The notes beneath the pieces were generated by a model, which worked only from the letters and a program-made list of their open reading frames with translations, was not told the DNA's origin and made no database searches. Of a DNA stretch of 64,000 nucleotides, positions 1-64,000 are shown in pieces (the first letter of the stretch is position 1; the number at the start of each line of letters is the position of its first letter). The DNA is from Mesorhizobium australicum WSM2073 (GTDB lineage: Bacteria; Pseudomonadota; Alphaproteobacteria; Rhizobiales; Rhizobiaceae): assembly GCF_000230995.2 (NCBI RefSeq), contig NC_019973.1:4726001-4790000 (forward strand), written 5' to 3'. Position numbers and translations under genes: made by a program.

Positions 1-1023
1 GGCCGGCACCAGCAGCACGGCGGTGCGGGTCTCGTCGGCGGTGATCGCCAGCCGGATCTGGTAGGGCACGATGAACAGCAGGATAAAACCCATGATCAGG
101 GCGACGACCCAGAACATCGTGAGGCCGGGCCCGCTGGCAAGCACGAGCGAGGCGACAAGCGCGGCGAGGCCGATCGCCGCGATGGCAAGGCGATAGTCGA
201 TGCGCGCCTCGAACACGGTCGCCGTCATCGCGCCCAGCACCTGCGCCGCGAGGCTGGCCGAGACGATCAGCCCGACGGTGCGGCCGTCGATGCCGAATTG
301 GGCGCCAAGCGGCTCCAGAAAGGCCCATACGGCGCCGAAGAACATGAAGTAGCAGAAGACCGACAACAGCGCGGTGATCGAGGGAACCGTCAGCACATTG
401 GCGAGGTTTTCGTCCTTCGGCAGATCGGCATAATCGGCAGGGACAGCAAAGGCGACCACCAGCGACGCGACGCAGACGACGGCAAGAACGAGGAAGCCGC
501 CAGCCGACCCGGCGGCTGGAATGACATAGAGCGCCAGCACCAGGGCAAGTGCGCATTGCGCCAGGGTCTGCATGGTGACGAAATAGCCGCCGATGCGTTC
601 GGCGCGCCGCGAACGGGCAATCAGTTCGGTGGCGACCGCGACAAGGCCGCCTTCGGCAAGGCCGGCCAGCGCGCGGGCCGCCATCAGCGTGTGGGCGCCG
701 GCGGCATAGGCGGTCCACACATTGGCCAGCGCCAAGAGCAGCAGGAGGACGGCACTTTTCCAGCGCATGTTGTGGGCGGAAAGCAGCATCGCGACGATCG
801 CCGAACCAATCGCGATGGCGATCATCTCGGCGGTGGCGACCAACGCCAGTTCGTCGCCGCTGACATGGCCCTCGGTATAGAGGGCGCCGAGCAGGACGGG
901 CTGCAGACCGAGAATGAGCAGGCCGACCGACCCGATCCACAGGGCCGAGGCGAGCTGCCCGCCGCTGGGATTGCCGACCAGCCAGTCGCCTTCGCCCTGA
1001 AGATCAGCGCTTGTCGAAGCCAT
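1..1023 (-). CDS. MFS transporter (3' end outside window)
   Basis: Reading the minus strand from an ATG at 1023 gives an uninterrupted 341-codon frame running off the left edge, so the C-terminus is missing. The protein has repeated hydrophobic helices with the short basic loops of a major facilitator superfamily carrier, for example ARALAGLAEGGLVAVATEL and a loop rich in Arg (ARSRRAERIGG). It should sit in the inner membrane and export or import a small solute; the substrate cannot be told. It is divergent from the TetR gene at 1148, with a perfect palindrome between them, the usual arrangement for a regulator-controlled efflux pump. Family call is firm, function is inference. Confidence 0.85.
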   Translation of the reverse strand, partial: MASTSADLQGEGDWLVGNPSGGQLASALWIGSVGLLILGLQPVLLGALYTEGHVSGDELALVATAEMIAIAIGSAIVAMLLSAHNMRWKSAVLLLLLALANVWTAYAAGAHTLMAARALAGLAEGGLVAVATELIARSRRAERIGGYFVTMQTLAQCALALVLALYVIPAAGSAGGFLVLAVVCVASLVVAFAVPADYADLPKDENLANVLTVPSITALLSVFCYFMFFGAVWAFLEPLGAQFGIDGRTVGLIVSASLAAQVLGAMTATVFEARIDYRLAIAAIGLAALVASLVLASGPGLTMFWVVALIMGFILLFIVPYQIRLAITADETRTAVLLVPA

Positions 1024-1059
1024 AGGCGCCTCCCAACGTCCTTGCCGCACGGCAAAAAA

Positions 1060-1076
1060 GCTGACAGTCTGTCAGC
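1060..1076. promoter_or_regulatory. palindromic operator between MFS and TetR genes
   Basis: GCTGACAG-T-CTGTCAGC is a perfect inverted repeat with 8-bp arms around one central base. It lies 37 bp upstream of the MFS start and 72 bp upstream of the TetR start, so TetR binding here could control both genes. Assignment is inference from position and symmetry. Confidence 0.6.
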
Positions 1077-1147
1077 ATTCCAGAAACTGATACTTGATCA
1101 TATTTCTTGTCAACCGGAATTTGGGAACTCGTGCGAAAGATCGGTGC

Positions 1148-1774
1148 ATGACGCAAGCCAGTCGAACGATCACCGAGCCCAGGCGCAGGCCCAAGCAGGA
1201 GCGCAGCCGCGAGCGCATCGACGCCATCCTGTCGACCACCATGCGGCTGATCGGCGAGAAAGGCATCGACGCCGTCACCATGAAGGAGGTCGGCATGCTG
1301 GCGGGCGGGCCGATCGCCACCGTCTACCACTACTTCCCCAACAAGTCGGCGATCCTGGCGATGCTCTATGAGCGGTTCTCGGAGGTCAGCCGTGCCAGGT
1401 TGGCGGCGATCGTCGCCGATGTCCGCGAAGCCAAGGACGTCATCGCCGCGTCCGATCGGCTGCTTGACGACTACCTCAGCCGGGTCGCCGGCGATCCGGC
1501 CATCCAGGATCTGCAGAACGCCATCCAGGCCGACAAGGCGCTGAAGAATCTCGACATCGCCGAAACCCGGCATCAAGCCAAGATGTTCTGCGACCACGTC
1601 ATCGCCTTGCTCGAGCCGGAAAAGCACGAGCAGTTCGAACGCATGGTTCTGCTGATCTTCCAGCTCGCCGGCGGCGTTGTGCGCCTGGCGCTTGCGCAAG
1701 GCGAAGTGGAAAGCCGCCGGACCATCGAGGATTACCGATCGATCATCCACACCCAGTTGCGGCTGTTTCTTTAG
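1148..1774 (+). CDS. TetR/AcrR family transcriptional regulator
   Basis: 208-residue protein from ATG 1148. The frame stays open 54 bp further upstream, but that extension has no family resemblance. The N-terminal helix-turn-helix covers about residues 15-65 (RERIDAILSTTMRLIGEKG, then TVYHYFPNKSAIL, the classic TetR recognition-helix end). The C-terminal two thirds is a helical ligand and dimer domain with no recognisable ligand signature. The divergent MFS transporter and the palindrome at 1060-1076 suggest a local repressor of an efflux pump that responds to the pump's substrate. Confidence 0.88.
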   Translation: MTQASRTITEPRRRPKQERSRERIDAILSTTMRLIGEKGIDAVTMKEVGMLAGGPIATVYHYFPNKSAILAMLYERFSEVSRARLAAIVADVREAKDVIAASDRLLDDYLSRVAGDPAIQDLQNAIQADKALKNLDIAETRHQAKMFCDHVIALLEPEKHEQFERMVLLIFQLAGGVVRLALAQGEVESRRTIEDYRSIIHTQLRLFL

Positions 1775-1792
1775 CGACCGGCAACCGGGGGC

Positions 1793-2644
1793 CTATCTCG
1801 CCCGGCGGATGAGGCCTTCGAAACCATCGGCCAGGTCGGAAGCGCCGGCCGCGAACATCTTCACCAGGTTCTGCGGGCGGCCGGGCGTCTTGTTGGCATC
1901 GAGGAGAACAGCCCTGCCCTCATGCATGACGAAATCGAATTTCCCATAGTCGAAGCCGAGTTCACGCCGCCGTTCGCGCAGTTCGTCGGGAACAGCGGCG
2001 GGCTCGCGCCGGATCGTTTCCGATGCCTTGACCAGGCTGTTTGGCGAGACGTAGCGGGTGCAGCGCTCGCGCTCTCCGCAAAACACCCAGAAGCGCACCG
2101 CAAAGCCGTCAGGTTCTTTTTCCGGGATGAACTTTTCCACGACCAGATCATCACGATCGAGGACGCCATCGGGAACGTCGTCCCGGGATTGGTAGACCTC
2201 GTAGGACGGCATGGCTGGCACGTGCGCAAAGGGAGCCGGTTGGCCGGCACGCCTCGACCGCCGATTGAGCCGTGTCTCCGGAATGCCCTGGTTGTTGAGA
2301 TTGCTTTTGACGATGACCGGGCCCAGCCAGCCGTCGCCCTCGGCCAGAAGCGCTCCGCTTACCCGCCGTTTCGATATGTCGGCGGCCCCGACATTGAGGC
2401 ATAAGGGAAAACGCCGCGCATGTTCGAGATAATCCGCCGGCGTCATTGTCGCATCGACGTGCAGAACCGCGACATCGGCGCTGAATTGTCCGGAGAGGCC
2501 AGGCTGAATCCGGACCGAATGGCCCCGCCTCTTCAGGTCCTCGAGAATATCGAAAAGCATGTAACGGCTATTCCGGCGCAGCAGAAGGCCGCGGCGACCC
2601 AGGAACCGGTCATGCTCATGCGTTATGACAATGATGCGCGCCAC
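1793..2644 (-). CDS. ATP-grasp-like protein
   Basis: 283 residues from a GTG start with AAGGGG seven bases upstream. Features of the ATP-grasp fold are visible: GPVIVKSNLNNQGIPE (nucleotide-binding strand and lysine), DDLVVEKFIPE near the middle, and a C-terminal FDFVMHEGRAVLLDANKTPG block in which the acidic and Asn residues would hold Mg-ATP. The family makes carboxylate-amine or -thiol bonds; the substrate is unknown. The N-terminal ~90 residues look like a Rossmann-type pre-ATP-grasp domain. It is divergent from the methyltransferase at 2732 with only 87 bp between, so the two may act on the same product. Fold confident, reaction unknown. Confidence 0.7.
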   Translation of the reverse strand: MARIIVITHEHDRFLGRRGLLLRRNSRYMLFDILEDLKRRGHSVRIQPGLSGQFSADVAVLHVDATMTPADYLEHARRFPLCLNVGAADISKRRVSGALLAEGDGWLGPVIVKSNLNNQGIPETRLNRRSRRAGQPAPFAHVPAMPSYEVYQSRDDVPDGVLDRDDLVVEKFIPEKEPDGFAVRFWVFCGERERCTRYVSPNSLVKASETIRREPAAVPDELRERRRELGFDYGKFDFVMHEGRAVLLDANKTPGRPQNLVKMFAAGASDLADGFEGLIRRAR

Positions 2645-2731
2645 CAGCTAACCCCTTGGCTTCCATCCCCACTTCCATTAAGCGGCTCTAATCAATCAAT
2701 GCCAGACTTTCCTGGGCTCCAACGGGTCTGC

Positions 2732-3529
2732 ATGACGAATCATTGGGACAGTTATCATCGGCACTGGAAGCTCCTGGACGCCCCGCTCCGGCCGACGCCG
2801 GAAACCGTCGGCATAGTCGAGCGCGAACTCGATCTCGGAAATGCCGATGTCCTTCTGCTTGGGGTGACACCTGAATTGGCGGTTCTAGGCAGATCGATGT
2901 TGGCGATCGATCAATCGGCTGCCATGATTTCCGGCGTATGGGCCGGCGACAACACCTCGCGAAGGGCGATGGCCGGCAACTGGCTTGACCTCCCGGTCGA
3001 GCGGGAATGTTTCGACGCGGTCATCGGCGACGGCTGCCTGTCGGCGGTCGATACCAAGGCCGCGCGCGGTTCGCTGTTCGGTGAAATCGCAAGGGTGCTA
3101 AAGCCTGGCCGGCGTGCGGCGATCCGCGTGTTCGCTCGGCCGGAAACCGCGGATGACCTGCGCGGCATCGAAGCTCTGGTCCTGGCCGGCGGAATCGAGA
3201 ATTTCCACGCGCTCAAATGGCGGATCGCCATGGCGTGCACGACTGGCGACTGCGACAGCAGCGTCGATGTTCAAGCGATCCGCGCGGCATTCGACAAGCT
3301 GTTTCCGGATCGGGAGGCCCTTGCCGCGCGCACCGGATGGAGCATGGCATCCATCAACACGATCGACGTCTATGCGGGCTCCGAAACGAGGTACAGCTTC
3401 GCGACGCTGGCCATGCTGGAGGATGAGGCGCGAGATTGGTTCGACCAGGTGCGCGTCGTGCCAAGCGGCAGCTATCCCCTGGCGGAACGTTGCCCGCTCC
3501 TGGTGCTCGGTTCGGCCAAGCTTCGATAA
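2732..3529 (+). CDS. class I SAM-dependent methyltransferase
   Basis: 265 residues from ATG 2732; another in-frame ATG lies at 2699 and neither has a strong ribosome-binding site. The SAM-binding motif I is degenerate (ADVLLLGVTPEL), followed by AIDQSAAMI as the acidic-ribose loop, then FDAVIGDGCLSAV and RVLKPGRRAAIRVF, typical motif II/III positions. The C-terminal half (about 150-265) is variable and may bind substrate. Possible partner of the divergent ATP-grasp gene. Substrate unknown. Convergence or coupling with groES is not expected, since the sigma-32-type promoter follows its stop codon. Confidence 0.75.
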   Translation: MTNHWDSYHRHWKLLDAPLRPTPETVGIVERELDLGNADVLLLGVTPELAVLGRSMLAIDQSAAMISGVWAGDNTSRRAMAGNWLDLPVERECFDAVIGDGCLSAVDTKAARGSLFGEIARVLKPGRRAAIRVFARPETADDLRGIEALVLAGGIENFHALKWRIAMACTTGDCDSSVDVQAIRAAFDKLFPDREALAARTGWSMASINTIDVYAGSETRYSFATLAMLEDEARDWFDQVRVVPSGSYPLAERCPLLVLGSAKLR

Positions 3530-3565
3530 GTTCATCGCCATCGTACGAAGAGGCGCTCCGCGCGC

Positions 3566-3594
3566 CTTGACTCTGGCAGGTCGGCGGCCTATTT
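3566..3594 (+). promoter_or_regulatory. sigma-32 (RpoH) type heat-shock promoter of groESL
   Basis: CTTG at 3566-3569 and CCTATTT at 3588-3594, spaced by 18 bp, match the alphaproteobacterial heat-shock promoter consensus CTTG-N17/18-CYTATNT. It lies just upstream of the CIRCE element, so groESL appears under both RpoH activation and HrcA repression. Confidence 0.75.
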
Positions 3595-3604
3595 CAGCGC
3601 CACG

Positions 3605-3631
3605 TTAGCACTCGCCCTTGGTGAGTGCTAA
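3605..3631. promoter_or_regulatory. CIRCE element (HrcA operator)
   Basis: TTAGCACTC at 3605-3613, nine bases, then GAGTGCTAA at 3623-3631: an exact match to the CIRCE consensus. HrcA binding here represses groESL at normal temperature, and in the transcript it lies in the 5' leader, 63 bp before the groES start. Confidence 0.97.
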
Positions 3632-3694
3632 CTATGTGTCCGGCGCCGCCGGACGGAGGAACTGTTTCTCACCGTTCTCATCGAGGAAGAAAAA

Positions 3695-3991
3695 ATGGCA
3701 AAGTCGAAGTTCCGCCCGCTTCATGACCGCGTGGTCGTTCGCCGGGTCGAATCCGAATCCAAGACCGCCGGCGGGATCATCATCCCGGATACGGCGAAGG
3801 AAAAGCCGCAGGAAGGCGAGATCATCGCCGTCGGCTCCGGCGCTCGTGACGAAGCTGGCAAGCTGGTCCCGCTGGACGTCAAGGCCGGCGACCGCATCCT
3901 GTTCGGCAAGTGGTCGGGCACCGAAGTCAAGCTCAATGGTGAAGACCTTCTGATCATGAAGGAATCCGACATCATGGGCATCATCGGCTGA
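3695..3991 (+). CDS. groES: co-chaperonin GroES
   Basis: 98 residues, the normal GroES length. It begins [19 protein letters not shown] and contains the mobile loop [16 protein letters not shown] that docks on GroEL, plus the conserved [16 protein letters not shown] and [15 protein letters not shown] end. Seven copies form the lid of the cytoplasmic GroEL folding chamber. First gene of the CIRCE/RpoH-controlled operon; groEL follows after 65 bp. GAGGAAG eight bases upstream acts as ribosome-binding site. Rhizobia usually carry several groESL copies; this one is CIRCE-regulated. Confidence 0.98.
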
Positions 3992-4053
3992 TTATCGGCC
4001 TCACCCTCAACTTGAATTTTTCGGGCTCTATCCGAGCCCCTGCCAGGAGCTAA

Positions 4054-5866
<1,813 letters not shown>

Positions 5867-5897
5867 TCCACGCTTCCATCTGCATTCAGCTACCGAA

Positions 5898-5929
5898 GGG
5901 CGGCCCTCGAGGTCGCCCTTTTCTTTTCC
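5898..5929 (+). terminator. rho-independent terminator of groESL
   Basis: GGGCGGCC-CTCGA-GGTCGCCC stem with one G-T pair, followed by TTTTCTTTT. First classical intrinsic terminator after groEL, lying past the tandem repeats. Confidence 0.8.
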
Positions 5930-5971
5930 TCTTGAGGCTGGTGCTCCACCGCAGTCAGTTGGGACTAGCGG

Positions 5972-6583
5972 TCAGACAGCGGTAGTCTCCGCCCGCTGTG
6001 CCACCTTGCCGGCGAGCACGGCCTGCTCGATAAGGATGGCCACCTCATCGGCCACTGCGTTGAGCGATGAGCGGTCGCGGGTGGCGCGGGCAATCACCAT
6101 CAAGCCCTCCAGCGAAGACTCGGCCAGCAACGCCAGCGCCTGCGCGCGACGCTCGGGCACTCCTGCCCTGACGAAAGCCTCACGCAGCAAGCCGATCCAC
6201 TGTTCGAAGGCCGAGCTGCACAGTTCGACAAGGTCGGGCACATCGCCTGGCGAGTCCAGCACGACCGGCGCGACCGGGCAGCCGAGTGAGAACTCATTGT
6301 CTTCCAGCATGCGTCCCACCGACTGATAGATGTGATGGACGGCGACGGCAGGGTCGCGTTCGGCGGCCAAAGCCTCGCCCAGACGCTCGGTTACCTCGGC
6401 GACGCTGGCGCGCGTCACCTCGACCACCAGTTGGTCCTTGCCGCCTGGGAAGTGGAAATAGAGCGAGCCGCGGGGTGCGCCGCTGGCGCTCAAAATGTCG
6501 TTGAGCGACGTGCCGTGATAGCCGCGCCGCCGCAATAGCAGTGCCGTCGCCTCGATCATCCGCGTGCGTGTGTCCGTCGCCAT
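5972..6583 (-). CDS. TetR family regulator (LmrA/YxaF type)
   Basis: 203 residues. N-terminal TetR helix-turn-helix at about residues 7-52 (RMIEATALLLRRRGYHGTS, then GAPRGSLYFHFPGGKDQLV). The C-terminal domain with the SLGCPVAPVVLDSP and LLAESSLEGLMVIAR stretches is that of the LmrA/YxaF-like subgroup. Its start faces the OsmC-SnoaL genes at 6784-7622, and the 200-bp gap carries direct and inverted repeats (6621-6673), so it probably represses that pair and itself. Ligand unknown; oxidative or electrophile stress is a guess from the OsmC neighbour. Confidence 0.88.
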   Translation of the reverse strand: MATDTRTRMIEATALLLRRRGYHGTSLNDILSASGAPRGSLYFHFPGGKDQLVVEVTRASVAEVTERLGEALAAERDPAVAVHHIYQSVGRMLEDNEFSLGCPVAPVVLDSPGDVPDLVELCSSAFEQWIGLLREAFVRAGVPERRAQALALLAESSLEGLMVIARATRDRSSLNAVADEVAILIEQAVLAGKVAQRAETTAV

Positions 6584-6620
6584 GTCAACCTCTGTCAGGA
6601 GTGCGCACTATAAGGCTTGC

Positions 6621-6673
6621 CCGAAATATGACAATCGGTCTACATAATATGTAAATCGGTCTACATATTTCGG
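6621..6673. promoter_or_regulatory. composite operator upstream of osmC-type gene
   Basis: Two direct copies of AATCGGTCTACATA begin at 6633 and 6654, 21 bp apart (two helical turns). They are flanked by an outer inverted repeat CCGAAATATG (6621-6630) and CATATTTCGG (6664-6673). The site starts 38 bp upstream of the TetR start codon and ends 110 bp before osmC. Likely binding site of the adjacent TetR protein. Confidence 0.6.
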
Positions 6674-6783
6674 AGGCAGAGATGGATAAGTATCGGCGGA
6701 AAGGGCAAAACGGCGGCCTGGCTCGTGATGCATGAGGAAGCGGTCGCGGAGCCTTCATTTCATCAAGCAGAGGAGAGACAGCA

Positions 6784-7218
6784 ATGACAATTCGCGAAGC
6801 ATCGGCCGAATGGCACGGCCCGCTCAAGGAAGGTTCCGGACGGCTCAGGCTGGGCAGCGGCGTGTTCGAGGGCGCCTACTCGTTCCCGTCCCGCTTCGAA
6901 AACGGCCCCGGCACCAATCCGGAGGAACTGATCGCGGCCGCCCATGCCGGCTGCTTCTCGATGGCGCTCACCGCCGTCCTCGGCAGTGAAGGTCATGTCG
7001 CAAGCGACATCCACACGACCGCCAAGGTGCATCTGGGCGCCACCGCGGCCGGGCCGACGATTACCCGCATTGAATTGGAGACGGAGGCGAACGTCCCCAG
7101 GCTCCCCGCCGCCGACTTCGAGCGGCTGGCGCAGTCGGCCAAGGCGGGATGCCTCGTCTCGCGGGCGCTGGCCGGCGTCGCCATGATCACGCTGAAAGCG
7201 AACCTCATAGGTCACTGA
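6784..7218 (+). CDS. OsmC family peroxiredoxin-like protein
   Basis: 144 residues, normal length for OsmC. The two redox cysteines are present in their expected contexts: AAHAGCFSMAL (Cys about 59) and AKAGCLVSRALAG (Cys about 124). These proteins reduce organic hydroperoxides in the cytoplasm with a lipoyl- or thiol-dependent reductant. SD GAGAGA precedes ATG 6784. Followed after 17 bp by a SnoaL-like gene, probably one transcript, and divergent from a TetR regulator with a repeat-rich operator between. Confidence 0.93.
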   Translation: MTIREASAEWHGPLKEGSGRLRLGSGVFEGAYSFPSRFENGPGTNPEELIAAAHAGCFSMALTAVLGSEGHVASDIHTTAKVHLGATAAGPTITRIELETEANVPRLPAADFERLAQSAKAGCLVSRALAGVAMITLKANLIGH

Positions 7219-7235
7219 ACGGAAGGAGAAATCGC

Positions 7236-7622
7236 TTGACCCAGGAATTGATCATCGACATCAACACGGCCAACCGCTCCGGCGAAACGGCTGAAATCAT
7301 GCGGCGCTACAACGATGTGTTCCAGCGTCACGATCCCTCGGCTCTCGACGATCTGGTGGCGCAGGACTGCGTGATCGAGAACACCACGCCGGCGCCGGAC
7401 GGCGCGCGCCGCGCCGGCAAGGCGGCCTGCGTCGAGCTGTGGTCGGCGATCGCTACGGCACCCGGGACGCGCTTCGACCTCGAAGAGACTTTCGTGGCCG
7501 GCGACCGCGCCACGATCCGCTGGCGCTATTGGATGGCCGACGGCAATTCGCTGCGCGGCGTCAACCTGATGCGCGTCGCGGACGGGCGGATCGTCGAGGC
7601 GATGGGTTATGTCAAGGGCTAG
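7236..7622 (+). CDS. SnoaL-like/NTF2-fold protein
   Basis: 128 residues from a TTG start that has GGAAGGAG seven bases upstream; a longer in-frame start lies inside osmC and is unlikely. The protein has the pattern of the nuclear-transport-factor-2 fold: MRRYNDVFQRHDPSALDDLVAQDCVIENTTP, then a Trp-rich middle (RWRYWMADG) and GVNLMRVADGRIVEAMGYV at the end. Such proteins bind small hydrophobic ligands or act as isomerases and hydrolases; no catalytic residue set can be assigned. Likely co-transcribed with osmC. Confidence 0.8.
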   Translation: MTQELIIDINTANRSGETAEIMRRYNDVFQRHDPSALDDLVAQDCVIENTTPAPDGARRAGKAACVELWSAIATAPGTRFDLEETFVAGDRATIRWRYWMADGNSLRGVNLMRVADGRIVEAMGYVKG

Positions 7623-7636
7623 ACTAAGCGCCTCGA

Positions 7637-8248
7637 TCACCTATCCGCCAGCGCCAGCTTGGCGCCGAGCATGACGAAGGCGCCGGCAAAAGTCCGGCGC
7701 ATCCAGGTCAGCACCATTGGCCGCGACACGACATGGCTGCGGATCGACGCCGCGAAGATGCCGTAGCCGACAAAAACCACGAAGGTCAAAAACATGAAGA
7801 CCGAGCTGAGCTCCAGCATCTTCGACAGTGCGTTGGGTTCGGTGGTGCTGACGAATTGCGGCAGGAAGGCGAAGAAGAAGATCGACAGTTTCGGATTGAG
7901 CACGTTGACGAGGATGCCGGTGGCGATCACCTTGCCGGCCGAGCGCGGCGCGACATTGTCCTCGACGCTCAGGCCGCCTTTTTCCTTCAGTGTGTTCCAA
8001 GCCATGTAGAGCAGATAGGCGACGCCCAGATATTTCAGCGTCTCGAAGGCGACAGCACTGGTGTGCAGCAGCGCCGCCAGGCCGGTGATCGCGGCCGCCA
8101 TATGCGGGATGATGCCGAGCGTGCAGCCAAAGGCGGCAATGATCGAGGCCCGCGCACCACGCGAAAGTCCGGCGCTTAGCGTATAGAGTACGCCGGTGCC
8201 CGGCGAAGCCACGACGATCAGCGACGTCAACAGAAATTCGATGCTCAC
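7637..8248 (-). CDS. LysE/RhtB family amino-acid exporter
   Basis: 203 residues from GTG 8248, chosen because GGAGGAA stands six bases upstream; an upstream extension of the frame has no homology features. The sequence starts IEFLLTSLIVVASPGTGVLYTLSAGL, the LysE/RhtB signature with the conserved PGP-like loop, and continues with five to six hydrophobic helices including GILVNVLNPK, another conserved motif. It should export an amino acid or derivative across the inner membrane. Convergent with the SnoaL-like gene. Confidence 0.9.
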   Translation of the reverse strand: MSIEFLLTSLIVVASPGTGVLYTLSAGLSRGARASIIAAFGCTLGIIPHMAAAITGLAALLHTSAVAFETLKYLGVAYLLYMAWNTLKEKGGLSVEDNVAPRSAGKVIATGILVNVLNPKLSIFFFAFLPQFVSTTEPNALSKMLELSSVFMFLTFVVFVGYGIFAASIRSHVVSRPMVLTWMRRTFAGAFVMLGAKLALADR

Positions 8249-8320
8249 GATGATTTCCTCCGGCGCCCTACCCTGACGCAGCCTAGCCAGCAAGCGGGGT
8301 GCGCACAAGCGACAGTCATT

Positions 8321-8420
8321 ACAGCATGTCGCGGCGATAGGATTCGCCGACCCGCTGTAAGCTTCTGATTTTATGCTTGTCGTCGTCCCGGAACCGAGGA
8401 CGCTTCCGGGCGACATGCAT
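8321..8420 (+). repeat. dispersed intergenic repeat, copy 1 (RIME-like)
   Basis: About 100 bp closely similar, and in the same orientation, to 18241-18342. Shared blocks include AGGATTCGCC, AAGCTTCTG, TTTTATGC, GTCCCGGA and GGGCGACATGCATT. The right part is an imperfect palindrome ending in GGGCGACATGCA. It resembles in kind the Rhizobium-specific intergenic mosaic elements; identity with RIME is inference. Confidence 0.7.
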
Positions 8421-8441
8421 TCGCCGCCAGCAAAGCCGCCG

Positions 8442-8729
8442 CTAAGAGGTGGAAAATCCGAGCGCCCGGCGCGCCATCAGGCACTCGTCGTCGCCAGGCA
8501 TGCAGGCGCGGCAGACATCCGGGCGCAGGTCATAGATGGTGCAGGCGGTCGACTTGCCGACCTCGCCAGACAGGGCCGAACAGCGCACGCCGTCACAGCG
8601 CATGCCCGACAGGTCTGCCGCCACGTATTTTTCCGGGATGCGGTCGAGCTGCGCATCGTCCTCTGTCGAAAAGCGCGGCCACTCGGCTGAATAGGAACAG
8701 CACGCGCCGCAGCTCTGGCAATCGAACAT
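8442..8729 (-). CDS. YkgJ family cysteine cluster protein
   Basis: 95 residues starting MFDCQSCGACC, the usual start of this family; a longer upstream frame is not supported. Eight or more cysteines are arranged as CxxCxxCC near the start, then CDGVRCSAL, CTIYDLRPDVCRACMPGDDEC. The family (PF03692) is thought to bind a zinc or iron-sulfur centre; its molecular role is not established. It lies alone, 100 bp downstream of the small-protein operon at 8830-9633. Confidence 0.88.
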   Translation of the reverse strand: MFDCQSCGACCSYSAEWPRFSTEDDAQLDRIPEKYVAADLSGMRCDGVRCSALSGEVGKSTACTIYDLRPDVCRACMPGDDECLMARRALGFSTS

Positions 8730-8829
8730 AGGAGCGATGCCTGGTTGTGCCGACGGCAGGCTGGTCGTGGCTGCCTGGGCAAACGGCCCCGGCGCGGCGA
8801 GATTGCGATCGGCGTCCCGCGGCAAGGCG

Positions 8830-8997
8830 CTACTTCTTCTTGCCGGTCTTGCCCTTCGGTGCGTCCGCTGGCGACTTGAACAGATCGGTCGCTGCCTGGT
8901 CGGCGGCGGCGGCCTTCGGCGCGGCAACCGGCTTGGCCGGCTTTGCGGCGGGAGCCGGCGCTGCCGGCTGATCCTTGGCGGAGAATTTTATGGCCAT
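8830..8997 (-). CDS. small Ala/Lys/Pro-rich protein (55 aa)
   Basis: A 55-residue reading frame from ATG 8997 to TAG at 8830. It begins MAIKFSAKDQPAAPAPAAKP and ends KGKTGKKK; the middle holds AADQAATDLFKSP. The low-complexity Ala-Pro-Lys make-up and basic tail suggest a disordered, perhaps nucleic-acid-associated, cytoplasmic protein. It lies one base beyond the stop of the 135-residue gene upstream and so is last in a three-gene operon (9633 to 8830). No function is known to me. Confidence 0.65.
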   Translation of the reverse strand: MAIKFSAKDQPAAPAPAAKPAKPVAAPKAAAADQAATDLFKSPADAPKGKTGKKK

Positions 8998-8998
8998 T

Positions 8999-9406
8999 TC
9001 AATCCTCGTCGGCGAAACGCGATGATGGTGCGCGCGGATTGCGCAAGCGGCCGATCAACGCGGAAACCGCCGTGATGTTCATTTCCTCGGGCGACCAGTT
9101 CCTGGCTTCCGCGATGTGGTGCGCGGCCAGCTCACGATGCGTGCTGCCGCTATACGCGGCATCCTGATAGGTGACACGCTCATGGGTCTTGGCGTCTTCG
9201 CGGACATACTCGATGAGGTAGTTCGGGCACTCGGCCCGGCCGCGCACGCCGACGCGCACCTGGGCATCGCCATGGGCGCGCTTGCAGCGTTCGAGCTTTT
9301 CCAGCACGCGCCGGACATATTCGACCGGCCTGTCCAGGGTCTCGACCATGTCGGCGATGGTCGCATCGGCCGCGATTGGCGTTTGCGGTACGCGCTTGGT
9401 GGCCAT
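8999..9406 (-). CDS. conserved hypothetical protein (135 aa)
   Basis: 135 residues, ATG 9406 overlapping the stop of the preceding gene as ATGA, so translation is probably coupled. The protein starts MATKRVPQTPIAADATIADMVETLDRP and contains CKRAHGDAQVRVGVRGRAECPNYLIEYVRED, a compact alpha-beta block with two cysteines. The remainder is helical (HRELAAHHIAEARNWSPEEM). No catalytic motif is recognised. Second gene of a tight three-gene operon of small proteins. Confidence 0.7.
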   Translation of the reverse strand: MATKRVPQTPIAADATIADMVETLDRPVEYVRRVLEKLERCKRAHGDAQVRVGVRGRAECPNYLIEYVREDAKTHERVTYQDAAYSGSTHRELAAHHIAEARNWSPEEMNITAVSALIGRLRNPRAPSSRFADED

Positions 9407-9633
9407 CAGCGTTTTCCGGCTCGTTTCGGCAGCGCCGCGAGTGCCGCGGCCGCCGCCATCTCGTCGGCCTCTTTCTCCAGCCGCAGCTCGCGCAGGCGCG
9501 CGGTCTTGGCTTCCCGCGCTTCGCTGACGGCATCGCGCTCGGAAATGATGCGGTTAAGCGACATCGACTGGGTTTGCGTCTTGCTGAACAGCGACACGGC
9601 CGGATCGACGGCTGTCTTCGAATGGGCGGTCAA
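9406..9633 (-). CDS. small charged coiled-coil protein (75 aa)
   Basis: 75 residues from TTG 9633, selected because AGGAGAAAGATT directly precedes it; the frame remains open upstream without homology features. Residues 25-75 form a predicted charged helix (RIISERDAVSEAREAKTAR, then LRELRLEKEADEMAAAAALAAL) ending in KRAGKR. First gene of the operon with the 135- and 55-residue proteins; stop and next start overlap as ATGA. Function unknown. Confidence 0.65.
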   Translation of the reverse strand: MTAHSKTAVDPAVSLFSKTQTQSMSLNRIISERDAVSEAREAKTARLRELRLEKEADEMAAAAALAALPKRAGKR

Positions 9634-9794
9634 AATCTTTCTCCTGTCAGGAGCCTGGTGCCGATAGGACGAGACCGGTCTTCGGTCGGGACCATGCACA
9701 AAGCGATGCGGCAGCGGATTCAAGATGCTGGAGCGTCCCTTAGCACGTTCAGCCCAATGCGCAGCGCATTTTCGGCGGCAACAAGCGTAAAATG

Positions 9795-9818
9795 AAAAAG
9801 GCCAGGCACCGCCTGACC
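9795..9818 (-). terminator. intrinsic terminator downstream of cspA-type gene
   Basis: On the minus strand GGTCAGGC-GGT-GCCTGGCC (one G-T pair) is followed by TTTTT. It lies about 155 bases after the cold-shock gene, so that transcript may have a long 3' untranslated region. Confidence 0.65.
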
Positions 9819-9974
9819 TTCCCTGGGAGCGCCGCGCATCCAACTGGATGCACAAGGCAGCTCCTGATGGGCAGCAGAAGCCGTGGAAACTCAAGTTCCC
9901 GTAGCCATGCGCCCGAATTCGCCGTTCACCGGTGCCAGTACATCCGTGGTCACCGGGACGGCTGAATTCTTTCT

Positions 9975-10184
9975 TCAGGCCGCCTTCAACTGGTCGGCGG
10001 ACATCTTGCCCGACTTGTTGTCGCGGACCATCTCGTAGCCGAGCTTCTGGCCCTCGACGATGTCGCGCATACCGGCGCGTTCCACGGCCGAGATGTGGAC
10101 AAAAACGTCGGCGGAGCCGTCGTCAGGCTGAATAAAACCAAAACCCTTGGTGGCGTTGAACCACTTAACTGTGCCGGTGCTCAT
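9975..10184 (-). CDS. cold-shock protein (CspA family)
   Basis: 69 residues from ATG 10184: [20 protein letters not shown] with RNP1 (KGFGFI) and RNP2 ([13 protein letters not shown]), the two nucleic-acid-binding motifs of the five-stranded beta barrel. It is an RNA chaperone acting in the cytoplasm. SD AAGGG is seven bases upstream. The 276 bases before it (10185-10460) hold no gene and likely contain its promoter and long leader, which is common for csp genes. Confidence 0.95.
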
Positions 10185-10460
10185 GACGAACCCTTTCCAT
10201 GGCAAATATTCGTTCGCCGTCATGCGGATGCACAACGCCGTTTGTCTCGATTTTTGATGTGGGAAGTTCGTCAAAGGCGCGCTCGGAAGCGCGGATAACA
10301 AAAGTCAGTCAAACAAATATCGACGACTTTCTTCTACGCGTGTTTCAGACGCCTGTCAAATGTTGCGCCATCGATCCGAGAATTCGACGCCTGAAAGGAC
10401 GTCATCTGGCCAACGTCCATGCTGAACAAGCGCCCGCACCTGAGCGTTGCCGGCGGCCGC

Positions 10461-11213
10461 TCAGCGTTCCTGGTCGGTCGGTCTGATGACGATCTCGTTG
10501 ACGTTGACGCGCGCCGGCTGGCCGACGGCATAGAGGATGGCGGCGGCGACATCCTCGGCGGTCAGCGCTTCCATCGTGGCGAGGCGCTGGTCCAGCCCCG
10601 CCTTCGAGGCAGCGTTGGTGATATGGTCGCCAAGCTCTGTGCGCACCAGGCCGGGCTCGATCACGGTGACGCGAACCTTGTCGGCATAGACTTCGCGCCG
10701 CAGTGATTCCGAAAAACCGACAACACCAAATTTGGTCGCCGCGTAACCGCTGGCGCCGGGATTGGCGACGCGGCCGGCGACCGACGAGACATTGACGATA
10801 TGGCCCTTGGCAGCCTTGAGATGCGGCAGCGCCGCCTTGGTGACGCCCATCAGCGCCAGCAGGTTGAGTTCCACCATATGACGCCAGTCGTCGAGCGTTG
10901 CCTCCGCTGCCGGCGAGAGCAGCATCACGCCGGCATTGTTGACAAGGATGTCTAGCCGACCCCATTCGGCCACCACCTTCCCGACCATGGCCGCGACATC
11001 GTCATTGCTGGTGACGTCGGCCTCGATGCGCAAAGCCGTTCCGCCGATTTTCTCGATGCGGGCGGCCAGAGCTTCGAGCCTATCGACCCGACGGGCGGCG
11101 ACCGCCACCCTTGCCCCGGCAGCAGCCAGTGCCGCAGCCGTCGCCTCGCCAATGCCCGAGGAAGCGCCGGTGACGAGAGCAACCTTGCCGGCAAGCATGG
11201 AAGAAACGGTCAT
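10461..11213 (-). CDS. short-chain dehydrogenase/reductase
   Basis: 250 residues from ATG 11213 (a longer frame from 11282 is less likely). Classical SDR motifs: TGASSGIG for NAD(P) binding (about 16-23), NNAG at about 92-95, catalytic Ser in NVSSVAGR, and YAATK as the YxxxK pair. The basic residues AARRVDR after strand 2 favour NADP(H). It reduces or oxidises an unknown alcohol or ketone in the cytoplasm. Stands alone next to a GST gene on the same strand. Confidence 0.92.
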   Translation of the reverse strand: MTVSSMLAGKVALVTGASSGIGEATAAALAAAGARVAVAARRVDRLEALAARIEKIGGTALRIEADVTSNDDVAAMVGKVVAEWGRLDILVNNAGVMLLSPAAEATLDDWRHMVELNLLALMGVTKAALPHLKAAKGHIVNVSSVAGRVANPGASGYAATKFGVVGFSESLRREVYADKVRVTVIEPGLVRTELGDHITNAASKAGLDQRLATMEALTAEDVAAAILYAVGQPARVNVNEIVIRPTDQER

Positions 11214-11296
11214 TGCAACATCTCCAAAGCGCGCCGCGCCAATGCTCCTAGATAGGCCATCCCGATAAACGGGGAAGGCCACTTCGCAGATGGGTC

Positions 11297-11965
11297 CTAT
11301 TCATCCGGCCCCGGCTCCGGCCACGGCTCCTTCGCCGCTTCCGCATACCATTGGCGCATCGCCGGCAGCGCGAGGATGGCGTCGACATAGGCCCTGGTGT
11401 CGGGCGCCAGATCCCCACCATAGGTGTCGAAGCGGGTGACGACAGGCGCATACATGGCGTCGGCCGCGGTGAAATGGCCGAACAGAAACGGGCCGCCCTT
11501 GCCGTGTTTCTCACGGCACTCGCGCCACAGCGCCTCGATGCGGGCGCGTTGCGCCTCGCCCTCGGCGTCGAGTGGCTTGTGGCCCTTTGGCCGCCGCAAA
11601 TTCATCGGCCAGCCATAGCGGACTTCGCGAAAACCGGAATGCATCTCGGTCGCCGCCGAACGCGCCAGCGCCCGGGCGCCGATATCGGCCGGCCAGAGCT
11701 TTTTCTCCGGAAAGAGATCGGCGAGGTATTCAAGGATGGAAAGGGTTTCCCAGACCATTCCGCCAGTGTGGTTCAAGGGCTTGTGAACCAAGACAGGGAC
11801 TTGACCTGTCGGCGACACGTTCGCCAGGTTGGCGGCGGTTTCCGGGGTGCGCAGCCGCACCAAGACCTCTTCGAACGGTATCTCCAGGTGCCGCATCGCC
11901 ACCCAGGGCCTGAGCGACCAGGACGAGAAGCACTTGTTGCCGATATAGAGCGTGAATTCCGACAT
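11297..11965 (-). CDS. glutathione S-transferase
   Basis: 222 residues. The N-terminal thioredoxin fold starts TLYIGNKCFSSWSLRPWVAM, with a Ser-rich catalytic region like zeta/beta-type bacterial GSTs, and contains the cis-Pro motif GQVPVLVH and the ESLSILEYL-like WETLSILEYLADLFPE. The C-terminal helical domain includes FGHFTAADAMYAPVVTRF with the N-capping Asp. It conjugates glutathione to electrophiles; substrate unknown. Preceded by the promoter region facing CsbD. Confidence 0.92.
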   Translation of the reverse strand: MSEFTLYIGNKCFSSWSLRPWVAMRHLEIPFEEVLVRLRTPETAANLANVSPTGQVPVLVHKPLNHTGGMVWETLSILEYLADLFPEKKLWPADIGARALARSAATEMHSGFREVRYGWPMNLRRPKGHKPLDAEGEAQRARIEALWRECREKHGKGGPFLFGHFTAADAMYAPVVTRFDTYGGDLAPDTRAYVDAILALPAMRQWYAEAAKEPWPEPGPDE

Positions 11966-12132
11966 TTGTCCCCCTTGGCGGTTTGCTCCTTGCGGAGTGC
12001 GCTGGCCGGCACCCTAGCCTGCCGGCGCGGCGCCCGAAAGACACCCTGTTTCGCCGACATAAGCAGCGGCTCTCGGAACCGAAACCGTGCCGGCTCGTTT
12101 GCCAAGGCGAACCAAACCCGGGAGATGCGAAA

Positions 12133-12318
12133 ATGGTGAACAAGGATCAGGTCGCCGGTGCGGCCAAGCAGGTAAAAGGCTCGGTCAAGCAAGCCGCCGG
12201 CAAAGTGACCGGCGATAGGCAGACGCAGGCGGAAGGCATGGCCGACAAGGCCACCGGCAAGGTGCAGAAGGCCTATGGCGACGCGAAGGACAAGGTCAAG
12301 AAATCGCTTGACCGCTGA
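12133..12318 (+). CDS. CsbD family stress protein
   Basis: 61 residues: MVNKDQVAGAAKQVKGSVKQ and a Lys/Gly/Ala-rich remainder without cysteines, the hallmark of CsbD (PF05532). The family is small, soluble and helical and is induced by general stress in many bacteria; the molecular role is unknown. GGAGATGCGAAA precedes the start. A strong terminator follows directly. Confidence 0.92.
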   Translation: MVNKDQVAGAAKQVKGSVKQAAGKVTGDRQTQAEGMADKATGKVQKAYGDAKDKVKKSLDR

Positions 12319-12323
12319 GGAAA

Positions 12324-12346
12324 GGGCCGCGTCGAGCGGCCCTTTT
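12324..12346 (+). terminator. intrinsic terminator after csbD-type gene
   Basis: GGGCCGC-GTCGA-GCGGCCC stem (12324-12342) followed by TTTT. Confidence 0.85.
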
Positions 12347-12605
12347 CACGTCTTCAGCGATTTGCTGAAAGCGTTGGTGAAAACCACGGCGCCATGATCG
12401 TCGCCGGCTTCGCCCAGCACGACGTCCAGGCTGTCGCTGGTGACACGTGCCAAGGCGAAGCCGCCCATATAGGCGGCTTTCGGCTTGAAGAGATCGAGGC
12501 CGTCGCGTTGATAGATCATCGGCACCTCGTGCTGGTGACCGTGGAAGACGGCAACGACGTTGTAACCCTTCAGGGCGGCCAGCAAGGCGTGGCGGTCCTC
12601 TGTGG
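12346..12605 (-). pseudogene. 3' fragment of a metallophosphoesterase gene
   Basis: Only the C-terminal third of a calcineurin-like phosphoesterase remains: EDRHALLAALKGYNVVAVFH, then GHQHE (the GHxH metal-binding motif), GGFALARVTSDSLDVVLGE and the stop at 12346. The N-terminal half with the other metal ligands is gone. Immediately upstream, in another frame, stands the start of a choline-binding-protein gene, so a deletion has joined two genes. The fragment has no start of its own and is probably not translated usefully. Confidence 0.7.
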
Positions 12606-12776
12606 CTGATAGCCGAGCGCTTGCAGGAGCACATTGCCCACACCCGTGGTGAAAGCGAGATCGTTCCAGCCGGGCTCGGCCATGCGGACCACACGGCATT
12701 GCTCGGCGTCGGCCGCCTGGGCAGCCTGCGAGGCCAACGCCAGCGCGGCCAGACAGCTTGCAAGGATACGCACCAT
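12597..12776 (-). pseudogene. 5' fragment of a choline/betaine-type ABC substrate-binding protein gene
   Basis: From ATG 12776 there is a signal peptide (MVRILASCLAALALASQAAQAA) and then CRVVRMAEPGWNDLAFTTGV and GNVLLQALGYQP, which matches the mature N-terminus of ChoX/ProX-like periplasmic choline or betaine receptors. After about 60 residues the frame runs into unrelated sequence and stops at 12570. The real protein should be about 300 residues. The betI-type regulator at 12854 and the palindrome between them show that this was once a regulated choline-uptake locus. Confidence 0.7.
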
Positions 12777-12795
12777 TTCCGTTCTCCTTATTGTG

Positions 12796-12831
12796 TTGAC
12801 CCATCGGTCTTTTTATTGTCCCATGGGTCAA
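12796..12831. promoter_or_regulatory. BetI-type operator between betI-like and choX-like genes
   Basis: TTGACCCAT (12796-12804) and ATGGGTCAA (12823-12831) form a perfect 9-bp inverted repeat, 18 bp apart, in the divergent promoter region. The arms also contain TTGACC, a possible -35 for each direction. Likely binding site of the BetI-like protein. Confidence 0.65.
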
Positions 12832-12853
12832 TGATTGATCTCGCGGGGCGAAA

Positions 12854-13492
12854 ATGTCAACATGGATTCGTGAGGCATGGAACAATCTCGTGAAACTGAA
12901 ACGCCTTGGCGACATACGCCGAAAGGAATTGCGCCAGGCGGCCTTCGCGGTTCTGGAGCGCGAAGGCATTGCGGGGGCGACGCTGGAAAAAGTCGCCGCC
13001 CATGCAGGCGCCTCCAAAGGCATCGTGCTGCACTATTTCCGCAACAAGCAGGAATTGTTCGAGCACGCCATGCGCGAGGCCAACGCAGTCCTATGCAACG
13101 CGGTGGTCGCAAGGCTTCGCCGGGCGCGGACTTCGATGGAACGCCTGGACGCGGTGATCGAGGGCAATTTCGAGGAGCATCTCTTCCTGCCGCCTCTATG
13201 CCATGCCTGGCTTTCGCTCTGCGCCGAGGTGCCGCGCGATGAAAAGCTGGCGCGCATCCAGAAGGTGATCCATGGGCGCATGCGCTCGAACCTGTTGTCC
13301 GGCCTGCGCGGCCTCGCCTCACCCAACGAGGCCGACGACATCGCGCTTGGCGTCACGGCCTTGATAGACGGACTCTGGCTTCGGCTCGGCCTGCAGCCGG
13401 GCAGCGTCTCGCGCGAACAGGCGATCCGGCAGGTCAAGGGCTATGTCGCCGCGCGGCTGGCTACTCAGGAGCGCTCCACCGCCAGCGCGTGA
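12854..13492 (+). CDS. BetI-like TetR family repressor
   Basis: 212 residues from ATG 12854; a GTG at 12890 giving MKLKRLGDIRRKEL would match the usual BetI start better and may be the real one. The TetR helix-turn-helix spans about 18-62 (GASKGIVLHYFRNKQELFEHAM). The C-terminal half carries the BetI hallmarks VIEGNFEEHLF, HAWLSLCAEV, RIQKVIHGRMRSNLL and ALIDGLWLRLGL. BetI normally represses choline-to-betaine genes until choline binds. Its divergent target here is only a truncated choX-like remnant, so the regulator may act elsewhere or be left over. Confidence 0.85.
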   Translation: MSTWIREAWNNLVKLKRLGDIRRKELRQAAFAVLEREGIAGATLEKVAAHAGASKGIVLHYFRNKQELFEHAMREANAVLCNAVVARLRRARTSMERLDAVIEGNFEEHLFLPPLCHAWLSLCAEVPRDEKLARIQKVIHGRMRSNLLSGLRGLASPNEADDIALGVTALIDGLWLRLGLQPGSVSREQAIRQVKGYVAARLATQERSTASA

Positions 13493-13672
13493 AACCGACC
13501 CGCACGTCGTCCGGTTTTCGCGCTGCGACGGGTCTCAGGCCAGCCGGCCGTCGGGCGCTTGCGCCGGACGCCGGCCGAAGTTCATACCCTGGGATAGCCT
13601 GATGACTTGACCCCGTCACGGACATGCGGTGCGATCCCTCTGTTTGATGGCAAACGCATGGTGAGGTGCGTG

Positions 13673-14446
13673 ATGAGGCTTCACGGCAAGCGGACGTTGA
13701 TCACCGGCGGATCGGATGGCATCGGCCTGGCGATCGCCGAGGCATTCCTGCACGAGGGTGCCGATGTCCTGATCGTGGGCCGCGACGCGGGCAAACTCGA
13801 CACCGCTCGCCAGAAGCTGACGGCCCTCGGCTCGATAGGCATGGTGGCGACATTGTCGGCCGACCTCGCCACCAGCCCCGGCCTCGCAGCGGTCGTCGAG
13901 CAGGCGAAAGAATCCGGCCGGCCACTCGACGTTCTCGTCAACAATGCCGGTGTCGCCTATCTCGTGCCGTTCGAGAGTGTCAGCGAGGCACAGTTCCAGC
14001 ACTCTTTCGCGCTCAATGTGACGGCGGCGTTCTTCCTCACCCAGGGGCTGCTGCCGCATCTCGGTGCAGGTGCATCCGTCATCAACATCTCCTCTTATTT
14101 CGCCAACAAGATGATCCCGAAACGGCCATCAAGCCTCTACTCCCTGTCCAAAGGCGCGTTGAACTCGCTGACCAAATCGCTGGCCTTCGAACTCGGTCCG
14201 CGCGGCATCCGCGTCAACGCAATCGCACCCGGTACGGTGGATACCGCAATGCGGCGCAAGACCGTCGACAATCTGCCGGCCGAGGCACAGGCGGAACTGA
14301 AAGCCTATGTCGAGCGCAGCTATCCTCTCGGCCGCATCGGCCGGCCTGACGACCTCGCCGGGATGGCGGTCTATCTCGCCAGCGACGAGGCTGGCTGGAC
14401 CAGTGGCGGCATCTTTGCCGTCGACGGCGGCTACACGGCGGGGTGA
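13673..14446 (+). CDS. short-chain dehydrogenase/reductase
   Basis: 257 residues from ATG 13673 (upstream in-frame starts at 13607 and 13658 lack support). Motifs: TGGSDGIG (about 13-20), NNAG (about 91-94), NISSYFANK with the catalytic Ser, and YSLSKGALN as YxxxK. The C-terminal AIAPGTVDTAM and GGIFAVDGGYTAG are typical of FabG-like SDRs. Substrate unknown. It ends 12 bp from the convergent LysR gene's stop. Confidence 0.92.
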   Translation: MRLHGKRTLITGGSDGIGLAIAEAFLHEGADVLIVGRDAGKLDTARQKLTALGSIGMVATLSADLATSPGLAAVVEQAKESGRPLDVLVNNAGVAYLVPFESVSEAQFQHSFALNVTAAFFLTQGLLPHLGAGASVINISSYFANKMIPKRPSSLYSLSKGALNSLTKSLAFELGPRGIRVNAIAPGTVDTAMRRKTVDNLPAEAQAELKAYVERSYPLGRIGRPDDLAGMAVYLASDEAGWTSGGIFAVDGGYTAG

Positions 14447-14458
14447 ACTGCCTGGCCG

Positions 14459-15424
14459 CTATGGCGCGGCAACTTCACCAGCGGCGCTTTCCACAAATCC
14501 AAGAGCGCCCACAACGTCCAGGATCTGAAGGCGAATCCAGCGATGAGGGGGCTCGTCGTCTCGGCGTGCGTGCCAGTACATCCTGATTTCAGGAACGGCG
14601 ATGGGAAGTGGCGGCTCGAAGATGGCGAGAGGCAGGGTCTTGGCTGCCCAAACCGCGAACTGCCTGGGAACCGCGGAAAGGTAGTTTCCGTTTGCGACGG
14701 CCAACGCGACAGCCTGAAAGTGAGGCAGTGCCAAGCTCACACGGCGGCTTCGCCCGATTTTGCGGAGCGCCTCGTCGGTGGAGCCCGACATCGAGCCGTC
14801 AATAGAGCGAAGAACGTGCGGCAGTTCGCAAAAAAGCTCAAGCGGAATAGGCTCGCCCCCTGCGATCCCCGCCAGTCTGATCGCAGCATTGTTTTGCGCC
14901 GCAATGATTGCGAATGGCGAATGGAACAGCGGTACGCTGGAGACCCAATCCAAGACCTCCAGCGGACGTTCGAGAGCCACATCGATTTCATCGTCCTGGA
15001 GCAGACGCGAAACATCGCCTCGCGCGCTATCGAGAAACCGTAACGACGCATGCGGCGCGATAGCCGCGACGCGCACCGCCAGTGTCGGCATCAGTAGCAT
15101 GGAAAAGAAGTCCGCCCCCATGAGCGTGAAGGTTCGCTCAAGTTCCGCCGGATTGAACGAATGCGCCGAATGAAAGGCGCGTTCGATCTCGCGCAGTGCG
15201 GCGCGCACCGGCTCCGTCAGGCTTTCGGCGCGCGGGGTCGGCACCATGTCGTTGCCGCGCCGCACGAACAACTGGTCGTTGAGGACATGACGCAGGCGAT
15301 TGAGCGCGGCGCTCACGGCGGGCTGGCTCAGCCCGATCTGCTCGCCGGCGCGCGTCACGCTTCGTTCGCGCAAAAGCGCGTCGAGCACCCTGACCAGATT
15401 GAGGTCGAGCGCATTTAAATTCAT
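14459..15424 (-). CDS. LysR family transcriptional regulator
   Basis: 321 residues from ATG 15424. N-terminal winged helix: [20 protein letters not shown] and [20 protein letters not shown], ending in [15 protein letters not shown]. The remainder is the periplasmic-binding-like effector domain. The subgroup looks like NodD/SyrM-type LysR proteins in its N-terminus ([16 protein letters not shown]), but a nod role is not supported by neighbours. It is divergent from the cupin gene at 15530, its most likely target. Confidence 0.9.
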
Positions 15425-15529
15425 GGCATCAATCCGCCCCATACGATCATTGGATTTCCATCGGCGGCATGCACCTGATCAGATCCTTCCGACCGCGACC
15501 CGTCCGAAGGCAACAAAGGAGGAAGAACC

Positions 15530-16009
15530 ATGACAATGACCGTCGGGACCATTACAGGCAAGGAACTCTTCTGGTTCAACAACACACTGGTTGCCATTCG
15601 GATATCGTCGGCGGAGGGCGAGGACGGCATCTGTGTCGTCGAGCACCGCATGCCCCATGGCGATTCTCCGCCGCTGCATGTGCATCGGCACGAAGACGAG
15701 GTGTTTCATATCCTAGAAGGACAGCTGCGCGTTCGGATCGACGGACAGGAGCGGGTCGCTGGTATCGGCGAGACCCTCATTGCGCCGAAAGGCCTGCCGC
15801 ACACATACAGGGTCGAATCTCCAGAAGGTGCGCGCGCTCTGACCGTCACGCGCGGCCGCGGGTTCGAGACGATGCTGCGTCAGGCGAGCCGCCCCGCCGG
15901 ACAGCCGGAATTGCCGCCGCTGTCCGAGCCGACGCCCGAGATGATCGAGGCTCTGGTGCGGATCTGCGCGGAAAATGGCATCGATATTGTCGGTTCGCCC
16001 TTGAGTTGA
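15530..16009 (+). CDS. cupin domain protein
   Basis: 159 residues with both cupin motifs: [20 protein letters not shown] (HxH...E metal ligands, about 47-63) and [16 protein letters not shown] (the distal His). A single beta-barrel domain likely binding Fe or Mn, followed by a helical tail ([20 protein letters not shown]). Reaction unknown; similar proteins are quercetinase-like or simple metal binders. SD AGGAGGAAGAACC before ATG 15530. Divergent from the LysR regulator. An inverted repeat CCGATCTC/GAGATCGG (16023-16059) follows the stop. Confidence 0.88.
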
Positions 16010-16164
16010 GAACGCGAAGCCGCCGATCTCTGCTCCGAGGGTTCCAGTGGGGAGATCGGAAGCATCTTCAACCGATTTGCATCCGCAGCCGCGTTATTCT
16101 CCGCTTGAAGCCATTTGTGCAACGCGATACGCCGTTGCCCAAATCGACAGACCGGAGCCTTGCC

Positions 16165-17562
16165 GTGAGCACGCCAAAGACGAGAACCGAAACCGACACG
16201 TTCGGCCCCATCGAGGTCGCCGCCGACCGTTATTGGGGCGCCCAGGCGCAGCGTTCCCTCGGCAATTTCAAGATCGGTTGGGAGAAGCAGCCGGTTTCGA
16301 TCGTGCGCGCGCTGGGCATCGTCAAGCGGGCGGCGGCGGAAGCCAACATGGAGCTCAAGCGGCTCGATCCGGCCATCGGCAAGGCGATCATCGAGGCCTC
16401 GCAAGAGGTCATCGACGGCAAGCTCAACGACCACTTTCCGCTGGTGGTCTGGCAGACCGGCTCGGGCACGCAGTCCAACATGAACGCCAACGAGGTGATC
16501 TCGAACCGCGCGATCGAGATGCTGGGCGGCGTCATGGGCTCGAAGAAGCCGGTGCACCCCAACGATCACGTCAATATGAGCCAGTCCTCCAACGACACCT
16601 ATCCGACGGCCATGCACATCGCCTGCGCCGAGCGGATCGAGCATGACCTGATCCCCGCTCTGCACCACCTGCACAAGGCGCTCGCCGCCAAGAGCCGGGA
16701 CTTCAACCACATCATCAAGATCGGCCGCACCCACACGCAGGATGCCACGCCGCTGACGCTGGGCCAGGAATTCTCCGGCTATGCCGCGCAGGTCGCCTCC
16801 TCGATCAAGCGCATCGAGCAGACGCTGCCCGGCCTGCAGGAACTGGCGCAGGGCGGCACCGCCGTCGGCACCGGCCTCAATGCGCCGGTCGGTTTCGCCG
16901 AGCGGGTGGCCGATCGCATCGCCGCCATTACCGGCATTGCCTTCGTCACCGCGCCGAACAAGTTCGAGGCGCTCGCCGCCCATGATTCCATGGTGTTCTC
17001 GCACGGTGCCATCAATGCCGCGGCCGCGGCACTGTTCAAGATCGCCAACGACATCCGTTTCCTTGGCTCCGGCCCGCGCTCGGGCCTCGGCGAATTGTCG
17101 CTGCCGGAAAACGAACCCGGCTCCTCGATCATGCCGGGCAAGGTCAACCCTACCCAGTGCGAGGCGATGACGCAGGTCTGCGTGCAGGTGTTCGGCAACA
17201 ATGCGGCGCTTACCTTCGCCGGCAGCCAAGGCCATTTCGAGCTCAACGTCTACAATCCGCTGATGGCGTACAATTTCCTGCAGTCGGTGCAGTTGCTCGC
17301 CGACGCCTCGGTCTCCTTCACCGACAATTGCGTCGTCGGCATCGAGGCGCGAGAGGACAACATCAAGGCGGCTCTCGACCGTTCGCTGATGCTGGTGACC
17401 GCGCTTGCGCCCACCATCGGCTACGACAACGCCGCCAAGATCGCCAAGACCGCGCACAAGAAAGGCACGACGTTGCGCGAGGAAGCGTTGGCAACCGGAC
17501 TGGTCAGCGAGGCCGACTATGACCGCCTGGTGCGGCCGCAGGACATGACACATCCGGGGTGA
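16165..17562 (+). CDS. fumC: class II fumarate hydratase
   Basis: 465 residues from GTG 16165 (GGAG nine bases upstream). Carries the fumarase/aspartase signature [11 protein letters not shown] (about 317-327) and the substrate-binding [13 protein letters not shown] and [11 protein letters not shown] segments; length is normal for FumC. Converts fumarate to L-malate in the TCA cycle in the cytoplasm, without an iron-sulfur cluster. It stands alone, with 155 bp upstream for its promoter. Confidence 0.97.
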
Positions 17563-17739
17563 AGGCATTTTTCGGCGGGAGAATATCCTCACGCCAGCGC
17601 GTCGACCGACATGAATTTCCGCTTTTCACCGGTTCACAGAAACGTATTCCTGTGAACAATGTGTCGCCGGATAGGCAGCTTTGGTGAACAGTCGACATGC
17701 TCTATCTGACGGGGCATCAACCCCATTCGGAGAGCCACC

Positions 17740-18162
17740 ATGTCCACAAACACCTCCTTCGCCGGCAGCGGCACCGCGTCCAACAGCTCTGTCACCATCC
17801 TTGTCGGCCGTATCCTGCTCGCGGTCATTTTCCTGCTTTCGGGATTCGGCAAGCTCACGGCCATTTCCGGCACTGCCGCCTATTTCGGCGGCCTCGGCCT
17901 GCCGGCGCCGACGGCGACGGCCGTCATCGTCGGACTGATCGAGCTGCTTGGCGGCCTTGCCGTCCTCGTCGGCTTCCAGACCAGGGTCGCCGCCTGGGTG
18001 CTCGCGATTTTCACGATCGCCACCGGGCTGGTTGCCCACACCGGCTGGGCCGACCAGATGCAGATGATCCAGTTCCTCAAGAACGTCGCCATCACCGGCG
18101 GTTTCCTGCTGCTGGCCTCCTCGGGTCCCGGCGCCTATTCGATCGACGCCAAGCGCGGCTGA
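17740..18162 (+). CDS. DoxX family membrane protein
   Basis: 140 residues with four hydrophobic helices: VGRILLAVIFLLSGFGKL (the DoxX N-terminal motif), AAYFGGLGLP, VIVGLIELLGGLAVLVGF and a last helix near ITGGFLLLASS. Inner-membrane protein of unknown biochemical role, in other bacteria linked to redox or thiosulfate handling. A paralogue of exactly the same length follows at 18389, separated by a terminator and a dispersed repeat. Confidence 0.9.
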   Translation: MSTNTSFAGSGTASNSSVTILVGRILLAVIFLLSGFGKLTAISGTAAYFGGLGLPAPTATAVIVGLIELLGGLAVLVGFQTRVAAWVLAIFTIATGLVAHTGWADQMQMIQFLKNVAITGGFLLLASSGPGAYSIDAKRG

Positions 18163-18190
18163 GGTTTTTTCCTCCCAAGGATCTGAAACG

Positions 18191-18221
18191 AGCGGCGCGG
18201 AATTTTTCCGCGCCGCTTTTT
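18191..18221 (+). terminator. intrinsic terminator after first DoxX gene
   Basis: AGCGGCGCGGAA-TTT-TTCCGCGCCGCT, a perfect 12-bp stem, followed by TTTT. Confidence 0.92.
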
Positions 18222-18240
18222 CGTTATGTGATCACAGGCC

Positions 18241-18342
18241 TACAGCACGTCGCGGCAAATAGGATTCGCCCGAGCTGCTGAAAGCTTCTGGTTTTATGCA
18301 TGTCGTTGTCCCGGACCAAGGACACTCCCGGGCGACATGCAT
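18241..18342 (+). repeat. dispersed intergenic repeat, copy 2 (RIME-like)
   Basis: About 100 bp similar to 8321-8420. Its right part forms a hairpin with arms TGCATGTCG (18298-18306) and CGACATGCA (18333-18341) around a GTCCCGGA/TCCCGGG core. It lies between two paralogous DoxX genes and is probably a mobile palindromic unit of the rhizobial intergenic kind. Confidence 0.75.
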
Positions 18343-18388
18343 TAGACTGCAATGGTCGCCGGCGACCGTGCCGGCAAGGGAGTGAGCC

Positions 18389-18811
18389 ATGGGTCGCAGT
18401 GCATTGCTTCTGGTTTCGCGGCTGCTGTTTGCCGTGCTGTTCGTGCCGTCCGGCTTCCAGGCGCTCGCCAACATTGCCGGCACCACCAGCTATTTCGCCG
18501 GCCTCGGCCTGCCGCTGCCGGCGCTCGCCGCCTGGGGCACCGGCCTTTTCGAGCTGATCGCGGGACTGCTGATCCTCGTTGGTTTGCAGACGCGGATCGT
18601 GGCACTGCTGCTGGCCGGCTTCTGCATCGCGGCCGGCTATATCGGCCACTATGGCCAAGGCGCCGAGGATGCGGCGCTCGCCTTCCTGCACCAGCAGATG
18701 CTGATGAAGGATATCGCGGTATCGGGTGGTTTCCTGGCGCTTGCCATGGCCGGCCCCGGCGCATGGTCGGCCGATGGGCGCGGCTTCGGCATAGGCGCCG
18801 ACGCGACTTGA
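18389..18811 (+). CDS. DoxX family membrane protein (paralogue)
   Basis: 140 residues, four hydrophobic helices: VSRLLFAVLFVPSGFQALAN, TSYFAGLGLP, GTGLFELIAGLLILVGLQTR and VSGGFLALAMAGPGAWS. Clear paralogue of the DoxX protein at 17740 (shared SGF, YF-GLGLP, ELI-GL-ILVG-QTR, GGFL-LA-GPGA-S blocks). GGGAGTGAGCC precedes its ATG. Its stop codon directly abuts that of the convergent ppx gene at 18812. Confidence 0.9.
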   Translation: MGRSALLLVSRLLFAVLFVPSGFQALANIAGTTSYFAGLGLPLPALAAWGTGLFELIAGLLILVGLQTRIVALLLAGFCIAAGYIGHYGQGAEDAALAFLHQQMLMKDIAVSGGFLALAMAGPGAWSADGRGFGIGADAT

Positions 18812-20347
18812 CTACTTCGCCGACACGCTCTGCCCGCCCTCGACCGCCAGCACCAGGCGGCGGTTGGTGATGCGCGCCAGTTGCGCCAGCCGGCCGGCCG
18901 GGCGCTCGCCGTATAGGTCGGAGAGCGAGGCCGGCAGCACCAGCGCCAGCGCGCCGTTGGGGCGGCTTTCCCATTTCAGCCTCGGCATGATGCCAGGCAT
19001 CGCGGCCGTCAGCAGATAGACGACGCGCATCATCGCTGCCAGTACGCGGGCGCGCTCCAGCAGGCGCGGCGGCGCCAACGCCCTGATTTCGGGCGCCACC
19101 AATTCATTGAAGACGCCATCGTGACGGTAGGCGTTGGTCAGCGCCAGGTAGGCGCGGCCGGGATGATCGACACCGATGAACGAGGCATGCGCAATGATGT
19201 TGAGCGACTGCTTGCCGCGATATTCCGGATGAGCGCGCCAGCCGATATCGGCGAGCAGGCAGGCGGCATGGCGATAGCGCGCTTCGTCTTCCGTCTCGTC
19301 GATGCCGAAAGCCTTGAAGGCCTTGCCGGTCCATTCGACCAGGTCGTGCGCGTGATGGACCGAACGCGAGCGCAGAAGCGCGAGTTCCTCGGCGGCCGAG
19401 ATCAGCGGATCGGCCTTCTGCTCGGCCGCGTCGAGCAGCGAATAGAGGAAACCCTCACGCACGCCTTGCGCCGAAACGACGATCCTGGACGGCTGCATCG
19501 CCGTCATGATCTCCTGCAGCACGAGAGCGCCATAGGGCAGCAGCGAGCGGCGGTTCTTGGAGACGCCCTCGATACCCCTCACCTTTTCGACTTCGCCCCT
19601 GGCCACCTGCTTGAGGAAGTTCTGAGCGCTTTCGGCCGATATTTCGTAGTGGTGCATGACGCCGAGCGGGTAGTTGTTCATCTCCATATGCAGCCTGGCG
19701 AGGTTTCGCCAGGTGCCGCCAACAGCGTAGAAAGTCCTGCCTTGTCCGCCCTTCAAGAGCTTGGCCCGGGCCAGTTCCTGGCGCGCGATCTTCTGCGCCT
19801 GGACGAGCGAGTTCTTCGCCATGTCCTGCAGGCGCAGGCCGCCGAGCGGCAGCGTGATGCCATCGCCGATCGCCTCGCCATCAATGTCTATAAGCTCCAG
19901 GCTGCCGCCGCCAAGGTCGCCGGCAATCCCGTTGGCCGGGTGGAAACCGGAGATGACGCCGAGCGCTGAATAATGCGCTTCCTGGCGGCCGGAGAGCACA
20001 CGGATTTCGGTCTTGAGCACATCCTCGGCACGATGGATGAAATCGGGACCGTTGATCGCCTCGCGGGCGGCGGCGGTTGCCAGCACGTACATGTGTTCGG
20101 CGCCTGCCTGGTCGGAGAGCGCGCGGAAACGGCGAAACTCCTCCATCGAGCGCGCCACCCCCTCGGGGTCCAGCTTCCCCGTCGACACGATGCCGCGGCC
20201 GAGGCCGGCCAGCATCTTTTCGTTGAACAGCATGGTCGGCGAGCGCGCCAGCCCCTCATAGACGACGAGACGGATCGAATTGGAGCCGATGTCGATGATG
20301 GACAGCGGTCGGCGGTCCTGCAGCCGGCCCTGGGAATTGGACAGCAT
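18812..20347 (-). CDS. ppx: exopolyphosphatase (Ppx/GppA family)
   Basis: 511 residues. N-terminal ASKHA phosphatase fold with IIDIGSNSIRLVVYEG (phosphate 1) and GDLGGGSLEL (phosphate 2), catalytic Glu in ATAAAREA context, and a long C-terminal HD-like helical domain (HHAHDLVEWTGKAF). Removes terminal phosphates from polyphosphate, and may hydrolyse pppGpp. ATG overlaps the ppk stop as ATGA, so the two enzymes are translationally coupled and their opposing activities are made together. Confidence 0.95.
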   Translation of the reverse strand: MLSNSQGRLQDRRPLSIIDIGSNSIRLVVYEGLARSPTMLFNEKMLAGLGRGIVSTGKLDPEGVARSMEEFRRFRALSDQAGAEHMYVLATAAAREAINGPDFIHRAEDVLKTEIRVLSGRQEAHYSALGVISGFHPANGIAGDLGGGSLELIDIDGEAIGDGITLPLGGLRLQDMAKNSLVQAQKIARQELARAKLLKGGQGRTFYAVGGTWRNLARLHMEMNNYPLGVMHHYEISAESAQNFLKQVARGEVEKVRGIEGVSKNRRSLLPYGALVLQEIMTAMQPSRIVVSAQGVREGFLYSLLDAAEQKADPLISAAEELALLRSRSVHHAHDLVEWTGKAFKAFGIDETEDEARYRHAACLLADIGWRAHPEYRGKQSLNIIAHASFIGVDHPGRAYLALTNAYRHDGVFNELVAPEIRALAPPRLLERARVLAAMMRVVYLLTAAMPGIMPRLKWESRPNGALALVLPASLSDLYGERPAGRLAQLARITNRRLVLAVEGGQSVSAK

Positions 20348-22539
20348 CAGGTGGCGGCGTTCTTCTTGCGGCGCTTGAACTGCGCGATTCGCTTGGGCGC
20401 ATGCGATTTCAGCGCGTCACCCCGTCCCGACAGGCTCGGATTGGTCATGAAATATTCCTGCGCGTTGAACGGTTCCTCACCCTCCTCCAGCACCACGCGC
20501 CGGGAGGTTCCATCTGCCAATACGTCGAAACTTTGCTGATTGTCCATGATGTTGCCCAGCATGATCTGACCCAGAATCTGTTCATGCACAGTTGGATTGG
20601 TGATCGGCACCATGGTCTCGACGCGGCGGTCGAGATTGCGCGGCATGAGGTCGGCCGAGGAGATGTAGACGATCGCCTCGTCCGACGGAAGGCCATGACC
20701 GTTGCCGAAGCAATAGATGCGGCTGTGCTCCAGGAAACGGCCGACGATCGACTTGACCCTGATGTTCTCCGACAGGCCCGGCACCTGCGGCCGCAGGCAG
20801 CAGATGCCGCGCACGACGAGATCGATCTCCACTCCGGCGCGGCTGGCATCGTAGAGCGCGTCGATGATGATGGGATCGACGAGCGCGTTCATCTTCATCC
20901 AGATACGCGCCGGCCGTCCCTCCAACGCATGGGTCACCTCGTCCGAAATGTGCTGGAGGATGCGGTTCCTCAGCGTGAACGGCGAGATCGCCAGCCGCAT
21001 CTCCGCGGTCGGCTCGGCATAGCCGGTGATGAAATTGAACAATTGGGCGACGTCGCGGGCGATCGTCGGATCGGTGGTGAAGAAGGACAGGTCGGTGTAG
21101 ATGCGCGCGGTGACCGGGTGGTAGTTGCCGGTGCCGAGATGGACGTAATTGCGCAGCTTGCCGTCCTCGCGCCGCACCACCAGCGACATCTTGGCGTGGG
21201 TCTTGAGTTCCAGGAACCCGAACACGACCTGCACGCCGGCGCGTTCGAGATCGCGCGCCCAGCGAATGTTGGCCTCCTCATCGAAACGCGCCTTGAGCTC
21301 GACCAGCGCCGTCACCGACTTGCCGGCTTCGGCCGCGTCGACCAGAGCACGCACGATCGGGCTGTCGTTGGAGGTGCGATAGAGCGTCTGCTTGATCGCC
21401 ACGACTTCGGGATCGGCCATCGCCTGGCGCAGGAACTGCACCACCACGTCGAACGACTCATAGGGGTGATGGACGACGATGTCCTTCTCGCGAATGGCGG
21501 CGAAACAGTCGCCGCCATGCTCGCGGATGCGCTCGGGAAAGCGTGGGTTGTAGGGGATGAATTTCAGGTCATCGCGGGGAACGGAGACGATCTCGGAGAT
21601 CTGGCTGAGCGCCAGCGGCCCGGTCAGCACGCTGATGCGGCTCGACGAGACGCCAAGCTCGCCGGCGACGAAATCGCGCAATTCCCCAGGCATCAGCTTG
21701 TCGAATTCGATGCGGATGACGGAGCCGCGGCGGCGGCGCTTCAGCGCCGTTTCGAACAGGCGCACGAGATCTTCCGATTCCTCTTCGACCTCGATGTCGC
21801 TGTCACGAATGATGCGGAACGTGCCGGAACCCTTGACCTCGTAGCCAGGGAAGAGCTTGCCGATATAGAGGCCGACCGCCTCCTCCAGCGGAATGAAGCG
21901 GACATGGTGCTTGCGGTCCGGCAGGCGGATGAAGCGCTTCAGCGCCACCGGCAGGCGCAAGAGCGCGCTCATCTCCTCGCCATTCTTGCGATGGCGAAGC
22001 TGCAGCGCCATCGAGAAGCCGAGATTGGGAATGAACGGGAACGGATGCGCCGGGTCGATCGACAGCGGGGTCAGCACGGGAAACACCTGCTCCTGGAAAT
22101 GGTCTTCCAGCCAGACCTTCTCGTCCTTTGTCAGCGCGTCGCGGGTGATGCTTTCGATGCCTTCCTTGTTGAGCAGCACGGTAAGGGCCGACAGGCTCTT
22201 CTGCTGGTCCTCCTGCAGCCGCTCGACCTCACGCAGCAATTGTTCGAGCTGCTGTTCGGGAGTGCGTCCGTCCGGGCTCTTCAGCACGATCCCCTCGCGC
22301 ACCTGGCCGGCAAGACCGGCGACGCGCACCATGAAGAACTCGTCGAGATTGGCGGCCGAGATCGACAGGAAGCGGACGCGCTCCAGCAGCGGGTGATGGG
22401 TGTTCAGCGATTCCTCGAGAACGCGGCGATTGAACTGCAGCCAGGAGAATTCGCGGTTGACGAAGCGGTCCGGATTGCCTTCCGGGCTCGCTGCCGCGAC
22501 ATTGTTGAATTCGCTCTGTACCGGCTTCAGTTCGTTCAT
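20347..22539 (-). CDS. ppk: polyphosphate kinase 1
   Basis: 730 residues, the standard PPK1 length. Visible are [17 protein letters not shown] at the start, the two catalytic histidine contexts [13 protein letters not shown] and [19 protein letters not shown], and [19 protein letters not shown] near the end. It reversibly transfers the gamma-phosphate of ATP to a growing polyphosphate chain at the membrane. First gene of a ppk-ppx pair. A PHO-box-like site and a 16-bp palindrome lie upstream, which suggests induction when phosphate is scarce. Confidence 0.97.
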
Positions 22540-22563
22540 GATTTCTGCTCTTCCGCGCGCCTC

Positions 22564-22579
22564 AGCCGGTTAACCGGCT
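22564..22579. promoter_or_regulatory. perfect 16-bp palindrome upstream of ppk
   Basis: AGCCGGTT-AACCGGCT is fully symmetric and lies 25 bp before the ppk start codon. It could be an operator or a leader hairpin; no regulator can be named. Confidence 0.45.
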
Positions 22580-22603
22580 TAACTTATCCTGTGGCAGGCT
22601 TTT

Positions 22604-22621
22604 GCGACAGTTCTCTGACAG
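22604..22621 (-). promoter_or_regulatory. PHO-box-like PhoB site upstream of ppk
   Basis: On the minus strand CTGTCAG-AGAA-CTGTCGC is two 7-bp direct repeats separated by 4 bp (11-bp period), the architecture of a PHO box (CTGTCAT-N4-CTGTCAT). Five of seven positions match in each half-site. It lies within a pair of longer direct repeats, CAGGCTTTTGCGACAGTT at 22595-22612 and 22619-22636 (24-bp period), 65-80 bp upstream of the ppk start. Confidence 0.6.
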
Positions 22622-22706
22622 GCTTTTGCGACAGTTTGATTTCATCGAACTTGCAAACAGACTTGATATGATCCAGATGCAGAGAGACTGCGCTAAGGAG
22701 ACGATG

Positions 22707-22952
22707 ATGGCAGGCGGTTCCATTCCCCATTTCCAGAACGATGCGGGCCATCCGGCGATCGACATCGGAGTCAAGGAATTCATGTGCACGGGCGCCAACC
22801 CGCCTTTCGACCATCCGCATGTTTTTCTCGACATGGGCGACGACAATGAGAAAGTCTGCCCTTACTGCTCGACCCTCTACCGTTATTCGCCGAAGCTGAA
22901 GGCGACCGAAACGCTGCCGGCGGGCTGCCTCTACATCGACCAGGCCGCCTGA
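22707..22952 (+). CDS. zf-CHCC zinc-finger protein (NDUFS6-like)
   Basis: 81 residues from ATG 22707 (GGAG six bases upstream; an ATG immediately before is too close). The core EFMCTGANPPFDHPHVFLDM...KVCPYCSTLYRY holds Cys, His and CPYC zinc ligands in the order C-H-C-C. This is the zf-CHCC family, homologous to the 13-kDa NDUFS6 accessory subunit of mitochondrial complex I, so it probably helps assemble NADH dehydrogenase. Followed after 10 bp by a monooxygenase gene. Confidence 0.9.
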   Translation: MAGGSIPHFQNDAGHPAIDIGVKEFMCTGANPPFDHPHVFLDMGDDNEKVCPYCSTLYRYSPKLKATETLPAGCLYIDQAA

Positions 22953-22962
22953 CCTTCCGATC

Positions 22963-24201
22963 ATGAGCGAGACGCGGTCCCGGCAGGTCATGATCGCCGG
23001 GGCTGGCATCGCCGGGCTGACAGCGGCGATTGCCTTTGCCGAACGCGGCTATTCCGTGAGGGTGTTCGAACAGGCGCAGCGTCTCGAAGCGGCGGGCGCC
23101 GGCATCCAGCTCTCTCCTAACGCGACCCGCATCCTTCGCCAGCTTGGCGTGCTCGACACGCTTCTTGCCAATGCCGTCCAGCCGGAAGCCGTGGTGCTGA
23201 AGGACGCCGCGAGCCTGCGCCAACTGGCACGCGTGCCGCTTGGCGGAGCCGGCGAGGAACGCTGGGGGGCGCCCTATCTCGTGGCGCACCGGGCGGATCT
23301 GCAAGATGCCCTAATGGCGCGCGTTGCGCAAATGCCCGACATCCATCTCACCACCGGCGCGCAGGTCAGCAGCGTGACCTCCGGTTCACTCGTTATCACC
23401 AGGACAGACGGGGTCGGCCGCAAGGTTATCGATACCGAAGGATCTCTGCTGGTCGGCGCCGATGGCGTCTGGTCAGCGGTGCGGAGGTTTGCCAGTCCAG
23501 GCAGCGGAGCCGGCTTGGCGAACAGCCATTTCTCCGGCGAACTGGCCTGGCGGGCGACGGTGAGCGCAGACAACGAGGCGGGGCGAGCCTTCGCCGCAAT
23601 CGGCGCTACCGACTGCGTCACCACCTTCCTGCACCTCGGATTCCACATGGTCGCCTACCCCGTCAGCAGGGGTAGCGCCTTCAACCTTGCCGCCTTCACC
23701 CGGGGCGAGCGCATCGCCGAGGGGTGGTCACGCCACGCCGATCCCGCCATCCTTTCAGGCGCCATGCGCCGCTCCGCGCCGGCGCTGGCGCGGTTGGTGG
23801 AACTCGCTGGCCCGTGGACCGCCTTCCCCATCCACACGGTCGAGCAGCGACGCTGGACTATGTCACAAGGCGTCGCGCTGATCGGCGACGCCGCGCACGC
23901 GATGACGCCGTTCGCGGCGCAAGGTGCTGCCATGGCGATCGAGGATGCCGCGACGCTGGCCAGCCTGGTCGCCGACATCCCCGGCGACCTGACGCAAAGC
24001 CTCGCCATCTGGGAGGAGCTGCGGCGGTCGCGCATCGCCAAGGTCATCCGTCGCGGCGCGCTCAATCGGCTTGCCTGGCATGCCCGTGGCCCGGTGGCGT
24101 TGGCCCGCAATCTGTTTCTGGCGGCGCGACCGGGAGAGAAGCTCGCAGCCGATCTGGACTGGCTTTACGGGTGGGAGCAGCAGCGGATCATCCGCCGCTG
24201 A
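22963..24201 (+). CDS. FAD-dependent monooxygenase
   Basis: 412 residues of the salicylate-hydroxylase/UbiH type. The FAD dinucleotide motif is IAGAGIAGLTAAIAFAERG (about 10-28), the mid-protein DG motif is LLVGADGVWSAVRR, and the GD motif is LIGDAAHAMTPFAAQGAAM (about 306-324). Uses NAD(P)H and O2 to hydroxylate an aromatic or related ring. Substrate cannot be told. Ten bases downstream of the zinc-finger gene, probably one transcript. Confidence 0.92.
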   Translation: MSETRSRQVMIAGAGIAGLTAAIAFAERGYSVRVFEQAQRLEAAGAGIQLSPNATRILRQLGVLDTLLANAVQPEAVVLKDAASLRQLARVPLGGAGEERWGAPYLVAHRADLQDALMARVAQMPDIHLTTGAQVSSVTSGSLVITRTDGVGRKVIDTEGSLLVGADGVWSAVRRFASPGSGAGLANSHFSGELAWRATVSADNEAGRAFAAIGATDCVTTFLHLGFHMVAYPVSRGSAFNLAAFTRGERIAEGWSRHADPAILSGAMRRSAPALARLVELAGPWTAFPIHTVEQRRWTMSQGVALIGDAAHAMTPFAAQGAAMAIEDAATLASLVADIPGDLTQSLAIWEELRRSRIAKVIRRGALNRLAWHARGPVALARNLFLAARPGEKLAADLDWLYGWEQQRIIRR

Positions 24202-24219
24202 AAGGAGCCAGCGGCAAAG

Positions 24220-24885
24220 CTAATTGTACAGCCGCATCGACAGCCCAAGCGAAACCGGCAGCGGGTTCCACCAGCCGGTGCGCAGGCCGGCGGTGCGCAG
24301 TGCCGCCGCCGTCCAGGTGTTGCAGCCGATCAGCGCGTTGAAAGGGCCATTGGCCTCATAAAAGCGATCGAAATTGGAGTAGGCGGCATTATCGATGACG
24401 ATCGGACCGTTCGGCCCCTCCTGAAAGCTCGCTTCGATGAAATCGAGCAATGCGGCAAAACGGTCTTCGCCCACGTCGAAGCCGGCGACATCGGGGTGCG
24501 GCTCGGGAATGTTGCCGGCGACGGCGACATGCATCACCGACGCATCGAGCGTCAAAGCCTTGAACGCGGGCAGCGCCTTCAATTGCGACCATGTCGGCGT
24601 TTCCAGGTAGAAGGCGCGCCCACCCCAGCCGAAGACGAGGTAGCGCACTTCGGGCGCGTCCGAAGGCAGGCCGGCATCGGCAAGAAAACGAAAGCGCCGG
24701 CGCACCTCGTCGTCCACGGGAATGGCGATGTCGGTGTGGATCGGATTTTTCAGCACCAATATGTGCCGGATGCCCTCGCCCGCCGCGGCTGCCGGCCAGA
24801 GCGGCCGCGGCACCAGCGTGCCGAGCGACACGGCGAGCACCAGTGCTGCAACCAGAATGGCCAGGAAACGCAGGAGTTTTCTCAT
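24220..24885 (-). CDS. DUF2459/TIGR02117 family protein
   Basis: 221 residues. One N-terminal membrane segment (LLRFLAILVAALVLAVSLGTL) anchors or exports it. The family blocks are present: ILVLKNPIHTDIAIP (the xHT motif), YLVFGWGGRAFYLETPTW, and NALIGCNTWTAAALRTAGL with the conserved Cys. The HT plus Cys-Asn pattern looks like a papain/NlpC-like thiol hydrolase arrangement facing the periplasm, but this is inference; the family has no established function. Convergent with the monooxygenase gene. Confidence 0.85.
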   Translation of the reverse strand: MRKLLRFLAILVAALVLAVSLGTLVPRPLWPAAAAGEGIRHILVLKNPIHTDIAIPVDDEVRRRFRFLADAGLPSDAPEVRYLVFGWGGRAFYLETPTWSQLKALPAFKALTLDASVMHVAVAGNIPEPHPDVAGFDVGEDRFAALLDFIEASFQEGPNGPIVIDNAAYSNFDRFYEANGPFNALIGCNTWTAAALRTAGLRTGWWNPLPVSLGLSMRLYN

Positions 24886-24951
24886 CGGTGCGGCTTCGCG
24901 ATTCCATTCGCGGCTCTATGGAGAAGATCATTATCCGATCGGCCAGAAACT

Positions 24952-24980
24952 AAAAAGCCCGGCCGTGCGCGACCGGGCTT
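24952..24980 (-). terminator. intrinsic terminator of the aap operon
   Basis: On the minus strand AAGCCCGGTC-GCGCAC-GGCCGGGCTT followed by TTT, 22 bases after the aapP stop. Confidence 0.88.
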
Positions 24981-25002
24981 TCTCGACTTGGCGTCAGTCC
25001 GC

Positions 25003-25806
25003 TCAGTGCAGGATCTGCGACAGGAACAGCTTCGTGCGTTCGTGGCGGGGATGGTCGAAGAACTCGGCCGGCGTGTTCTGCTCGACGATCTGGCCCTGAT
25101 CCATGAAGATCACCCGGTTGGCGACTTTCCTGGCAAAGCCCATCTCGTGGGTGACGCACAGCATGGTCATGCCTTCCTCGGCCAGCCCCACCATCGTCTC
25201 CAGCACTTCCTTGATCATTTCCGGGTCGAGCGCCGAGGTCGGCTCGTCGAACAGCATGATGCGCGGGTTCATGCACAGCGAGCGGGCGATCGCCACGCGC
25301 TGCTGCTGGCCGCCGGAAAGCTGGCCCGGATATTTGTTGGCCTGCTCGGGGATCTTCACGCGCTTGAGGAAATGCATGGCGATTTCCTCGGCCTGCTTCT
25401 TCGGCGTCTTGCGCACCCAGATCGGCGCCAGCGTGCAATTCTCGAGGATGGTCAGATGCGGGAACAGGTTGAAGTGCTGGAACACCATGCCGACCTCGCG
25501 GCGCACCTCGTCGATCTTTTTCAGATCGTTGGTGAGTTCCTTGCCGTCGACGATGATCTTGCCCTTCTGGTGTTCTTCCAGCCGGTTGATGCAGCGGATC
25601 ATGGTCGACTTGCCCGACCCGGACGGTCCGCAAATGACGATGCGCTCGCCGCGCATCACCTTGAGGTTGATGTCCTTCAGCACATGGAACTCGCCGTACC
25701 ATTTATGCATGGCGATGATGTCGATGGCGACATCGGTGGTCGAGATATGCATCTTGGCGGCGTTGACCTTGATCTCTTCCGCGCTGACGGCATTTTCGGT
25801 GGCCAT
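25003..25806 (-). CDS. aapP: general L-amino acid ABC transporter, ATP-binding protein AapP
   Basis: 267 residues. Walker [11 protein letters not shown]-loop [15 protein letters not shown], signature [13 protein letters not shown], Walker [14 protein letters not shown] and switch His in VTHEMGFAR are all intact. Powers uptake of a broad range of L-amino acids through the AapQ-AapM channel. Last gene of aapJQMP, 24 bp after aapM, with a terminator behind it. In Rhizobium leguminosarum this transporter matters for amino-acid cycling in nodules. Confidence 0.96.
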
Positions 25807-25830
25807 GGCTGGGGTCCCCTTGTTCTTTTG

Positions 25831-26988
25831 TTAGCGTTTGTAGCCGGTGTCGAGCCGGCGTTCCGTGTACATTGAATAGCGCGACATGCCGAAGCAGAAC
25901 AGCCAGAAGACGAAGGCGGCGAACACAAGACCGGATTTCGCGGTCTGCGCCGTGGCCCAGTTGGCGTCGGAGAAGTTCTGCTTGACGATGCCGAGCAGGT
26001 CGAACATCGAAATGATGAGGACCAGGCTGGTGTCCTTGAACATGCCGATGAAGGTGTTGACGATGCCGGGTATGACCAGCTTCAGCGCCTGCGGCAACAC
26101 GATCAAGCTCATCTTCTGCCAGTAGCCGAGGCCGAGCGAATCGGCGCCTTCATACTGGCCCTTGGGGATCGCCTGCAGGCCGCCGCGCACCACTTCGGCC
26201 ATGTAGGCCGCGGCAAACAGCGACACGCCGATCAGCGCCCTCAGATACTTGTCGAAAGTGACGCCGGCCGGCAGGAACAGCGGCAGCATGACGCTGACGA
26301 AAAACAGGACGGTGATCAGCGGTATGCCGCGCACGGCTTCGATGAAGATAATGCACAGCATCTTGATGATCGGCATCTTCGAGCGCCGCCCGAGCGCAAG
26401 CACGGTGCCCAGCGGCAGCGATACGGCGATGCCGACGAAGGACAGGCTCAGCGTGATCAGCAGCCCGCCCCAGCGCGAGGTTTCGACATGCGGCAGGCCG
26501 AATACGCCGCCGACCAGCAGGAAGAAGGAAACGATCGGCAGCACCAGGAAAAGCAGGATCGCGTTCAACCCCTTGCGCGGCACACGCGGCATCAGCATCG
26601 GCACCAGCAGCGCCACGAACAGGATGGCCACCAGGATCGGCCGCCAGCGCTCCTCGACCGGATAGGTGCCGAACATGAACTGGCCGAACTTGGCGTTGAC
26701 GAAAGCCCAGCAGGCTCCGCTCCAGCCATCGGGCTGAATGCCGCCTTGCGCGACGGTCGCGCAGACCGTGCGGTCCGGTCCGGTCCACTGTGCGTTAATG
26801 AACGCCCAGTTGATGACCTGCGGCAGAACCCAGGCAACGATGGCGATGCCGAGGATGGTGAGGATGGTGTCGCCGACCGAGCCGACCAGGTTCTTGCGCA
26901 TCCAGGCGATGGGGCCGCTGACGCTCGCCGGCGCGGGCTGCGCCAGCGCCATTTCGGTGCGCACCCAGGACAGATCGTGTTCCTGCAT
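25831..26988 (-). CDS. aapM: general L-amino acid ABC transporter, permease AapM
   Basis: 385 residues with about eight membrane helices and a large periplasmic loop between the first and second (Cys-containing [19 protein letters not shown]). The permease EAA loop [22 protein letters not shown] is near the C-terminus. Pairs with AapQ to form the channel. ATG 26988 lies 4 bp beyond the aapQ stop. Confidence 0.95.
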
Positions 26989-26992
26989 GGTC

Positions 26993-28180
26993 CTACCTCT
27001 CCACCAGCGCCATCCTGGCGTTGACCACGTTCATGACGGCCGAGGTCACCAGGCTGAGTATGAGATAGGCGATCATCATGATCAGCACGCCCTCGACCGC
27101 TTGTCCGGTCTGGTTCAGAACCGTGCCGGCCGTTGCCGTCAGGTCGGGATAACCGATGGCGATCGCCAGCGAGGAGTTCTTGGTCAGGTTGAGATACTGG
27201 CTGGTCAGCGGCGGGATGACGATGCGCATCGCCTGCGGCACCACGACCAGCCGCAGGATCGAACCGGATCGCAGCCCAAGTGCGGCCGCCGCCTCGGTCT
27301 GGCCCTTGCTGACGCCCCTGATGCCGGCGCGCACGATTTCAGCGATGAAGGCCGCCGTGTAGCAGGACAGCGCCAGATAGAGCGAAAGGAACTCCGGTTT
27401 GACCTGGAAGCCGCCGGTCAGGTTGAAGGTCGATTGTTTGGGCAAGTCAAAGCTCAGGGGAAAGCCGCTCAGCACGTAAGCCAGCAGCGGCAGGCCGATG
27501 ATCAGCGCGGCGGAGGTCCAGAACACCGGAAATTGCTGGCCCGTCGCCATCTGCCGCTGACGCGCCCTGCGGGCGACGAACCATGACATTGCGATGCCCA
27601 CGACAAGGGCGACCAGGATCAGCCAGGAGCCGTCGCCCCAGACCGGGCGCGGAAAATAGAAGCCGCGCTGGTTGAGGAACGAGCCGAAGGGCAGATGATA
27701 GGAATCGCGCGGCGCCGGCAGCACGGCGAGCACGCCGGAATACCAGAAGAAGATGACCAGCAGCGGTGGGATGTTGCGGAAGATCTCGACGTAAACCGTG
27801 CAGATCTTCTGGATCAGCCAGTTCTGCGACAGGCGGCCGATGCCGATGACGAAGCCGATGATGGTGGCGGTGATGATGCCGGCGACGGCAACGATGATGG
27901 TGTTGATCAGGCCGACGACGATGGCGCGGCCATAGGTCGAGTCCGACGTATAGGCGATCGGCGTGTCCGAGATATCGAAGCCGGCGCGCCCCTTGAGGAA
28001 GCCGAAGCCGGAGGCGATGTGCAGGCGCTGCAGATTGTCGATGACGTTCTGCACGATCCACCAGACGGACCCGAACAGAACGATGACGACCAGCGTCTGA
28101 AAGAAGAGACTGCGAATTCTCGGGTCATTGACGAAGGAGCCGCGGCTCGGCTCCTCGCGTAGGATTTCCTGCGATGCCAT
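26993..28180 (-). CDS. aapQ: general L-amino acid ABC transporter, permease AapQ
   Basis: 395 residues. N-terminal cytoplasmic tail, membrane helices, and the EAA loop [20 protein letters not shown] followed by [26 protein letters not shown] sequence near the end. Partner permease of AapM; the two differ in their extracytoplasmic loops. A strong hairpin (28205-28230) separates it from aapJ. AGGGGACGTGAC precedes ATG 28180. Confidence 0.95.
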
Positions 28181-28204
28181 GTCACGTCCCCTGTGAAAGA
28201 GAAA

Positions 28205-28230
28205 CCGGAAGGCAGGAGCCTGCCTTCCGG
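28205..28230 (-). other. intercistronic hairpin between aapJ and aapQ
   Basis: CCGGAAGGCAGG-AG-CCTGCCTTCCGG is a perfect 12-bp stem with a 2-base centre, 13 bases after the aapJ stop and with no T-run. In many ABC operons such a stem protects the receptor mRNA from 3' exonucleases so that the binding protein is made in excess over the permeases. Confidence 0.75.
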
Positions 28231-28242
28231 ATCACATTTCGA

Positions 28243-29271
28243 TCAGCGGATCGGCGGCGCGTATTGCAGGCCGCCCTTGGTCCATAGCGCATTGATGCCA
28301 CGCGCAATCTTGAGCGGGCTGCCGGAGCCGACATTGCGGTCGAACATTTCGCCGTAGTTGCCGGTGGCCTTGACGATGTTGACGACCCAGTCGTTGGAGA
28401 CGCCGAGGTCGGTGCCGATCTTGGTGTCTGCTTCCTGGCCGAGCACACGCTTGATCTCCGGGCTGGCGGAGTTTTTCATCTCGTCGACATTGGCCTTGGT
28501 GATGCCGAGCTCCTCGGCGTCGAGCAGAGCGAAATAGGTCCACTTGACGATGTGGTACCACTGGTCGTCGCCCTGGCGAACGGCAGGTCCGAGCGGCTCT
28601 TTCGAGATGATCTCGGGCAGCACGACGTGATCGGCCGGCGAGCCGAGCGTCAAGCGAATGCCGTAAAGGCCCGACTGGTCGGTTGTGTAGACGTCGCAAC
28701 GGCCGGCATCATAAGCGGCATTGACCTCTTCGAGCTTCTCGAAGACGACGGGATTGTACTCCATCTTGTTCGCCTTGAAGTAGTCGGCGAGGTTGAGCTC
28801 GGTGGTCGTGCCGCTCTGCACGCAGACGGCGGCGCCCGAAAGCTGCAGCGCCGAATTGACGCCCGGCAGCTTCTTGGCGTTGATCATGAAGCCCTGGCCG
28901 TCATAGTAGGTCGTGCCGATGAAATTCAGGCCGAGCGCGGTATCGCGGTTGATCGTCCAGGTGGTGTTGCGCGAGAGGATGTCGACCTCGCCGGACTGCA
29001 GCGCGGTAAACCGTTCCTTGGCGCTGAGCGGCGTGAACTTGACCTTGGTGCCATCACCGAAGACGGCGGCGGCAACCGCGCGACAGAAATCGGCGTCGAT
29101 GCCTTGCCAGTCGCCCTTGTCGTCCGGCGCGGAGAAGCCGGCCAGACCGGTCGAGACGCCGCACTGGATGAAGCCCTTCGCCTTGACGGTGTCAAGCGTG
29201 CCGGCCGACGCGGCCGACGCCATCAGTCCGAGCGTGGCGGCGCCAAGAATGCCGATAGCAATGTGTTTCAT
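28243..29271 (-). CDS. aapJ: general L-amino acid ABC transporter, periplasmic binding protein AapJ
   Basis: 342 residues from ATG 29271; the frame continues upstream without signal or homology. Signal peptide MKHIAIGILGAATLGLMASAASA. The receptor fold shows GFIQCGVSTGLAGFSAPDDK and WQGIDADFCRAVAAAVFGD (the binding-protein family 3 signature) and DVYTTDQSGLYGIRLTL. It binds many L-amino acids in the periplasm and delivers them to AapQM. First gene of the aap operon. Confidence 0.96.
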   Translation of the reverse strand: MKHIAIGILGAATLGLMASAASAGTLDTVKAKGFIQCGVSTGLAGFSAPDDKGDWQGIDADFCRAVAAAVFGDGTKVKFTPLSAKERFTALQSGEVDILSRNTTWTINRDTALGLNFIGTTYYDGQGFMINAKKLPGVNSALQLSGAAVCVQSGTTTELNLADYFKANKMEYNPVVFEKLEEVNAAYDAGRCDVYTTDQSGLYGIRLTLGSPADHVVLPEIISKEPLGPAVRQGDDQWYHIVKWTYFALLDAEELGITKANVDEMKNSASPEIKRVLGQEADTKIGTDLGVSNDWVVNIVKATGNYGEMFDRNVGSGSPLKIARGINALWTKGGLQYAPPIR

Positions 29272-29706
29272 AACCCACAGACCCTTTTCTGTTTTTTCAG
29301 GCAAACCCTGATCTTTTTTCCCTTGTGAACGCAGCTCCCATCCCGGCCCATTCCCGAAACCCCGCATCGCAAACCGACGCGCCGCCTCCCATTCACGAAC
29401 AGCATCGAAGGCGATAATTCCCGTGAGGTCAAGGAAAATGACCGAATCCGACCGGGTTTGAAAATCGATTGCCTGAAATGCCTGAATTGCAGACAAACGT
29501 GCACGCGATCTCGTCAGAAGCGCGACTTGAATCGGCAAAGCTCATTTGACGCAGATGTGAGCCGGCGCTGTAAAATCCGTTCCGGGCAATAGCTCGGCGT
29601 TACTGCCCCCGGGCACGAAATGCATTGACGTTACGGAACACCTTCGGCCAACGATTACCCATGATTGGCGGTCGATATTGCTTGTGGACAAAATCGGCGC
29701 GCGGTC
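29272..29706. other. 435-bp non-coding region between aapJ and the DUF2182 gene
   Basis: Contains the aapJ promoter region. The first 270 bases remain open in the aapJ frame, but codon use and the lack of homology argue against coding. No clear operator or hairpin was found in it. Confidence 0.5.
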
Positions 29707-30558
29707 TCAAAGCGCGGAAAGGCCCAGCCTGAGGCCGACCGCGACCATCAATGCACCGGAGATGCGCGGGATCAATTGCCCGGCCGGGACCACCTTCTCC
29801 AGGAGAACAAGGATGGCGATGCCGGCGATCCACAGCACGTTCATGACACCACCGACGAACAGCAGGGCCATCAGTGCCCAGCAGCAGCCGAGACAATAGG
29901 CGCCATGATCCATGCCAAGCCGAAATGCGCCGAGCGCGGTGGTGCGGAACCCGCCATGGCTGGCCAGGAACGCGATCGGCGCCTGGCATTGGCGCAGGCA
30001 GACGCCCTTGATCGGTGTCCATTGGTATAGGCCGGCGGCGATCAGAACGACACCGCCGAGCACCGCGCTGTGCGCCGCCATCGCGGGATCAAGCAAGGCG
30101 AAACGAGTGAGCAGCCATTGCGCACCCGTCGCCACGATGCTGAAGACGACCCAGACGACGAGATAGCCGGTAAAAAACCATGCCGTCGAAGCGATAGGCC
30201 GGCTGTCCGCCAGCGCCTTGCGGCCAACGCCGGCATAGAGCAGCAACATCGGCGCGACCGACGGCGTCATCATGCCGACCATCATCACGGCCCACATCGT
30301 GAAGGTGAAGACGAAATCGGCCGATGCCCAGGCCCGGAAACCCGGCACCACGGCGGCGCCCATATCCATGCCGCCCATATTCATGCTCGCCATGTCCATC
30401 CCGGCCACGTCGCCTGCCTCGCCGCCCGACACCGGGCTACCCATGTCGGCGGCTAGCCAAAGAACATAGGCCCAGGCGAACACGGCAATGACGGCAAGCG
30501 CGGCCGTCACGACCGCGCGGTCGCGCCGCAGCACCGCCTCGAGAGCCGTGTCGCCCAT
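29707..30558 (-). CDS. DUF2182 integral membrane protein, Met-rich
   Basis: 283 residues with six or seven membrane helices. After the first helix there is a Met/Asp-rich loop (VAGMDMASMNMGGMDMGAAV) suited to binding Cu(I) or another soft metal, then FTMWAVMMVGMMTPSVAPMLLL, the DUF2182 core motif, and a Cys-rich segment HGAYCLGCCWALM near the end. Known only as a predicted metal-binding membrane family. Nine bases downstream of the DUF1326 gene, evidently one operon. Confidence 0.85.
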   Translation of the reverse strand: MGDTALEAVLRRDRAVVTAALAVIAVFAWAYVLWLAADMGSPVSGGEAGDVAGMDMASMNMGGMDMGAAVVPGFRAWASADFVFTFTMWAVMMVGMMTPSVAPMLLLYAGVGRKALADSRPIASTAWFFTGYLVVWVVFSIVATGAQWLLTRFALLDPAMAAHSAVLGGVVLIAAGLYQWTPIKGVCLRQCQAPIAFLASHGGFRTTALGAFRLGMDHGAYCLGCCWALMALLFVGGVMNVLWIAGIAILVLLEKVVPAGQLIPRISGALMVAVGLRLGLSAL

Positions 30559-30567
30559 TGGATCAGA

Positions 30568-31203
30568 TCAATGCACGATGCCGCTCTGCGTGAGATGCAG
30601 GTTGGCGAAATGACTATGCGTGTCCGCCACCTCGAACTTGATCGGGCTTGTCGTCTTGGTCCAGCCGCGCCCGACCTCGGCGATGGCGTATTCGAAGCCG
30701 TGCGGCAGGTCGATGCGCGCCCGGTGCTCGGCGCCGGTGACCGGGTTCTTGATCGGCTCACCACGGCCGTCGGTTACGCCCTTGACGTGCAGCCGGCCGG
30801 TTCGCCCATCGACGTCGACCTCGAAATCGATCGCGGCGAAAATCGGATCGTGGAACTTCTCCAGGGTGGTCGAAAAGACCTGGAATATTGTCGCGCCTGG
30901 CACGGTGTCCTGACCGCCCAGTATGCGGAGCAGGGCTTCGCGTTGGGCTTCGCTGGCCCTCTCGTCGATAACCACCGCGGCCTCGCCCCTGCCCTGGTGT
31001 ATCGCGCCGGGCCAGCTGAAGATGCCGACGAAGCGCAGCCCGTCGAGCTTGGTGTCGCCGTGGTGGCCGGTCTCGATCTCCATGCCGGCGACGGCTTGGC
31101 AGAATCCGTATGTCGGCATGGCATTGAACTGGCACGGGCAGCCATAGGCACAATTGCAGTTGATGAATTCGCGCGCCTTCATCGTCCATTTGACGTCAGG
31201 CAT
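30568..31203 (-). CDS. DUF1326 domain protein
   Basis: 211 residues from ATG 31203 with GGGGAGG upstream (the frame opens further upstream at 31275 without support). Cysteine-rich start AREFINCNCAYGCPCQFNAMPTYGFCQAV, the family signature CxCxxxCPC, suited to a metal or iron-sulfur site. The rest is beta-rich (FSWPGAIHQGRGEAAVVID). Co-occurs with DUF2182 in many proteobacteria, as here, which suggests that the two handle the same metal. Cytoplasmic; function unproven. Confidence 0.85.
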   Translation of the reverse strand: MPDVKWTMKAREFINCNCAYGCPCQFNAMPTYGFCQAVAGMEIETGHHGDTKLDGLRFVGIFSWPGAIHQGRGEAAVVIDERASEAQREALLRILGGQDTVPGATIFQVFSTTLEKFHDPIFAAIDFEVDVDGRTGRLHVKGVTDGRGEPIKNPVTGAEHRARIDLPHGFEYAIAEVGRGWTKTTSPIKFEVADTHSHFANLHLTQSGIVH

Positions 31204-31401
31204 GACATTCCTCCCCTTTCCGCTCGCTGAGCGGGATACCCGGATGGGGATCAGGAGATAACCGGCAAGAACCATCCGGCAGCATCTGATTGAAGCATCC
31301 GGCGATTAACATTAGAAATTTATCATATACCTTTCACAGCCGGCTACAATAGGTTCACCAGCTGACGACCAAGCTTCCGACAGGGCACCGCCGCGCGTGG
31401 T

Positions 31402-31538
31402 TGGTCCGATTCCGGATCAGATCGCGGGCTGTCTTCCGGACCAGGAATTGGCATATTCAAAGTCCATTCCTGGCGAACGGTGGGCTGTTGCACGGTCCAC
31501 GACGCCGCATTATGGCTAGCGCCTTGTTAAACAAGGCG
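31402..31538 (+). promoter_or_regulatory. structured leader of metC (candidate riboregulator)
   Basis: Three consecutive stems lie between the DUF1326 gene and metC: TGGTCCG/CGGACCA (31402-31408 with 31437-31443), CCAGGAAT/ATTCCTGG (31441-31448 with 31466-31473) and CGCCTTGT/ACAAGGCG (31520-31527 with 31531-31538). The first two share the bases at 31441-31443, so they compete at that edge. The third sequesters AAGG, the only ribosome-binding-like sequence before ATG 31546. The rest of the 342-bp gap (31204-31545) is non-coding. Confidence 0.45.
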
Positions 31539-31545
31539 ACCAAGA

Positions 31546-32733
31546 ATGGCGAAAGACGGCAGCGAGCAGGGTTCCGGCACGATGGGCATCAACACGCGGC
31601 TCGCCCATTCGGGCAACAACCCGCATGACTATTTCGGCTTCGTCAACCCGCCGGTCGTGCATGCCTCGACCGTGCTGTTCCCAAATGCCGCCGCGATGGC
31701 CGCACGCAGCCAGAAGTACACTTACGGCACGCGCGGCACACCGACGACGGACGCTCTTGCGCATGCCATTGACGCGCTGGAAGGCTCAGCCGGCACGATC
31801 GCGGTGCCGTCGGGCCTGGCGGCGGTGACCGTGCCGCTGCTCGCCTTCGTATCGGCGGGCGACCATCTGCTGATCGTCGATTCCGTCTATCATCCCACGA
31901 GAAACTTCGCCGACACGATGCTGAAGCGGCTCGGCGTCGAGGTCCAATATTATGCTCCCAATATCGGCGCCGGCATCGCGGCGTTGATCAAGCCGAACAC
32001 CAGAGTGGTGTTCACCGAATCGCCGGCCTCCAACACGTTCGAGGTGCAGGACATCCCGGCGATCGCCAAGGCGGCGCACGCGGCCGGCGTCATCGTGATG
32101 ATGGACAACACATGGGCGACGCCGCTCTATTTCCGGCCGCTCGACCATGGCGTCGACATCTCGATCCATGCGGCGACGAAATATCCGGCGGGCCATTCCG
32201 ACGTGCTGCTCGGCACGGTCTCGGCCAATGAGGCCTGCTGGACGCAACTCTACGAGAGCTTTTGCACGCTTGGCTGCTGTGCTGGACCCGACGACGTCTA
32301 CCAGGTGCTGCGCGGCCTGCGCACGATGGGTGTGCGGCTCGACCGTCACCAGCGCAGCGCACTCGCCATCGCCTCGTGGCTCGAAGGCGAAAAGGGCGTG
32401 GCGCGCGTGCTCCACCCTGCCCTTCCCAGCCATCCCGACCACGATCTCTGGAAGCGCGACTTCCGCGGTTCGAGCGGCATCTTTTCCATCGTGCTGGCCG
32501 GTGGTGGCCAGCAGGAGCAGCACGCTTTCCTCGACGCACTGCGGATCTTCGGTCTCGGCTACTCCTGGGGAGGCTATGAGAGCCTCGCGGTGCCGGTCTG
32601 GCTTGGCGACCGCGTCGTTGCGAAAGGCCCTTACGAAGGTCCGCTGATACGACTGCAGATCGGCCTCGAGGATATCGACGACTTGAAAGCCGACATCCGG
32701 CGCGGGCTTGCGGCAGCGGCGCGCGCGGGCTGA
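31546..32733 (+). CDS. metC: cystathionine beta-lyase / Cys-Met metabolism PLP enzyme
   Basis: 395 residues from ATG 31546; an alternative ATG at 31582 starts the conserved MGINTRLAHSGNNP block. Signature features: YGTRGTPTTDALAHAIDALEG, the PLP-holding Tyr/Arg region, and the Schiff-base lysine in SIHAATKYPAGHSD (about Lys 212). Cleaves cystathionine to homocysteine, pyruvate and ammonia in methionine synthesis. Lying near aapJ is the usual rhizobial arrangement. Its leader is unusually structured. Confidence 0.92.
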   Translation: MAKDGSEQGSGTMGINTRLAHSGNNPHDYFGFVNPPVVHASTVLFPNAAAMAARSQKYTYGTRGTPTTDALAHAIDALEGSAGTIAVPSGLAAVTVPLLAFVSAGDHLLIVDSVYHPTRNFADTMLKRLGVEVQYYAPNIGAGIAALIKPNTRVVFTESPASNTFEVQDIPAIAKAAHAAGVIVMMDNTWATPLYFRPLDHGVDISIHAATKYPAGHSDVLLGTVSANEACWTQLYESFCTLGCCAGPDDVYQVLRGLRTMGVRLDRHQRSALAIASWLEGEKGVARVLHPALPSHPDHDLWKRDFRGSSGIFSIVLAGGGQQEQHAFLDALRIFGLGYSWGGYESLAVPVWLGDRVVAKGPYEGPLIRLQIGLEDIDDLKADIRRGLAAAARAG

Positions 32734-32940
32734 CCTCAAACAGAGTCAGCAAAGGGCCGCAAGCCCTTGACGCTGATGACAAAGCGCGAGGCGCTGCCAG
32801 CACTCCGGCGAAGATCGGTGCGCAATATTATTCTCCTACGTCATGACTTTACGGATTTGTTTGACTTTCAAATCGGCGAATTCGGCTGCATTGCGTGCCG
32901 CACGCATCCTCGACAGATTCAGTCCTCGCAAAGTTTTCCA

Positions 32941-34020
32941 ATGGCCTTTCGTCTTTTTGTCCCCATCCTCGCCGGCGCCACGCTGCGCGAACGCATCCTG
33001 GCGTGTATCGGCGCCACGATCGGCATCGCGCTGACGGGCGTGATCAGCGGGCTGGCGATGGGCGGCGGCCCGCATGTGGCCCTGCTGGTCGCGCCGATGG
33101 GCGCATCCGCCGTGCTTCTGTTCGCCGTACCGGCCAGCCCGTTGGCGCAACCCTGGTCGATCATCGGCGGAAATTCCATATCGGCGCTGGTCGGCGTGAC
33201 CGTGGCGCATTTCATCCATGATCCGGTGATGGCCTCAGGGCTCGCGGTGGCGCTCGCCATCGCCGCGATGTCGTTCACGCGCTGTCTTCATCCGCCAGGC
33301 GGCGCCGCCGCGCTGACGGCGGTGCTCGGCGGCCCGGCCGTCATCAGCGCGGGCTTCCTGTTCCCGTTCGTGCCGGTGGCCTTGAATTCGACCATACTGG
33401 TGGCGCTTGGCTTCCTTTTCCACAAGCTGGCGCGGCGCAATTACCCGCATGTCGCGGCACCAGCCGCCAACAGCCACGGCACCGCCGATCCGCCGGCTCA
33501 GCAGCGCGTCGGTTTCCGGCCCGAGGATATCGACGCGGCGCTGACCACACTTGACGAGACCTTCGACATCGACCGCGACGACCTCGAACGGTTGCTGAGA
33601 CAAGTCGAACTGCAGGCCATGGTGCGCTCGCACCGCACGCTGCTGTGCGAGGACATCATGTCGCGCGACGTGGTTTCGGTGTCCGAGCAAGCCACCGCCG
33701 ACGAGGCGCGCCAGCAACTGATCGATCACAATATCCGTACCTTGCCGGTGGTCGACGCGGATGCCCGGCTGGTTGGCGCCGTTGGCCTGCGCGAGCTGAC
33801 GAAAGCTACCGACACGGTGAAGAGCGTCATGGCAAAAGCCGGCACCGCCTCGCCCGAGACACCGGCGATGAGCCTGCTCCCAGTGCTGACCGACGGCCGC
33901 AGCCATGCCGTGGTCATCGTCGACGGCGAGCGGCATATTCTCGGCCTGATCACGCAGACCGACCTCTTGGCGGTGGCCGCACGCATGCAGCGGGCAGACA
34001 AGGGATTGGCGGCAGCCTAG
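32941..34020 (+). CDS. HPP family membrane protein with two CBS domains
   Basis: 359 residues from ATG 32941; the frame is open back to 32767 without support. N-terminal half: four membrane helices of the HPP family, with ARCLHPPGGAAALTAVLGGP-type motif (FTRCLHPPGGAAALTAVLGG) near residue 115. C-terminal half, about 230-355: a pair of CBS domains (DIMSRDVVSVSEQATADEA, then NIRTLPVVDADARLVGAVG and HILGLITQTDLLAV), which usually bind adenosine nucleotides. HPP-family relatives transport nitrite in cyanobacteria and chloroplasts; the CBS pair would sense energy or nucleotide state. Confidence 0.88.
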   Translation: MAFRLFVPILAGATLRERILACIGATIGIALTGVISGLAMGGGPHVALLVAPMGASAVLLFAVPASPLAQPWSIIGGNSISALVGVTVAHFIHDPVMASGLAVALAIAAMSFTRCLHPPGGAAALTAVLGGPAVISAGFLFPFVPVALNSTILVALGFLFHKLARRNYPHVAAPAANSHGTADPPAQQRVGFRPEDIDAALTTLDETFDIDRDDLERLLRQVELQAMVRSHRTLLCEDIMSRDVVSVSEQATADEARQQLIDHNIRTLPVVDADARLVGAVGLRELTKATDTVKSVMAKAGTASPETPAMSLLPVLTDGRSHAVVIVDGERHILGLITQTDLLAVAARMQRADKGLAAA

Positions 34021-34047
34021 AATAGGGAACCCGGATCCCTCTGGCCC

Positions 34048-34077
34048 GGGAACCTTTTGCCGGCAGGCGCATCCAAT
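34048..34077 (+). promoter_or_regulatory. ECF-type promoter of the sigma factor gene
   Basis: GGGAAC (34048-34053), 16 bp, CATCCAAT (34070-34077), 32 bp before the sigma-factor ATG. The same two boxes at the same spacing stand before the DUF4142 gene, so the sigma factor probably autoregulates. Confidence 0.7.
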
Positions 34078-34109
34078 GTGCAGCATTTGCACGAGGAGAT
34101 CCGGTCGCG

Positions 34110-34796
34110 ATGAGCAAGCAGCCAATGCCCGCCACGGTGCCCGCGGTTGCCGAAAGCCTTTCCGGCGACATGCAGCTCGTCCACCGCGCGCTGACCCGTG
34201 ACCCGGATGCATTTCGCGCCATCATGAAGGTATACAACCAGCGGCTCTACCGCATCGCGCGCGGCATTCTGCGCAACGACGCCGAAGCCGAGGACGTCGT
34301 CCAGGAGGCCTATGTCAGCGCCTTCGCCAGCCTGGCGGCGTTTCGCGGCCAATCCACGCTCGCCACCTGGCTGTCGCGCATCGTCATCAACGAAGCGCTC
34401 GGCCGCCTGCGCAAGAGACGTCGCACGGTGGAGATGCCTGCCGATCCGGAAGCGCGGATAATCAGGTTTCCCCTCAAATCCAACGACGATCCGGAGCGGA
34501 CGATGGCGCAGCGGCAGATTCTCGCACTTGTCGAACGGGCGACCGACAGCCTGCCCGACATCTACCGCATGGTCTTCGTCGCCCGCGTCATCGAGGGCCT
34601 GAGCATGGAGGAAACCGCCGATTTGCTTGGCGTGCGGCCAGAGACCGTCAAGACGAGGCTGCACCGGGCGCGCGCCCTGTTGCGCAAGGCGCTGGACGAT
34701 GAAATCGGCCCTGTGCTGCTCGATGCCTTCCCCTTCGCGGGTCGGCGCTGCGAGCGACTGACCCAGGCGGTGATGGGACGGCTGGGTTTCGAATGA
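34110..34796 (+). CDS. ECF-family RNA polymerase sigma factor
   Basis: 228 residues. Region 2 (about 28-90) has AFRAIMKVYNQRLYRIARGILRNDAEAEDVVQEAYVSAF, split as residues 30-70; region 4 (about 150-200) has LPDIYRMVFVARVIEGLSMEE and TADLLGVRPETVKTRLHRARALL, a helix-turn-helix for the -35 box. Regions 3 and 1.1 are absent, as in ECF sigmas. No anti-sigma gene is adjacent. Its promoter and that of the DUF4142-cupredoxin pair share one motif, defining a small regulon. Confidence 0.92.
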   Translation: MSKQPMPATVPAVAESLSGDMQLVHRALTRDPDAFRAIMKVYNQRLYRIARGILRNDAEAEDVVQEAYVSAFASLAAFRGQSTLATWLSRIVINEALGRLRKRRRTVEMPADPEARIIRFPLKSNDDPERTMAQRQILALVERATDSLPDIYRMVFVARVIEGLSMEETADLLGVRPETVKTRLHRARALLRKALDDEIGPVLLDAFPFAGRRCERLTQAVMGRLGFE

Positions 34797-34813
34797 TGCC
34801 GTCCTGATTTTCC

Positions 34814-34843
34814 GGGAACGTTTCTCCCCGCCCCGCATCCAAT
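34814..34843 (+). promoter_or_regulatory. ECF-type promoter of the DUF4142-cupredoxin operon
   Basis: GGGAAC (34814-34819), 16 bp, CATCCAAT (34836-34843), 59 bp before ATG 34903. Identical boxes and spacing to 34048-34077, while the spacers differ in sequence; the matching is therefore not just duplication. Confidence 0.7.
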
Positions 34844-34902
34844 GAGCGTCAACTGCAAATTCGAGCCCGGCGCCTCCGCGCGGCCGGGCCAAGGAGGATG
34901 CC

Positions 34903-35427
34903 ATGTTCACCCGATATACCGTCGCCCTTGCCGCCCTGCTTCTCGTCGGCGCTGCCCCGGTCTCGCAAGCCGCCGACAAGCCGACCGACCCGCAGATCGC
35001 CCATATCGCCTATACAGCAGGCGTCCTCGACATCGAGGCGGCCAAGCAGGCGATCAAGAAGTCAAAGAGCAAGGAGGTCGTCGATTTCGCCAAGGACATG
35101 GAGCGCGACCACGAAGCGGTGAACAAGCAGGCGCTCGATCTCGTCAAGAAGCTCAAGGTGAAGCCCGAGGACAACGCTACCAGCCAGGCGCTGACGAAGG
35201 CGGCGAAGGAGGAACGTGCCAAGCTCGCCAAGCTGAAAGGGGCGGCCTTCGACAAGGCTTATATCGAAAACGAGGTCGCCTATCACAAGCAGGTCAATGG
35301 CGCGCTCGAAACCCTGCTCATTCCCTCGGCCAGCAATGCCGAGCTGAAGAGCCTGCTCGAGACCGGCCTCAAGATCTTCCAGGGCCATGAGCAGCATGCC
35401 GAACACGTCGCCGGCATGCTGAAATGA
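34903..35427 (+). CDS. DUF4142 secreted helical protein
   Basis: 174 residues. Signal peptide MFTRYTVALAALLLVGAAPVSQA; the mature part is an all-helical, Lys/Ala/Glu-rich bundle (SKSKEVVDFAKDMERDHEAV, NEVAYHKQVNGALETLLIP, GHEQHAEHVAGML), resembling ferritin-like bundles with several His and Glu that may bind metal. Periplasmic. Overlaps the cupredoxin gene as ATGA and is under an ECF-type promoter. Confidence 0.9.
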   Translation: MFTRYTVALAALLLVGAAPVSQAADKPTDPQIAHIAYTAGVLDIEAAKQAIKKSKSKEVVDFAKDMERDHEAVNKQALDLVKKLKVKPEDNATSQALTKAAKEERAKLAKLKGAAFDKAYIENEVAYHKQVNGALETLLIPSASNAELKSLLETGLKIFQGHEQHAEHVAGMLK

Positions 35428-35744
35428 AAGCGGGCGCCTTGGGTCTTCTGGCGCGGCTGGTCGTGCTGGCGTTGGCATCCACAGCGCCGGCAGCGGCGGC
35501 AACCATCCAGGTCACCGTCGACAAGCTCGTCTTTTCGCCGGCCAGCGTCGATGCCAAGGTCGGCGACACGATCGAGTGGGTGAACAAGGACGTGATCGCC
35601 CACACGGCTACCGTGAAGGGCGGCTGGGAGGTGATAATTCCGCCGAAGAAGTCGGCAAGCATGACGCTGAAGACGGCGCAAACGGTCGACTATTTCTGCC
35701 GCTTCCACCCCAACATGAAGGGACGCTTGCTGGTGGCGCCGTGA
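35424..35744 (+). CDS. cupredoxin (amicyanin/pseudoazurin-like)
   Basis: 106 residues with signal peptide (LARLVVLALASTAPAAA). The type-1 copper ligands are all visible: His in DVIAHTATV (about 55), then Cys, His and Met in YFCRFHPNMKG (about 94-101). It should carry single electrons in the periplasm. Start overlaps the DUF4142 stop (ATGA), so both are made together under the ECF sigma factor. Its 3' end overlaps the convergent, over-long enoyl-CoA hydratase frame by 55 bp. Confidence 0.92.
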   Translation: MKAGALGLLARLVVLALASTAPAAAATIQVTVDKLVFSPASVDAKVGDTIEWVNKDVIAHTATVKGGWEVIIPPKKSASMTLKTAQTVDYFCRFHPNMKGRLLVAP

Positions 35745-36586
35745 TCCAGGGCCGAGGAGGCCCGCCTTGCCTCCTCGGGCCGCGCGACATGCGTCCAGGA
35801 TCCGCCGTGTCCAGGCCTGTGCCTGCTGATCCAGGCATCTAGCGCCTCGCGCAAATCGGCTGTCGGGGCCATACGGGCGAACTGCTCGGCCTCGACCAGC
35901 AAGCCTTCGGCGATGCTCAGATTGAGCCCTCGCGTCACCGCCGTGAGGATGCCCGCGGCTGCCAGTCCGGAGTGCCGAAGGATACGCCTGGCCAGATTGA
36001 ACGCAGCCGGCATCAGATCGTCATGCGGAACCACCTGATTGACGAGGCCAAGGTCAAGAGCCCGCTGTGGCGGGAACCAGTCGCCGGTCAAAAGCAGTTC
36101 GAGCGCGCGCTTGCGCCCGGCGAGCCTGGGCAGGCGCTGCGTTCCGCCGAAAGTCGGCGGCATTGCCAGAGTGATCTCCGGCTTGGCGAACAGCGCGCGG
36201 TCGCTGGCAATTGCAAGCGGCACGGCTTCCGTGATTTCGCAGCCGCCGCCGAAGGCGAGGCCGTTGACGGCTGCGATGACAGGCTTGCGAAAGGCTTCCA
36301 GCCTTGCCGTCAGCCGCTGTCCCCGCATGACGAAGTCTCGCAGCGCCGTCTCGGCGCCCAGCGCCACGCTGGCCGAGAACTCCTCTATGTCGGCGCCCGC
36401 CGAGAAGGCCCGCTCGCCGGCGCCCGTCAGAATGACCGCGCGGATGCGGTCGTCGACTTCAATGTCATCGAGTGTCGCGAGCAGGCGATCGATCAGCGCA
36501 TAGTTCAACGCGTTCAGCTTTTCCGGGCGGTTGAGGGAAAGGACGGCAACGCCTTCCCTGTTTTCGTTCAGGACAAGATCGGTCAT
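35690..36586 (-). CDS. enoyl-CoA hydratase/isomerase with extended C-terminus
   Basis: 298 residues. Crotonase motifs are intact: FSAGADIEEF (oxyanion hole), NGLAFGGGCEITEAVPLAIA (second oxyanion Gly) and KPEITLAMPPTFGGTQRLPRL. Family members usually end about 258 residues in, near DLREALDAWISRHRP. Here another ~40 residues (PGHGGSWTHVARPEEARRA and onward) read through an intergenic hairpin into the cupredoxin gene, so the ancestral stop seems lost. Hydrates enoyl-CoA in fatty acid or amino acid breakdown. Divergent from a TetR gene. Confidence 0.9.
   Translation of the reverse strand: MTDLVLNENREGVAVLSLNRPEKLNALNYALIDRLLATLDDIEVDDRIRAVILTGAGERAFSAGADIEEFSASVALGAETALRDFVMRGQRLTARLEAFRKPVIAAVNGLAFGGGCEITEAVPLAIASDRALFAKPEITLAMPPTFGGTQRLPRLAGRKRALELLLTGDWFPPQRALDLGLVNQVVPHDDLMPAAFNLARRILRHSGLAAAGILTAVTRGLNLSIAEGLLVEAEQFARMAPTADLREALDAWISRHRPGHGGSWTHVARPEEARRASSALDHGATSKRPFMLGWKRQK
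35752..35778. terminator. hairpin between cupredoxin and enoyl-CoA hydratase genes
   Basis: CCGAGGAGGC (35752-35761) and GCCTCCTCGG (35769-35778), a perfect 10-bp stem with a 7-base loop, 8 bp after the cupredoxin stop. No T-run; it may terminate or stabilise from either side. It lies inside the extended hydratase frame. Confidence 0.5.
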
Positions 36587-36670
36587 CTGGCTTCCTCCAG
36601 CATGGTGATGAGATGGAAGGTTACGCCATTCGCGCCTTGTGTATATTCACTAGTCGGTATACTTAAACCC

Positions 36671-37258
36671 ATGCCCGAAGCACAAAGTCCTACCCGCAAG
36701 CGCATTGTCGACGCAGCAACCAGGTTGTTTTACGCGGAGGGGATCGGCCGTGTCAGCGTCGATGCCGTCGCCGAGGAAGCGGGTCTCACGAAGCGGACGC
36801 TCTACTACCACTTCAAGAGCAAGGACGACCTCATCGCAGCCTATCTCGACGGCCGCGATCAGCCCAATCTGAAACGGATGGCCGGCTGGTTCGAGGCTGA
36901 ACAAGGTGGTGTGGACAGCAAGGTCCAAGCCATCTTCGCCAACCTGGCCCGGGCCACGCGCCATCCGAAATGGAAGGGATGCGGCTTCCTGCGCACCGCC
37001 GCGGAGCTTGCCTCCATGCCAGGGCACCCGGCGGTCAAGGTCGGGGCGCGGCACAAAAGCAATTTCGAGACATGGCTGGCGGCAGAACTGTCCGGCCACC
37101 ATATCGAGGGGCCGCGGGCGCTGGCGCGCGAGATCGTGCTGCTGATCGACGGCTGCTTTTCGATCATGCTCATCCATCGCAACCCCGACTACGTCGAAGC
37201 AGCCGGACGAGCCGCGGCCACGCTTGTCAGGGCGCGAATGTCGGGCAGCCAGGCCTAG
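36671..37258 (+). CDS. TetR family regulator
   Basis: 195 residues from ATG 36671. Helix-turn-helix at about 8-54: RKRIVDAATRLFYAEGIGRV, then GLTKRTLYYHFKSKDDLIAAYL. C-terminal domain contains WKGCGFLRTAAELASMPGHP with a Cys that could sense ligand or redox state. Divergent from the enoyl-CoA hydratase by 84 bp; the gap holds GTATATTCACTAGTCGGTATAC, a likely operator. It ends 3 bp from the convergent permease stop. Confidence 0.9.
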   Translation: MPEAQSPTRKRIVDAATRLFYAEGIGRVSVDAVAEEAGLTKRTLYYHFKSKDDLIAAYLDGRDQPNLKRMAGWFEAEQGGVDSKVQAIFANLARATRHPKWKGCGFLRTAAELASMPGHPAVKVGARHKSNFETWLAAELSGHHIEGPRALAREIVLLIDGCFSIMLIHRNPDYVEAAGRAAATLVRARMSGSQA

Positions 37259-37261
37259 GGG

Positions 37262-38488
37262 CTACCCCCCGAACGCCAGCCATCCCGTACCGGCCAAGAG
37301 CGTAATCAACGTCAGCGGCAGGCCGACCTTGAAGAAGGCGCCGAAAGACAACGGCGTGCCTGCGGCCTTGGACTGCTCGGCGACGATCAGATTGGCGACC
37401 GAGCCGAGCAACGTGAAGTTACCGGCGAGCGTCGAGCTCATGGCCACGACCAGCCAGGCGCGCTCGGGGTTTTCCAGGCCGGGTATGAAAGGCCTGAGCG
37501 CCAGCACGGCCGGAACATTGCTCATGACGTTGGACAACACCGCGGTGAAACCCGAAAGCCTCCAGACATCGTCGAGCCCGATGTTCTTGGCCGAGGCGAT
37601 CATCTCAGGTGTCAGCAGCGTCTTTTCCGCGCCGGCAACCACCACGAACAGTCCCGCGAACATGAACAGCAGCGGTCCGTCGATCTCGCGGTAGATGCGC
37701 GATGGCTTGATGGCGCGGGTCAGCAGCAGAATGGCGCCGCCAATGAGCGCCGCCTTGGCTACGGGAACACCAGCGAAGAAGGCGATCGCCAGTCCGATGC
37801 AGACGACCACCGCCTTCAGCACCTGGCCGCGATGCATGCGGCCACGCGAGATGTGTGGCGTCAGTTCGCCGTTGCGGGTAAATTCGGCACGGTAGACGAT
37901 GCGCACGATGACGATGACCGCGACAAGGCCGAACAAGGCGACCGGCGCGAGTGCCGCCGAAAAGGCCGGATAGGAAATGCCCGACAGCGCGCCGATGACC
38001 ATGTTCTGCGGATTGCCCGTGATGGTGGCGACGCTGCCGCAGTTCGAAGCGGTGGCGGTGGCGATCAGATAGGGGATCGGATTGCGGTTGATGATGCGGG
38101 TAACATGGACGACGATTGGCGCCATGACCAGGCAGATGGCATCGTTGACCAGGAAGGCCGACAGCACGCCGGTGAGGAGCGTCACCATCACCAGCAGCAT
38201 GAATGGTGCATGCGCGTGCTCGATGGCGATGGCGCCAAGACCGCGAAAGGCACCCGACACCTTCAGATGAGCCACGACGATCATCATGCCGAGCAGAAGG
38301 GTGATGGTGTCGAAATTTATGGCCCGGTAGGCATCCTCCATGCTGAGCGCGCCGATGGCGATCATGGCCGCGCCGCCAAGCAGCGCGATGCCTGCCCGGT
38401 CGAGCCGCAAGCCAGGTATCCGGCCGATTGCGACGCCGGCATAGGTCAAGATCAGGATCAGCAGTGCCGCGGCGCCCGTCAATGTCAT
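37262..38488 (-). CDS. SLC13/ArsB-type anion permease
   Basis: 408 residues from ATG 38488 (a GTG at 38545 is possible). About ten to eleven membrane helices with two repeat halves: DTITLLLGMMIVVAHLKVSG and VNDAICLVMAPIVVHVTRI in the first, SNVMSNVPAVLALRPFIPG and STLAGNFTLLGSVANLIVAE in the second. These are the divalent-anion/Na+ symporter or ArsB-like signatures; the ATASNCGSVATITGNPQNMVIG segment would bind an anion. Substrate (dicarboxylate, arsenite, sulfate) cannot be told. Confidence 0.85.
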   Translation of the reverse strand: MTLTGAAALLILILTYAGVAIGRIPGLRLDRAGIALLGGAAMIAIGALSMEDAYRAINFDTITLLLGMMIVVAHLKVSGAFRGLGAIAIEHAHAPFMLLVMVTLLTGVLSAFLVNDAICLVMAPIVVHVTRIINRNPIPYLIATATASNCGSVATITGNPQNMVIGALSGISYPAFSAALAPVALFGLVAVIVIVRIVYRAEFTRNGELTPHISRGRMHRGQVLKAVVVCIGLAIAFFAGVPVAKAALIGGAILLLTRAIKPSRIYREIDGPLLFMFAGLFVVVAGAEKTLLTPEMIASAKNIGLDDVWRLSGFTAVLSNVMSNVPAVLALRPFIPGLENPERAWLVVAMSSTLAGNFTLLGSVANLIVAEQSKAAGTPLSFGAFFKVGLPLTLITLLAGTGWLAFGG

Positions 38489-38641
38489 CGGTAGAAGCCC
38501 TGCTCGATCTGTCTGCGCGCCGATGCCGGCCGCCCCGCGATTCACGTGATGCCAGCTTTAGCGCGATGTCGGGATCGATGCCAAACGGGGTACGTGGATT
38601 GCTGGCCGAGGGTGTCTGGAAAGCCGGACGGCGTGGCGCCG

Positions 38642-39604
38642 CTAACGCCGATAGAAGTCCAACCGCTGTTGCACCGCCCGCGGCGAAAACAGCTGCTCGA
38701 CGGTTCGCCGCGCCTTCTGACCCACGGCCAACCGCAGTGCCGGGTCGGCTTTAAGCTCGGCCAGGATCCGTGCTCCCTGTTGCGTCGTTTCGAACAGGAA
38801 ACCGTTTTCGCCATGCCTGATATGATCGGCGTAGCCGCCATGCGAATGGCAAACGACCGGCAGGCCGCAGGCCATCGCCTCGAACACCACACGGCCGAAC
38901 GTCTCCACATGCGAGCCGGTGCGATAATAGAAGACGTCGAGCGTCGGCAAAAACTGTTCGGCGGCAAATTCACCCTGCGGCAGGAGCTCGAGTTGCGAAT
39001 GCGGCGCAAGCCTGTCCTTGAGCGGCATGCCGCCCTGAATCCGCACCGCGTCGCCGTCGGCCAGCAATGCCTTATAGAGCGCCACATCGTCGGCATGATG
39101 CTTGTCCGCCATATCGCGGCTCAGTCGCCCTACCGTGAACGGACCGTTTGGCCTTGCCTGCCGTGGCGAGAAGCGCTCGATGTCGATGGGTGACGGATGC
39201 ACGACGCCCTCGACCCGCAGCATGCGTTTCTGAAAGTCGGAGATCAGCACCAGTTCGGCACCGGGCCAACCCAGCAGGCGCGGCCTGTGGGTCGTCAGGG
39301 CGATGATCTTGGGATGAAAGGTGTTGAAGACATAGATCAGCCGACGCGGTCGCGGGATCAGATAAGGCCACATCTTGTTGCGCCAATGCGCGCCAAGAAA
39401 GACATAGGTGCCGCCAGCCGGCACATTGCGTGTTGCAGGCGAGACGCGGCGTATCGGAAATTCCTGCATCAGGTCCTCGGATACGCGCGACGAGGTTGCC
39501 CAGAGGCGCACCTGCGAGTCGGCGCTCAACAGCCGATACAACTCCAGGGTTTCGCGCTCACTGCCGCCAAACGGGTTCTGAAAGCCGTTGAATAAGTGGA
39601 TCAT
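38642..39604 (-). CDS. glycosyltransferase family 4 protein
   Basis: 320 residues from ATG 39604, beginning MIHLFNGFQNPFGGSERETL, where GGSE is the nucleotide-sugar loop. The C-terminal GT-B domain has TVGRLSRDMADKHHADDVAL and the E-x7-E motif in TFGRVVFEAMACGLPVVCHS with GENGFLF after it. It transfers a sugar from a nucleotide donor to an unknown acceptor, probably surface polysaccharide. No polysaccharide neighbours, so the acceptor cannot be inferred. Confidence 0.88.
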   Translation of the reverse strand: MIHLFNGFQNPFGGSERETLELYRLLSADSQVRLWATSSRVSEDLMQEFPIRRVSPATRNVPAGGTYVFLGAHWRNKMWPYLIPRPRRLIYVFNTFHPKIIALTTHRPRLLGWPGAELVLISDFQKRMLRVEGVVHPSPIDIERFSPRQARPNGPFTVGRLSRDMADKHHADDVALYKALLADGDAVRIQGGMPLKDRLAPHSQLELLPQGEFAAEQFLPTLDVFYYRTGSHVETFGRVVFEAMACGLPVVCHSHGGYADHIRHGENGFLFETTQQGARILAELKADPALRLAVGQKARRTVEQLFSPRAVQQRLDFYRR

Positions 39605-39810
39605 GATCGCGGTGCTTACCGGGCCCAGGGCCTTTGGCCATTCAATTCCCTGCATCCCCGGGCCGTGCCGTACCCGCGAACCGCACGATCGAGGGACTCA
39701 AGAAGCAGGATTGTTTCTGGCGATGTTCCATACATCACTTGCGCGGAGGAAGCACACAGACAGGGATGCGTCAAGGAAGCGGTCGGTGCCAGCCGACTGT
39801 AAGGCTGCCC

Positions 39811-40599
39811 TCAGTGGACGGTGGCGGCGCTGAGCGGAGACACTAGAGCGGCTTCCGCCGGATCGAAGCTGACCTGATCGCGTCCATTCGACTTGGCGGC
39901 ATAAAGCCGTCTGTCGGCGGCGGAGAATATTGCCTCGTAGGTGGTCGGCCCGCTGAAGCTGGTGCCGCCGATGCTGACGGAAAGCGGACAGGACCGGCCA
40001 TCGGGCGAAAAGTCCATTTCGCGTATCCGTCGGCGGATGCCTTCGGCAACCAGCCAGGATTGCGAGGGGTCGACGCCGGGAAGGAACACGCCGAACTCCT
40101 CGCCGCCGATCCGGCCGACGATATCGGTGCCGCGCAGCTGGCCCTTGATCGCCTGCGCGATCAGTTTAAGCGCCTGGTCGCCGCAATCATGGCCGAGGCG
40201 GTCGTTGATCGACTTGAAGTGGTCGGCATCGATGATCAGCAGCGCGCCGGTACGGGTCTCTTCCTGCTTGCGGGTCTGTTCGAGATAGGCCTCGACCAGC
40301 ATCGAGAAGGCGCCGCGGTTCAGCACCGCCGTCAGGCTGTCCGTCGCGGCAATGACGCTGAGGTCGCGCTGGGCTATCGCCAGCTGGCGGATCTTCCACG
40401 TCAGGAAAAACAGAAACGAGCCGCCGAGCACCAAGGGCAGCAGAAGGTCGGTCAGCTTAGCGCGCCAGACAGACTCGGGCGAAAGATACGGGAAATTGAA
40501 CGAATCGACGAAAAACGCCACGGCAATGAAGAATGCCGTGCCGGCGGCGGTGACGGCCATCACCCTGCCCCAGCTGGTGGGCGACAGGTCCAGCTTCAT
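39811..40599 (-). CDS. membrane diguanylate cyclase (GGDEF)
   Basis: 262 residues. Two membrane helices at about 12-32 and 50-68, then a GGDEF domain from about 85: TDSLTAVLNRGAF, DADHFKSINDRLGHDCGDQAL and the active loop RIGGEEFGVFL (GGEEF, active form). Near the GGEEF the inhibitory RxxD site is not obvious. Makes cyclic-di-GMP, probably in response to an envelope signal. Single gene. Confidence 0.93.
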   Translation of the reverse strand: MKLDLSPTSWGRVMAVTAAGTAFFIAVAFFVDSFNFPYLSPESVWRAKLTDLLLPLVLGGSFLFFLTWKIRQLAIAQRDLSVIAATDSLTAVLNRGAFSMLVEAYLEQTRKQEETRTGALLIIDADHFKSINDRLGHDCGDQALKLIAQAIKGQLRGTDIVGRIGGEEFGVFLPGVDPSQSWLVAEGIRRRIREMDFSPDGRSCPLSVSIGGTSFSGPTTYEAIFSAADRRLYAAKSNGRDQVSFDPAEAALVSPLSAATVH

Positions 40600-40799
40600 C
40601 CCTTTTCACTCCGTTAGCCGTCCCTACTATGACGTGCCAACGCAAACAAAATGATAAGACTTTCCTTTCAATTCGAGATCAGGTGACGACGAGACGAGAT
40701 CAGGGGCCGGGCGCTGGAGCACGATCGCCCAACAGGCGGCCGTGCCCCAATGGAGGACGCGATTTGCTCACCGGATTTCGGACAAGGGAAATTCCGAAG

Positions 40800-41021
40800 T
40801 CAGCGGCTGGGCGCCGGCCCAACCGCTTCGGCGACGAAGGATGCCGCGATCAGGTCGTCGGCATCCAGTTGCAAGGAACCGTCGCCAGATCCCATGATGG
40901 CGGCCACCTTGTGAAAGGTTTTCATTTCATGGCCGGAAATTTCGGCGTCTTGCATTCGGGCCCTGAGATCGGCGATACGCCGCCCCAAGGCAGGGGACGT
41001 TCCAATTTCACGTTTCGACAT
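40800..41021 (-). CDS. hypothetical protein (73 aa)
   Basis: 73 residues from ATG 41021 (weak AAGG ribosome-binding site). MSKREIGTSPALGRRIADLR then ARMQDAEISGHEMKTFHKVA and a short acidic tail. Charged, helical, no membrane segment and no recognised domain. The frame is open further upstream, but the sequence there looks like non-coding DNA. It lies beside an IS element and may be a remnant. Confidence 0.5.
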   Translation of the reverse strand: MSKREIGTSPALGRRIADLRARMQDAEISGHEMKTFHKVAAIMGSGDGSLQLDADDLIAASFVAEAVGPAPSR

Positions 41022-41283
41022 AGCCTTGTTTCTCCTCCCCCAACCCGCGCTTGTTTTGCCCACCCGTTCGCTTGCCCGCATAGTGCCTTTTATGAGGCTC
41101 CACGAATACAAGGCCCCGAACGCGTAGTCTTGGCCAAGGTTCCAACAGGGCCGGATCACGAAATAATTCCAGAGCCCTGTGCGGGCCGAACTCTGTTCCG
41201 GCTTCCGGCAAGCGGCGTGGCAGCACTGGCAGGCAGGGGTAGGATCGCGCGACCGCGTGAGGTAATGCAACATAAGCCATTGT

Positions 41284-42575
41284 GCCCTTCCCGAGAGATG
41301 GGTGACAGTTCATTCCGGATAGATGGGTTACACTTTCGGCCCTTTGCAAGGAGAGCAAGGTGCCTTGGAAGGAGTGTAACGTCATGGACGAGCGGCTGAA
41401 GTTCGTCGCGCGGCTGCTGGACGGCGAGAAGATGGCCGTGCTTTGCCGTGAGTTCGATATCTCGCGCAAGACCGGCTACAAGATCCTCACGCGCTACAAT
41501 GATAGCGGCTTGGAGGGGCTGACGGATCGATCGCGCCGGCCCTATCGCCATGCCAATCAGCTTCCGTTTCAAATCGAGAAGCTGATTGTGCGTCTGAAGC
41601 AAGACAAGCCGACTTGGGGTGCGCCGAAGATACGCGAGCGGCTGGCCCGGCTATATCCGGATGTGCACCGGCCCGCGATTTCGACCGTGCACGCCGTGCT
41701 CGACCGGCACGGGATGGTCGAGCACCGCAAGCGAAGGCGCAACAGGGCGACGGGAACACCGCTTTCCAACGGCTGTCGGCCCAACGATCTTTGGTGTGCC
41801 GACTACAAGGGCGAGTTCATGCTCGCCGATCGGCGCTATTGCTATCCGCTGACGATCACCGACTTCGCCAGCCGTTATCTCATCGCCTGCGAGGCGCTGT
41901 CGACCACGAAGGAAGCCTATGCCTTCACCGTGTTCGAAAGGGTTTTCAAGGAGTTCGGCCTGCCCAGCGCGATCAGGACCGACAATGGTGTTCCCTTCGC
42001 CAGCCCCAATGCGCTGTTCAACCTCAGCAAACTGTCGGTCTGGTGGCTGCGCCTGGGCATCGACATCGAGCGCATCAAACCGGGCTGCCCGCAGCAGAAC
42101 GGGCGCCATGAACGCATGCACCTGACCCTGAAGAAGGAAACCACCAAACCGGCAGGCGCCAACTTTCTGCAGCAGCAGGCCAGGTTCGATGACTTCATCG
42201 ACGAGTTCAACTCAGAACGCCCCCACCAGGCCCTCGGCATGGACTGTCCGGCAGAGCGTTACGCACCCTCAACGCGACCCTATGCCGGCCTGCCAGATCT
42301 CGATTATCCGTTTCACGACAAGGCTGTCATCGTCACTACCTGCGGCCGCATCTGCTATAACAGAAAGAAGATCAACCTCAGCCTCGTTTTCGCCGGCCAG
42401 AGCGTCGGCATCAAACAGGTCGAGGACCATATCTGGCTGGCTAGCTTCATGGACTATGATTTGGGATATTTCGACGATGAGACATGCAGGCTCGAACCAC
42501 TCCAAAACCCCTTCGGGCCAAAAGTGTTACCCATGTCTCCGGTATAAACCGTAACCTATGTGTCCGGAACGGACC
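41284..42575 (+). mobile_element. IS481-family insertion sequence
   Basis: A ~1.3-kb element encoding one DDE transposase, bounded by imperfect inverted repeats. The inner repeat is TGGGTTACACTTTCGGCCC (41324-41342) against GGGCCAAAAGTGTTACCCA (42515-42533). An ungapped alignment over 51 bp matches at about three quarters of positions. Each end carries two tandem copies of an ATGGGTNAC-like motif about 30 bp apart, probably transposase binding sites. Outer limits are approximate; no clean target duplication could be fixed. The right end lies about 11 bp from tRNA-Arg. Confidence 0.8.
41384..42547 (+). CDS. IS481-family transposase
   Basis: 387 residues from ATG 41384, with GGAAGGAG upstream (frame open 8 codons further). 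N-terminal helix-turn-helix (CREFDISRKTGYKILTRY, then a leucine-rich second HTH) followed by the DDE catalytic core: first Asp in LWCADYKGEF, second in RTDNGVPFAS, Glu in NGRHERMHLTLKKE. The C-terminal tail contains KINLSLVFAGQSVGIKQV. The frame is intact, so the element could be active. Its 3' end covers the inner right inverted repeat. Confidence 0.95.
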   Translation: MDERLKFVARLLDGEKMAVLCREFDISRKTGYKILTRYNDSGLEGLTDRSRRPYRHANQLPFQIEKLIVRLKQDKPTWGAPKIRERLARLYPDVHRPAISTVHAVLDRHGMVEHRKRRRNRATGTPLSNGCRPNDLWCADYKGEFMLADRRYCYPLTITDFASRYLIACEALSTTKEAYAFTVFERVFKEFGLPSAIRTDNGVPFASPNALFNLSKLSVWWLRLGIDIERIKPGCPQQNGRHERMHLTLKKETTKPAGANFLQQQARFDDFIDEFNSERPHQALGMDCPAERYAPSTRPYAGLPDLDYPFHDKAVIVTTCGRICYNRKKINLSLVFAGQSVGIKQVEDHIWLASFMDYDLGYFDDETCRLEPLQNPFGPKVLPMSPV

Positions 42576-42585
42576 TTGAAATTAT

Positions 42586-42662
42586 TGGCGATCCCGACAG
42601 GATTCGAACCTGTGACCATCGGCTTAGAAGGCCGGTGCTCTATCCAGCTGAGCTACGGGACC
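42586..42662 (-). tRNA. tRNA-Arg (anticodon TCT)
   Basis: 77 nt with encoded CCA. Acceptor GGTCCCG/CGGGATC with discriminator G, D arm GCTCAGCTGGATAGAGC, anticodon loop CTTCTAA (TCT, reads AGA), T arm CAGGTTCGAATCCTG. All stems pair. The right end of the IS element lies about 11 bp beyond its 3' end. Confidence 0.97.
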
Positions 42663-42706
42663 GTCGGCCGGCCAACGGCCGGCTGGATGCTTGGGCCTGC
42701 CGCCTT

Positions 42707-43012
42707 TCAGTGCGTCCAGGGCGTCCTGCGGTCATAGCGGAAATTCTCCGCATAAGAAATCTGGCGGCGCTTGGTCTCTTTCGGTTCCTCGACACGGAAG
42801 GCAAGCCCTTCCTTTTCCGCGTAGGCCACCGCTTCTTCGCGGGTGTCGAAGGTGAGCCGGATCTGGCTTCTCATGTCACCCGACGTGGTGTAGCCCATCA
42901 AGGGATCGATCTTCTTGCGCATCTCGGGGTCGAATTCCAGCACCCAATGGCCGGTCTTGGCCTTGCCGGACTGCATCGCGGTTTTGGCTGGGCTGAAAAT
43001 GCGCGCGGACAT
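42707..43012 (-). CDS. ETC complex I subunit (NDUFS4-like)
   Basis: 101 residues from ATG 43012 (GAGG five bases upstream). Starts MSARIFSPAKTAMQSGKAKT, then HWVLEFDPEMRKKIDPLMGYTTSGDM and SFDTREEAVAYAEKEG-like TFDTREEAVAYAEKEGLAF, the ETC_C1_NDUFS4 family pattern (PF04800). Accessory subunit of NADH:ubiquinone oxidoreductase on the cytoplasmic arm. The end KRRQISYAENFRYDRRTPWTH is the typical terminus of the family. Sits between two tRNA genes. Confidence 0.93.
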   Translation of the reverse strand: MSARIFSPAKTAMQSGKAKTGHWVLEFDPEMRKKIDPLMGYTTSGDMRSQIRLTFDTREEAVAYAEKEGLAFRVEEPKETKRRQISYAENFRYDRRTPWTH

Positions 43013-43136
43013 GGCCACCTCTTTGTTGGCAAGGCGGCATCGCCGCCTCTTCGCCCGTCATTACTGCGCATTGGCAGCGGCGGCAAGGTTTTTGCACTTG
43101 CCATGTACCACCGAAATGAATAGGCAACAGACCGTT

Positions 43137-43213
<77 letters not shown>

Positions 43214-43237
43214 TTTCTCATTTAAAATGCGACACCG

Positions 43238-43618
43238 ATGGCACCGAAGGGGTTTTGGCCCTTATCGGCGTGTCATTATTTCATGCTCGCTTCCATCGGC
43301 ATTGCTGGCTTAAGCTGCGGCAAACGGGGGTTGGCGGTGCTTGGGATCGATACTTGGGTGTCGCTGTTCGGGCCGGCCTATTTCGCCTATGCGGGCGTGA
43401 CGGTTCCGTTCATGGTGGCATGGGCGATCGCCTGTGCCGCCTTGACGACGTGGAACAATCGCGAGAGCCGCAGGCACGGCAGGCTCGCACCTGGCATCGT
43501 CGCCTCCCGTTCGTGGGCAGCCAGCATCGGGATTTTTGTGCTGGTCGCGGCCTGCTATATTGCCGCGCACTCGGCCGTCTATCTGTTGGTCCGGCATTTC
43601 GTCAGAATGTGGCTGTGA
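43238..43618 (+). CDS. small membrane protein, unknown function
   Basis: 126 residues from ATG 43238; a later ATG near 43283 (MLASIGIAGL) may be the true start. Hydrophobic stretches at about 15-40, 50-70 (AYAGVTVPFMVAWAIACAAL) and 93-118 (SWAASIGIFVLVAACYIAAH) indicate two or three inner-membrane helices. No recognised family. It follows tRNA-Pro and precedes a toxin-antitoxin module on the other strand. Confidence 0.55.
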   Translation: MAPKGFWPLSACHYFMLASIGIAGLSCGKRGLAVLGIDTWVSLFGPAYFAYAGVTVPFMVAWAIACAALTTWNNRESRRHGRLAPGIVASRSWAASIGIFVLVAACYIAAHSAVYLLVRHFVRMWL

Positions 43619-43646
43619 TTGGCCGCAAGCTCACCGGCCGGCAGTG

Positions 43647-44036
43647 TTACGTTGAGAGCACACCCTCTATATCGGTTTTCGAAAAATCGGCTCCGACATA
43701 CAATAGCCGGCAAGCGTGCTCCTTCGCCACCTCGTAGGAGAAACAATCGCCGAAATTGAGCGCGGCCGGATGGCTGCCCTTGCCCCATCGCGCATAGGCT
43801 TCGGCGATACGCCGGGCCGAGGCCGGCGTTACCACCACCACCTCGAAACCAAGCCCGTCAATCAGGCTGGACAGCTCGGCGGCGACGCCACGATGGGCCG
43901 CGACGATCAGCGCCTCGGCAACGGTGCCGGCGGAGATCAGGAGGTCGTTCTCGGCTGCGAGCGCGGCCATGCAGGCGTCGGCCTGAAGTTCATTCAGGAC
44001 GATCGCCATAAGCGCCGACGTATCGACCGCGATCAT
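43647..44036 (-). CDS. PIN-domain toxin (VapC type)
   Basis: 129 residues: MIAVDTSALMAIVLNE with the first catalytic Asp, then TVAEALIVAAHRG (Glu about 40), HPAALNFGDCFSYEVAK (second Asp about 97) and VGADFSKTDIEGV (third acidic site). The PIN fold is a Mg-dependent ribonuclease, usually cutting tRNA or rRNA when free. Start overlaps the antitoxin stop as ATGA, so the pair is translated together. Confidence 0.92.
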   Translation of the reverse strand: MIAVDTSALMAIVLNELQADACMAALAAENDLLISAGTVAEALIVAAHRGVAAELSSLIDGLGFEVVVVTPASARRIAEAYARWGKGSHPAALNFGDCFSYEVAKEHACRLLYVGADFSKTDIEGVLST

Positions 44037-44290
44037 TCTGGCATGCCGTCATCGCCATAAAGGAAGTCCTGGCTGCGGGCAGCGGATGGTCCGGCCTTCA
44101 TCTTGGCCGCCCCTGCCGCACGCGCCGCTTCCATGAGCGTCCGGCGACCTTCCTTGCCGGGCATTGCCTTGATGGGAACCAGCCGCACGGCCGCATGGCC
44201 GTGACGGGTCAGAATGACCTCGTCGCCCGCCTCAGCGCGGCGCACCAGCTCGGTCAGCTGTCCCTTGGCGTCGGTAACGGATACCTGCAT
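44033..44290 (-). CDS. Phd/YefM-type antitoxin
   Basis: 85 residues from ATG 44290 (frame open upstream to 44332). MQVSVTDAKGQLTELVRRAE then GDEVILTRHGHAAVRLVPI is the Phd/YefM fold that binds the operator DNA. The C-terminal half is a charged helix that should block the PIN active site. First gene of the module, so the antitoxin is made before the toxin. Operator-like palindromes lie upstream at 44304-44363. Confidence 0.9.
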   Translation of the reverse strand: MQVSVTDAKGQLTELVRRAEAGDEVILTRHGHAAVRLVPIKAMPGKEGRRTLMEAARAAGAAKMKAGPSAARSQDFLYGDDGMPE

Positions 44291-44336
44291 CGAATACTCC
44301 GCATGGACCATTCTCCGGTCCAAATCTTTCAATCGA

Positions 44337-44363
44337 GAAATAGACCATCGAGTGGTCTATTTC
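44337..44363. promoter_or_regulatory. toxin-antitoxin operator palindromes
   Basis: GAAATAGACCA-TCGAG-TGGTCTATTTC is a perfect 11-bp inverted repeat 46 bp upstream of the antitoxin start. A second, TGGACC-N7-GGTCCA (44304-44322), shares the GACC/GGTC core. Two such sites are typical of autoregulated TA promoters. The rest of 44291-44619 has no gene. Confidence 0.7.
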
Positions 44364-44619
44364 AAGAGTTTCGACAATGCGGGGGTGGTCCGTGTCGTTG
44401 GGGTGGATGTCCGCTGCGGCGGCACCCGCTCGATGCATTTTGAACGCAAGCTCGCCGGGCGAGAACCCCAACCGCCTCAGTCCCGGCGAGCCTACAACCT
44501 GATTTGGAACGCAATCAGGACCGGGGTTAGCCGGCAAGCTCACGCAGCAAGATAAGTGCCAGTCTTGTTTCTCAAAATGGGACTCAGTCGAGACGAGGAC
44601 AGGTGGAAGCCTGAAGTCA

Positions 44620-45324
44620 TCAAATCTCGAACTCGCCCTGCCCTTCGTCCATGGCATTGATGGTTTCGGCGGCCAGCGTCCTTGTAATCGGCATCTTGCG
44701 CTCCAGGGCGCTACGATCCAGGCGCTCCACCACACGCATCGCGGTTGCCAGAGAACGCTCGATGCGCCGCACCAAATACTGCACGACATGCGGCTCGACC
44801 TCGACCTGGCGGTCGGCGAACAGCTTGGTGATGACACCGGCGAGCAGGAGATCATCGGGCTCATGGATCTCGACGGTCGCCGCAGCCTTGAGCCGCGATG
44901 CAAGATCGGGCAGCGATACACCCCAGGCCGAGGGAAAGCGGCGTGCGGTCAAAAGCAGCGTCGAGCCGGCGCCACGCACCGCATTGATGAGATGGAACAG
45001 GCCCAGTTCGTCGACCGCGCGTGCGTCGACATCATCGATCAGGGCCGGGCGGGCACCAAGATTTGCGATGCTGTCGCCAATGCGCCTGGCGTCGACAGTC
45101 ACCGCCTTGGCGCGCGCACCCCAGATCGAGGCCAGATGCGTCTTGCCGGAGCCGGCTGGGCCCGCCAGCACGACCACCGGTGCTGGCCAATCCGGCCAGC
45201 GGTCGACCAGTGCGGCCGCCTGGTTGTTGGTACCGGAGACGACCAGCTCATCACGCGAGTAACCGGTGCCATGGCCGAGATCGAGCGGCAACTGGCGTGG
45301 CGGGTCGGTTCGCTGCGCGGTCAC
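44620..45324 (-). CDS. hdaA: DnaA regulatory inactivator HdaA
   Basis: 234 residues from GTG 45324, one base after the perM-like stop; a longer frame back into that gene is unlikely. It begins with RQLPLDLGHGTGYSRDE, where QLPLDL is the beta-clamp-binding motif, followed by an AAA+ domain (Walker A AGPAGSGKTHLAS, Walker B PALIDDVDA, sensor/Arg region RIERSLATAMRVVERLD). It stimulates ATP hydrolysis by DnaA at the replication clamp and prevents re-initiation. Probably co-transcribed with the two genes upstream. Confidence 0.93.
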   Translation of the reverse strand: MTAQRTDPPRQLPLDLGHGTGYSRDELVVSGTNNQAAALVDRWPDWPAPVVVLAGPAGSGKTHLASIWGARAKAVTVDARRIGDSIANLGARPALIDDVDARAVDELGLFHLINAVRGAGSTLLLTARRFPSAWGVSLPDLASRLKAAATVEIHEPDDLLLAGVITKLFADRQVEVEPHVVQYLVRRIERSLATAMRVVERLDRSALERKMPITRTLAAETINAMDEGQGEFEI

Positions 45325-45325
45325 T

Positions 45326-46606
45326 TCAGCGACGCGGTTGCGAGCGGTGGCCGCCGCCGCGATCGGCTGGCAATGCCGGCGCGGGTTCTGTCGCATGGCC
45401 TTTGTAGAGCGGCGATTCGAGATAACGGGCGATGGCAAATCGCACCAGCACCGCAACCGCCGCCGAAGCCGGCACGGCAATCAAAAGGCCGACGAAGCCG
45501 AACAGAGCGCCGAAGGCGAACAGCGCGAACATCAGCCATACAGGATGCAGGCCGACGCTTTTGCCGACCAGCCTGGGCTGCAGGATGTTGCCTTCGATGA
45601 ACTGGCCGATGAAGAAGACCACCGCAACCGCGACGATCATCGTCCAGTCCGGCCAGAACTGAACGAAGGCGACGCCGACGGCCAGCACCAGCCCGGTCAA
45701 TGAGCCGACATAGGGGATGAAGGAGATCAGCCCGGCGAACAGGCCGATGAGGATGGCGAAGTTCAGCCCGGTCAGCGTAAGGCCGGTGGCGTACATGGCG
45801 CCCAGCACCAGGCAGAGCGTACCCTGGCCGCGCACGAAGCCAGCGGTGGCGGTGTTGACGTCGCGCGCGATGGCGCGGACCGTGGCGACGTTGTCGCGCG
45901 GCACCCAGCTGTCGATGACCGCTACCATGCGGTCCCAGTCGAGCAGCATGTAGAAGGCCACTACCGGCGTCACCACGAACAGGCTGACCACCGAGACCAG
46001 CGCCACGCCCGAACTCCAGATCGAAGTGAAAACCGTCGTGAGCAGGCCGAAACCGGAGGTCAGCAGCGAGTTCAGCCCATCGCGCAAGCCATTGGCGTTG
46101 ACGCCGAATTTCTGTTCCAGCCACTTCGGATCAAAGGAGGTGATCAGGCTCTGCAGCCGGGTCAGGTACTCCGGCAGCTTGCCGGCGAAATCGGCCATCT
46201 GTGTCGCCAGCACCGGAATGAGGATGACGAAGGCCAGCACCAGCACGATCAGGAAGGTGATGAGGATGACCACCGTCGCCATGAAGCGGCTGAGGCCGAG
46301 CCGCTGCAGACGGTCGGCGACCGGATCGAGGAAATAGGCAAGCACCATGCCGGCGACGAAGGGCAGCAGGATGTCGCTGAACACATAAAGGAAGAGCGCC
46401 AGGATCGCGGCCCCCGCCAGCCAGAAGAATATCTGGCGGCGGAACGTGGACGAGGCCTCGGCCTCTGCCGCCGTCTCGCCTTCCGGCACGACGACAACCA
46501 TCTGGCCGTCGTCGGTCTTGCCCAGCGCCGCCGCCTTGCGGGCGGCCGGCTTGCGGGCAGGCTTGCCGTCGATGGGCTTGTCAGCCTGATTTACCGCCTT
46601 CGCCAT
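45326..46606 (-). CDS. AI-2E family transporter (PerM-like)
   Basis: 426 residues. After a charged N-terminal tail rich in Lys/Ala there are about seven to eight membrane helices, including FFWLAGAAILALFLYVFSDI and the family motif PVVAFYMLLDWDRMVAVID, then ILIGLFAGLISFIPYVGSLT. Members are permease-like proteins (PerM, YdiK), some linked to AI-2 export or Na+/H+ exchange; the role here is unknown. Starts inside the CDP-alcohol transferase gene by 26 bp and ends two bases before hdaA, a tight operon. Confidence 0.9.
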   Translation of the reverse strand: MAKAVNQADKPIDGKPARKPAARKAAALGKTDDGQMVVVVPEGETAAEAEASSTFRRQIFFWLAGAAILALFLYVFSDILLPFVAGMVLAYFLDPVADRLQRLGLSRFMATVVILITFLIVLVLAFVILIPVLATQMADFAGKLPEYLTRLQSLITSFDPKWLEQKFGVNANGLRDGLNSLLTSGFGLLTTVFTSIWSSGVALVSVVSLFVVTPVVAFYMLLDWDRMVAVIDSWVPRDNVATVRAIARDVNTATAGFVRGQGTLCLVLGAMYATGLTLTGLNFAILIGLFAGLISFIPYVGSLTGLVLAVGVAFVQFWPDWTMIVAVAVVFFIGQFIEGNILQPRLVGKSVGLHPVWLMFALFAFGALFGFVGLLIAVPASAAVAVLVRFAIARYLESPLYKGHATEPAPALPADRGGGHRSQPRR

Positions 46607-47135
46607 AGCCGCTCATATGCCTCAGCCAAGCCACGAGATAGGCCGCGGCCGAAGCCACGGTCAAGACCCCGGACAGCAATATGAGGCCTGGCCGCAGAGG
46701 GTCGAGGTGCACGGCAAAGGCGAGTTCGCCCAGCACAACCGCCGCCAGCACGATCTGGACGGCGGTATTCGCCTTGGAGACCAGGAACGGTTTGATCTCG
46801 ACCGGATGGGCCATCGCCGTGGACAACAGGACCGCGCAGACGATCAAGGCGTCACGCGACACCATGGTGACGACCAGCCACAGCGGCAACTGCCCGATGA
46901 TGCCCATGACGACGAACACCGAAACCAGCAGCAGCTTGTCGGCGATCGGATCGAGATAGGCGCCGAACCTGGACTGCTGGTTGAAGCGGCGGGCGATGAA
47001 GCCGTCGACGCCGTCGGAAATGCCGGCAACGACGAAGCCGGCAAAGGCCCAGTCCCAACGCGCCTGCAGCATGGCCAACACCACGGCAGGCACCAGGACA
47101 ACGCGCAGCATGGTGATCAGGTTGGGGATGGTCAA
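46581..47135 (-). CDS. CDP-alcohol phosphatidyltransferase
   Basis: 184 residues with the complete family motif D-G-x2-A-R-x8-G-x3-D-x3-D (DGVDGFIARRFNQQSRFGAYLDPIADK, split by positions 41-68), the Mg and CDP site. Five to six membrane helices; the N-terminus TIPNLITMLRVVLVPAV is that of PgsA-like enzymes. It joins a CDP-diacylglycerol group to an alcohol, probably glycerol-3-phosphate or a related head group; precise product unknown. First gene of the hdaA operon, divergent from purM. Confidence 0.9.
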   Translation of the reverse strand: MTIPNLITMLRVVLVPAVVLAMLQARWDWAFAGFVVAGISDGVDGFIARRFNQQSRFGAYLDPIADKLLLVSVFVVMGIIGQLPLWLVVTMVSRDALIVCAVLLSTAMAHPVEIKPFLVSKANTAVQIVLAAVVLGELAFAVHLDPLRPGLILLSGVLTVASAAAYLVAWLRHMSGYGEGGKSG

Positions 47136-47345
47136 CGCATTGTCCCGCCGTATTATGCGTTGAGATAGATGAGGGAGATGGAGGGCCGAGGCAAGGGAGA
47201 GCCGGCTGGGCCAGCCGCAAGCACTGAGTGCGATGCCCCCCGGCTATCCACGCTTTTGTCGGCCAAACGAAGCCCGGTTCGGCCGTTATCCTTGCGGACC
47301 GAAACCGTTCATGCGAAGAGCCCGCAAACGAGCAGGAACATTGCG

Positions 47346-48455
47346 ATGAGCAAGCGCGAAACCGGCCAGCATAAAACGGGCCAGAACAAAACGGCCAAGC
47401 GCGGAAACGGGCTCACCTATGCGCAGGCGGGCGTCGATATCGATGCCGGCAACCTCATGGTCGAGAAGATCAAGCCGCTGGTGCGCGCGACGCGCAGGCC
47501 GGGCGCCGATGGCGAGATCGGCGGCTTCGGCGGCCTGTTCGATCTGAAAGCGGCCGGTTTCACCGATCCGGTGCTGGTAGCAGCCAATGACGGCGTCGGC
47601 ACCAAGCTCAAGATCGCCATCGAGGCGGGAAAACACGACACGATCGGCATCGACCTTGTCGCCATGTGCGTCAACGACATCGTCGTGCAGGGCGCCGAAC
47701 CGCTGTTCTTCCTCGACTATTTCGCCACCGGCAAACTCGATCCCGATCAGGGTGCCGCGATTGTCGGCGGCATCGCACAGGGCTGCCGTCAGGCCGGCTG
47801 CGCGCTGATCGGCGGCGAGACGGCGGAAATGCCGGGCATGTATCACGGCAAGGACTATGACCTTGCTGGCTTTGCCGTGGGCGCGGCCGAACGCGGCCAG
47901 CTCCTGCCCACCGACGACATCGTCGAGGGCGACGTGCTGCTCGGGCTGGCCTCTTCTGGCCTGCATTCGAATGGTTTCTCGCTGGTGCGCCGCATCGTCG
48001 CCGCCAGCGGTCTGGCGTGGAACGATCCAGCACCGTTCAACGACGAGGCGAAGCTTGCCGAGGCACTGCTCGAACCCACCCGCATCTACGTCAAGTCGAT
48101 CCTCAAGGCGATCCGCAACACGCATGGCATCAAGGCGCTGGCGCACATCACCGGCGGCGGTTTTCCGGAAAACATTCCGCGCGTGCTGCCCAAGGACTTT
48201 TCCGCCGAACTTGACCTCAATGCCATCGACGTGCCGCCGGTGTTTTCCTGGCTGGCCAAGACAGGCGGCGTGGCGCCGGAGGAGATGATGCGAACTTTCA
48301 ATTGCGGCATCGGCATGATTTTGGCTGTCGCTTCCGGTCAGGCGGCGCAGGTCGCGGCCGTGCTGCAGGAAGCCGGCGAGACGGTGACGCCGATCGGCCG
48401 CATCGTGCCGCGTCGCGACGCCGGCGTCATCTATCGGGGTTCGATCGGCCTATGA
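47346..48455 (+). CDS. purM: phosphoribosylformylglycinamidine cyclo-ligase
   Basis: 369 residues from ATG 47346 (AGGAA upstream). After a Lys-rich N-terminal tail comes [23 protein letters not shown], the ATP site [35 protein letters not shown] and [12 protein letters not shown], all PurM signatures. Converts FGAM to AIR in purine synthesis. purN overlaps its end (ATGA). The region to the divergent gene (47136-47345) holds both promoters; no PurR box was recognised. Confidence 0.97.
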
Positions 48456-49165
48456 GCACGCAGAGAAAACGCACCGTTGTCCTGATTTCGGGGCGCGGCT
48501 CCAACATGACCGCGCTGATCGCGGCGGCCAGCGATCCGGCCTTCCCGGCCGAGATTGCCGGCGTCATTTCCGACAAGGCGGACGCCGCCGGCCTCGGCAT
48601 CGCCAGGGCACGCGGCATCGCCACCCAGGTGATTTCCCGCGCCGACCATGGCAGCAAGCAGGCGCATGACGCGGCGATCGACGCGGCACTTGCGGCCTTC
48701 AACGCCGACATCGTGGCGCTGGCCGGCTATATGCGCATCCTGACCCCCGGCTTTGTCCAGAAATGGCAGGGCCGCATGATCAACATCCACCCTGCCCTGC
48801 TGCCGGCCTTCAAGGGGCTCGACACCCATGCGCGCGCGTTGGCCGCCGGCATCCGCATCCATGGCTGCACGGTGCATTTCGTCACGTCCGAGATGGATGA
48901 TGGCCCGATCATCGCGCAAGCGGCCGTGCCGGTGATGGTCGGCGACAATGCCGATACGCTGGCCGCGCGCGTGCTCAAGGCAGAGCACCGGCTCTACCCG
49001 CTGGCGCTTGGACTGGTCGCCGAAGGCAAGGCACGCATGGAGGCCGGGCATACGGTTCTTGCCCACTTCGCCGACGATGCCGACAACGGCACCTCGGTGG
49101 TGATGGCGCCCGATCCGCTGCGCGAGGAAGCCGACCTCGAGCACCTGGCGCGGATCACGCCCTGA
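48452..49165 (+). CDS. purN: phosphoribosylglycinamide formyltransferase
   Basis: 237 residues, ATG overlapping purM stop. GART motifs: [15 protein letters not shown] (GAR binding), [20 protein letters not shown] (catalytic Asn/His) and [19 protein letters not shown] (catalytic Asp). Uses 10-formyl-THF to formylate GAR. About 20-30 residues longer than E. coli PurN at the C-terminus, as in other rhizobia. The next gene follows after 14 bp. Confidence 0.96.
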
Positions 49166-49179
49166 GCGAGAGCGCAGCG

Positions 49180-49689
49180 ATGAAACAGCTGCTCCTGCTG
49201 CGTCACGCCAAATCGAGTTGGGACGACCCTGACCTCGACGATTTCGACCGACCGCTGGCGGAACGTGGGTTGAAGGCGGCCCGGCTGATCGGCCGCGAGC
49301 TTGGAGCGCGCAACTGGCTGCCGGATCAGGCGCTGGTGTCGCCGGCGCTGCGCACCCGCGATACCTGGCGGCTGGTGGCGGCGGAACTGCCAGTGCATCC
49401 CCGGGTCGCGTTTGCCGAGGCGCTCTACGATGCCGCAGCGGCGGATATTCTGGGTCAGCTACGCAAAGCGGACCCTTCGACCAGCTGCCTGCTGGTTCTC
49501 GGCCACAATCCGGGCCTTGAGGAGCTGGCAAAACAGCTTGCCGGACCGGGATCGGAGGCGAAGGCGCGCAAGAGGCTCGAGGAAAAGTTTCCGACAGCAG
49601 CCCTCGCGCGCTTCGTCCTTGAAGACGATTGGTCCGGGGTGTCGGCCGCCAGGCTGACACATTGCCTGCGGCCGAAGGATCTGAGCTAG
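49180..49689 (+). CDS. histidine phosphatase family protein (SixA-like)
   Basis: 169 residues with the phosphohistidine signature LLLRHAKSSWDDPDLDDFDR near the start (catalytic His about 9) and the second catalytic block LVLGHNPGLEELA (His about 109). Length and the RHA motif fit SixA-type phosphohistidine phosphatases, which remove phosphate from phosphotransfer proteins; other small-molecule substrates are possible. Third gene after purM-purN, 14 bp gap. It ends 51 bp before the DUF680 array. Confidence 0.9.
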   Translation: MKQLLLLRHAKSSWDDPDLDDFDRPLAERGLKAARLIGRELGARNWLPDQALVSPALRTRDTWRLVAAELPVHPRVAFAEALYDAAAADILGQLRKADPSTSCLLVLGHNPGLEELAKQLAGPGSEAKARKRLEEKFPTAALARFVLEDDWSGVSAARLTHCLRPKDLS

Positions 49690-49739
49690 AAGTCTAATGT
49701 CCGCGGGTGCGGCAGATCAGACCCGCCGCAGCCGCGACA

Positions 49740-49979
49740 TCAGTTACCCCAGATGCCCTGGCCAGGCTCGGGCCAGTCGGTGGCTGGCTTCATCTTGGTG
49801 TCGGCGGTCTTGTGTTTGATCATATCCGTGTCGTTGACGGCGCCCGTGGCGGCGTGATCCACGCCGGCGACCGGGGCGACCGGCTGGTTGGCATTGTCGG
49901 AGCCATAGTGGTCGCTGCCGGCGAATGCACCCCCGGCTGCGACAAGGATAGCGGCGGTAGCGAGAGCAAGTCTGTTCAT
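49740..49979 (-). CDS. DUF680 secreted miniprotein A
   Basis: 79 residues: signal peptide MNRLALATAAILVAAGGAFA then GSDHYGSDNANQP, the DUF680 core, a variable His/Asp/Lys middle and the tail EPGQGIWGN. GGAGATTGAA precedes the ATG. Most divergent of four array members; its upstream region (49994-50045) keeps a degenerate version of the shared leader box. DUF680 proteins are known, as I recall, almost only from Mesorhizobium and have no function. Probably periplasmic or secreted. Confidence 0.85.
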   Translation of the reverse strand: MNRLALATAAILVAAGGAFAGSDHYGSDNANQPVAPVAGVDHAATGAVNDTDMIKHKTADTKMKPATDWPEPGQGIWGN

Positions 49980-49993
49980 TTCAATCTCCTGTT

Positions 49994-50045
49994 CATCCGT
50001 TGGGCGGCGTCTTGGGAGGACGGTTCCGCTGAGGAGAAGACCAGA
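49994..50045 (-). promoter_or_regulatory. DUF680 leader box, copy A (degenerate)
   Basis: Read on the plus strand it keeps CCGT, GGCGT, CTTGGGAGGA and GACCAG in the order and rough spacing of boxes B and C, 15-66 bp upstream of the miniprotein A start. Confidence 0.45.
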
Positions 50046-50120
50046 AGCAGCCTGGTTTTATTCCTGGACGTGAGATGTTTCTGCCGACTGGTAAGATCGG
50101 CGGCCTTCGGTCTGAACCTC

Positions 50121-50157
50121 AAAACAAGAGCGGCGGGCCAGGCCCACCGCTCTTTGT
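50121..50157 (-). terminator. terminator downstream of DUF680 miniprotein B
   Basis: On the minus strand AGAGCGGTGGGCC-T-GGCCCGCCGCTCT with one G-T pair, followed by TGTTTT. Nearly identical to 50802-50838. Confidence 0.85.
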
Positions 50158-50184
50158 CGTCAAGCCAGGCGAGGCCGGCGTGGA

Positions 50185-50418
50185 TCAGTTGCCCCAGTTG
50201 CCCTGGCCGGGATCAGGCTGATTGGAATCGGGCGTCAGCTTGAAACCGCGGTGTTCGACCGGCTTGCGGATCGAAGCCGTATAGCTGTGGTCGATTTTAC
50301 CCGCGGGCGCGGTGACCGCCGGCTGATTGACATTGTCAGAGCCATAATTGTCGCTGCCGGCGAAGGCGCCGCCCGTGGCAACGAGAATGGCGGCGGCGGT
50401 AAGTGCGATCCTGTTCAT
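50185..50418 (-). CDS. DUF680 secreted miniprotein B
   Basis: 77 residues: signal peptide MNRIALTAAAILVATGGAFA, then GSDNYGSDNVNQP and a Lys/His/Arg-containing middle, ending QPDPGQGNWGN. CGGAGTAAAGAA precedes ATG 50418. It has its own leader box (50441-50493) upstream and its own terminator downstream, so it is a single-gene unit. Paralogue of the proteins at 49740, 50861 and 51134. Confidence 0.85.
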   Translation of the reverse strand: MNRIALTAAAILVATGGAFAGSDNYGSDNVNQPAVTAPAGKIDHSYTASIRKPVEHRGFKLTPDSNQPDPGQGNWGN

Positions 50419-50440
50419 TTCTTTACTCCGATAGGTCTGG

Positions 50441-50493
50441 TCTGTCCGTCAAGTGGCGTGCCTTTGGGAGGAATTTCGCGTCGCTCGGACCAG
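50441..50493 (-). promoter_or_regulatory. DUF680 leader box, copy B
   Basis: About 52 bp almost identical to 51361-51411, ending 22 bp upstream of the miniprotein B start. On the minus strand it begins TGGTCCGAGCGACGCGAAAT, contains TCCTCCCAAAG and closes with GACGGACAG; the end CCGAC/GTCCG sequences can pair. Either promoter or structured leader RNA. Confidence 0.55.
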
Positions 50494-50699
50494 CTGAAAG
50501 TGGGTTTTTCGTTCGTCGGCTTCCAATCACGAAGATGTTCCTTCACGGCCCGATTTCGGACATCGAGGCTGGGGCACGGATTCGGCAGAAGTGTTTTTTA
50601 TCAACGTTATCAGTCTCTTGTTGCGCAACTCACGGAGTATCACGCTTTGTTTCGCCGAGGGGGCGTTCGCCGGGCGTTCACGGAGCGTCAACATTAATT

Positions 50700-50713
50700 G
50701 AACCGATTGGTTC
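50700..50713. promoter_or_regulatory. GAACC palindrome 282 bp upstream of DUF680 miniprotein B
   Basis: GAACC-GATT-GGTTC, the same length and arms as the site at 51621-51634, at nearly the same distance from its downstream gene (282 and 287 bp). It lies in an otherwise gene-free stretch (50494-50801). Confidence 0.45.
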
Positions 50714-50801
50714 GATCCGTGATCGGCGCGCTGGCCGGCACTTGTTCGACGGCTATCCGGCACGACTGAACCCGACTGGCTCGCCTGATTCCATTTGTCA
50801 C

Positions 50802-50838
50802 AAAACAAGAGCGGCGGGCCAGGCCCACCGCTCTTTGT
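50802..50838 (-). terminator. terminator downstream of DUF680 miniprotein C
   Basis: Near-exact second copy of the stem at 50121-50157, 22 bases after the stop of the gene at 50861. Confidence 0.85.
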
Positions 50839-50860
50839 AGTCACGCGATGCTAGAAGGGA

Positions 50861-51088
50861 TTAGCGGCCCCAGATGCCCTGGCCCGACTGAGCCGGAACG
50901 TTGGCATTGGCATCGGCCTGCGCCTTGTCCGCCTTCAGGATCGAACCGGTGTGGAAGGTGTCGACGTTGGAGGTCGACTGGCTGGCAACCGGCTGGTTGG
51001 CGTTGTCGGAACCGTAGTTGTCGCTGCCGGCAAAAGCGGTGCCAGTGGCAACGAGGATGGCAGCGGCGGTGAGTGCGATCTTGGTCAT
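50861..51088 (-). CDS. DUF680 secreted miniprotein C
   Basis: 75 residues from ATG 51088 (AGGAGTACTTGAA upstream; frame open 7 codons further). Signal peptide MTKIALTAAAILVATGTAFA, mature GSDNYGSDNANQPVASQSTS, a Gln/Ala/Asn/Asp-rich middle and end QSGQGIWGR. Only 45 bp after miniprotein D and lacking its own leader box, so it is the second gene of a D-C operon. The terminator at 50802 follows. Confidence 0.87.
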   Translation of the reverse strand: MTKIALTAAAILVATGTAFAGSDNYGSDNANQPVASQSTSNVDTFHTGSILKADKAQADANANVPAQSGQGIWGR

Positions 51089-51133
51089 TTCAAGTACTCC
51101 TGAATTCAAAGTTGGATGGATTGGCAGTCGCGA

Positions 51134-51334
51134 TTAGCGGCCGAAGAGGTTGCGGTCAGCGCCCTGCGGAGCCTGGACCGACGCGGCCGTCGACTTCGAG
51201 GTCGAAGCAGTGACCGAATGGTCGACAGTGGCGGCAGGCTGGTTGGCGTTGGCCGAGCCATAATTGTCGCTGCCGGCAAAAGCAGTGCCCGTGGCAACGA
51301 GGATGGCGGCGGCGGTAAGAGCGATCTTGGTCAT
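51134..51334 (-). CDS. DUF680 secreted miniprotein D
   Basis: 66 residues from ATG 51334 (TTCTGGAGTAAATAAA upstream). Signal peptide identical to that of C (MTKIALTAAAILVATGTAFA), mature part GSDNYGSANANQPAATVDHS and a Ser/Thr/Ala-rich middle, ending GADRNLFGR. Shortest member. Leader box C lies directly upstream, and the first gene beyond it is the divergent response regulator at 51814. Confidence 0.87.
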   Translation of the reverse strand: MTKIALTAAAILVATGTAFAGSDNYGSANANQPAATVDHSVTASTSKSTAASVQAPQGADRNLFGR

Positions 51335-51360
51335 TTTATTTACTCCAGAATTTCTTTGTT

Positions 51361-51411
51361 CTGTCCGTCTAGTGGCGTGCCCCTTGGGAGGATTTCGCGT
51401 CGCTCGGACCA
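51361..51411 (-). promoter_or_regulatory. DUF680 leader box, copy C
   Basis: Nearly identical to box B (50441-50493), ending 27 bp upstream of the miniprotein D start. The near identity of boxes B and C contrasts with the diverged sequence further upstream, so selection rather than mere recent duplication may preserve it. Confidence 0.55.
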
Positions 51412-51620
51412 CCTCCAAATGGGGAAGGCCTTTTGGAATTACCAGTCGCGTCGGTTTTGCAGTATTTCATCATATTATGGACAATGCATATTGCATTGCA
51501 GCATTTTCAGCCTGAATTCTCAAACATTTTCAGTAGATTAGCGTTTCTCCCGCAGACGCAAACACCAACCGACTCACGCCTATTGTTCACTGTTTACGAT
51601 ACAATCCGTCAACCAGAACC

Positions 51621-51634
51621 GAACCGTTCGGTTC
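51621..51634. promoter_or_regulatory. GAACCG palindrome between DUF680 array and response regulator
   Basis: GAACCG-TT-CGGTTC, extended on the left by another GAACCGAA from 51616. Lies 287 bp before miniprotein D and 180 bp before the response regulator, in a gene-free and locally AT-rich stretch (51412-51813). A candidate operator for either side. Confidence 0.5.
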
Positions 51635-51813
51635 GATTTATGTTTCAAACGAGGCATCTAGCCCGCGAAAAACCATCGCCGGCCGCAGCCAAACCGCATT
51701 TGCCTTGCGTTGCGATCGATACTATCGATCATCCGGGTCCGATTGCCGAATGGATCGTCGATCGAGCCTTGGTGGCCGTTGAGACCGAAGTGGATGCTGG
51801 AACGGCAATAGAC

Positions 51814-52491
51814 ATGCGATTGCTGCTTGTGGAGGACAATCGCGAACTGGCGGACTGGCTAGGCAAGACCTTGCGCCAGGCGAATTATGTCGTCGACATC
51901 GTCCATGACGGCGAGGATGTCGAGCACGCGCTTGCCGCCGGCGACCACGCGCTTGTCATTCTCGACCTTGCGTTGCCCCGCATGGGCGGACTGGAAGTGC
52001 TGCGCATGCTGCGAGCCCGCGGCAACCGGGTGCCGGTGATCGTACTGACTGCCAATGCCAGCCTCGATGGCCGGGTCAAAGGCCTCAACGAAGGCGCCGA
52101 CGACTATCTGGCGAAGCCCTTCCAGGTAGAGGAACTCGAAGCGCGCATCCGCGTGCAACTGCGCCGCGCCAATGACCGGACGGCACCGGTCGTTGCCTGC
52201 GGCGACCTCATCTTCGACACCAACACCAGGCTGTTTTCGCTCGGCGGTGAAACACTGGCCCTGACACCGCGCGAACATGCAGTGCTTGAACAATTGATGA
52301 TCAAGGCGGGACGTACGGTAAGCAAGGCCGCCCTGTCGGCGGCGGTCTACGATTTCGAGACCGACGCCGATCCAAGCGCCATCGAGATCTATGTGCACCG
52401 TGTGCGCAAGAAGCTCGAGGGGTCGCGGGTCCAGATCACCACTTTGCGTGGCCTCGGCTATCTCTTGCGCCATGAGGACCTGGCGCCATGA
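51814..52491 (+). CDS. OmpR-family response regulator (TctD/QseB-like)
   Basis: 225 residues from ATG 51814 (the frame opens 127 codons earlier, but that part is non-coding in character). Receiver domain 1-120: LLLVEDNRELA with the acidic pair, phosphoacceptor Asp in LVILDLALPRMGG (about 51), Thr in VLTANA and Lys in DYLAKPFQVEEL. Winged-helix output domain 130-220 with the SGLTPREHAVLEQL-like LALTPREHAVLEQLM and DPSAIEIYVHRVRKKLEG. Partner of the histidine kinase 12 bp downstream. Divergent from the DUF680 array. Confidence 0.94.
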   Translation: MRLLLVEDNRELADWLGKTLRQANYVVDIVHDGEDVEHALAAGDHALVILDLALPRMGGLEVLRMLRARGNRVPVIVLTANASLDGRVKGLNEGADDYLAKPFQVEELEARIRVQLRRANDRTAPVVACGDLIFDTNTRLFSLGGETLALTPREHAVLEQLMIKAGRTVSKAALSAAVYDFETDADPSAIEIYVHRVRKKLEGSRVQITTLRGLGYLLRHEDLAP

Positions 52492-52503
52492 TGATTTGGC
52501 GCT

Positions 52504-53856
52504 ATGAAGACTAACAGCCTGCGCCTGCAATTGCTGGCCTGGGTCGTGCTCCCCCTGGCCGGGCTTGCGACCATCAATCTGTGGACCAGCCAGCGCAACG
52601 CTCTGGCGACCGCCGATCTGGTCACCGACCGCATGCTGGTCGGCTCGGCCCGCGCCATCGCCGAGCAGGTCGCCATGGCCGATGGCGTACTCGATGCCAC
52701 CATCCCGCCGGCGGCGATCGAGATGTTCGATACCGGCGATCGCGACAGCGTCTACTATCGCGTCGAGACCGCCGGAGGACGGTTGCTGACCGGTTACCCC
52801 GATTTGCCGCAAGCGCCGCGGCATGCGAGCGTCGAGGCGAGCTATCGCGACCATATGTTGCGGCTCTTGACGCTCAGCCACGCGGTGATCGGCGCCGGCG
52901 GCGATTCCCCCATAACGGTCACCGTGGGCATAACGCTCTCCGGGCATGATGCGATGGTGAAGCGGCTGTGGTTCAGCGCCTTCGTCCAGCAACTGGCGCT
53001 GGTGGCGATCGCCGGCGTGTTCGTGCTGCTTGGCCTGCGCCGCGGCCTGGCGCCATTGATGAGCCTGCGCGACGCGGTGCGTTCGCCAAGCCGAAGCGAC
53101 CTCGATCCGGTTGACGCGCCGGGCGCGCAGAGCGAAATCCGGCCTCTGATAGAGGCGCTCAACGCCTACATGGAACGGGTGCGCGCGCAGATGGGAGCGC
53201 AGCGCCGTTTCATCGCCAATGCCGCACATCAATTGCGCACGCCGCTGGCGCTGCTATCGACGCAGGCAAGCTATGCGCTACGCGAAACCGCCATCGATGC
53301 GCGCCAGGAAGCGCTGGTGGCGCTGCAGGCCAGCTCCGGCAAGCTGGCGCGGCTGGCCGAACAATTGCTCACCCTGTCGCGTGCCGAGCCTGGCAGCCGG
53401 CGGCCACGCGCCGATCGCATCGACCTGACAGAAGCCGCCCGCCATGTACTGGAAACGCAGGCGCCCGCGGCGATCGCCCGCAAGATCGATCTCGGGCTGG
53501 AGGAAACAGGGCCGGTTGCAGTCATTGGCGACGGCACCATGCTGCGCGAGATGATCGTCAATCTTGTCGACAACGCGCTGCGTTACTCGACGGCAGGCGC
53601 CAGCGTGACGGTGAAGCTGGCCGCCATCGATAGCGAAGCCGTGTTGACGGTAGCCGATGACGGACCCGGCATCCCGGCCGAAGAGCGGGATCACGTGTTC
53701 GAGCGCTTTTATCGCATCGCCGGTTCGACCGAGGAAGGCAGCGGCCTGGGCCTCGCCATCGTGCGCGAGGTTGTCGAGAATGCCGGCGGCCGCGTCACCC
53801 TCGGGGATGGCGCGGCCGGCGGTCTGGTGGTCGAGGTCAGGTTGCCCCTGGCCTGA
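52504..53856 (+). CDS. sensor histidine kinase (TctE-like)
   Basis: 450 residues. First membrane helix LLAWVVLPLAGLATINLW (about 10-27), a periplasmic sensor region to about 155, second helix LALVAIAGVFVLLGL, HAMP-like linker, HisKA with phospho-His in NAAHQLRTPLALL (about 241), and HATPase: NLVDNALRYS, ADDGPGIP, GSGLGLAIVREVV. The N-terminal domain resembles the TctE sensor for tricarboxylates, but the ligand is unknown. Co-transcribed with the response regulator. Confidence 0.94.
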   Translation: MKTNSLRLQLLAWVVLPLAGLATINLWTSQRNALATADLVTDRMLVGSARAIAEQVAMADGVLDATIPPAAIEMFDTGDRDSVYYRVETAGGRLLTGYPDLPQAPRHASVEASYRDHMLRLLTLSHAVIGAGGDSPITVTVGITLSGHDAMVKRLWFSAFVQQLALVAIAGVFVLLGLRRGLAPLMSLRDAVRSPSRSDLDPVDAPGAQSEIRPLIEALNAYMERVRAQMGAQRRFIANAAHQLRTPLALLSTQASYALRETAIDARQEALVALQASSGKLARLAEQLLTLSRAEPGSRRPRADRIDLTEAARHVLETQAPAAIARKIDLGLEETGPVAVIGDGTMLREMIVNLVDNALRYSTAGASVTVKLAAIDSEAVLTVADDGPGIPAEERDHVFERFYRIAGSTEEGSGLGLAIVREVVENAGGRVTLGDGAAGGLVVEVRLPLA

Positions 53857-53901
53857 ACCGACCCGCACCAAGCGCGGGCTCGTACTGTCCTCGGAACAAA
53901 A

Positions 53902-54780
53902 TCAGGTGCCCTGCTCGTTGAACGGCGCCGGCCGCCACTTGACGACATAGTTCTCGAAGCGGGTGATGATGAATTCCACCACCAGCGCCATAACCGCCAG
54001 GATGATCATGGCGGCGAAGACGCCATTGGCGTTGAAGGCGCCCTGCGCGGTCGAGATCAGCAGGCCCATGCCTTGCTTGGCGCCGAGGAATTCGCCGACC
54101 ACGGCGCCGACCAAGGCAAAGCCGAAGCTGACATGCAGGCTGGCCAGGATCCAGCTCATCGCCGACGGGATAATGACGGTGCGGGTGATCTGGAACGGCG
54201 AGGCACCGAGGATCTGGGCGTTGGCGATCATCGCCCTGTCGGCCTCGCGAACCCCCTGGAAGGCGTTGGCGAAAACGACGAAGAACACCATCACCACGGC
54301 GAGCGCCACTTTCGAGGCCATGCCGAGGCCGAGCGCGATGATGAAGACTGAGCCGAGCACGACGCGCGGCACGGAATTGGCGATCTTGATGTAGATCGAA
54401 AAGACATCGGCCAGCAGCCGGTTGCGGCCGAGAATGATGCCGGCGGCGATGCCGCCCAGTGCGCCGATGGCGAAGCCGAGGAAGGTTTCCTCCAGCGTCA
54501 CATAGATCTGCAGCCAGAGCGGTCCCTGCGAGGTGCCCTCGGTGATCCAGGACCAGATCTGTTCCCAGATGCCCGAGGGGCTGGCGAAGAAGAACGGGTC
54601 GATGATGTTATAGTCGGCGCCGAGTTCCCACAGGCCAAGGAACGCAACGAGGATAGCCAGGCGCAGGCCGATGACCAAAGCATGGCGGCGGCGCAGCCGG
54701 GCCCTCGCCCGGGCCTCGGCAACGGCAATGGAGGCATCGCGGACGGCGGCATGGGAAGCGGTGGGAGAGATAGCGGTCAT
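53902..54780 (-). CDS. ABC transporter permease (NitT/TauT type)
   Basis: 292 residues from ATG 54780. After a basic N-terminal tail there are six membrane helices with the permease EAA motif in NAQILGASPFQITRTVIIPS. Family of SsuC/TauC permeases, one homodimer per transporter. 14 bp after the ATPase gene. Moves the substrate bound by the protein at 55810. Confidence 0.92.
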   Translation of the reverse strand: MTAISPTASHAAVRDASIAVAEARARARLRRRHALVIGLRLAILVAFLGLWELGADYNIIDPFFFASPSGIWEQIWSWITEGTSQGPLWLQIYVTLEETFLGFAIGALGGIAAGIILGRNRLLADVFSIYIKIANSVPRVVLGSVFIIALGLGMASKVALAVVMVFFVVFANAFQGVREADRAMIANAQILGASPFQITRTVIIPSAMSWILASLHVSFGFALVGAVVGEFLGAKQGMGLLISTAQGAFNANGVFAAMIILAVMALVVEFIITRFENYVVKWRPAPFNEQGT

Positions 54781-54794
54781 GTTGGTGTCTCCTC

Positions 54795-55649
54795 TCAATG
54801 CCCGCTCTGCAAGGTGCGGCTCTGGCCGAGCTGCACTTCTTCGCGCAGGTCGTTCCAGATCACCTTGGCGATCTCGACGAATTTCGGGTCGTAACGGATG
54901 TCGGCCATGACACGCGGACGCGGCAGGTCGATGCGGTAGACGCTCTTGACCGTTCCCGGCCCGGCGGTGAGCACATAGACCTTGTCGGCCAGCGCCACCG
55001 CCTCCTCCAGATCGTGGGTGACGAAGACGACGGAGGATTTCTGTTCCGACCACAGGCCGAGCAATTCGTCTTGCATGGCCGTGCGCGTCTGCATGTCGAG
55101 CGCACTGAACGGCTCGTCCATAAGCAGAATCTTCGGCTGGTTGATGAAGGTCTGGGCAAGGGCGACGCGCTTGCGCATGCCGCCCGAAAGCTGGTGCGGA
55201 TAATGTTTTTCGAAGCGGCCGAGGCCGACGCGGGCGATCCAGTCGCGGGCCCGATCATAGGCCTGCGCCTTGGGGATCCCGCGATAAAGCGGACCGGCGG
55301 CGACATTGTCGATGACGCTTCGCCAGGGAAAAAGCGCATCGGCCTGGAAGACGAAACCGATGTCGCGGCTGATATCGGTGACCGGTTTGCCCATGACGCG
55401 GACATGACCTGTGGTCGGCCGCAGCAGGCCGGTGACGAGGTTGAGCGTCGTCGACTTGCCGCAGCCGGTCGGCCCGACGACGCAGGCGAATTCGCCACGC
55501 GCCACCGTCATGGTGAAGTCGCGGATCGCCGTCATCATATGGCCGTCGGGCGTGACGAAGCGTAGCGTCACATCATCGATGGCGATCGCGGCATCGGCCG
55601 GCGGCGCGGCCTGAGACAACTTCTCAGCCGCCATCGTTTGCACTTGCAT
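54795..55649 (-). CDS. ABC transporter ATP-binding protein (NitT/TauT type)
   Basis: 284 residues from ATG 55649, with AGGAG six bases upstream (frame open to 55691). Walker A VGPTGCGKST, Q-loop FVFQADALFPWRSVIDNV, signature LSGGMRKRVALAQT, Walker B ILLMDEPFSALD, switch VTHDLEEA, all intact. The C-terminal tail beyond residue 250 is typical of the SsuB/TauB group. Confidence 0.94.
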   Translation of the reverse strand: MQVQTMAAEKLSQAAPPADAAIAIDDVTLRFVTPDGHMMTAIRDFTMTVARGEFACVVGPTGCGKSTTLNLVTGLLRPTTGHVRVMGKPVTDISRDIGFVFQADALFPWRSVIDNVAAGPLYRGIPKAQAYDRARDWIARVGLGRFEKHYPHQLSGGMRKRVALAQTFINQPKILLMDEPFSALDMQTRTAMQDELLGLWSEQKSSVVFVTHDLEEAVALADKVYVLTAGPGTVKSVYRIDLPRPRVMADIRYDPKFVEIAKVIWNDLREEVQLGQSRTLQSGH

Positions 55650-55809
55650 GGCATACTCCTGTGGCGATGATGCGAGAATGCCTGCGGCCAAAACTTGTGG
55701 TCGCCATCTCTCGACATCGGTAGGCGCGCCGCTGCCAAATCGATTCAGGCCAGCGGCGCAACTTGTTGTTCCTCAAGAGCGAACCGGGTAACCCGCCTCG
55801 CCTGCCTGC

Positions 55810-56823
55810 CTACTTGGCGGCGTCGACGAATTCCGTCGTGAAGGTTTTCGACAGGTCGATCTGCTTGCCCTGCAGGCTCTTGGAGAAGGTCGACAGAACT
55901 TTCAGCACCGTCTCGGGGCCATCGGCCGGCATGCGTCCGTCGGGCGTGAACATCGCCTTGCCGCCGGCGAGCCCCTGGATATAGAGATCCTTGTTGCCGG
56001 CGTAATAGTCCTTCGGCATCTTGTCGGCGATCTCCTCGGCCGAATGGCCGGCGATGAACTTCATCGTCTTGACGAAGGCATTGGCGAGCTTCTGTGCTTC
56101 GTCCTTGTGGCCTTCGACCCAGGAAGACTGGACGTAGAAGGATGCCGCAGGATAGTCGCCGCCCAGCGCTTCCTTGGTCTTTTCGGGCGTGCGCATGTCG
56201 ACCAGGACACTGGCCTCGCCGGTCTTGAGCAATTTCGCGATGGTCGGCTCCGTGGTCATGCCGGCCTGAATTTGGTCCTGCTTGACGGCGGCGATGAAGG
56301 TGTTGCCGGCGCCGACCGGCAGCAGCGTGTAATCACCCGGCTTCAGGCCGCTGCGGACGGCAAGATATTGGGTCAGGAAATCGGTCGACGACCCAAGCCC
56401 GGTGACGCCCAGCGTGGCGCCCTTGAAGTCGGCCGGCGACTTGATCTCCGGGTGCTTGGCGGAGACCAGTTCGACCTCGCCAGGGGCCTGGCTGAACTGG
56501 ACGATCGACTCGATGTATTTGCCCTTTGACTGTAGGTCGACAGTGTGGTCATAAAAGCCGACAACGCCCTGCACGGCGCCGGCCAGCAATTCATTCTCGG
56601 CCTCGACGCCGGCTCGCGAGTTGATCAGTTCGACGTCGAGCCCCTCATCCTTGAAGTAGCCGAGCTGCTGGGTGAGCACGGCCGGCAGGTAAATCTGCTT
56701 TTCCATGCCGCCGACAATGATGGTGATCTTGTCCGCGGCGCACGCCGCGGTCGCGCCCGTGCCGACAATGGCGAGCGTCAGCGCCGCCGAACGCAAGATG
56801 CACTTCGAGATCAAACCGGTCAT
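55810..56823 (-). CDS. ABC transporter substrate-binding protein (SsuA/THI5-like)
   Basis: 337 residues from ATG 56823 (GGAGGAAG upstream; frame open to 56916). Signal peptide ending ACA-ADKITI; domain I has PAVLTQQLGYFKDEGLDVELI and ELLAGAVQGVVGFYDH, domain II GVTGLGSSTDFLTQYLA, the NMT1/SsuA-like pattern that binds organic cations, sulfonates or thiamine precursors. First gene of the SBP-ATPase-permease operon. Substrate unknown. Confidence 0.92.
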   Translation of the reverse strand: MTGLISKCILRSAALTLAIVGTGATAACAADKITIIVGGMEKQIYLPAVLTQQLGYFKDEGLDVELINSRAGVEAENELLAGAVQGVVGFYDHTVDLQSKGKYIESIVQFSQAPGEVELVSAKHPEIKSPADFKGATLGVTGLGSSTDFLTQYLAVRSGLKPGDYTLLPVGAGNTFIAAVKQDQIQAGMTTEPTIAKLLKTGEASVLVDMRTPEKTKEALGGDYPAASFYVQSSWVEGHKDEAQKLANAFVKTMKFIAGHSAEEIADKMPKDYYAGNKDLYIQGLAGGKAMFTPDGRMPADGPETVLKVLSTFSKSLQGKQIDLSKTFTTEFVDAAK

Positions 56824-56998
56824 GTAACTTCCTCCACCTGGGCGGCGCGCCATCCAGGCTGCGCCGCATTCCTCCTGCCGGCCACTCCCGCACCGGTCAC
56901 GCGGCGAACGCCGCAATGAATCAATTGCATGCCCAAGCTTTCAGCTGGCTTTCAGCCACTTTAGCAACCGGGAAATGAAAACAGCCAGGATTTGCTGG

Positions 56999-57778
56999 TT
57001 ACGCTGCGCCAAAACCCAATACGTCGCGCATGTCGTATTCGCCGGGAGCGCGGCCCGCCACCCACAATGCCGCGGCGATGGCGCCGCGTGCAAACATGAT
57101 GCGGTCACCAGCCGAATGCGCCAAGGTGACGGTCTCGCCTTCCGTGCAGAAGCTGACGCTGTGCTCACCAATGATGGCGCCACCCCGCGCCACCGCGAAG
57201 CCTATCTCGCCCGCCGGCCGCGCGCCGGTGACGCCATCGCGGACGCGCCTCGCAACCGTCTCCAGCCCGATTTCGCGTCCGCCGGCAACAGCCTGCCCCA
57301 GCATCAGCGCCGTGCCCGAAGGCGCGTCGATCTTGTGGCGATGATGCGCCTCGAAAATCTCCGCATCCCAGTCATCGGGGTCGAGCGCCCGCGCTGCCTG
57401 TTCGACCAATCCGACCAGCATGTTGAGCCCGAGCGAGAAGCTGCCGGAGCGCACGATGGCAATGGTTTTCGCGGCATGGGCGATGGTGGCCATCTCGGCG
57501 GGCTCGAAGCCTGTCGAGCCAATCACCAGGGCTGGCCCGCCCCTTCCGGCACACAATCTGGCCAGTTCCGCGGAGGCGGCCGGCGTGGTGAAGTCGACGA
57601 CCACGTCAGCCATGGCAATTGCTTCGTCGCCGCTCACCAGCCCATCGCCGACACTGCCCGGACGGTGAAAGCAGCCGGCGAGCGCCAGACGCGCATCGGC
57701 CCGCACCGCATCCGCCATCTGGCGACCCATGCGGCCGAGAGCGCCTGATATGGCGATCCTGATCGGCGGCTGCGGCAT
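56999..57778 (-). CDS. dapB: 4-hydroxy-tetrahydrodipicolinate reductase
   Basis: 259 residues from ATG 57778 (GGAAG upstream). NAD(P)-binding [16 protein letters not shown] at the start, DFTTPAAS in the middle, and the catalytic [16 protein letters not shown] block (His pair and Lys). Reduces the product of DapA in lysine and diaminopimelate synthesis. Slightly shorter than E. coli DapB (273). Begins 10 bp after the helicase stop, so the two are probably co-transcribed. Confidence 0.95.
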
Positions 57779-57788
57779 CGGCTTCCTG

Positions 57789-59882
57789 CTATTTCCACAT
57801 GCCGCGCATGCGCGCGCCGATGTCGACGCGCACCTCCGGCCGAGGCGCCCTGCCTTGCGCCGCTTGCGCGGCTGGCCACGAAAGCTGCTGGAACGCGGCG
57901 AGGATGGAGGCCGGAATGAAACGGGTGCGCGAGGCGTAGACATGGCGGTCGCCGCGTGCCGCCTGGCCATGCGGAAAGAAGCGCTGGGGCATGACGAGGT
58001 TGAGATTGTCCTTGGCCCGTGTCATCGCCACGTAGAGCAGCCGTCGCTCCTCCTCGATATCTTCCTTGGTGCCGACACCGAGATCGGCCGGAATGCAGCC
58101 ATCGACCGTGTTCAGCACGAAGACGTTCTTCCACTCCTGGCCCTTGGCCGAGTGGATGGTCGACAGGATCAAATAGTCCTCGTCGCGGTGCGGAGGGCCG
58201 GCCTGGTCGCTGGTTGCGTCCGGCGGATCGAGCGTCAGCTCGGTCAGGAAGCGTTCGCGCGAAGCATAGCCCGAGCCGATTTGCTCGAGTTGCAGCAGGT
58301 CGGCGCGGCGCGTGATCGCATCCTCGTGGATGCGCTCCAGATGCGGTTCGTACCACAGCCTGACCTGTTCGAGATCGGCCGGCCATTTGGCGCCGGCGCG
58401 CAAGCCGGAATAGAGCGAGACGAAGCCGGGCCAGTCGTCGGCGGCGCGCTGCGGCGGACGCCAGCCGGCCAGGCCCATCGCCTCGTCCAGCGCCGATGTC
58501 ATGGCCTCGACGACCTGCGCGGCCGCGGAAGGGCCAATGCCGGGAAGAAGCTGCAGCACGCGAAAGCCGGCGACACGATCGCGCGGATTTTCGGCAAAGC
58601 GCAGTACCGCCAGCACGTCCTTGACATGCGCGGCATCGAGGAATTTCAGGCCACCGAACTTGACGAAAGGGATGTTGCGCCGCGTCAGCTCGATCTCCAG
58701 CGGCCCGCTGTGGTGCGAGGCGCGAAACAGCACCGCCTGCGACTTCAGCGCGGTACCGGCCTCGCGCTCGGCAAGGATGGTGTCGCAGACGAAGTTCGCT
58801 TGCTCGACCTCGTCGCGCACGGTTACAAGTCTCGGTTTGTCGGCGGATTTGCGTTCCGACCACAGGTTCTTGGTGAAGCGCTCCGAGGCTTCGCCGATAA
58901 CCGCGTTGGCGGCCGCCAGAATGGTCTCGGTCGAGCGATAATTGCGCTCCAGCATCACCACATCGGCGGTCCGCGCGAACTGTCTAGGGAAGTCGAGGAT
59001 GTTGCGCACTTCGGCGGCCCGGAACGAATAGATCGACTGCGCGTCGTCACCGACGACCGTCAGCCCGGCGCCGTCGGGCTTGAGTGCCATCAGGATCGAG
59101 GCCTGCAGCCGGTTGGTGTCCTGGTATTCGTCGACCAGCACATGGTCGAACCGTCCGCCCAGATGCGTGGCGATTTCAGGCTCGGCGGTCATCTGCGCCC
59201 AGTAGAGCAGCAAATCGTCGTAATCGAGCACATTCTGCGCCTGCTTGGCCTCCACGTAACCGGCAAACAATTGCTTGAGCTGCTCGGCCCAGCCGGCGCA
59301 CCAGGGGAAGGCGGACCCCAGGACCTCACCCAGCGGCGCCTGCGCGTTGACGGCGCGCGAATAGATGGCAAGGCAGGTGCCTTTGGTCGGAAAGCGCGCT
59401 TCCGTCCTGGAGAAACCGAGTTCGTGGCGCACGAGATTCATCAGATCGGCGGAATCCTCGCGATCATGGATGGTGAAGGCCGGATCGAGGCCGATCTCCA
59501 GCGCATAGTCCCGCAGCAGCCGCGCGCCGATACCATGAAAAGTGCCGGCCCAGGTCAGTGCGTCCGTGATCACTGCGGCGTCGCGGCCGAGCACTTCGCC
59601 GGCGATGCGCTCGACACGTCTCGCCATTTCGGATGCGGCGCGCCGCGAAAACGTCATCAGCAGGATGCGGCGCGGGTCGGCTCCCTTGACGATCAAGTGG
59701 GCGACGCGGTGCGCCAGCGTGTTGGTCTTGCCGGAGCCGGCGCCGGCGATAACCAGCAGCGGGCCTGCAATCTTGCCGTCGCCATGTTCGACGGCCTGGC
59801 GTTGGGCGTCGTTCAGCCGGGCGAGATAAGCCGGCTGGCCGGTCTGTTCCAAAAACGTCGAATCATGGGCGGCGAGGTTCAT
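57789..59882 (-). CDS. UvrD/Rep-family ATP-dependent helicase
   Basis: 697 residues with SF1A motifs in order: Q motif [28 protein letters not shown], Ia [80 protein letters not shown] 3'-5' DNA helicase for repair or replication restart. Shorter than UvrD (about 720); no C-terminal exonuclease domain. Second copies beside the true uvrD are common in rhizobia. Confidence 0.93.
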
Positions 59883-59950
59883 CGCCCATCAAGCATCGTT
59901 TCCGCTTTGTTCGCAACAGAGAAGCAGCTCCGCCAATACAGCGGGAGCAA

Positions 59951-60124
59951 TCAGCGTTTCGGGTCAACGCCCATCGACGCCGACTGCCGGCGTAGCGCCT
60001 CGCGGTCGTTTGCGGGCGCTGGCAGCAAGAGCGGATCGACACTGTCGGGAACCTCGTCGATCATCTTGCGGGCGAGACGGTAAGTGACAAAGGCCAGCGT
60101 GCCAACCAGAAGCAAACGGATCAT
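59951..60124 (-). CDS. small membrane-anchored protein (57 aa)
   Basis: 57 residues from ATG 60124 with GGAGG upstream. One N-terminal membrane segment (MIRLLLVGTLAFVTYRLARK) followed by a short acidic and then basic tail ending DPKR. No family recognised. It lies upstream of the helicase gene on the same strand, 68 bp from it, and is divergent from the small lipoprotein at 60234. Confidence 0.6.
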   Translation of the reverse strand: MIRLLLVGTLAFVTYRLARKMIDEVPDSVDPLLLPAPANDREALRRQSASMGVDPKR

Positions 60125-60233
60125 GCGGCGGTCCTCCTTCGCTGGGTCAACCTGAGGCAGGGGATTTTGTTCCCTCGGCGCAATCGTGCAACCAAACCGA
60201 CACCGCCTCGTTCTGCGGGTGGAGGAAGTAGCC

Positions 60234-60374
60234 ATGAAAAAGCTGGGACTGATCCTCGCGCTGGTGACTTTGGCTTTCTCGGCCTGCGACAACAAATTGC
60301 CGCCGACAAAGGCGACTGGGGCCGATCAAGATCTCGCCATTCCTGTCGTGAACAATGGCATTGCCAGCCAGTGA
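60234..60374 (+). CDS. small lipoprotein-like peptide (46 aa)
   Basis: 46 residues from ATG 60234, with GGAGG nine bases upstream. MKKLGLILALVTLAFSACDN has a basic start, a hydrophobic helix and a Cys that fits a (weak) lipobox, followed by only 28 residues (KLPPTKATGADQDLAIPVVN and the end). Probably lipidated and sent to the envelope, like the small entericidin-type lipoproteins. Function unknown. Confidence 0.6.
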   Translation: MKKLGLILALVTLAFSACDNKLPPTKATGADQDLAIPVVNNGIASQ

Positions 60375-60407
60375 ATGGAGCATTGCGCAAAAACGATTGC
60401 GGGATCT

Positions 60408-60605
60408 TCACCGCATTGCCGCGATGCATTCCTCGAGACGCTCGAGGCGGAACTTGGCATTGCGCAGCTCGTGGCCTGCGTCCTGGCGCAGCTGTCGTGT
60501 CTGCGCCGAGGCGGCGGTCAAGTCTCGTTCGAGTTGAGCGATGCGGGCGCGCACCCGCCGCGCTTCGTCCTGACGCACCGCCTTTATCCAGCTCCGCCCG
60601 CGCAT
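60408..60605 (-). CDS. small coiled-coil protein (65 aa)
   Basis: 65 residues, Arg/Ala/Leu/Glu-rich with heptads over most of its length (RARIAQLERDLTAASAQTRQ, LRQDAGHELRNAKFRLERLE). No recognised family. Plausible but the start is uncertain. The following 60606-60887 has no gene but contains an inverted repeat. Confidence 0.45.
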   Translation of the reverse strand: MRGRSWIKAVRQDEARRVRARIAQLERDLTAASAQTRQLRQDAGHELRNAKFRLERLEECIAAMR

Positions 60606-60719
60606 CTATGAACCCGCAGCATCCAAAAGCGTGCCACAGCCATAACAGTAAAACCCTAACTTCCGCCGAGCGCGAGCGTTCTAACTTTAACGAAATCTAA
60701 TTTAGCATGCAGGAGAGAA

Positions 60720-60758
60720 GGCCGGCGCCGCTTGGGAGGTAATCTGATAGCGCCGGCC
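60720..60758. repeat. inverted repeat in gene-free stretch
   Basis: GGCCGGCGC (60720-60728) and GCGCCGGCC (60750-60758), 9-bp arms with a 21-base centre, followed within 15 bases by CAGGCGG. It could be a palindromic repeat unit or a terminator stem lacking a T-run. Confidence 0.4.
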
Positions 60759-60887
60759 AGGCGGATATCAAGTCCGCCGCGTGAGCGAGGCTAGCTGAGT
60801 CTTGCCGTAGCGTCATGCCAGATCAAGGATTTCGGCCTTTCCCCGGCGTTTTCCCCCGCTAAATGCCGCGAAAATCCCCCCGGGGGT

Positions 60888-62048
60888 TCAGGTCCCAAGC
60901 CGCTGCCTGGCGATGGCGGCATGGAAACTGGCGCCGAACAACAGCCCGTCGTCGTTGAAGTCGTAACTGGAATTGTGAAGCGGTGCCGAGGCCTCGCCGT
61001 TGCCGAGGAAGACGAAGCAGCCCGGCACGTGGTCGAGGAAGCGGGCGAAATCCTCCGACGCCGTCATCGGCTCGCGGGCGACCGCGATATTGCCGCGTTC
61101 GAAAACAGTCCCGGCGGCGGCAAAGGCCGCGTCGACCAGTTCGGCATCGTTGCGCAAAGGCACGAATTCCCTGGTGTAGTTGACCTCGGCGGCAACGTTG
61201 TAAGCGGTAGCGATGCCTTCGGCGATGATGCGCATCTGGCATTCGATCTTGGCGCTCACCTCGGGGCGGAAGCTGCGCGCGTCGCCAAGGATGCGGGCGA
61301 TGCCCGGCAGTGCGTTGCGGGTGCCATCGGTGATCAGTTCGGTCACCGAAACCACGGAGATGTCGGCCGGGCTCAGCCGGCGCGAGACGATGGTCTGCAG
61401 GTTGGTAACCAGCGCACAGGCGGCGACCAGCGTTTCCTGACCCGAATGCGGCCGCGCAGCGTGACCGCCCAATCCCCTGAGCACGATCTCGAAGACGTCT
61501 TCGGCCGACATGACCGGGCCGGCGCGGGTCTCGAAATGTCCAACCGGCAAGCCCGGCATGTTGTGCAGGCCAAAGATCTCGTCGAAGGGAAAGCGCTGCA
61601 TCAGGCCATCGTCGAGCATCGCCAACGCGCCTTTGCCCCATTCCTCCGCCGGCTGGAAGATGAAGCGCACGGTGCCGTCGAAACCGCCCTCCCCGGCCAT
61701 GAGCTTGGCCGCACCGAGCAGCATCGCCGTGTGGCCGTCATGGCCGCAGGCATGCATGATTCCGGGATTGCCGGAGCGGTATGGCGCGGTTGATTGCTCT
61801 GATATGCGCAGAGCGTCCATGTCGGCTCGCAGCGCGATCGCGCGGTTGCCGCTGCCGCGCTTCAAAGTCCCGACGACGCCGGTGCCGCCGACACCCTCGG
61901 CGACATCGTCCAGGCCGAATTCGCGCAGCTTGGCGGCAACGAAGGCCGCGGTGCGCTCCTCCTCGAAGCCGAATTCAGGGTGCGCGTGCAGATCATGCCG
62001 CCATTCGGTCATCTCCAGCTTCAGCACATCACGATCGATTTCAGCCAT
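60888..62048 (-). CDS. M20 family amidohydrolase
   Basis: 386 residues from ATG 62048, overlapping the preceding stop by 8 bp. M20 signatures: HDLHAHPEFGFEEERT, HACGHDGHTAMLLGAA (His/Asp zinc ligands), FQPAEEWGKGALAML (catalytic Glu pair) and MTASEDFARFLDHVPG. The dimerisation domain lies in the middle. The subfamily is that of hippurate hydrolase/IAA-amino acid hydrolase. Here it is the third enzyme of a diaminopropionate-type operon, so an N-acyl or N-carbamoyl amino acid is a plausible substrate. Confidence 0.93.
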   Translation of the reverse strand: MAEIDRDVLKLEMTEWRHDLHAHPEFGFEEERTAAFVAAKLREFGLDDVAEGVGGTGVVGTLKRGSGNRAIALRADMDALRISEQSTAPYRSGNPGIMHACGHDGHTAMLLGAAKLMAGEGGFDGTVRFIFQPAEEWGKGALAMLDDGLMQRFPFDEIFGLHNMPGLPVGHFETRAGPVMSAEDVFEIVLRGLGGHAARPHSGQETLVAACALVTNLQTIVSRRLSPADISVVSVTELITDGTRNALPGIARILGDARSFRPEVSAKIECQMRIIAEGIATAYNVAAEVNYTREFVPLRNDAELVDAAFAAAGTVFERGNIAVAREPMTASEDFARFLDHVPGCFVFLGNGEASAPLHNSSYDFNDDGLLFGASFHAAIARQRLGT

Positions 62049-63306
62049 CGCCTGATACCTCCTGATCCGCAAGCTGGGCGACGATATCAAGCAGGATGTT
62101 GGCGCCGGCGACAAGCTCGGCATCGGCGGTATGTTCGCGCGGATTGTGGCTGATGCCACCGGCGCTCGGCACGAAAATCATCGCCGCGGGCGCGAGGCGC
62201 GCCATCATCTGCGCATCGTGGCCGGCGCCTGAGGTCATGCGCTTGGATGCATACCCGCGCTTCTTCGCGGCAGCTTCGATCAATTCGACAATGCTTATAT
62301 CGAAGATCACCGGCTCGAAGCGGGCCAGCCGCTCGACCGAGATCGCGACGCCACCATCGGCGGCCAGGTTCTCAAGAAACGCGGCGAGTGCGGCTTCCTC
62401 GGCTTGCAGGCGATGCTCGAAAGGGTCGCGCAGGTCGACGGTGAAGACGGCGCGCGAGGGAATGACATTGATGGCGTTTGGCTCGAAACGCATCGTTCCG
62501 ACCGTTGCAACGGTCGGCGTGTTCGAGGCTTTGGCGCGGTCGTGCAGGAACGTGACGACACGCGCGGCCGCATGCCCGGCGTCATTGCGCATCGACATCG
62601 GCGTGGTGCCGGCGTGGTTGGCGACGCCGTCTATGGTGATGCGCTGCCAGGAGATGCCTTGCAGGTTTTCCACAGCACCGATCGGCACGCCTTCGCGTTC
62701 CAGAACCGGGCCCTGCTCGATATGCAATTCGAGATAGACGTGCGGCTTGAGGAAGCCTGGCTCCTCGTCGCCGGCATAGCCGATGCGGGCCAGTTCCTCT
62801 CCCAGCACGCTTCCGTCGGTGCCGACGGCCGCCAGCGCCTCGTCGATACCGACGCCGCCGGCATGGACCAGTGAACCCATCATGTCGGGGGAATAGCGAA
62901 CCCCTTCCTCGTTGGTGAAGGCGGCGACCGCGAGCGGTCGCGACGGGACAAGAGCCGACGCCTTCAACGTCTCGATCACCTCCAGCCCGGCGAGCACGCC
63001 GTAGCAGCCGTCATAGATGCCGGCATCGATGACGGTGTCGATATGCGAGCCGACGAGGATCGGCGCATGGCCGGCATTCGCCGGCGCCTGCCAGACGCCG
63101 AAGATATTTCCCATGCGATCGATGGCGATTTCGAGACCGGCCTCGCGCAGCCAGCCGACGAAGCGGTCGCGACCCAGCCTGTCGGCGTCGGAGGCGGCCA
63201 GCCGCACCAATCTGCCCTCGCCATCACGACCGATGCCGCCGAGTTCGCGGATGCGGCCAAGCAGCCTTTGTGCGTCGATCGAGGTCATCGCATCGATCAA
63301 GGTCAT
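62041..63306 (-). CDS. Zn-dependent hydrolase (N-carbamoyl-L-amino acid hydrolase/allantoate amidohydrolase family)
   Basis: 421 residues. Metal ligands are present in their family contexts: LVGSHIDTVIDAG (His, Asp), FTNEEGVRYSPDMMGS (Glu pair), YLELHIEQGPVLE (His) and SGAGHDAQMMARLAP (His). Removes a carbamoyl group or ammonia from ureido compounds such as N-carbamoyl amino acids or allantoate. Start overlaps the diaminopropionate lyase stop (ATGA) and its stop lies inside the start of the M20 gene, a three-gene operon. Confidence 0.93.
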   Translation of the reverse strand: MTLIDAMTSIDAQRLLGRIRELGGIGRDGEGRLVRLAASDADRLGRDRFVGWLREAGLEIAIDRMGNIFGVWQAPANAGHAPILVGSHIDTVIDAGIYDGCYGVLAGLEVIETLKASALVPSRPLAVAAFTNEEGVRYSPDMMGSLVHAGGVGIDEALAAVGTDGSVLGEELARIGYAGDEEPGFLKPHVYLELHIEQGPVLEREGVPIGAVENLQGISWQRITIDGVANHAGTTPMSMRNDAGHAAARVVTFLHDRAKASNTPTVATVGTMRFEPNAINVIPSRAVFTVDLRDPFEHRLQAEEAALAAFLENLAADGGVAISVERLARFEPVIFDISIVELIEAAAKKRGYASKRMTSGAGHDAQMMARLAPAAMIFVPSAGGISHNPREHTADAELVAGANILLDIVAQLADQEVSGDG

Positions 63307-64000
63307 GGCGTCGCTCCAGAAAGCACCTTGCCGGCAAGCACATCCGCCGGACTCGTGCCGACGAGTTCGGCATAGCGGCGGGGATCTGTCGCGCCTTCGG
63401 TGTTGACGACCAGCACGCGCGAAGTGGCGTCGAGGCCAAGCTCGGCCTTATGATCGGCCATCGCCCGGATCAGCCCGGCAAGGCCGACCCCGCCGCTTTC
63501 ACCGGCGACGATGGCCGGATCGTTGCCGGCCGGGCGTGCCAGCCGCCGCATCACGGCGATGGCTTCGTCCTCGTCGACGGTCATGAAGGCATCGGCGACG
63601 CGTGCCAGCACGCGCCAGGCGACCGGCGAGGCCTCGTAGCATTCGAGCATCGCCATGACTGTCGCCTCGCCATGCGCGATCTTGACCGGGTGCCCGGCCT
63701 TGGCGGCGCCGAAAACGCAGGCGGCACGGGCGGGTTCCACCACCGTGAAAACCGGCCTGGCTTCGCCAAGCACGATGGCGAGATGGCCGCCGACCGCCGC
63801 CGCGATGCCGCCGACGCCGGCCTGCACGAAGACATGGGTCGGCGGTTCGGAGACCTGGCCCAGCGCCTCGCGCACGATCGCGGTGTAGCCCTGCATGACG
63901 AGGCCCGGAATGCGTTCGTAGCCCGGCCATGAGGTATCGGAAACCACCGTCCAGCCCTTCTCCGCGGCGACGCGCGCCGCCTGCCTGACCGAATCGTCGT
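63303..64000 (-). CDS. diaminopropionate ammonia-lyase (5' end outside window)
   Basis: The last ~232 residues are inside the window; the N-terminus with the PLP lysine lies beyond position 64000. Visible are VAAEKGWTVVSDTSWPGYER, QAGVGGIAAAVGGHLAIVLG (PLP phosphate loop), FTVVEPARAACVF and GESGGVGLAGLIRAM, the YgeX/DpaL pattern of fold-type II PLP enzymes. Converts 2,3-diaminopropionate to pyruvate and two ammonia. First known gene of the operon with the two hydrolases. More genes may lie upstream, outside the window. Confidence 0.9.
   Translation of the reverse strand, partial: DDSVRQAARVAAEKGWTVVSDTSWPGYERIPGLVMQGYTAIVREALGQVSEPPTHVFVQAGVGGIAAAVGGHLAIVLGEARPVFTVVEPARAACVFGAAKAGHPVKIAHGEATVMAMLECYEASPVAWRVLARVADAFMTVDEDEAIAVMRRLARPAGNDPAIVAGESGGVGLAGLIRAMADHKAELGLDATSRVLVVNTEGATDPRRYAELVGTSPADVLAGKVLSGATP

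What the first reader, a model, noticed from the sequence alone, without database searches (positions are those of the whole stretch)
49740..51634. Array of four DUF680 secreted miniproteins with shared leader boxes, terminators and palindromes
Seen: four paralogous 66-79 residue proteins with near-identical signal peptides, a GSDxYGSxNxNQP core and a G-x-[WF]-G-[NR] end. They form three transcription units (A, B, D-C). Boxes B and C (50441-50493, 51361-51411) are almost identical over 52 bp, and A keeps a degenerate copy. The B and C units end in near-identical terminators. GAACC-N4-GGTTC palindromes lie 282 and 287 bp upstream of B and D. A two-component system is divergent from the array. 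Known, as recalled: DUF680 is nearly Mesorhizobium-specific and has no function. Inferred: a co-regulated envelope or secreted peptide system, possibly controlled by the adjacent regulator or by a leader RNA.
Basis: partly seen in the sequence, partly recalled or inferred. Interest (0 to 1): 0.75.

Follow-up and report, generated by a model that had tools for sequence, protein, structure and literature searches.

The report
Secreted miniproteins under an efflux regulator
A tandem set of tiny secreted proteins in the nitrogen-fixing genus Mesorhizobium appears to be switched by the same repressor that guards an efflux pump, through a long conserved control region that relatives reuse in front of other secreted miniproteins.

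Summary
In detail: four PF05079 (DUF680) genes with repeated boxes, palindromes and terminators. The genome holds ten DUF680 matches; a tandem set elsewhere has the same palindrome and box. The box is one part of a ~300-bp control region: palindrome, IHF-like site, -35/-10-like pair with a constant 15-bp spacer, then a hairpin often showing an anti-Shine-Dalgarno loop (CCUCCC). It leads 129 of 206 unit-leading DUF680 genes in the loci held. In 61 genus genomes, 117 of 121 model hits precede DUF680-like genes. Palindrome-to-box distance is ~226 bp. In this genome exact TCGAACC-N4-GGTTC occurs at four places: three DUF680 leaders and the tetR-emrA intergenic region; a second species repeats the latter. 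So an EmrR-like TetR, rather than the adjacent two-component system, is the likely regulator. Gene A uses another promoter (GAAT-N18-GTCT, ECF26 type) but keeps the anti-SD hairpin. Related control regions, without this palindrome, precede different secreted miniproteins in Phyllobacterium, the Ochrobactrum/Brucella group, Phreatobacter (names inferred) and unnamed genera. All this is comparative prediction; no binding, transcription or translation was measured. Open: the sigma factor, the constant distance, a strand bias of the hairpin, and what the peptides do.

The parts
49740..49979 (-). gene A, DUF680 miniprotein (79 aa)
   Evidence: PF05079 52.4 bits, cut-off 24
50185..50418 (-). gene B, DUF680 miniprotein (77 aa)
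   Evidence: PF05079 61.3 bits
50861..51088 (-). gene D, DUF680 miniprotein (75 aa), second in unit C-D
   Evidence: PF05079 46.6 bits
51134..51334 (-). gene C, DUF680 miniprotein (66 aa), first in unit C-D
   Evidence: PF05079 43.4 bits; pN/pS 0.14
50700..50713 (-). palindrome GAACC-N4-GGTTC upstream of B, predicted EmrR-type TetR operator
51621..51634 (-). palindrome GAACC-N4-GGTTC upstream of C, predicted EmrR-type TetR operator
50665..50692 (-). conserved GTTGACG...GAAC block after the operator (B), role unknown
51585..51613 (-). conserved GTTGACG...GAAC block after the operator (C), role unknown
50608..50620 (-). IHF-like site YAANNNNYTGATW (B)
   Evidence: exact in 73 of 126 leaders, nearly all at -130..-133 from the box; shuffles 0.8%; coordinates
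51528..51540 (-). IHF-like site with one mismatch (C)
50498..50525 (-). predicted promoter TGGAAG-N15-CCCACTT (B)
   Evidence: spacer of 15 in 119 of 126 leaders; coordinates
51417..51444 (-). predicted promoter TGGTAA-N15-CCCATTT (C)
50444..50490 (-). box of B: GTCCG...CGGAC arms around TTCCTCCCAAAG
51363..51409 (-). box of C: GTCCG...CGGAC arms around TCCTCCCAAGG
50038..50064 (-). ECF26-type promoter of A, GGAATAAA...GGTCT (GAAT-N18-GTCT)
   Evidence: consensus in PMC3616915 and PMC6180224
50004..50029 (-). leader hairpin of A with CUCCCAA loop
   Evidence: 40 of 41 such leaders carry CTCCC
50121..50155 (-). terminator-like hairpin of B
   Evidence: identical to that of C-D over 35 nt
50802..50836 (-). 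terminator-like hairpin of C-D
51814..52491 (+). response regulator, neighbour, judged not part of the system

Best explanation
The array is part of a genus-wide regulon of secreted, cysteine-free, disordered-looking miniproteins. Leading genes of the main class (B and C here) carry one composite control region. A TetR-family repressor of the EmrR type, whose own gene is divergent from an emrAB efflux operon, binds the palindrome ~226 bp upstream of the leader box; efflux-type ligands (in Sinorhizobium, flavonoids) would release it. An IHF-like site in between could bend the DNA so that the distal operator reaches the promoter. An alternative-sigma-like promoter (TGGAAA-N15-CCCAyNT) starts a short mRNA whose 5' end folds into a hairpin, in many copies with an anti-Shine-Dalgarno loop, that tunes translation or decay. 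Gene A and its orthologues use an ECF26-type promoter but keep the anti-SD hairpin, so two stress inputs feed one peptide family. SHOWN by comparison: co-occurrence, constant spacings, sharing of the palindrome with tetR-emrA, two promoter-motif classes, the loop. INFERRED: TetR binding and its ligand, IHF looping, that the motifs are promoters and which sigma factor reads B and C, the translational role, and an envelope-protective role of the peptides.
For: Exact TCGAACC-N4-GGTTC occurs at four regions of the 6.2-Mb genome: three DUF680 leaders and the tetR-emrA intergenic region, which has two sites 64 bp apart. The same pair is at tetR-emrA of G016 (TetR 88%, EmrA 85% identical). TetR, EmrA and EmrB assignments. 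Of 120 model hits with a box, 87 have an exact palindrome and 14 one with up to two changes, 223-232 bp from the box. 117 of 121 model hits in 61 genomes precede DUF680-like genes (114 by a motif test, three read by eye). Promoter spacer of 15 in 119 of 126, IHF-like site in 73 of 126 vs 0.8% of shuffles. Gene-A class: GAAT-N17..19-GTC in 48 (43 in the strict form) of the 77 unit-leading genes without a recognised box vs 347 of 20,000 random 160-mers; CTCCC in 40 of 41 such leaders vs 5.6% shuffled. S. meliloti RpoE1 drives a 'hypothetical signal peptide protein' (SMc01418) from GGAATAAA...GTGTCTT (PMC6180224). A review says that luteolin interferes with EmrR binding in S. meliloti and that loss of EmrR harms nodulation though loss of emrAB does not (PMC6780985 passages).
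Against: No binding or expression data. A TetR repressor ~180 bp upstream of a promoter is unusual; it may instead control a second promoter at the operator. 19 of the 120 hits have no palindrome at 215-235 bp, including 9 leaders of G005, G053 and G054. With one mismatch the palindrome pattern gives 35 rows vs 23 for its reversed control, so only exact sites are informative. Phyllobacterium and relatives have a different dyad there. The B/C promoter does not match the rhizobial RpoH consensus nor the ECF consensus motifs that I read. CTCCC is missing from the Ochrobactrum/Brucella-type leaders (0 of 8) and from 62 of 133 boxes, though the arms remain. The box arms pair better on the antisense strand. 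G038 has three DUF680 matches and no leader hit; G041 a leader hit and no DUF680 match. Leaders within a genus are related, so the counts are not independent.
Confidence: 0.58

Rival explanations
1. The neighbouring two-component system (51814-53856) controls the array.
For: RR, HK and SixA all flank 39 of 79 named DUF680 loci, so the neighbourhood is old.
Against: 32 of 79 named loci show none of the three genes, among them loci with the same leader. The palindrome points to another regulator.
Confidence: 0.07
2. The whole ~290 nt from palindrome to start codon is one structured leader RNA (riboswitch-like), transcribed from a promoter at the palindrome that TetR represses.
For: Near-constant length (225.8 +/- 1.7), several conserved blocks, TAAAAT-like sequence beside the operator in part of the leaders.
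Against: RNAalifold covariation term -0.1, no pair with both sides changed, on the 3' 140 columns; no Rfam match of the leader; motifs at fixed spacing with variable sequence between look like DNA sites.
Confidence: 0.18
3. The box encodes a hairpin in an antisense small RNA transcribed opposite to the leader.
For: Nine-bp arms form standard pairs in 1183 of 1197 cells on the antisense strand vs 787 on the sense strand in 133 boxes, and in 95 vs 77 of 97 cells in ten of fourteen outgroup boxes (L189, L215, L216 and L220 left out because their arms need bulges or were unequal). Two variable columns there run through A-U/G.U/G-C on the antisense strand.
Against: I recognised no antisense promoter or terminator by eye; gene-A hairpins pair well on the sense strand; L189 pairs fully on the sense strand and L195 has a sense G.U; most columns are invariant and changes are inherited by clades.
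Confidence: 0.13
4. The repeats are only recent duplications without regulatory meaning.
For: Identical terminator cores in the window and two identical tandem paralogues in L011.
Against: The leader model matches in 57 of 61 genomes and related regions stand in other genera in front of dissimilar peptides.
Confidence: 0.02

Closest known systems
S. meliloti EmrR-EmrAB (TetR-repressed flavonoid-inducible efflux)
   Same: TetR gene divergent from emrA-emrB, palindromes in the shared intergenic region.
   Different: Here the same palindrome also stands in front of secreted miniprotein arrays; three literature searches showed no report of this. Orthology to S. meliloti EmrR was not tested.
ECF26 (RpoE1/RpoE4) regulon of S. 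meliloti
   Same: GGAATAAA...GTCT promoter before a small signal-peptide protein (SMc01418).
   Different: There one hypothetical protein in front of the sigma gene; here a multi-copy DUF680 subclass with an anti-SD leader hairpin.
Anti-SD-loop RNAs: SmelA075, SmelA099, CcsR (cuckoo family)
   Same: Anti-SD loop on a hairpin with more variable stem.
   Different: Loop CCUCCCAA, one hairpin, in an mRNA leader before a secreted peptide. A DUF1127 neighbour was not looked for.
DUF680 (PF05079)
   Same: All four genes pass the Pfam cut-off.
   Different: The Pfam entry gives no function or regulation.

Membership tests
DUF680 (PF05079) | score above gathering cut-off | tested here: met
   43.4-61.3 bits vs 24
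EmrR-type TetR regulon | regulator gene divergent from emrAB | tested here: met
   in G016 only tetR and emrA were checked
EmrR-type TetR regulon | array shares the palindrome of the tetR-emrA region | tested here: met
   four exact regions in the genome
EmrR-type TetR regulon | regulator binds the DUF680 palindromes and is released by ligand | not testable with these tools
   needs EMSA and reporter assays
EmrR-type TetR regulon | orthology of this TetR to S. meliloti EmrR | not tested
   sequence of S. meliloti EmrR not fetched
ECF26 promoter (gene A) | GGAATA -35, GT(CT) -10, GAAT-N18-GTCT | tested here: met
   window 50038-50064; 43 of 77 box-less leading genes have the strict form, 48 a loose form
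ECF26 promoter (gene A) | an ECF26 sigma gene in this genome | not tested
RpoH promoter (B and C) | cTTGaa-N16-CgATaT (PMC4167512 passages) | tested here: not met
   TTGGAA / CTGGTA and CCCAyNT instead, compared by eye
IHF site | WATCARNNNNTTR (recalled consensus) | tested here: inconclusive
   exact in 73 of 126 leaders; consensus from memory, binding untested
Cuckoo-type anti-SD RNA | three or four hairpins with CCUCCUCCC loops | tested here: not met
   one hairpin, CCUCCCAA; description from PMC3927594 passages
Known Rfam leader | match at gathering score | tested here: not met
   no match in the array at gathering score; only chance-level ones below it

The most novel reading that the evidence does not exclude
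One portable regulatory head (distal dyad, IHF-like bend, alternative-sigma-like promoter, wobble-tuned hairpin) has been kept across Hyphomicrobiales while the secreted miniprotein behind it was replaced or diverged beyond recognition. Its hairpin is a real RNA switch: either an antisense-encoded small RNA, or an acid-sensing sense hairpin whose conserved A.C mismatches pair when protonated.
Probability: 0.15. Interest if true: 0.85.

Novelty: new variant of a known kind. Interest (0 to 1): 0.62.

Why it matters
It gives a family without known function a concrete regulatory address. It offers a testable answer to an open question in rhizobia: what else EmrR-type repressors control, since a review reports that loss of EmrR harms nodulation although loss of emrAB does not (PMC6780985, passages). 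It also shows a control region that is better recognisable between genera than the proteins it drives, which could serve to find further secreted miniproteins.

Tried and rejected
Structured-leader hypothesis: RNAalifold on 33 leader cores gave 15 pairs, none with both sides changed; a run on 122 longer leaders gave a better score on the antisense strand, not followed further. Rfam at permissive threshold: only chance matches in the array; the cobalamin riboswitch beside cluster 2 is unrelated. Own-genome scan with the promoter pattern and one mismatch: 10 matches vs 5 in the reversed control; one of the 10 is a DUF680 leader, B and C themselves are not matched, and the other exact match has no signal-peptide miniprotein among the ORFs printed, so this pattern is not specific. 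groES upstream regions gave no RpoH-like match to compare with. Plasmid searches for two outgroup peptides: no match. A first fuzzy box scan failed through a wrong gap length and was repeated. tetR-emrA in other genomes, looked for by position: found in 1 of 8 genomes, each only partly covered; absence elsewhere means nothing. Class-wide R2 search: 3 of 289 genomes, one being the window's own; the other two (L256, L257) have no signal-peptide miniprotein downstream. Weak R2 hits L229-L231, L234 and L241-L243 likewise have none and were treated as chance; a first look had read the wrong side of several hits, and the repeat moved L225, L226 and L228 from 'none' to 'before a secreted protein'. 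R1 hits L197 and L201 were treated as chance. g96 leaders (5 of 5) and one Phreatobacter leader (1 of 8) did not fit my promoter pattern. Hydrophilin idea (criteria recalled): eight example mature peptides have Gly 3.6-12.3% and GRAVY -0.66 to -1.16, only B below -1, so not supported as a class.
Full report
WHAT IS THERE. The window holds four DUF680 genes on the - strand (A, B, D, C). The genome (6.2 Mb, one contig) has ten DUF680 matches: these four, a tandem set of four at 397.8-398.8 kb, and single genes at 1.43 and 3.16 Mb. The tandem set (L011) has the same palindrome, box and a similar terminator.

DISTRIBUTION. DUF680 is in 57 of 61 genomes sampled from the genus, up to 11 matches each, and in 8 of 297 of the family sample, 4 of 109 genera, five of the eight being of the window's genus. 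Many copies are tandem.

THE CONTROL REGION. Aligned leaders show conserved blocks from the palindrome down to the ribosome-binding site (34 sequences). In 126 distinct leaders TGG[ACT][AC] starts 35 bp, and a CCCA-like motif 14 bp, upstream of the box in 124 and 119 cases; the spacer TGGAAA-N15-CCCA is met in 119. Sequence between these motifs varies while its length does not, which is how a promoter spacer behaves. An IHF-like motif (consensus recalled) is exact in 73 of 126 leaders, nearly always at -130 to -133, vs 0.8% of shuffled leaders. The palindrome (up to two changes) starts 225.8 +/- 1.7 bp from the box in 125 of 126.

IS THE BOX TIED TO DUF680? A sequence-only model of the leader core (R1, 33 sequences) gave 121 matches at E <= 0.01 in 57 of the 61 genomes; some of these places also trained the model. 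I held or fetched all 121. 114 have a DUF680-like gene directly downstream by a motif test, not by HMM. Of the other seven, three are DUF680-like genes that the test missed (G031 with a GTG start and G050, read; a diverged one in G034:C71), one precedes a different secreted miniprotein (G041), two end at a contig edge, and one (E = 0.007) is chance. So 117 of 121. G038 has three DUF680 matches but no R1 match, and G041 the reverse. Of the 120 places with a box, 87 have an exact palindrome, 14 one with up to two changes, and 19 none at 215-235 bp.

THE PALINDROME. Exact TCGAACC-N4-GGTTC occurs in the genome only at cluster 2, at B, at C, and twice, 64 bp apart, at 469.3 kb. The last place is the intergenic region between a TetR-family gene (PF00440 and PF14246) and emrA-emrB (EmrA: TIGR00998 at 248 bits, below its cut-off; EmrB: TIGR00711 above cut-off). 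With one mismatch allowed the pattern gives 35 rows vs 23 for its reversed control, so only exact sites are informative. In 36 stretches (about 0.68 Mb by my sum of their lengths) of eight other genomes GAACC-N4-GGTTC occurs six times: at three DUF680 leaders, twice at a tetR-emrA region of G016 (TetR 88%, EmrA 85% identical), and once elsewhere. Part of the leaders have a second copy 70 bp from the box (24 sites with up to two changes). I therefore read the palindrome as the operator of an EmrR-type repressor. In S. meliloti EmrR represses emrAB, luteolin interferes with its binding, and emrR but not emrAB mutants nodulate poorly (PMC6780985, a review, passages only). I did not compare the two TetR sequences.

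TWO PROMOTER CLASSES. In 175 held loci, after removing duplicates, DUF680-like ORFs (recounted) fall into 129 with a box, 142 close followers in an operon, 48 with GAAT-N17..19-GTC (43 of them with the strict GGAATAA...GGTC form), and 29 others, which include a few false ORFs and boxes too diverged for the pattern. So the box leads 129 of 206 leading genes. Random 160-mers have the loose motif in 347 of 20,000 cases. Gene A has GAAT-N18-GTCT at 50038-50064, the consensus used for S. meliloti RpoE1 (PMC3616915, passages) and fitting the ECF26 group (PMC6180224, passages and section 6 part 1). SMc01418, a hypothetical signal-peptide protein, has a very similar promoter there.

THE LEADER HAIRPIN. 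In the gene-A class 40 of 41 leaders carry CTCCC; 37 of 38 by a stricter gene test, vs 5.6% of shuffles, and in 29 of 38 the motif lies in a hairpin loop of the predicted fold. Stems differ (CGUC/GACG, GGCC/GGCC) around an almost constant CCUCCCAA. Similar loops are in many boxes of the other class: TCCC in 100 of 133, CTCCC in 71 of 133. It resembles the anti-SD loops of SmelA075/SmelA099 (PMC3927594, passages) and recalls the CcsR RNAs (PMC10253847, passages), which are separate small RNAs.

BEYOND THE GENUS. R1 hits at E 1e-4 to 6e-3 led to homologous control regions in genera g17, g51 and g96; these were put into a wider model R2 (18 sequences), so that R2 finds those genomes partly by construction. 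R2 adds ten further genomes of the same three genera at E < 1e-7 (best hits 1e-15 to 2e-8) and weak matches elsewhere: 39 of 346 family genomes and 16 of 109 genera at E <= 0.01, most of them weak. In another family 8 genomes of one genus match at 8e-6 to 0.008. Downstream stand small secreted proteins that Pfam does not recognise as DUF680 (five examples scanned): ENPxVGxPxxLYANDxTP...RFGDA types in g17, g51 and g96, and PREFTxRR types in the distant genus. On re-checking strands, four weak hits at E 1e-4 to 8e-4 in genera g47 and g109 (L225-L228) also stand before signal-peptide proteins of still other sequence, while L229-L231, L234, L241-L243, L256 and L257 do not. Homologues of the first type are named Phyllobacterium, Paramesorhizobium, Ochrobactrum and Brucella, several called 'DUF680 domain-containing' by UniRef; of the PREFTxRR type, mostly Phreatobacter. 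The genus names rest on these listings and on contig lengths, so they are inferred. CTCCC is in 6 of 6 Phyllobacterium-type, 0 of 8 Ochrobactrum/Brucella-type and 7 of 7 matched Phreatobacter-type leaders (one of 8 unmatched; L237 has it only outside the first hairpin), and in 5 of 5 g96 matches read by eye. A sampled search of the class found nothing else convincing (3 of 289 genomes, one being the window's own).

THE NEIGHBOUR. The two-component system and SixA all flank 39 of 79 named loci; 32 show none of the three, 6 SixA only, 2 the two-component system only, some on short contigs. They mark one of the DUF680 sites, not the leader.

PEPTIDES. Eight example peptides: signal peptide, mature part 46-59 aa, no cysteine, 76-86% disorder-promoting residues, charge -4 to 0. 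C is under purifying selection (pN/pS 0.14; 15 pairs among six sequences of equal length, 16 of 21 orthologues left out for length). I have no direct evidence for their function; protection of the envelope when efflux and stress regulons are on is a guess from the regulation.

UNEXPLAINED. (1) In the box class the inner arms read A.C on the sense strand where the antisense strand has G.U: 1183 of 1197 standard pairs antisense, 787 sense (133 boxes); 95 vs 77 of 97 in ten of fourteen outgroup boxes with hand-set arms. Two columns swap together (A.C + C-G in 60, G-C + C.A in 71 of 133). The gene-A hairpins are not of this kind. (2) The constant 226 bp. (3) The conserved GTTGACG...GAAC block after the operator. 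(4) The sigma factor of the box promoter. (5) G005, G053 and G054 keep three leaders each without the palindrome at the usual place.

NOVELTY. DUF680 appears in six papers of the held library and PF05079 in one; by their titles they concern cyanophages and marine bacteria, biocatalysis and the Bet v 1 fold (listings only). Mesorhizobium + EmrR + TetR gives none. Within those searches the link is new. Each component is of a known kind, so I rate it a new variant.

Noticed in passing
window 50444-50490, 51363-51409 and 133 boxes in held loci: Inner hairpin arms pair almost perfectly with G.U wobbles on the antisense strand but with A.C mismatches on the sense strand; two columns swap in a coupled way.
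   Followed up: partly
L011:4831-5032 (+): A cobalamin riboswitch (108.5 bits) lies on the opposite strand upstream of the second DUF680 set.
   Followed up: no
L059-L063, L069 and others, 70 bp upstream of the box: A second copy of the palindrome stands where other leaders have a different inverted repeat, just upstream of the promoter (24 sites with up to two changes).
   Followed up: partly
L363, L364, L367-L371 (G005, G053, G054): Genomes with three DUF680 leaders each but no palindrome at the usual distance.
   Followed up: no
L225-L228 (genera g109 and g47): Weak leader matches in two more genera stand upstream of secreted proteins of other sequence; those of g47 have repeated SNDLVSYDR/TATAS-like segments.
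   Followed up: partly
L189-L198 upstream regions: In Phyllobacterium and relatives a different dyad (GAACACACTGTTC and variants with extra GAAC half-sites) stands where Mesorhizobium has the palindrome.
   Followed up: no
L277:14922: A palindrome TACTGAACCAAATGGTTCAGTA away from DUF680 and tetR-emrA.
   Followed up: no
L251 (own genome C1:1487013-1487043 +): A one-mismatch copy of the promoter pattern (TGGCAA-N15-CCCATGT) 62 nt upstream of a 121-aa protein with an apparent signal peptide.
   Followed up: no
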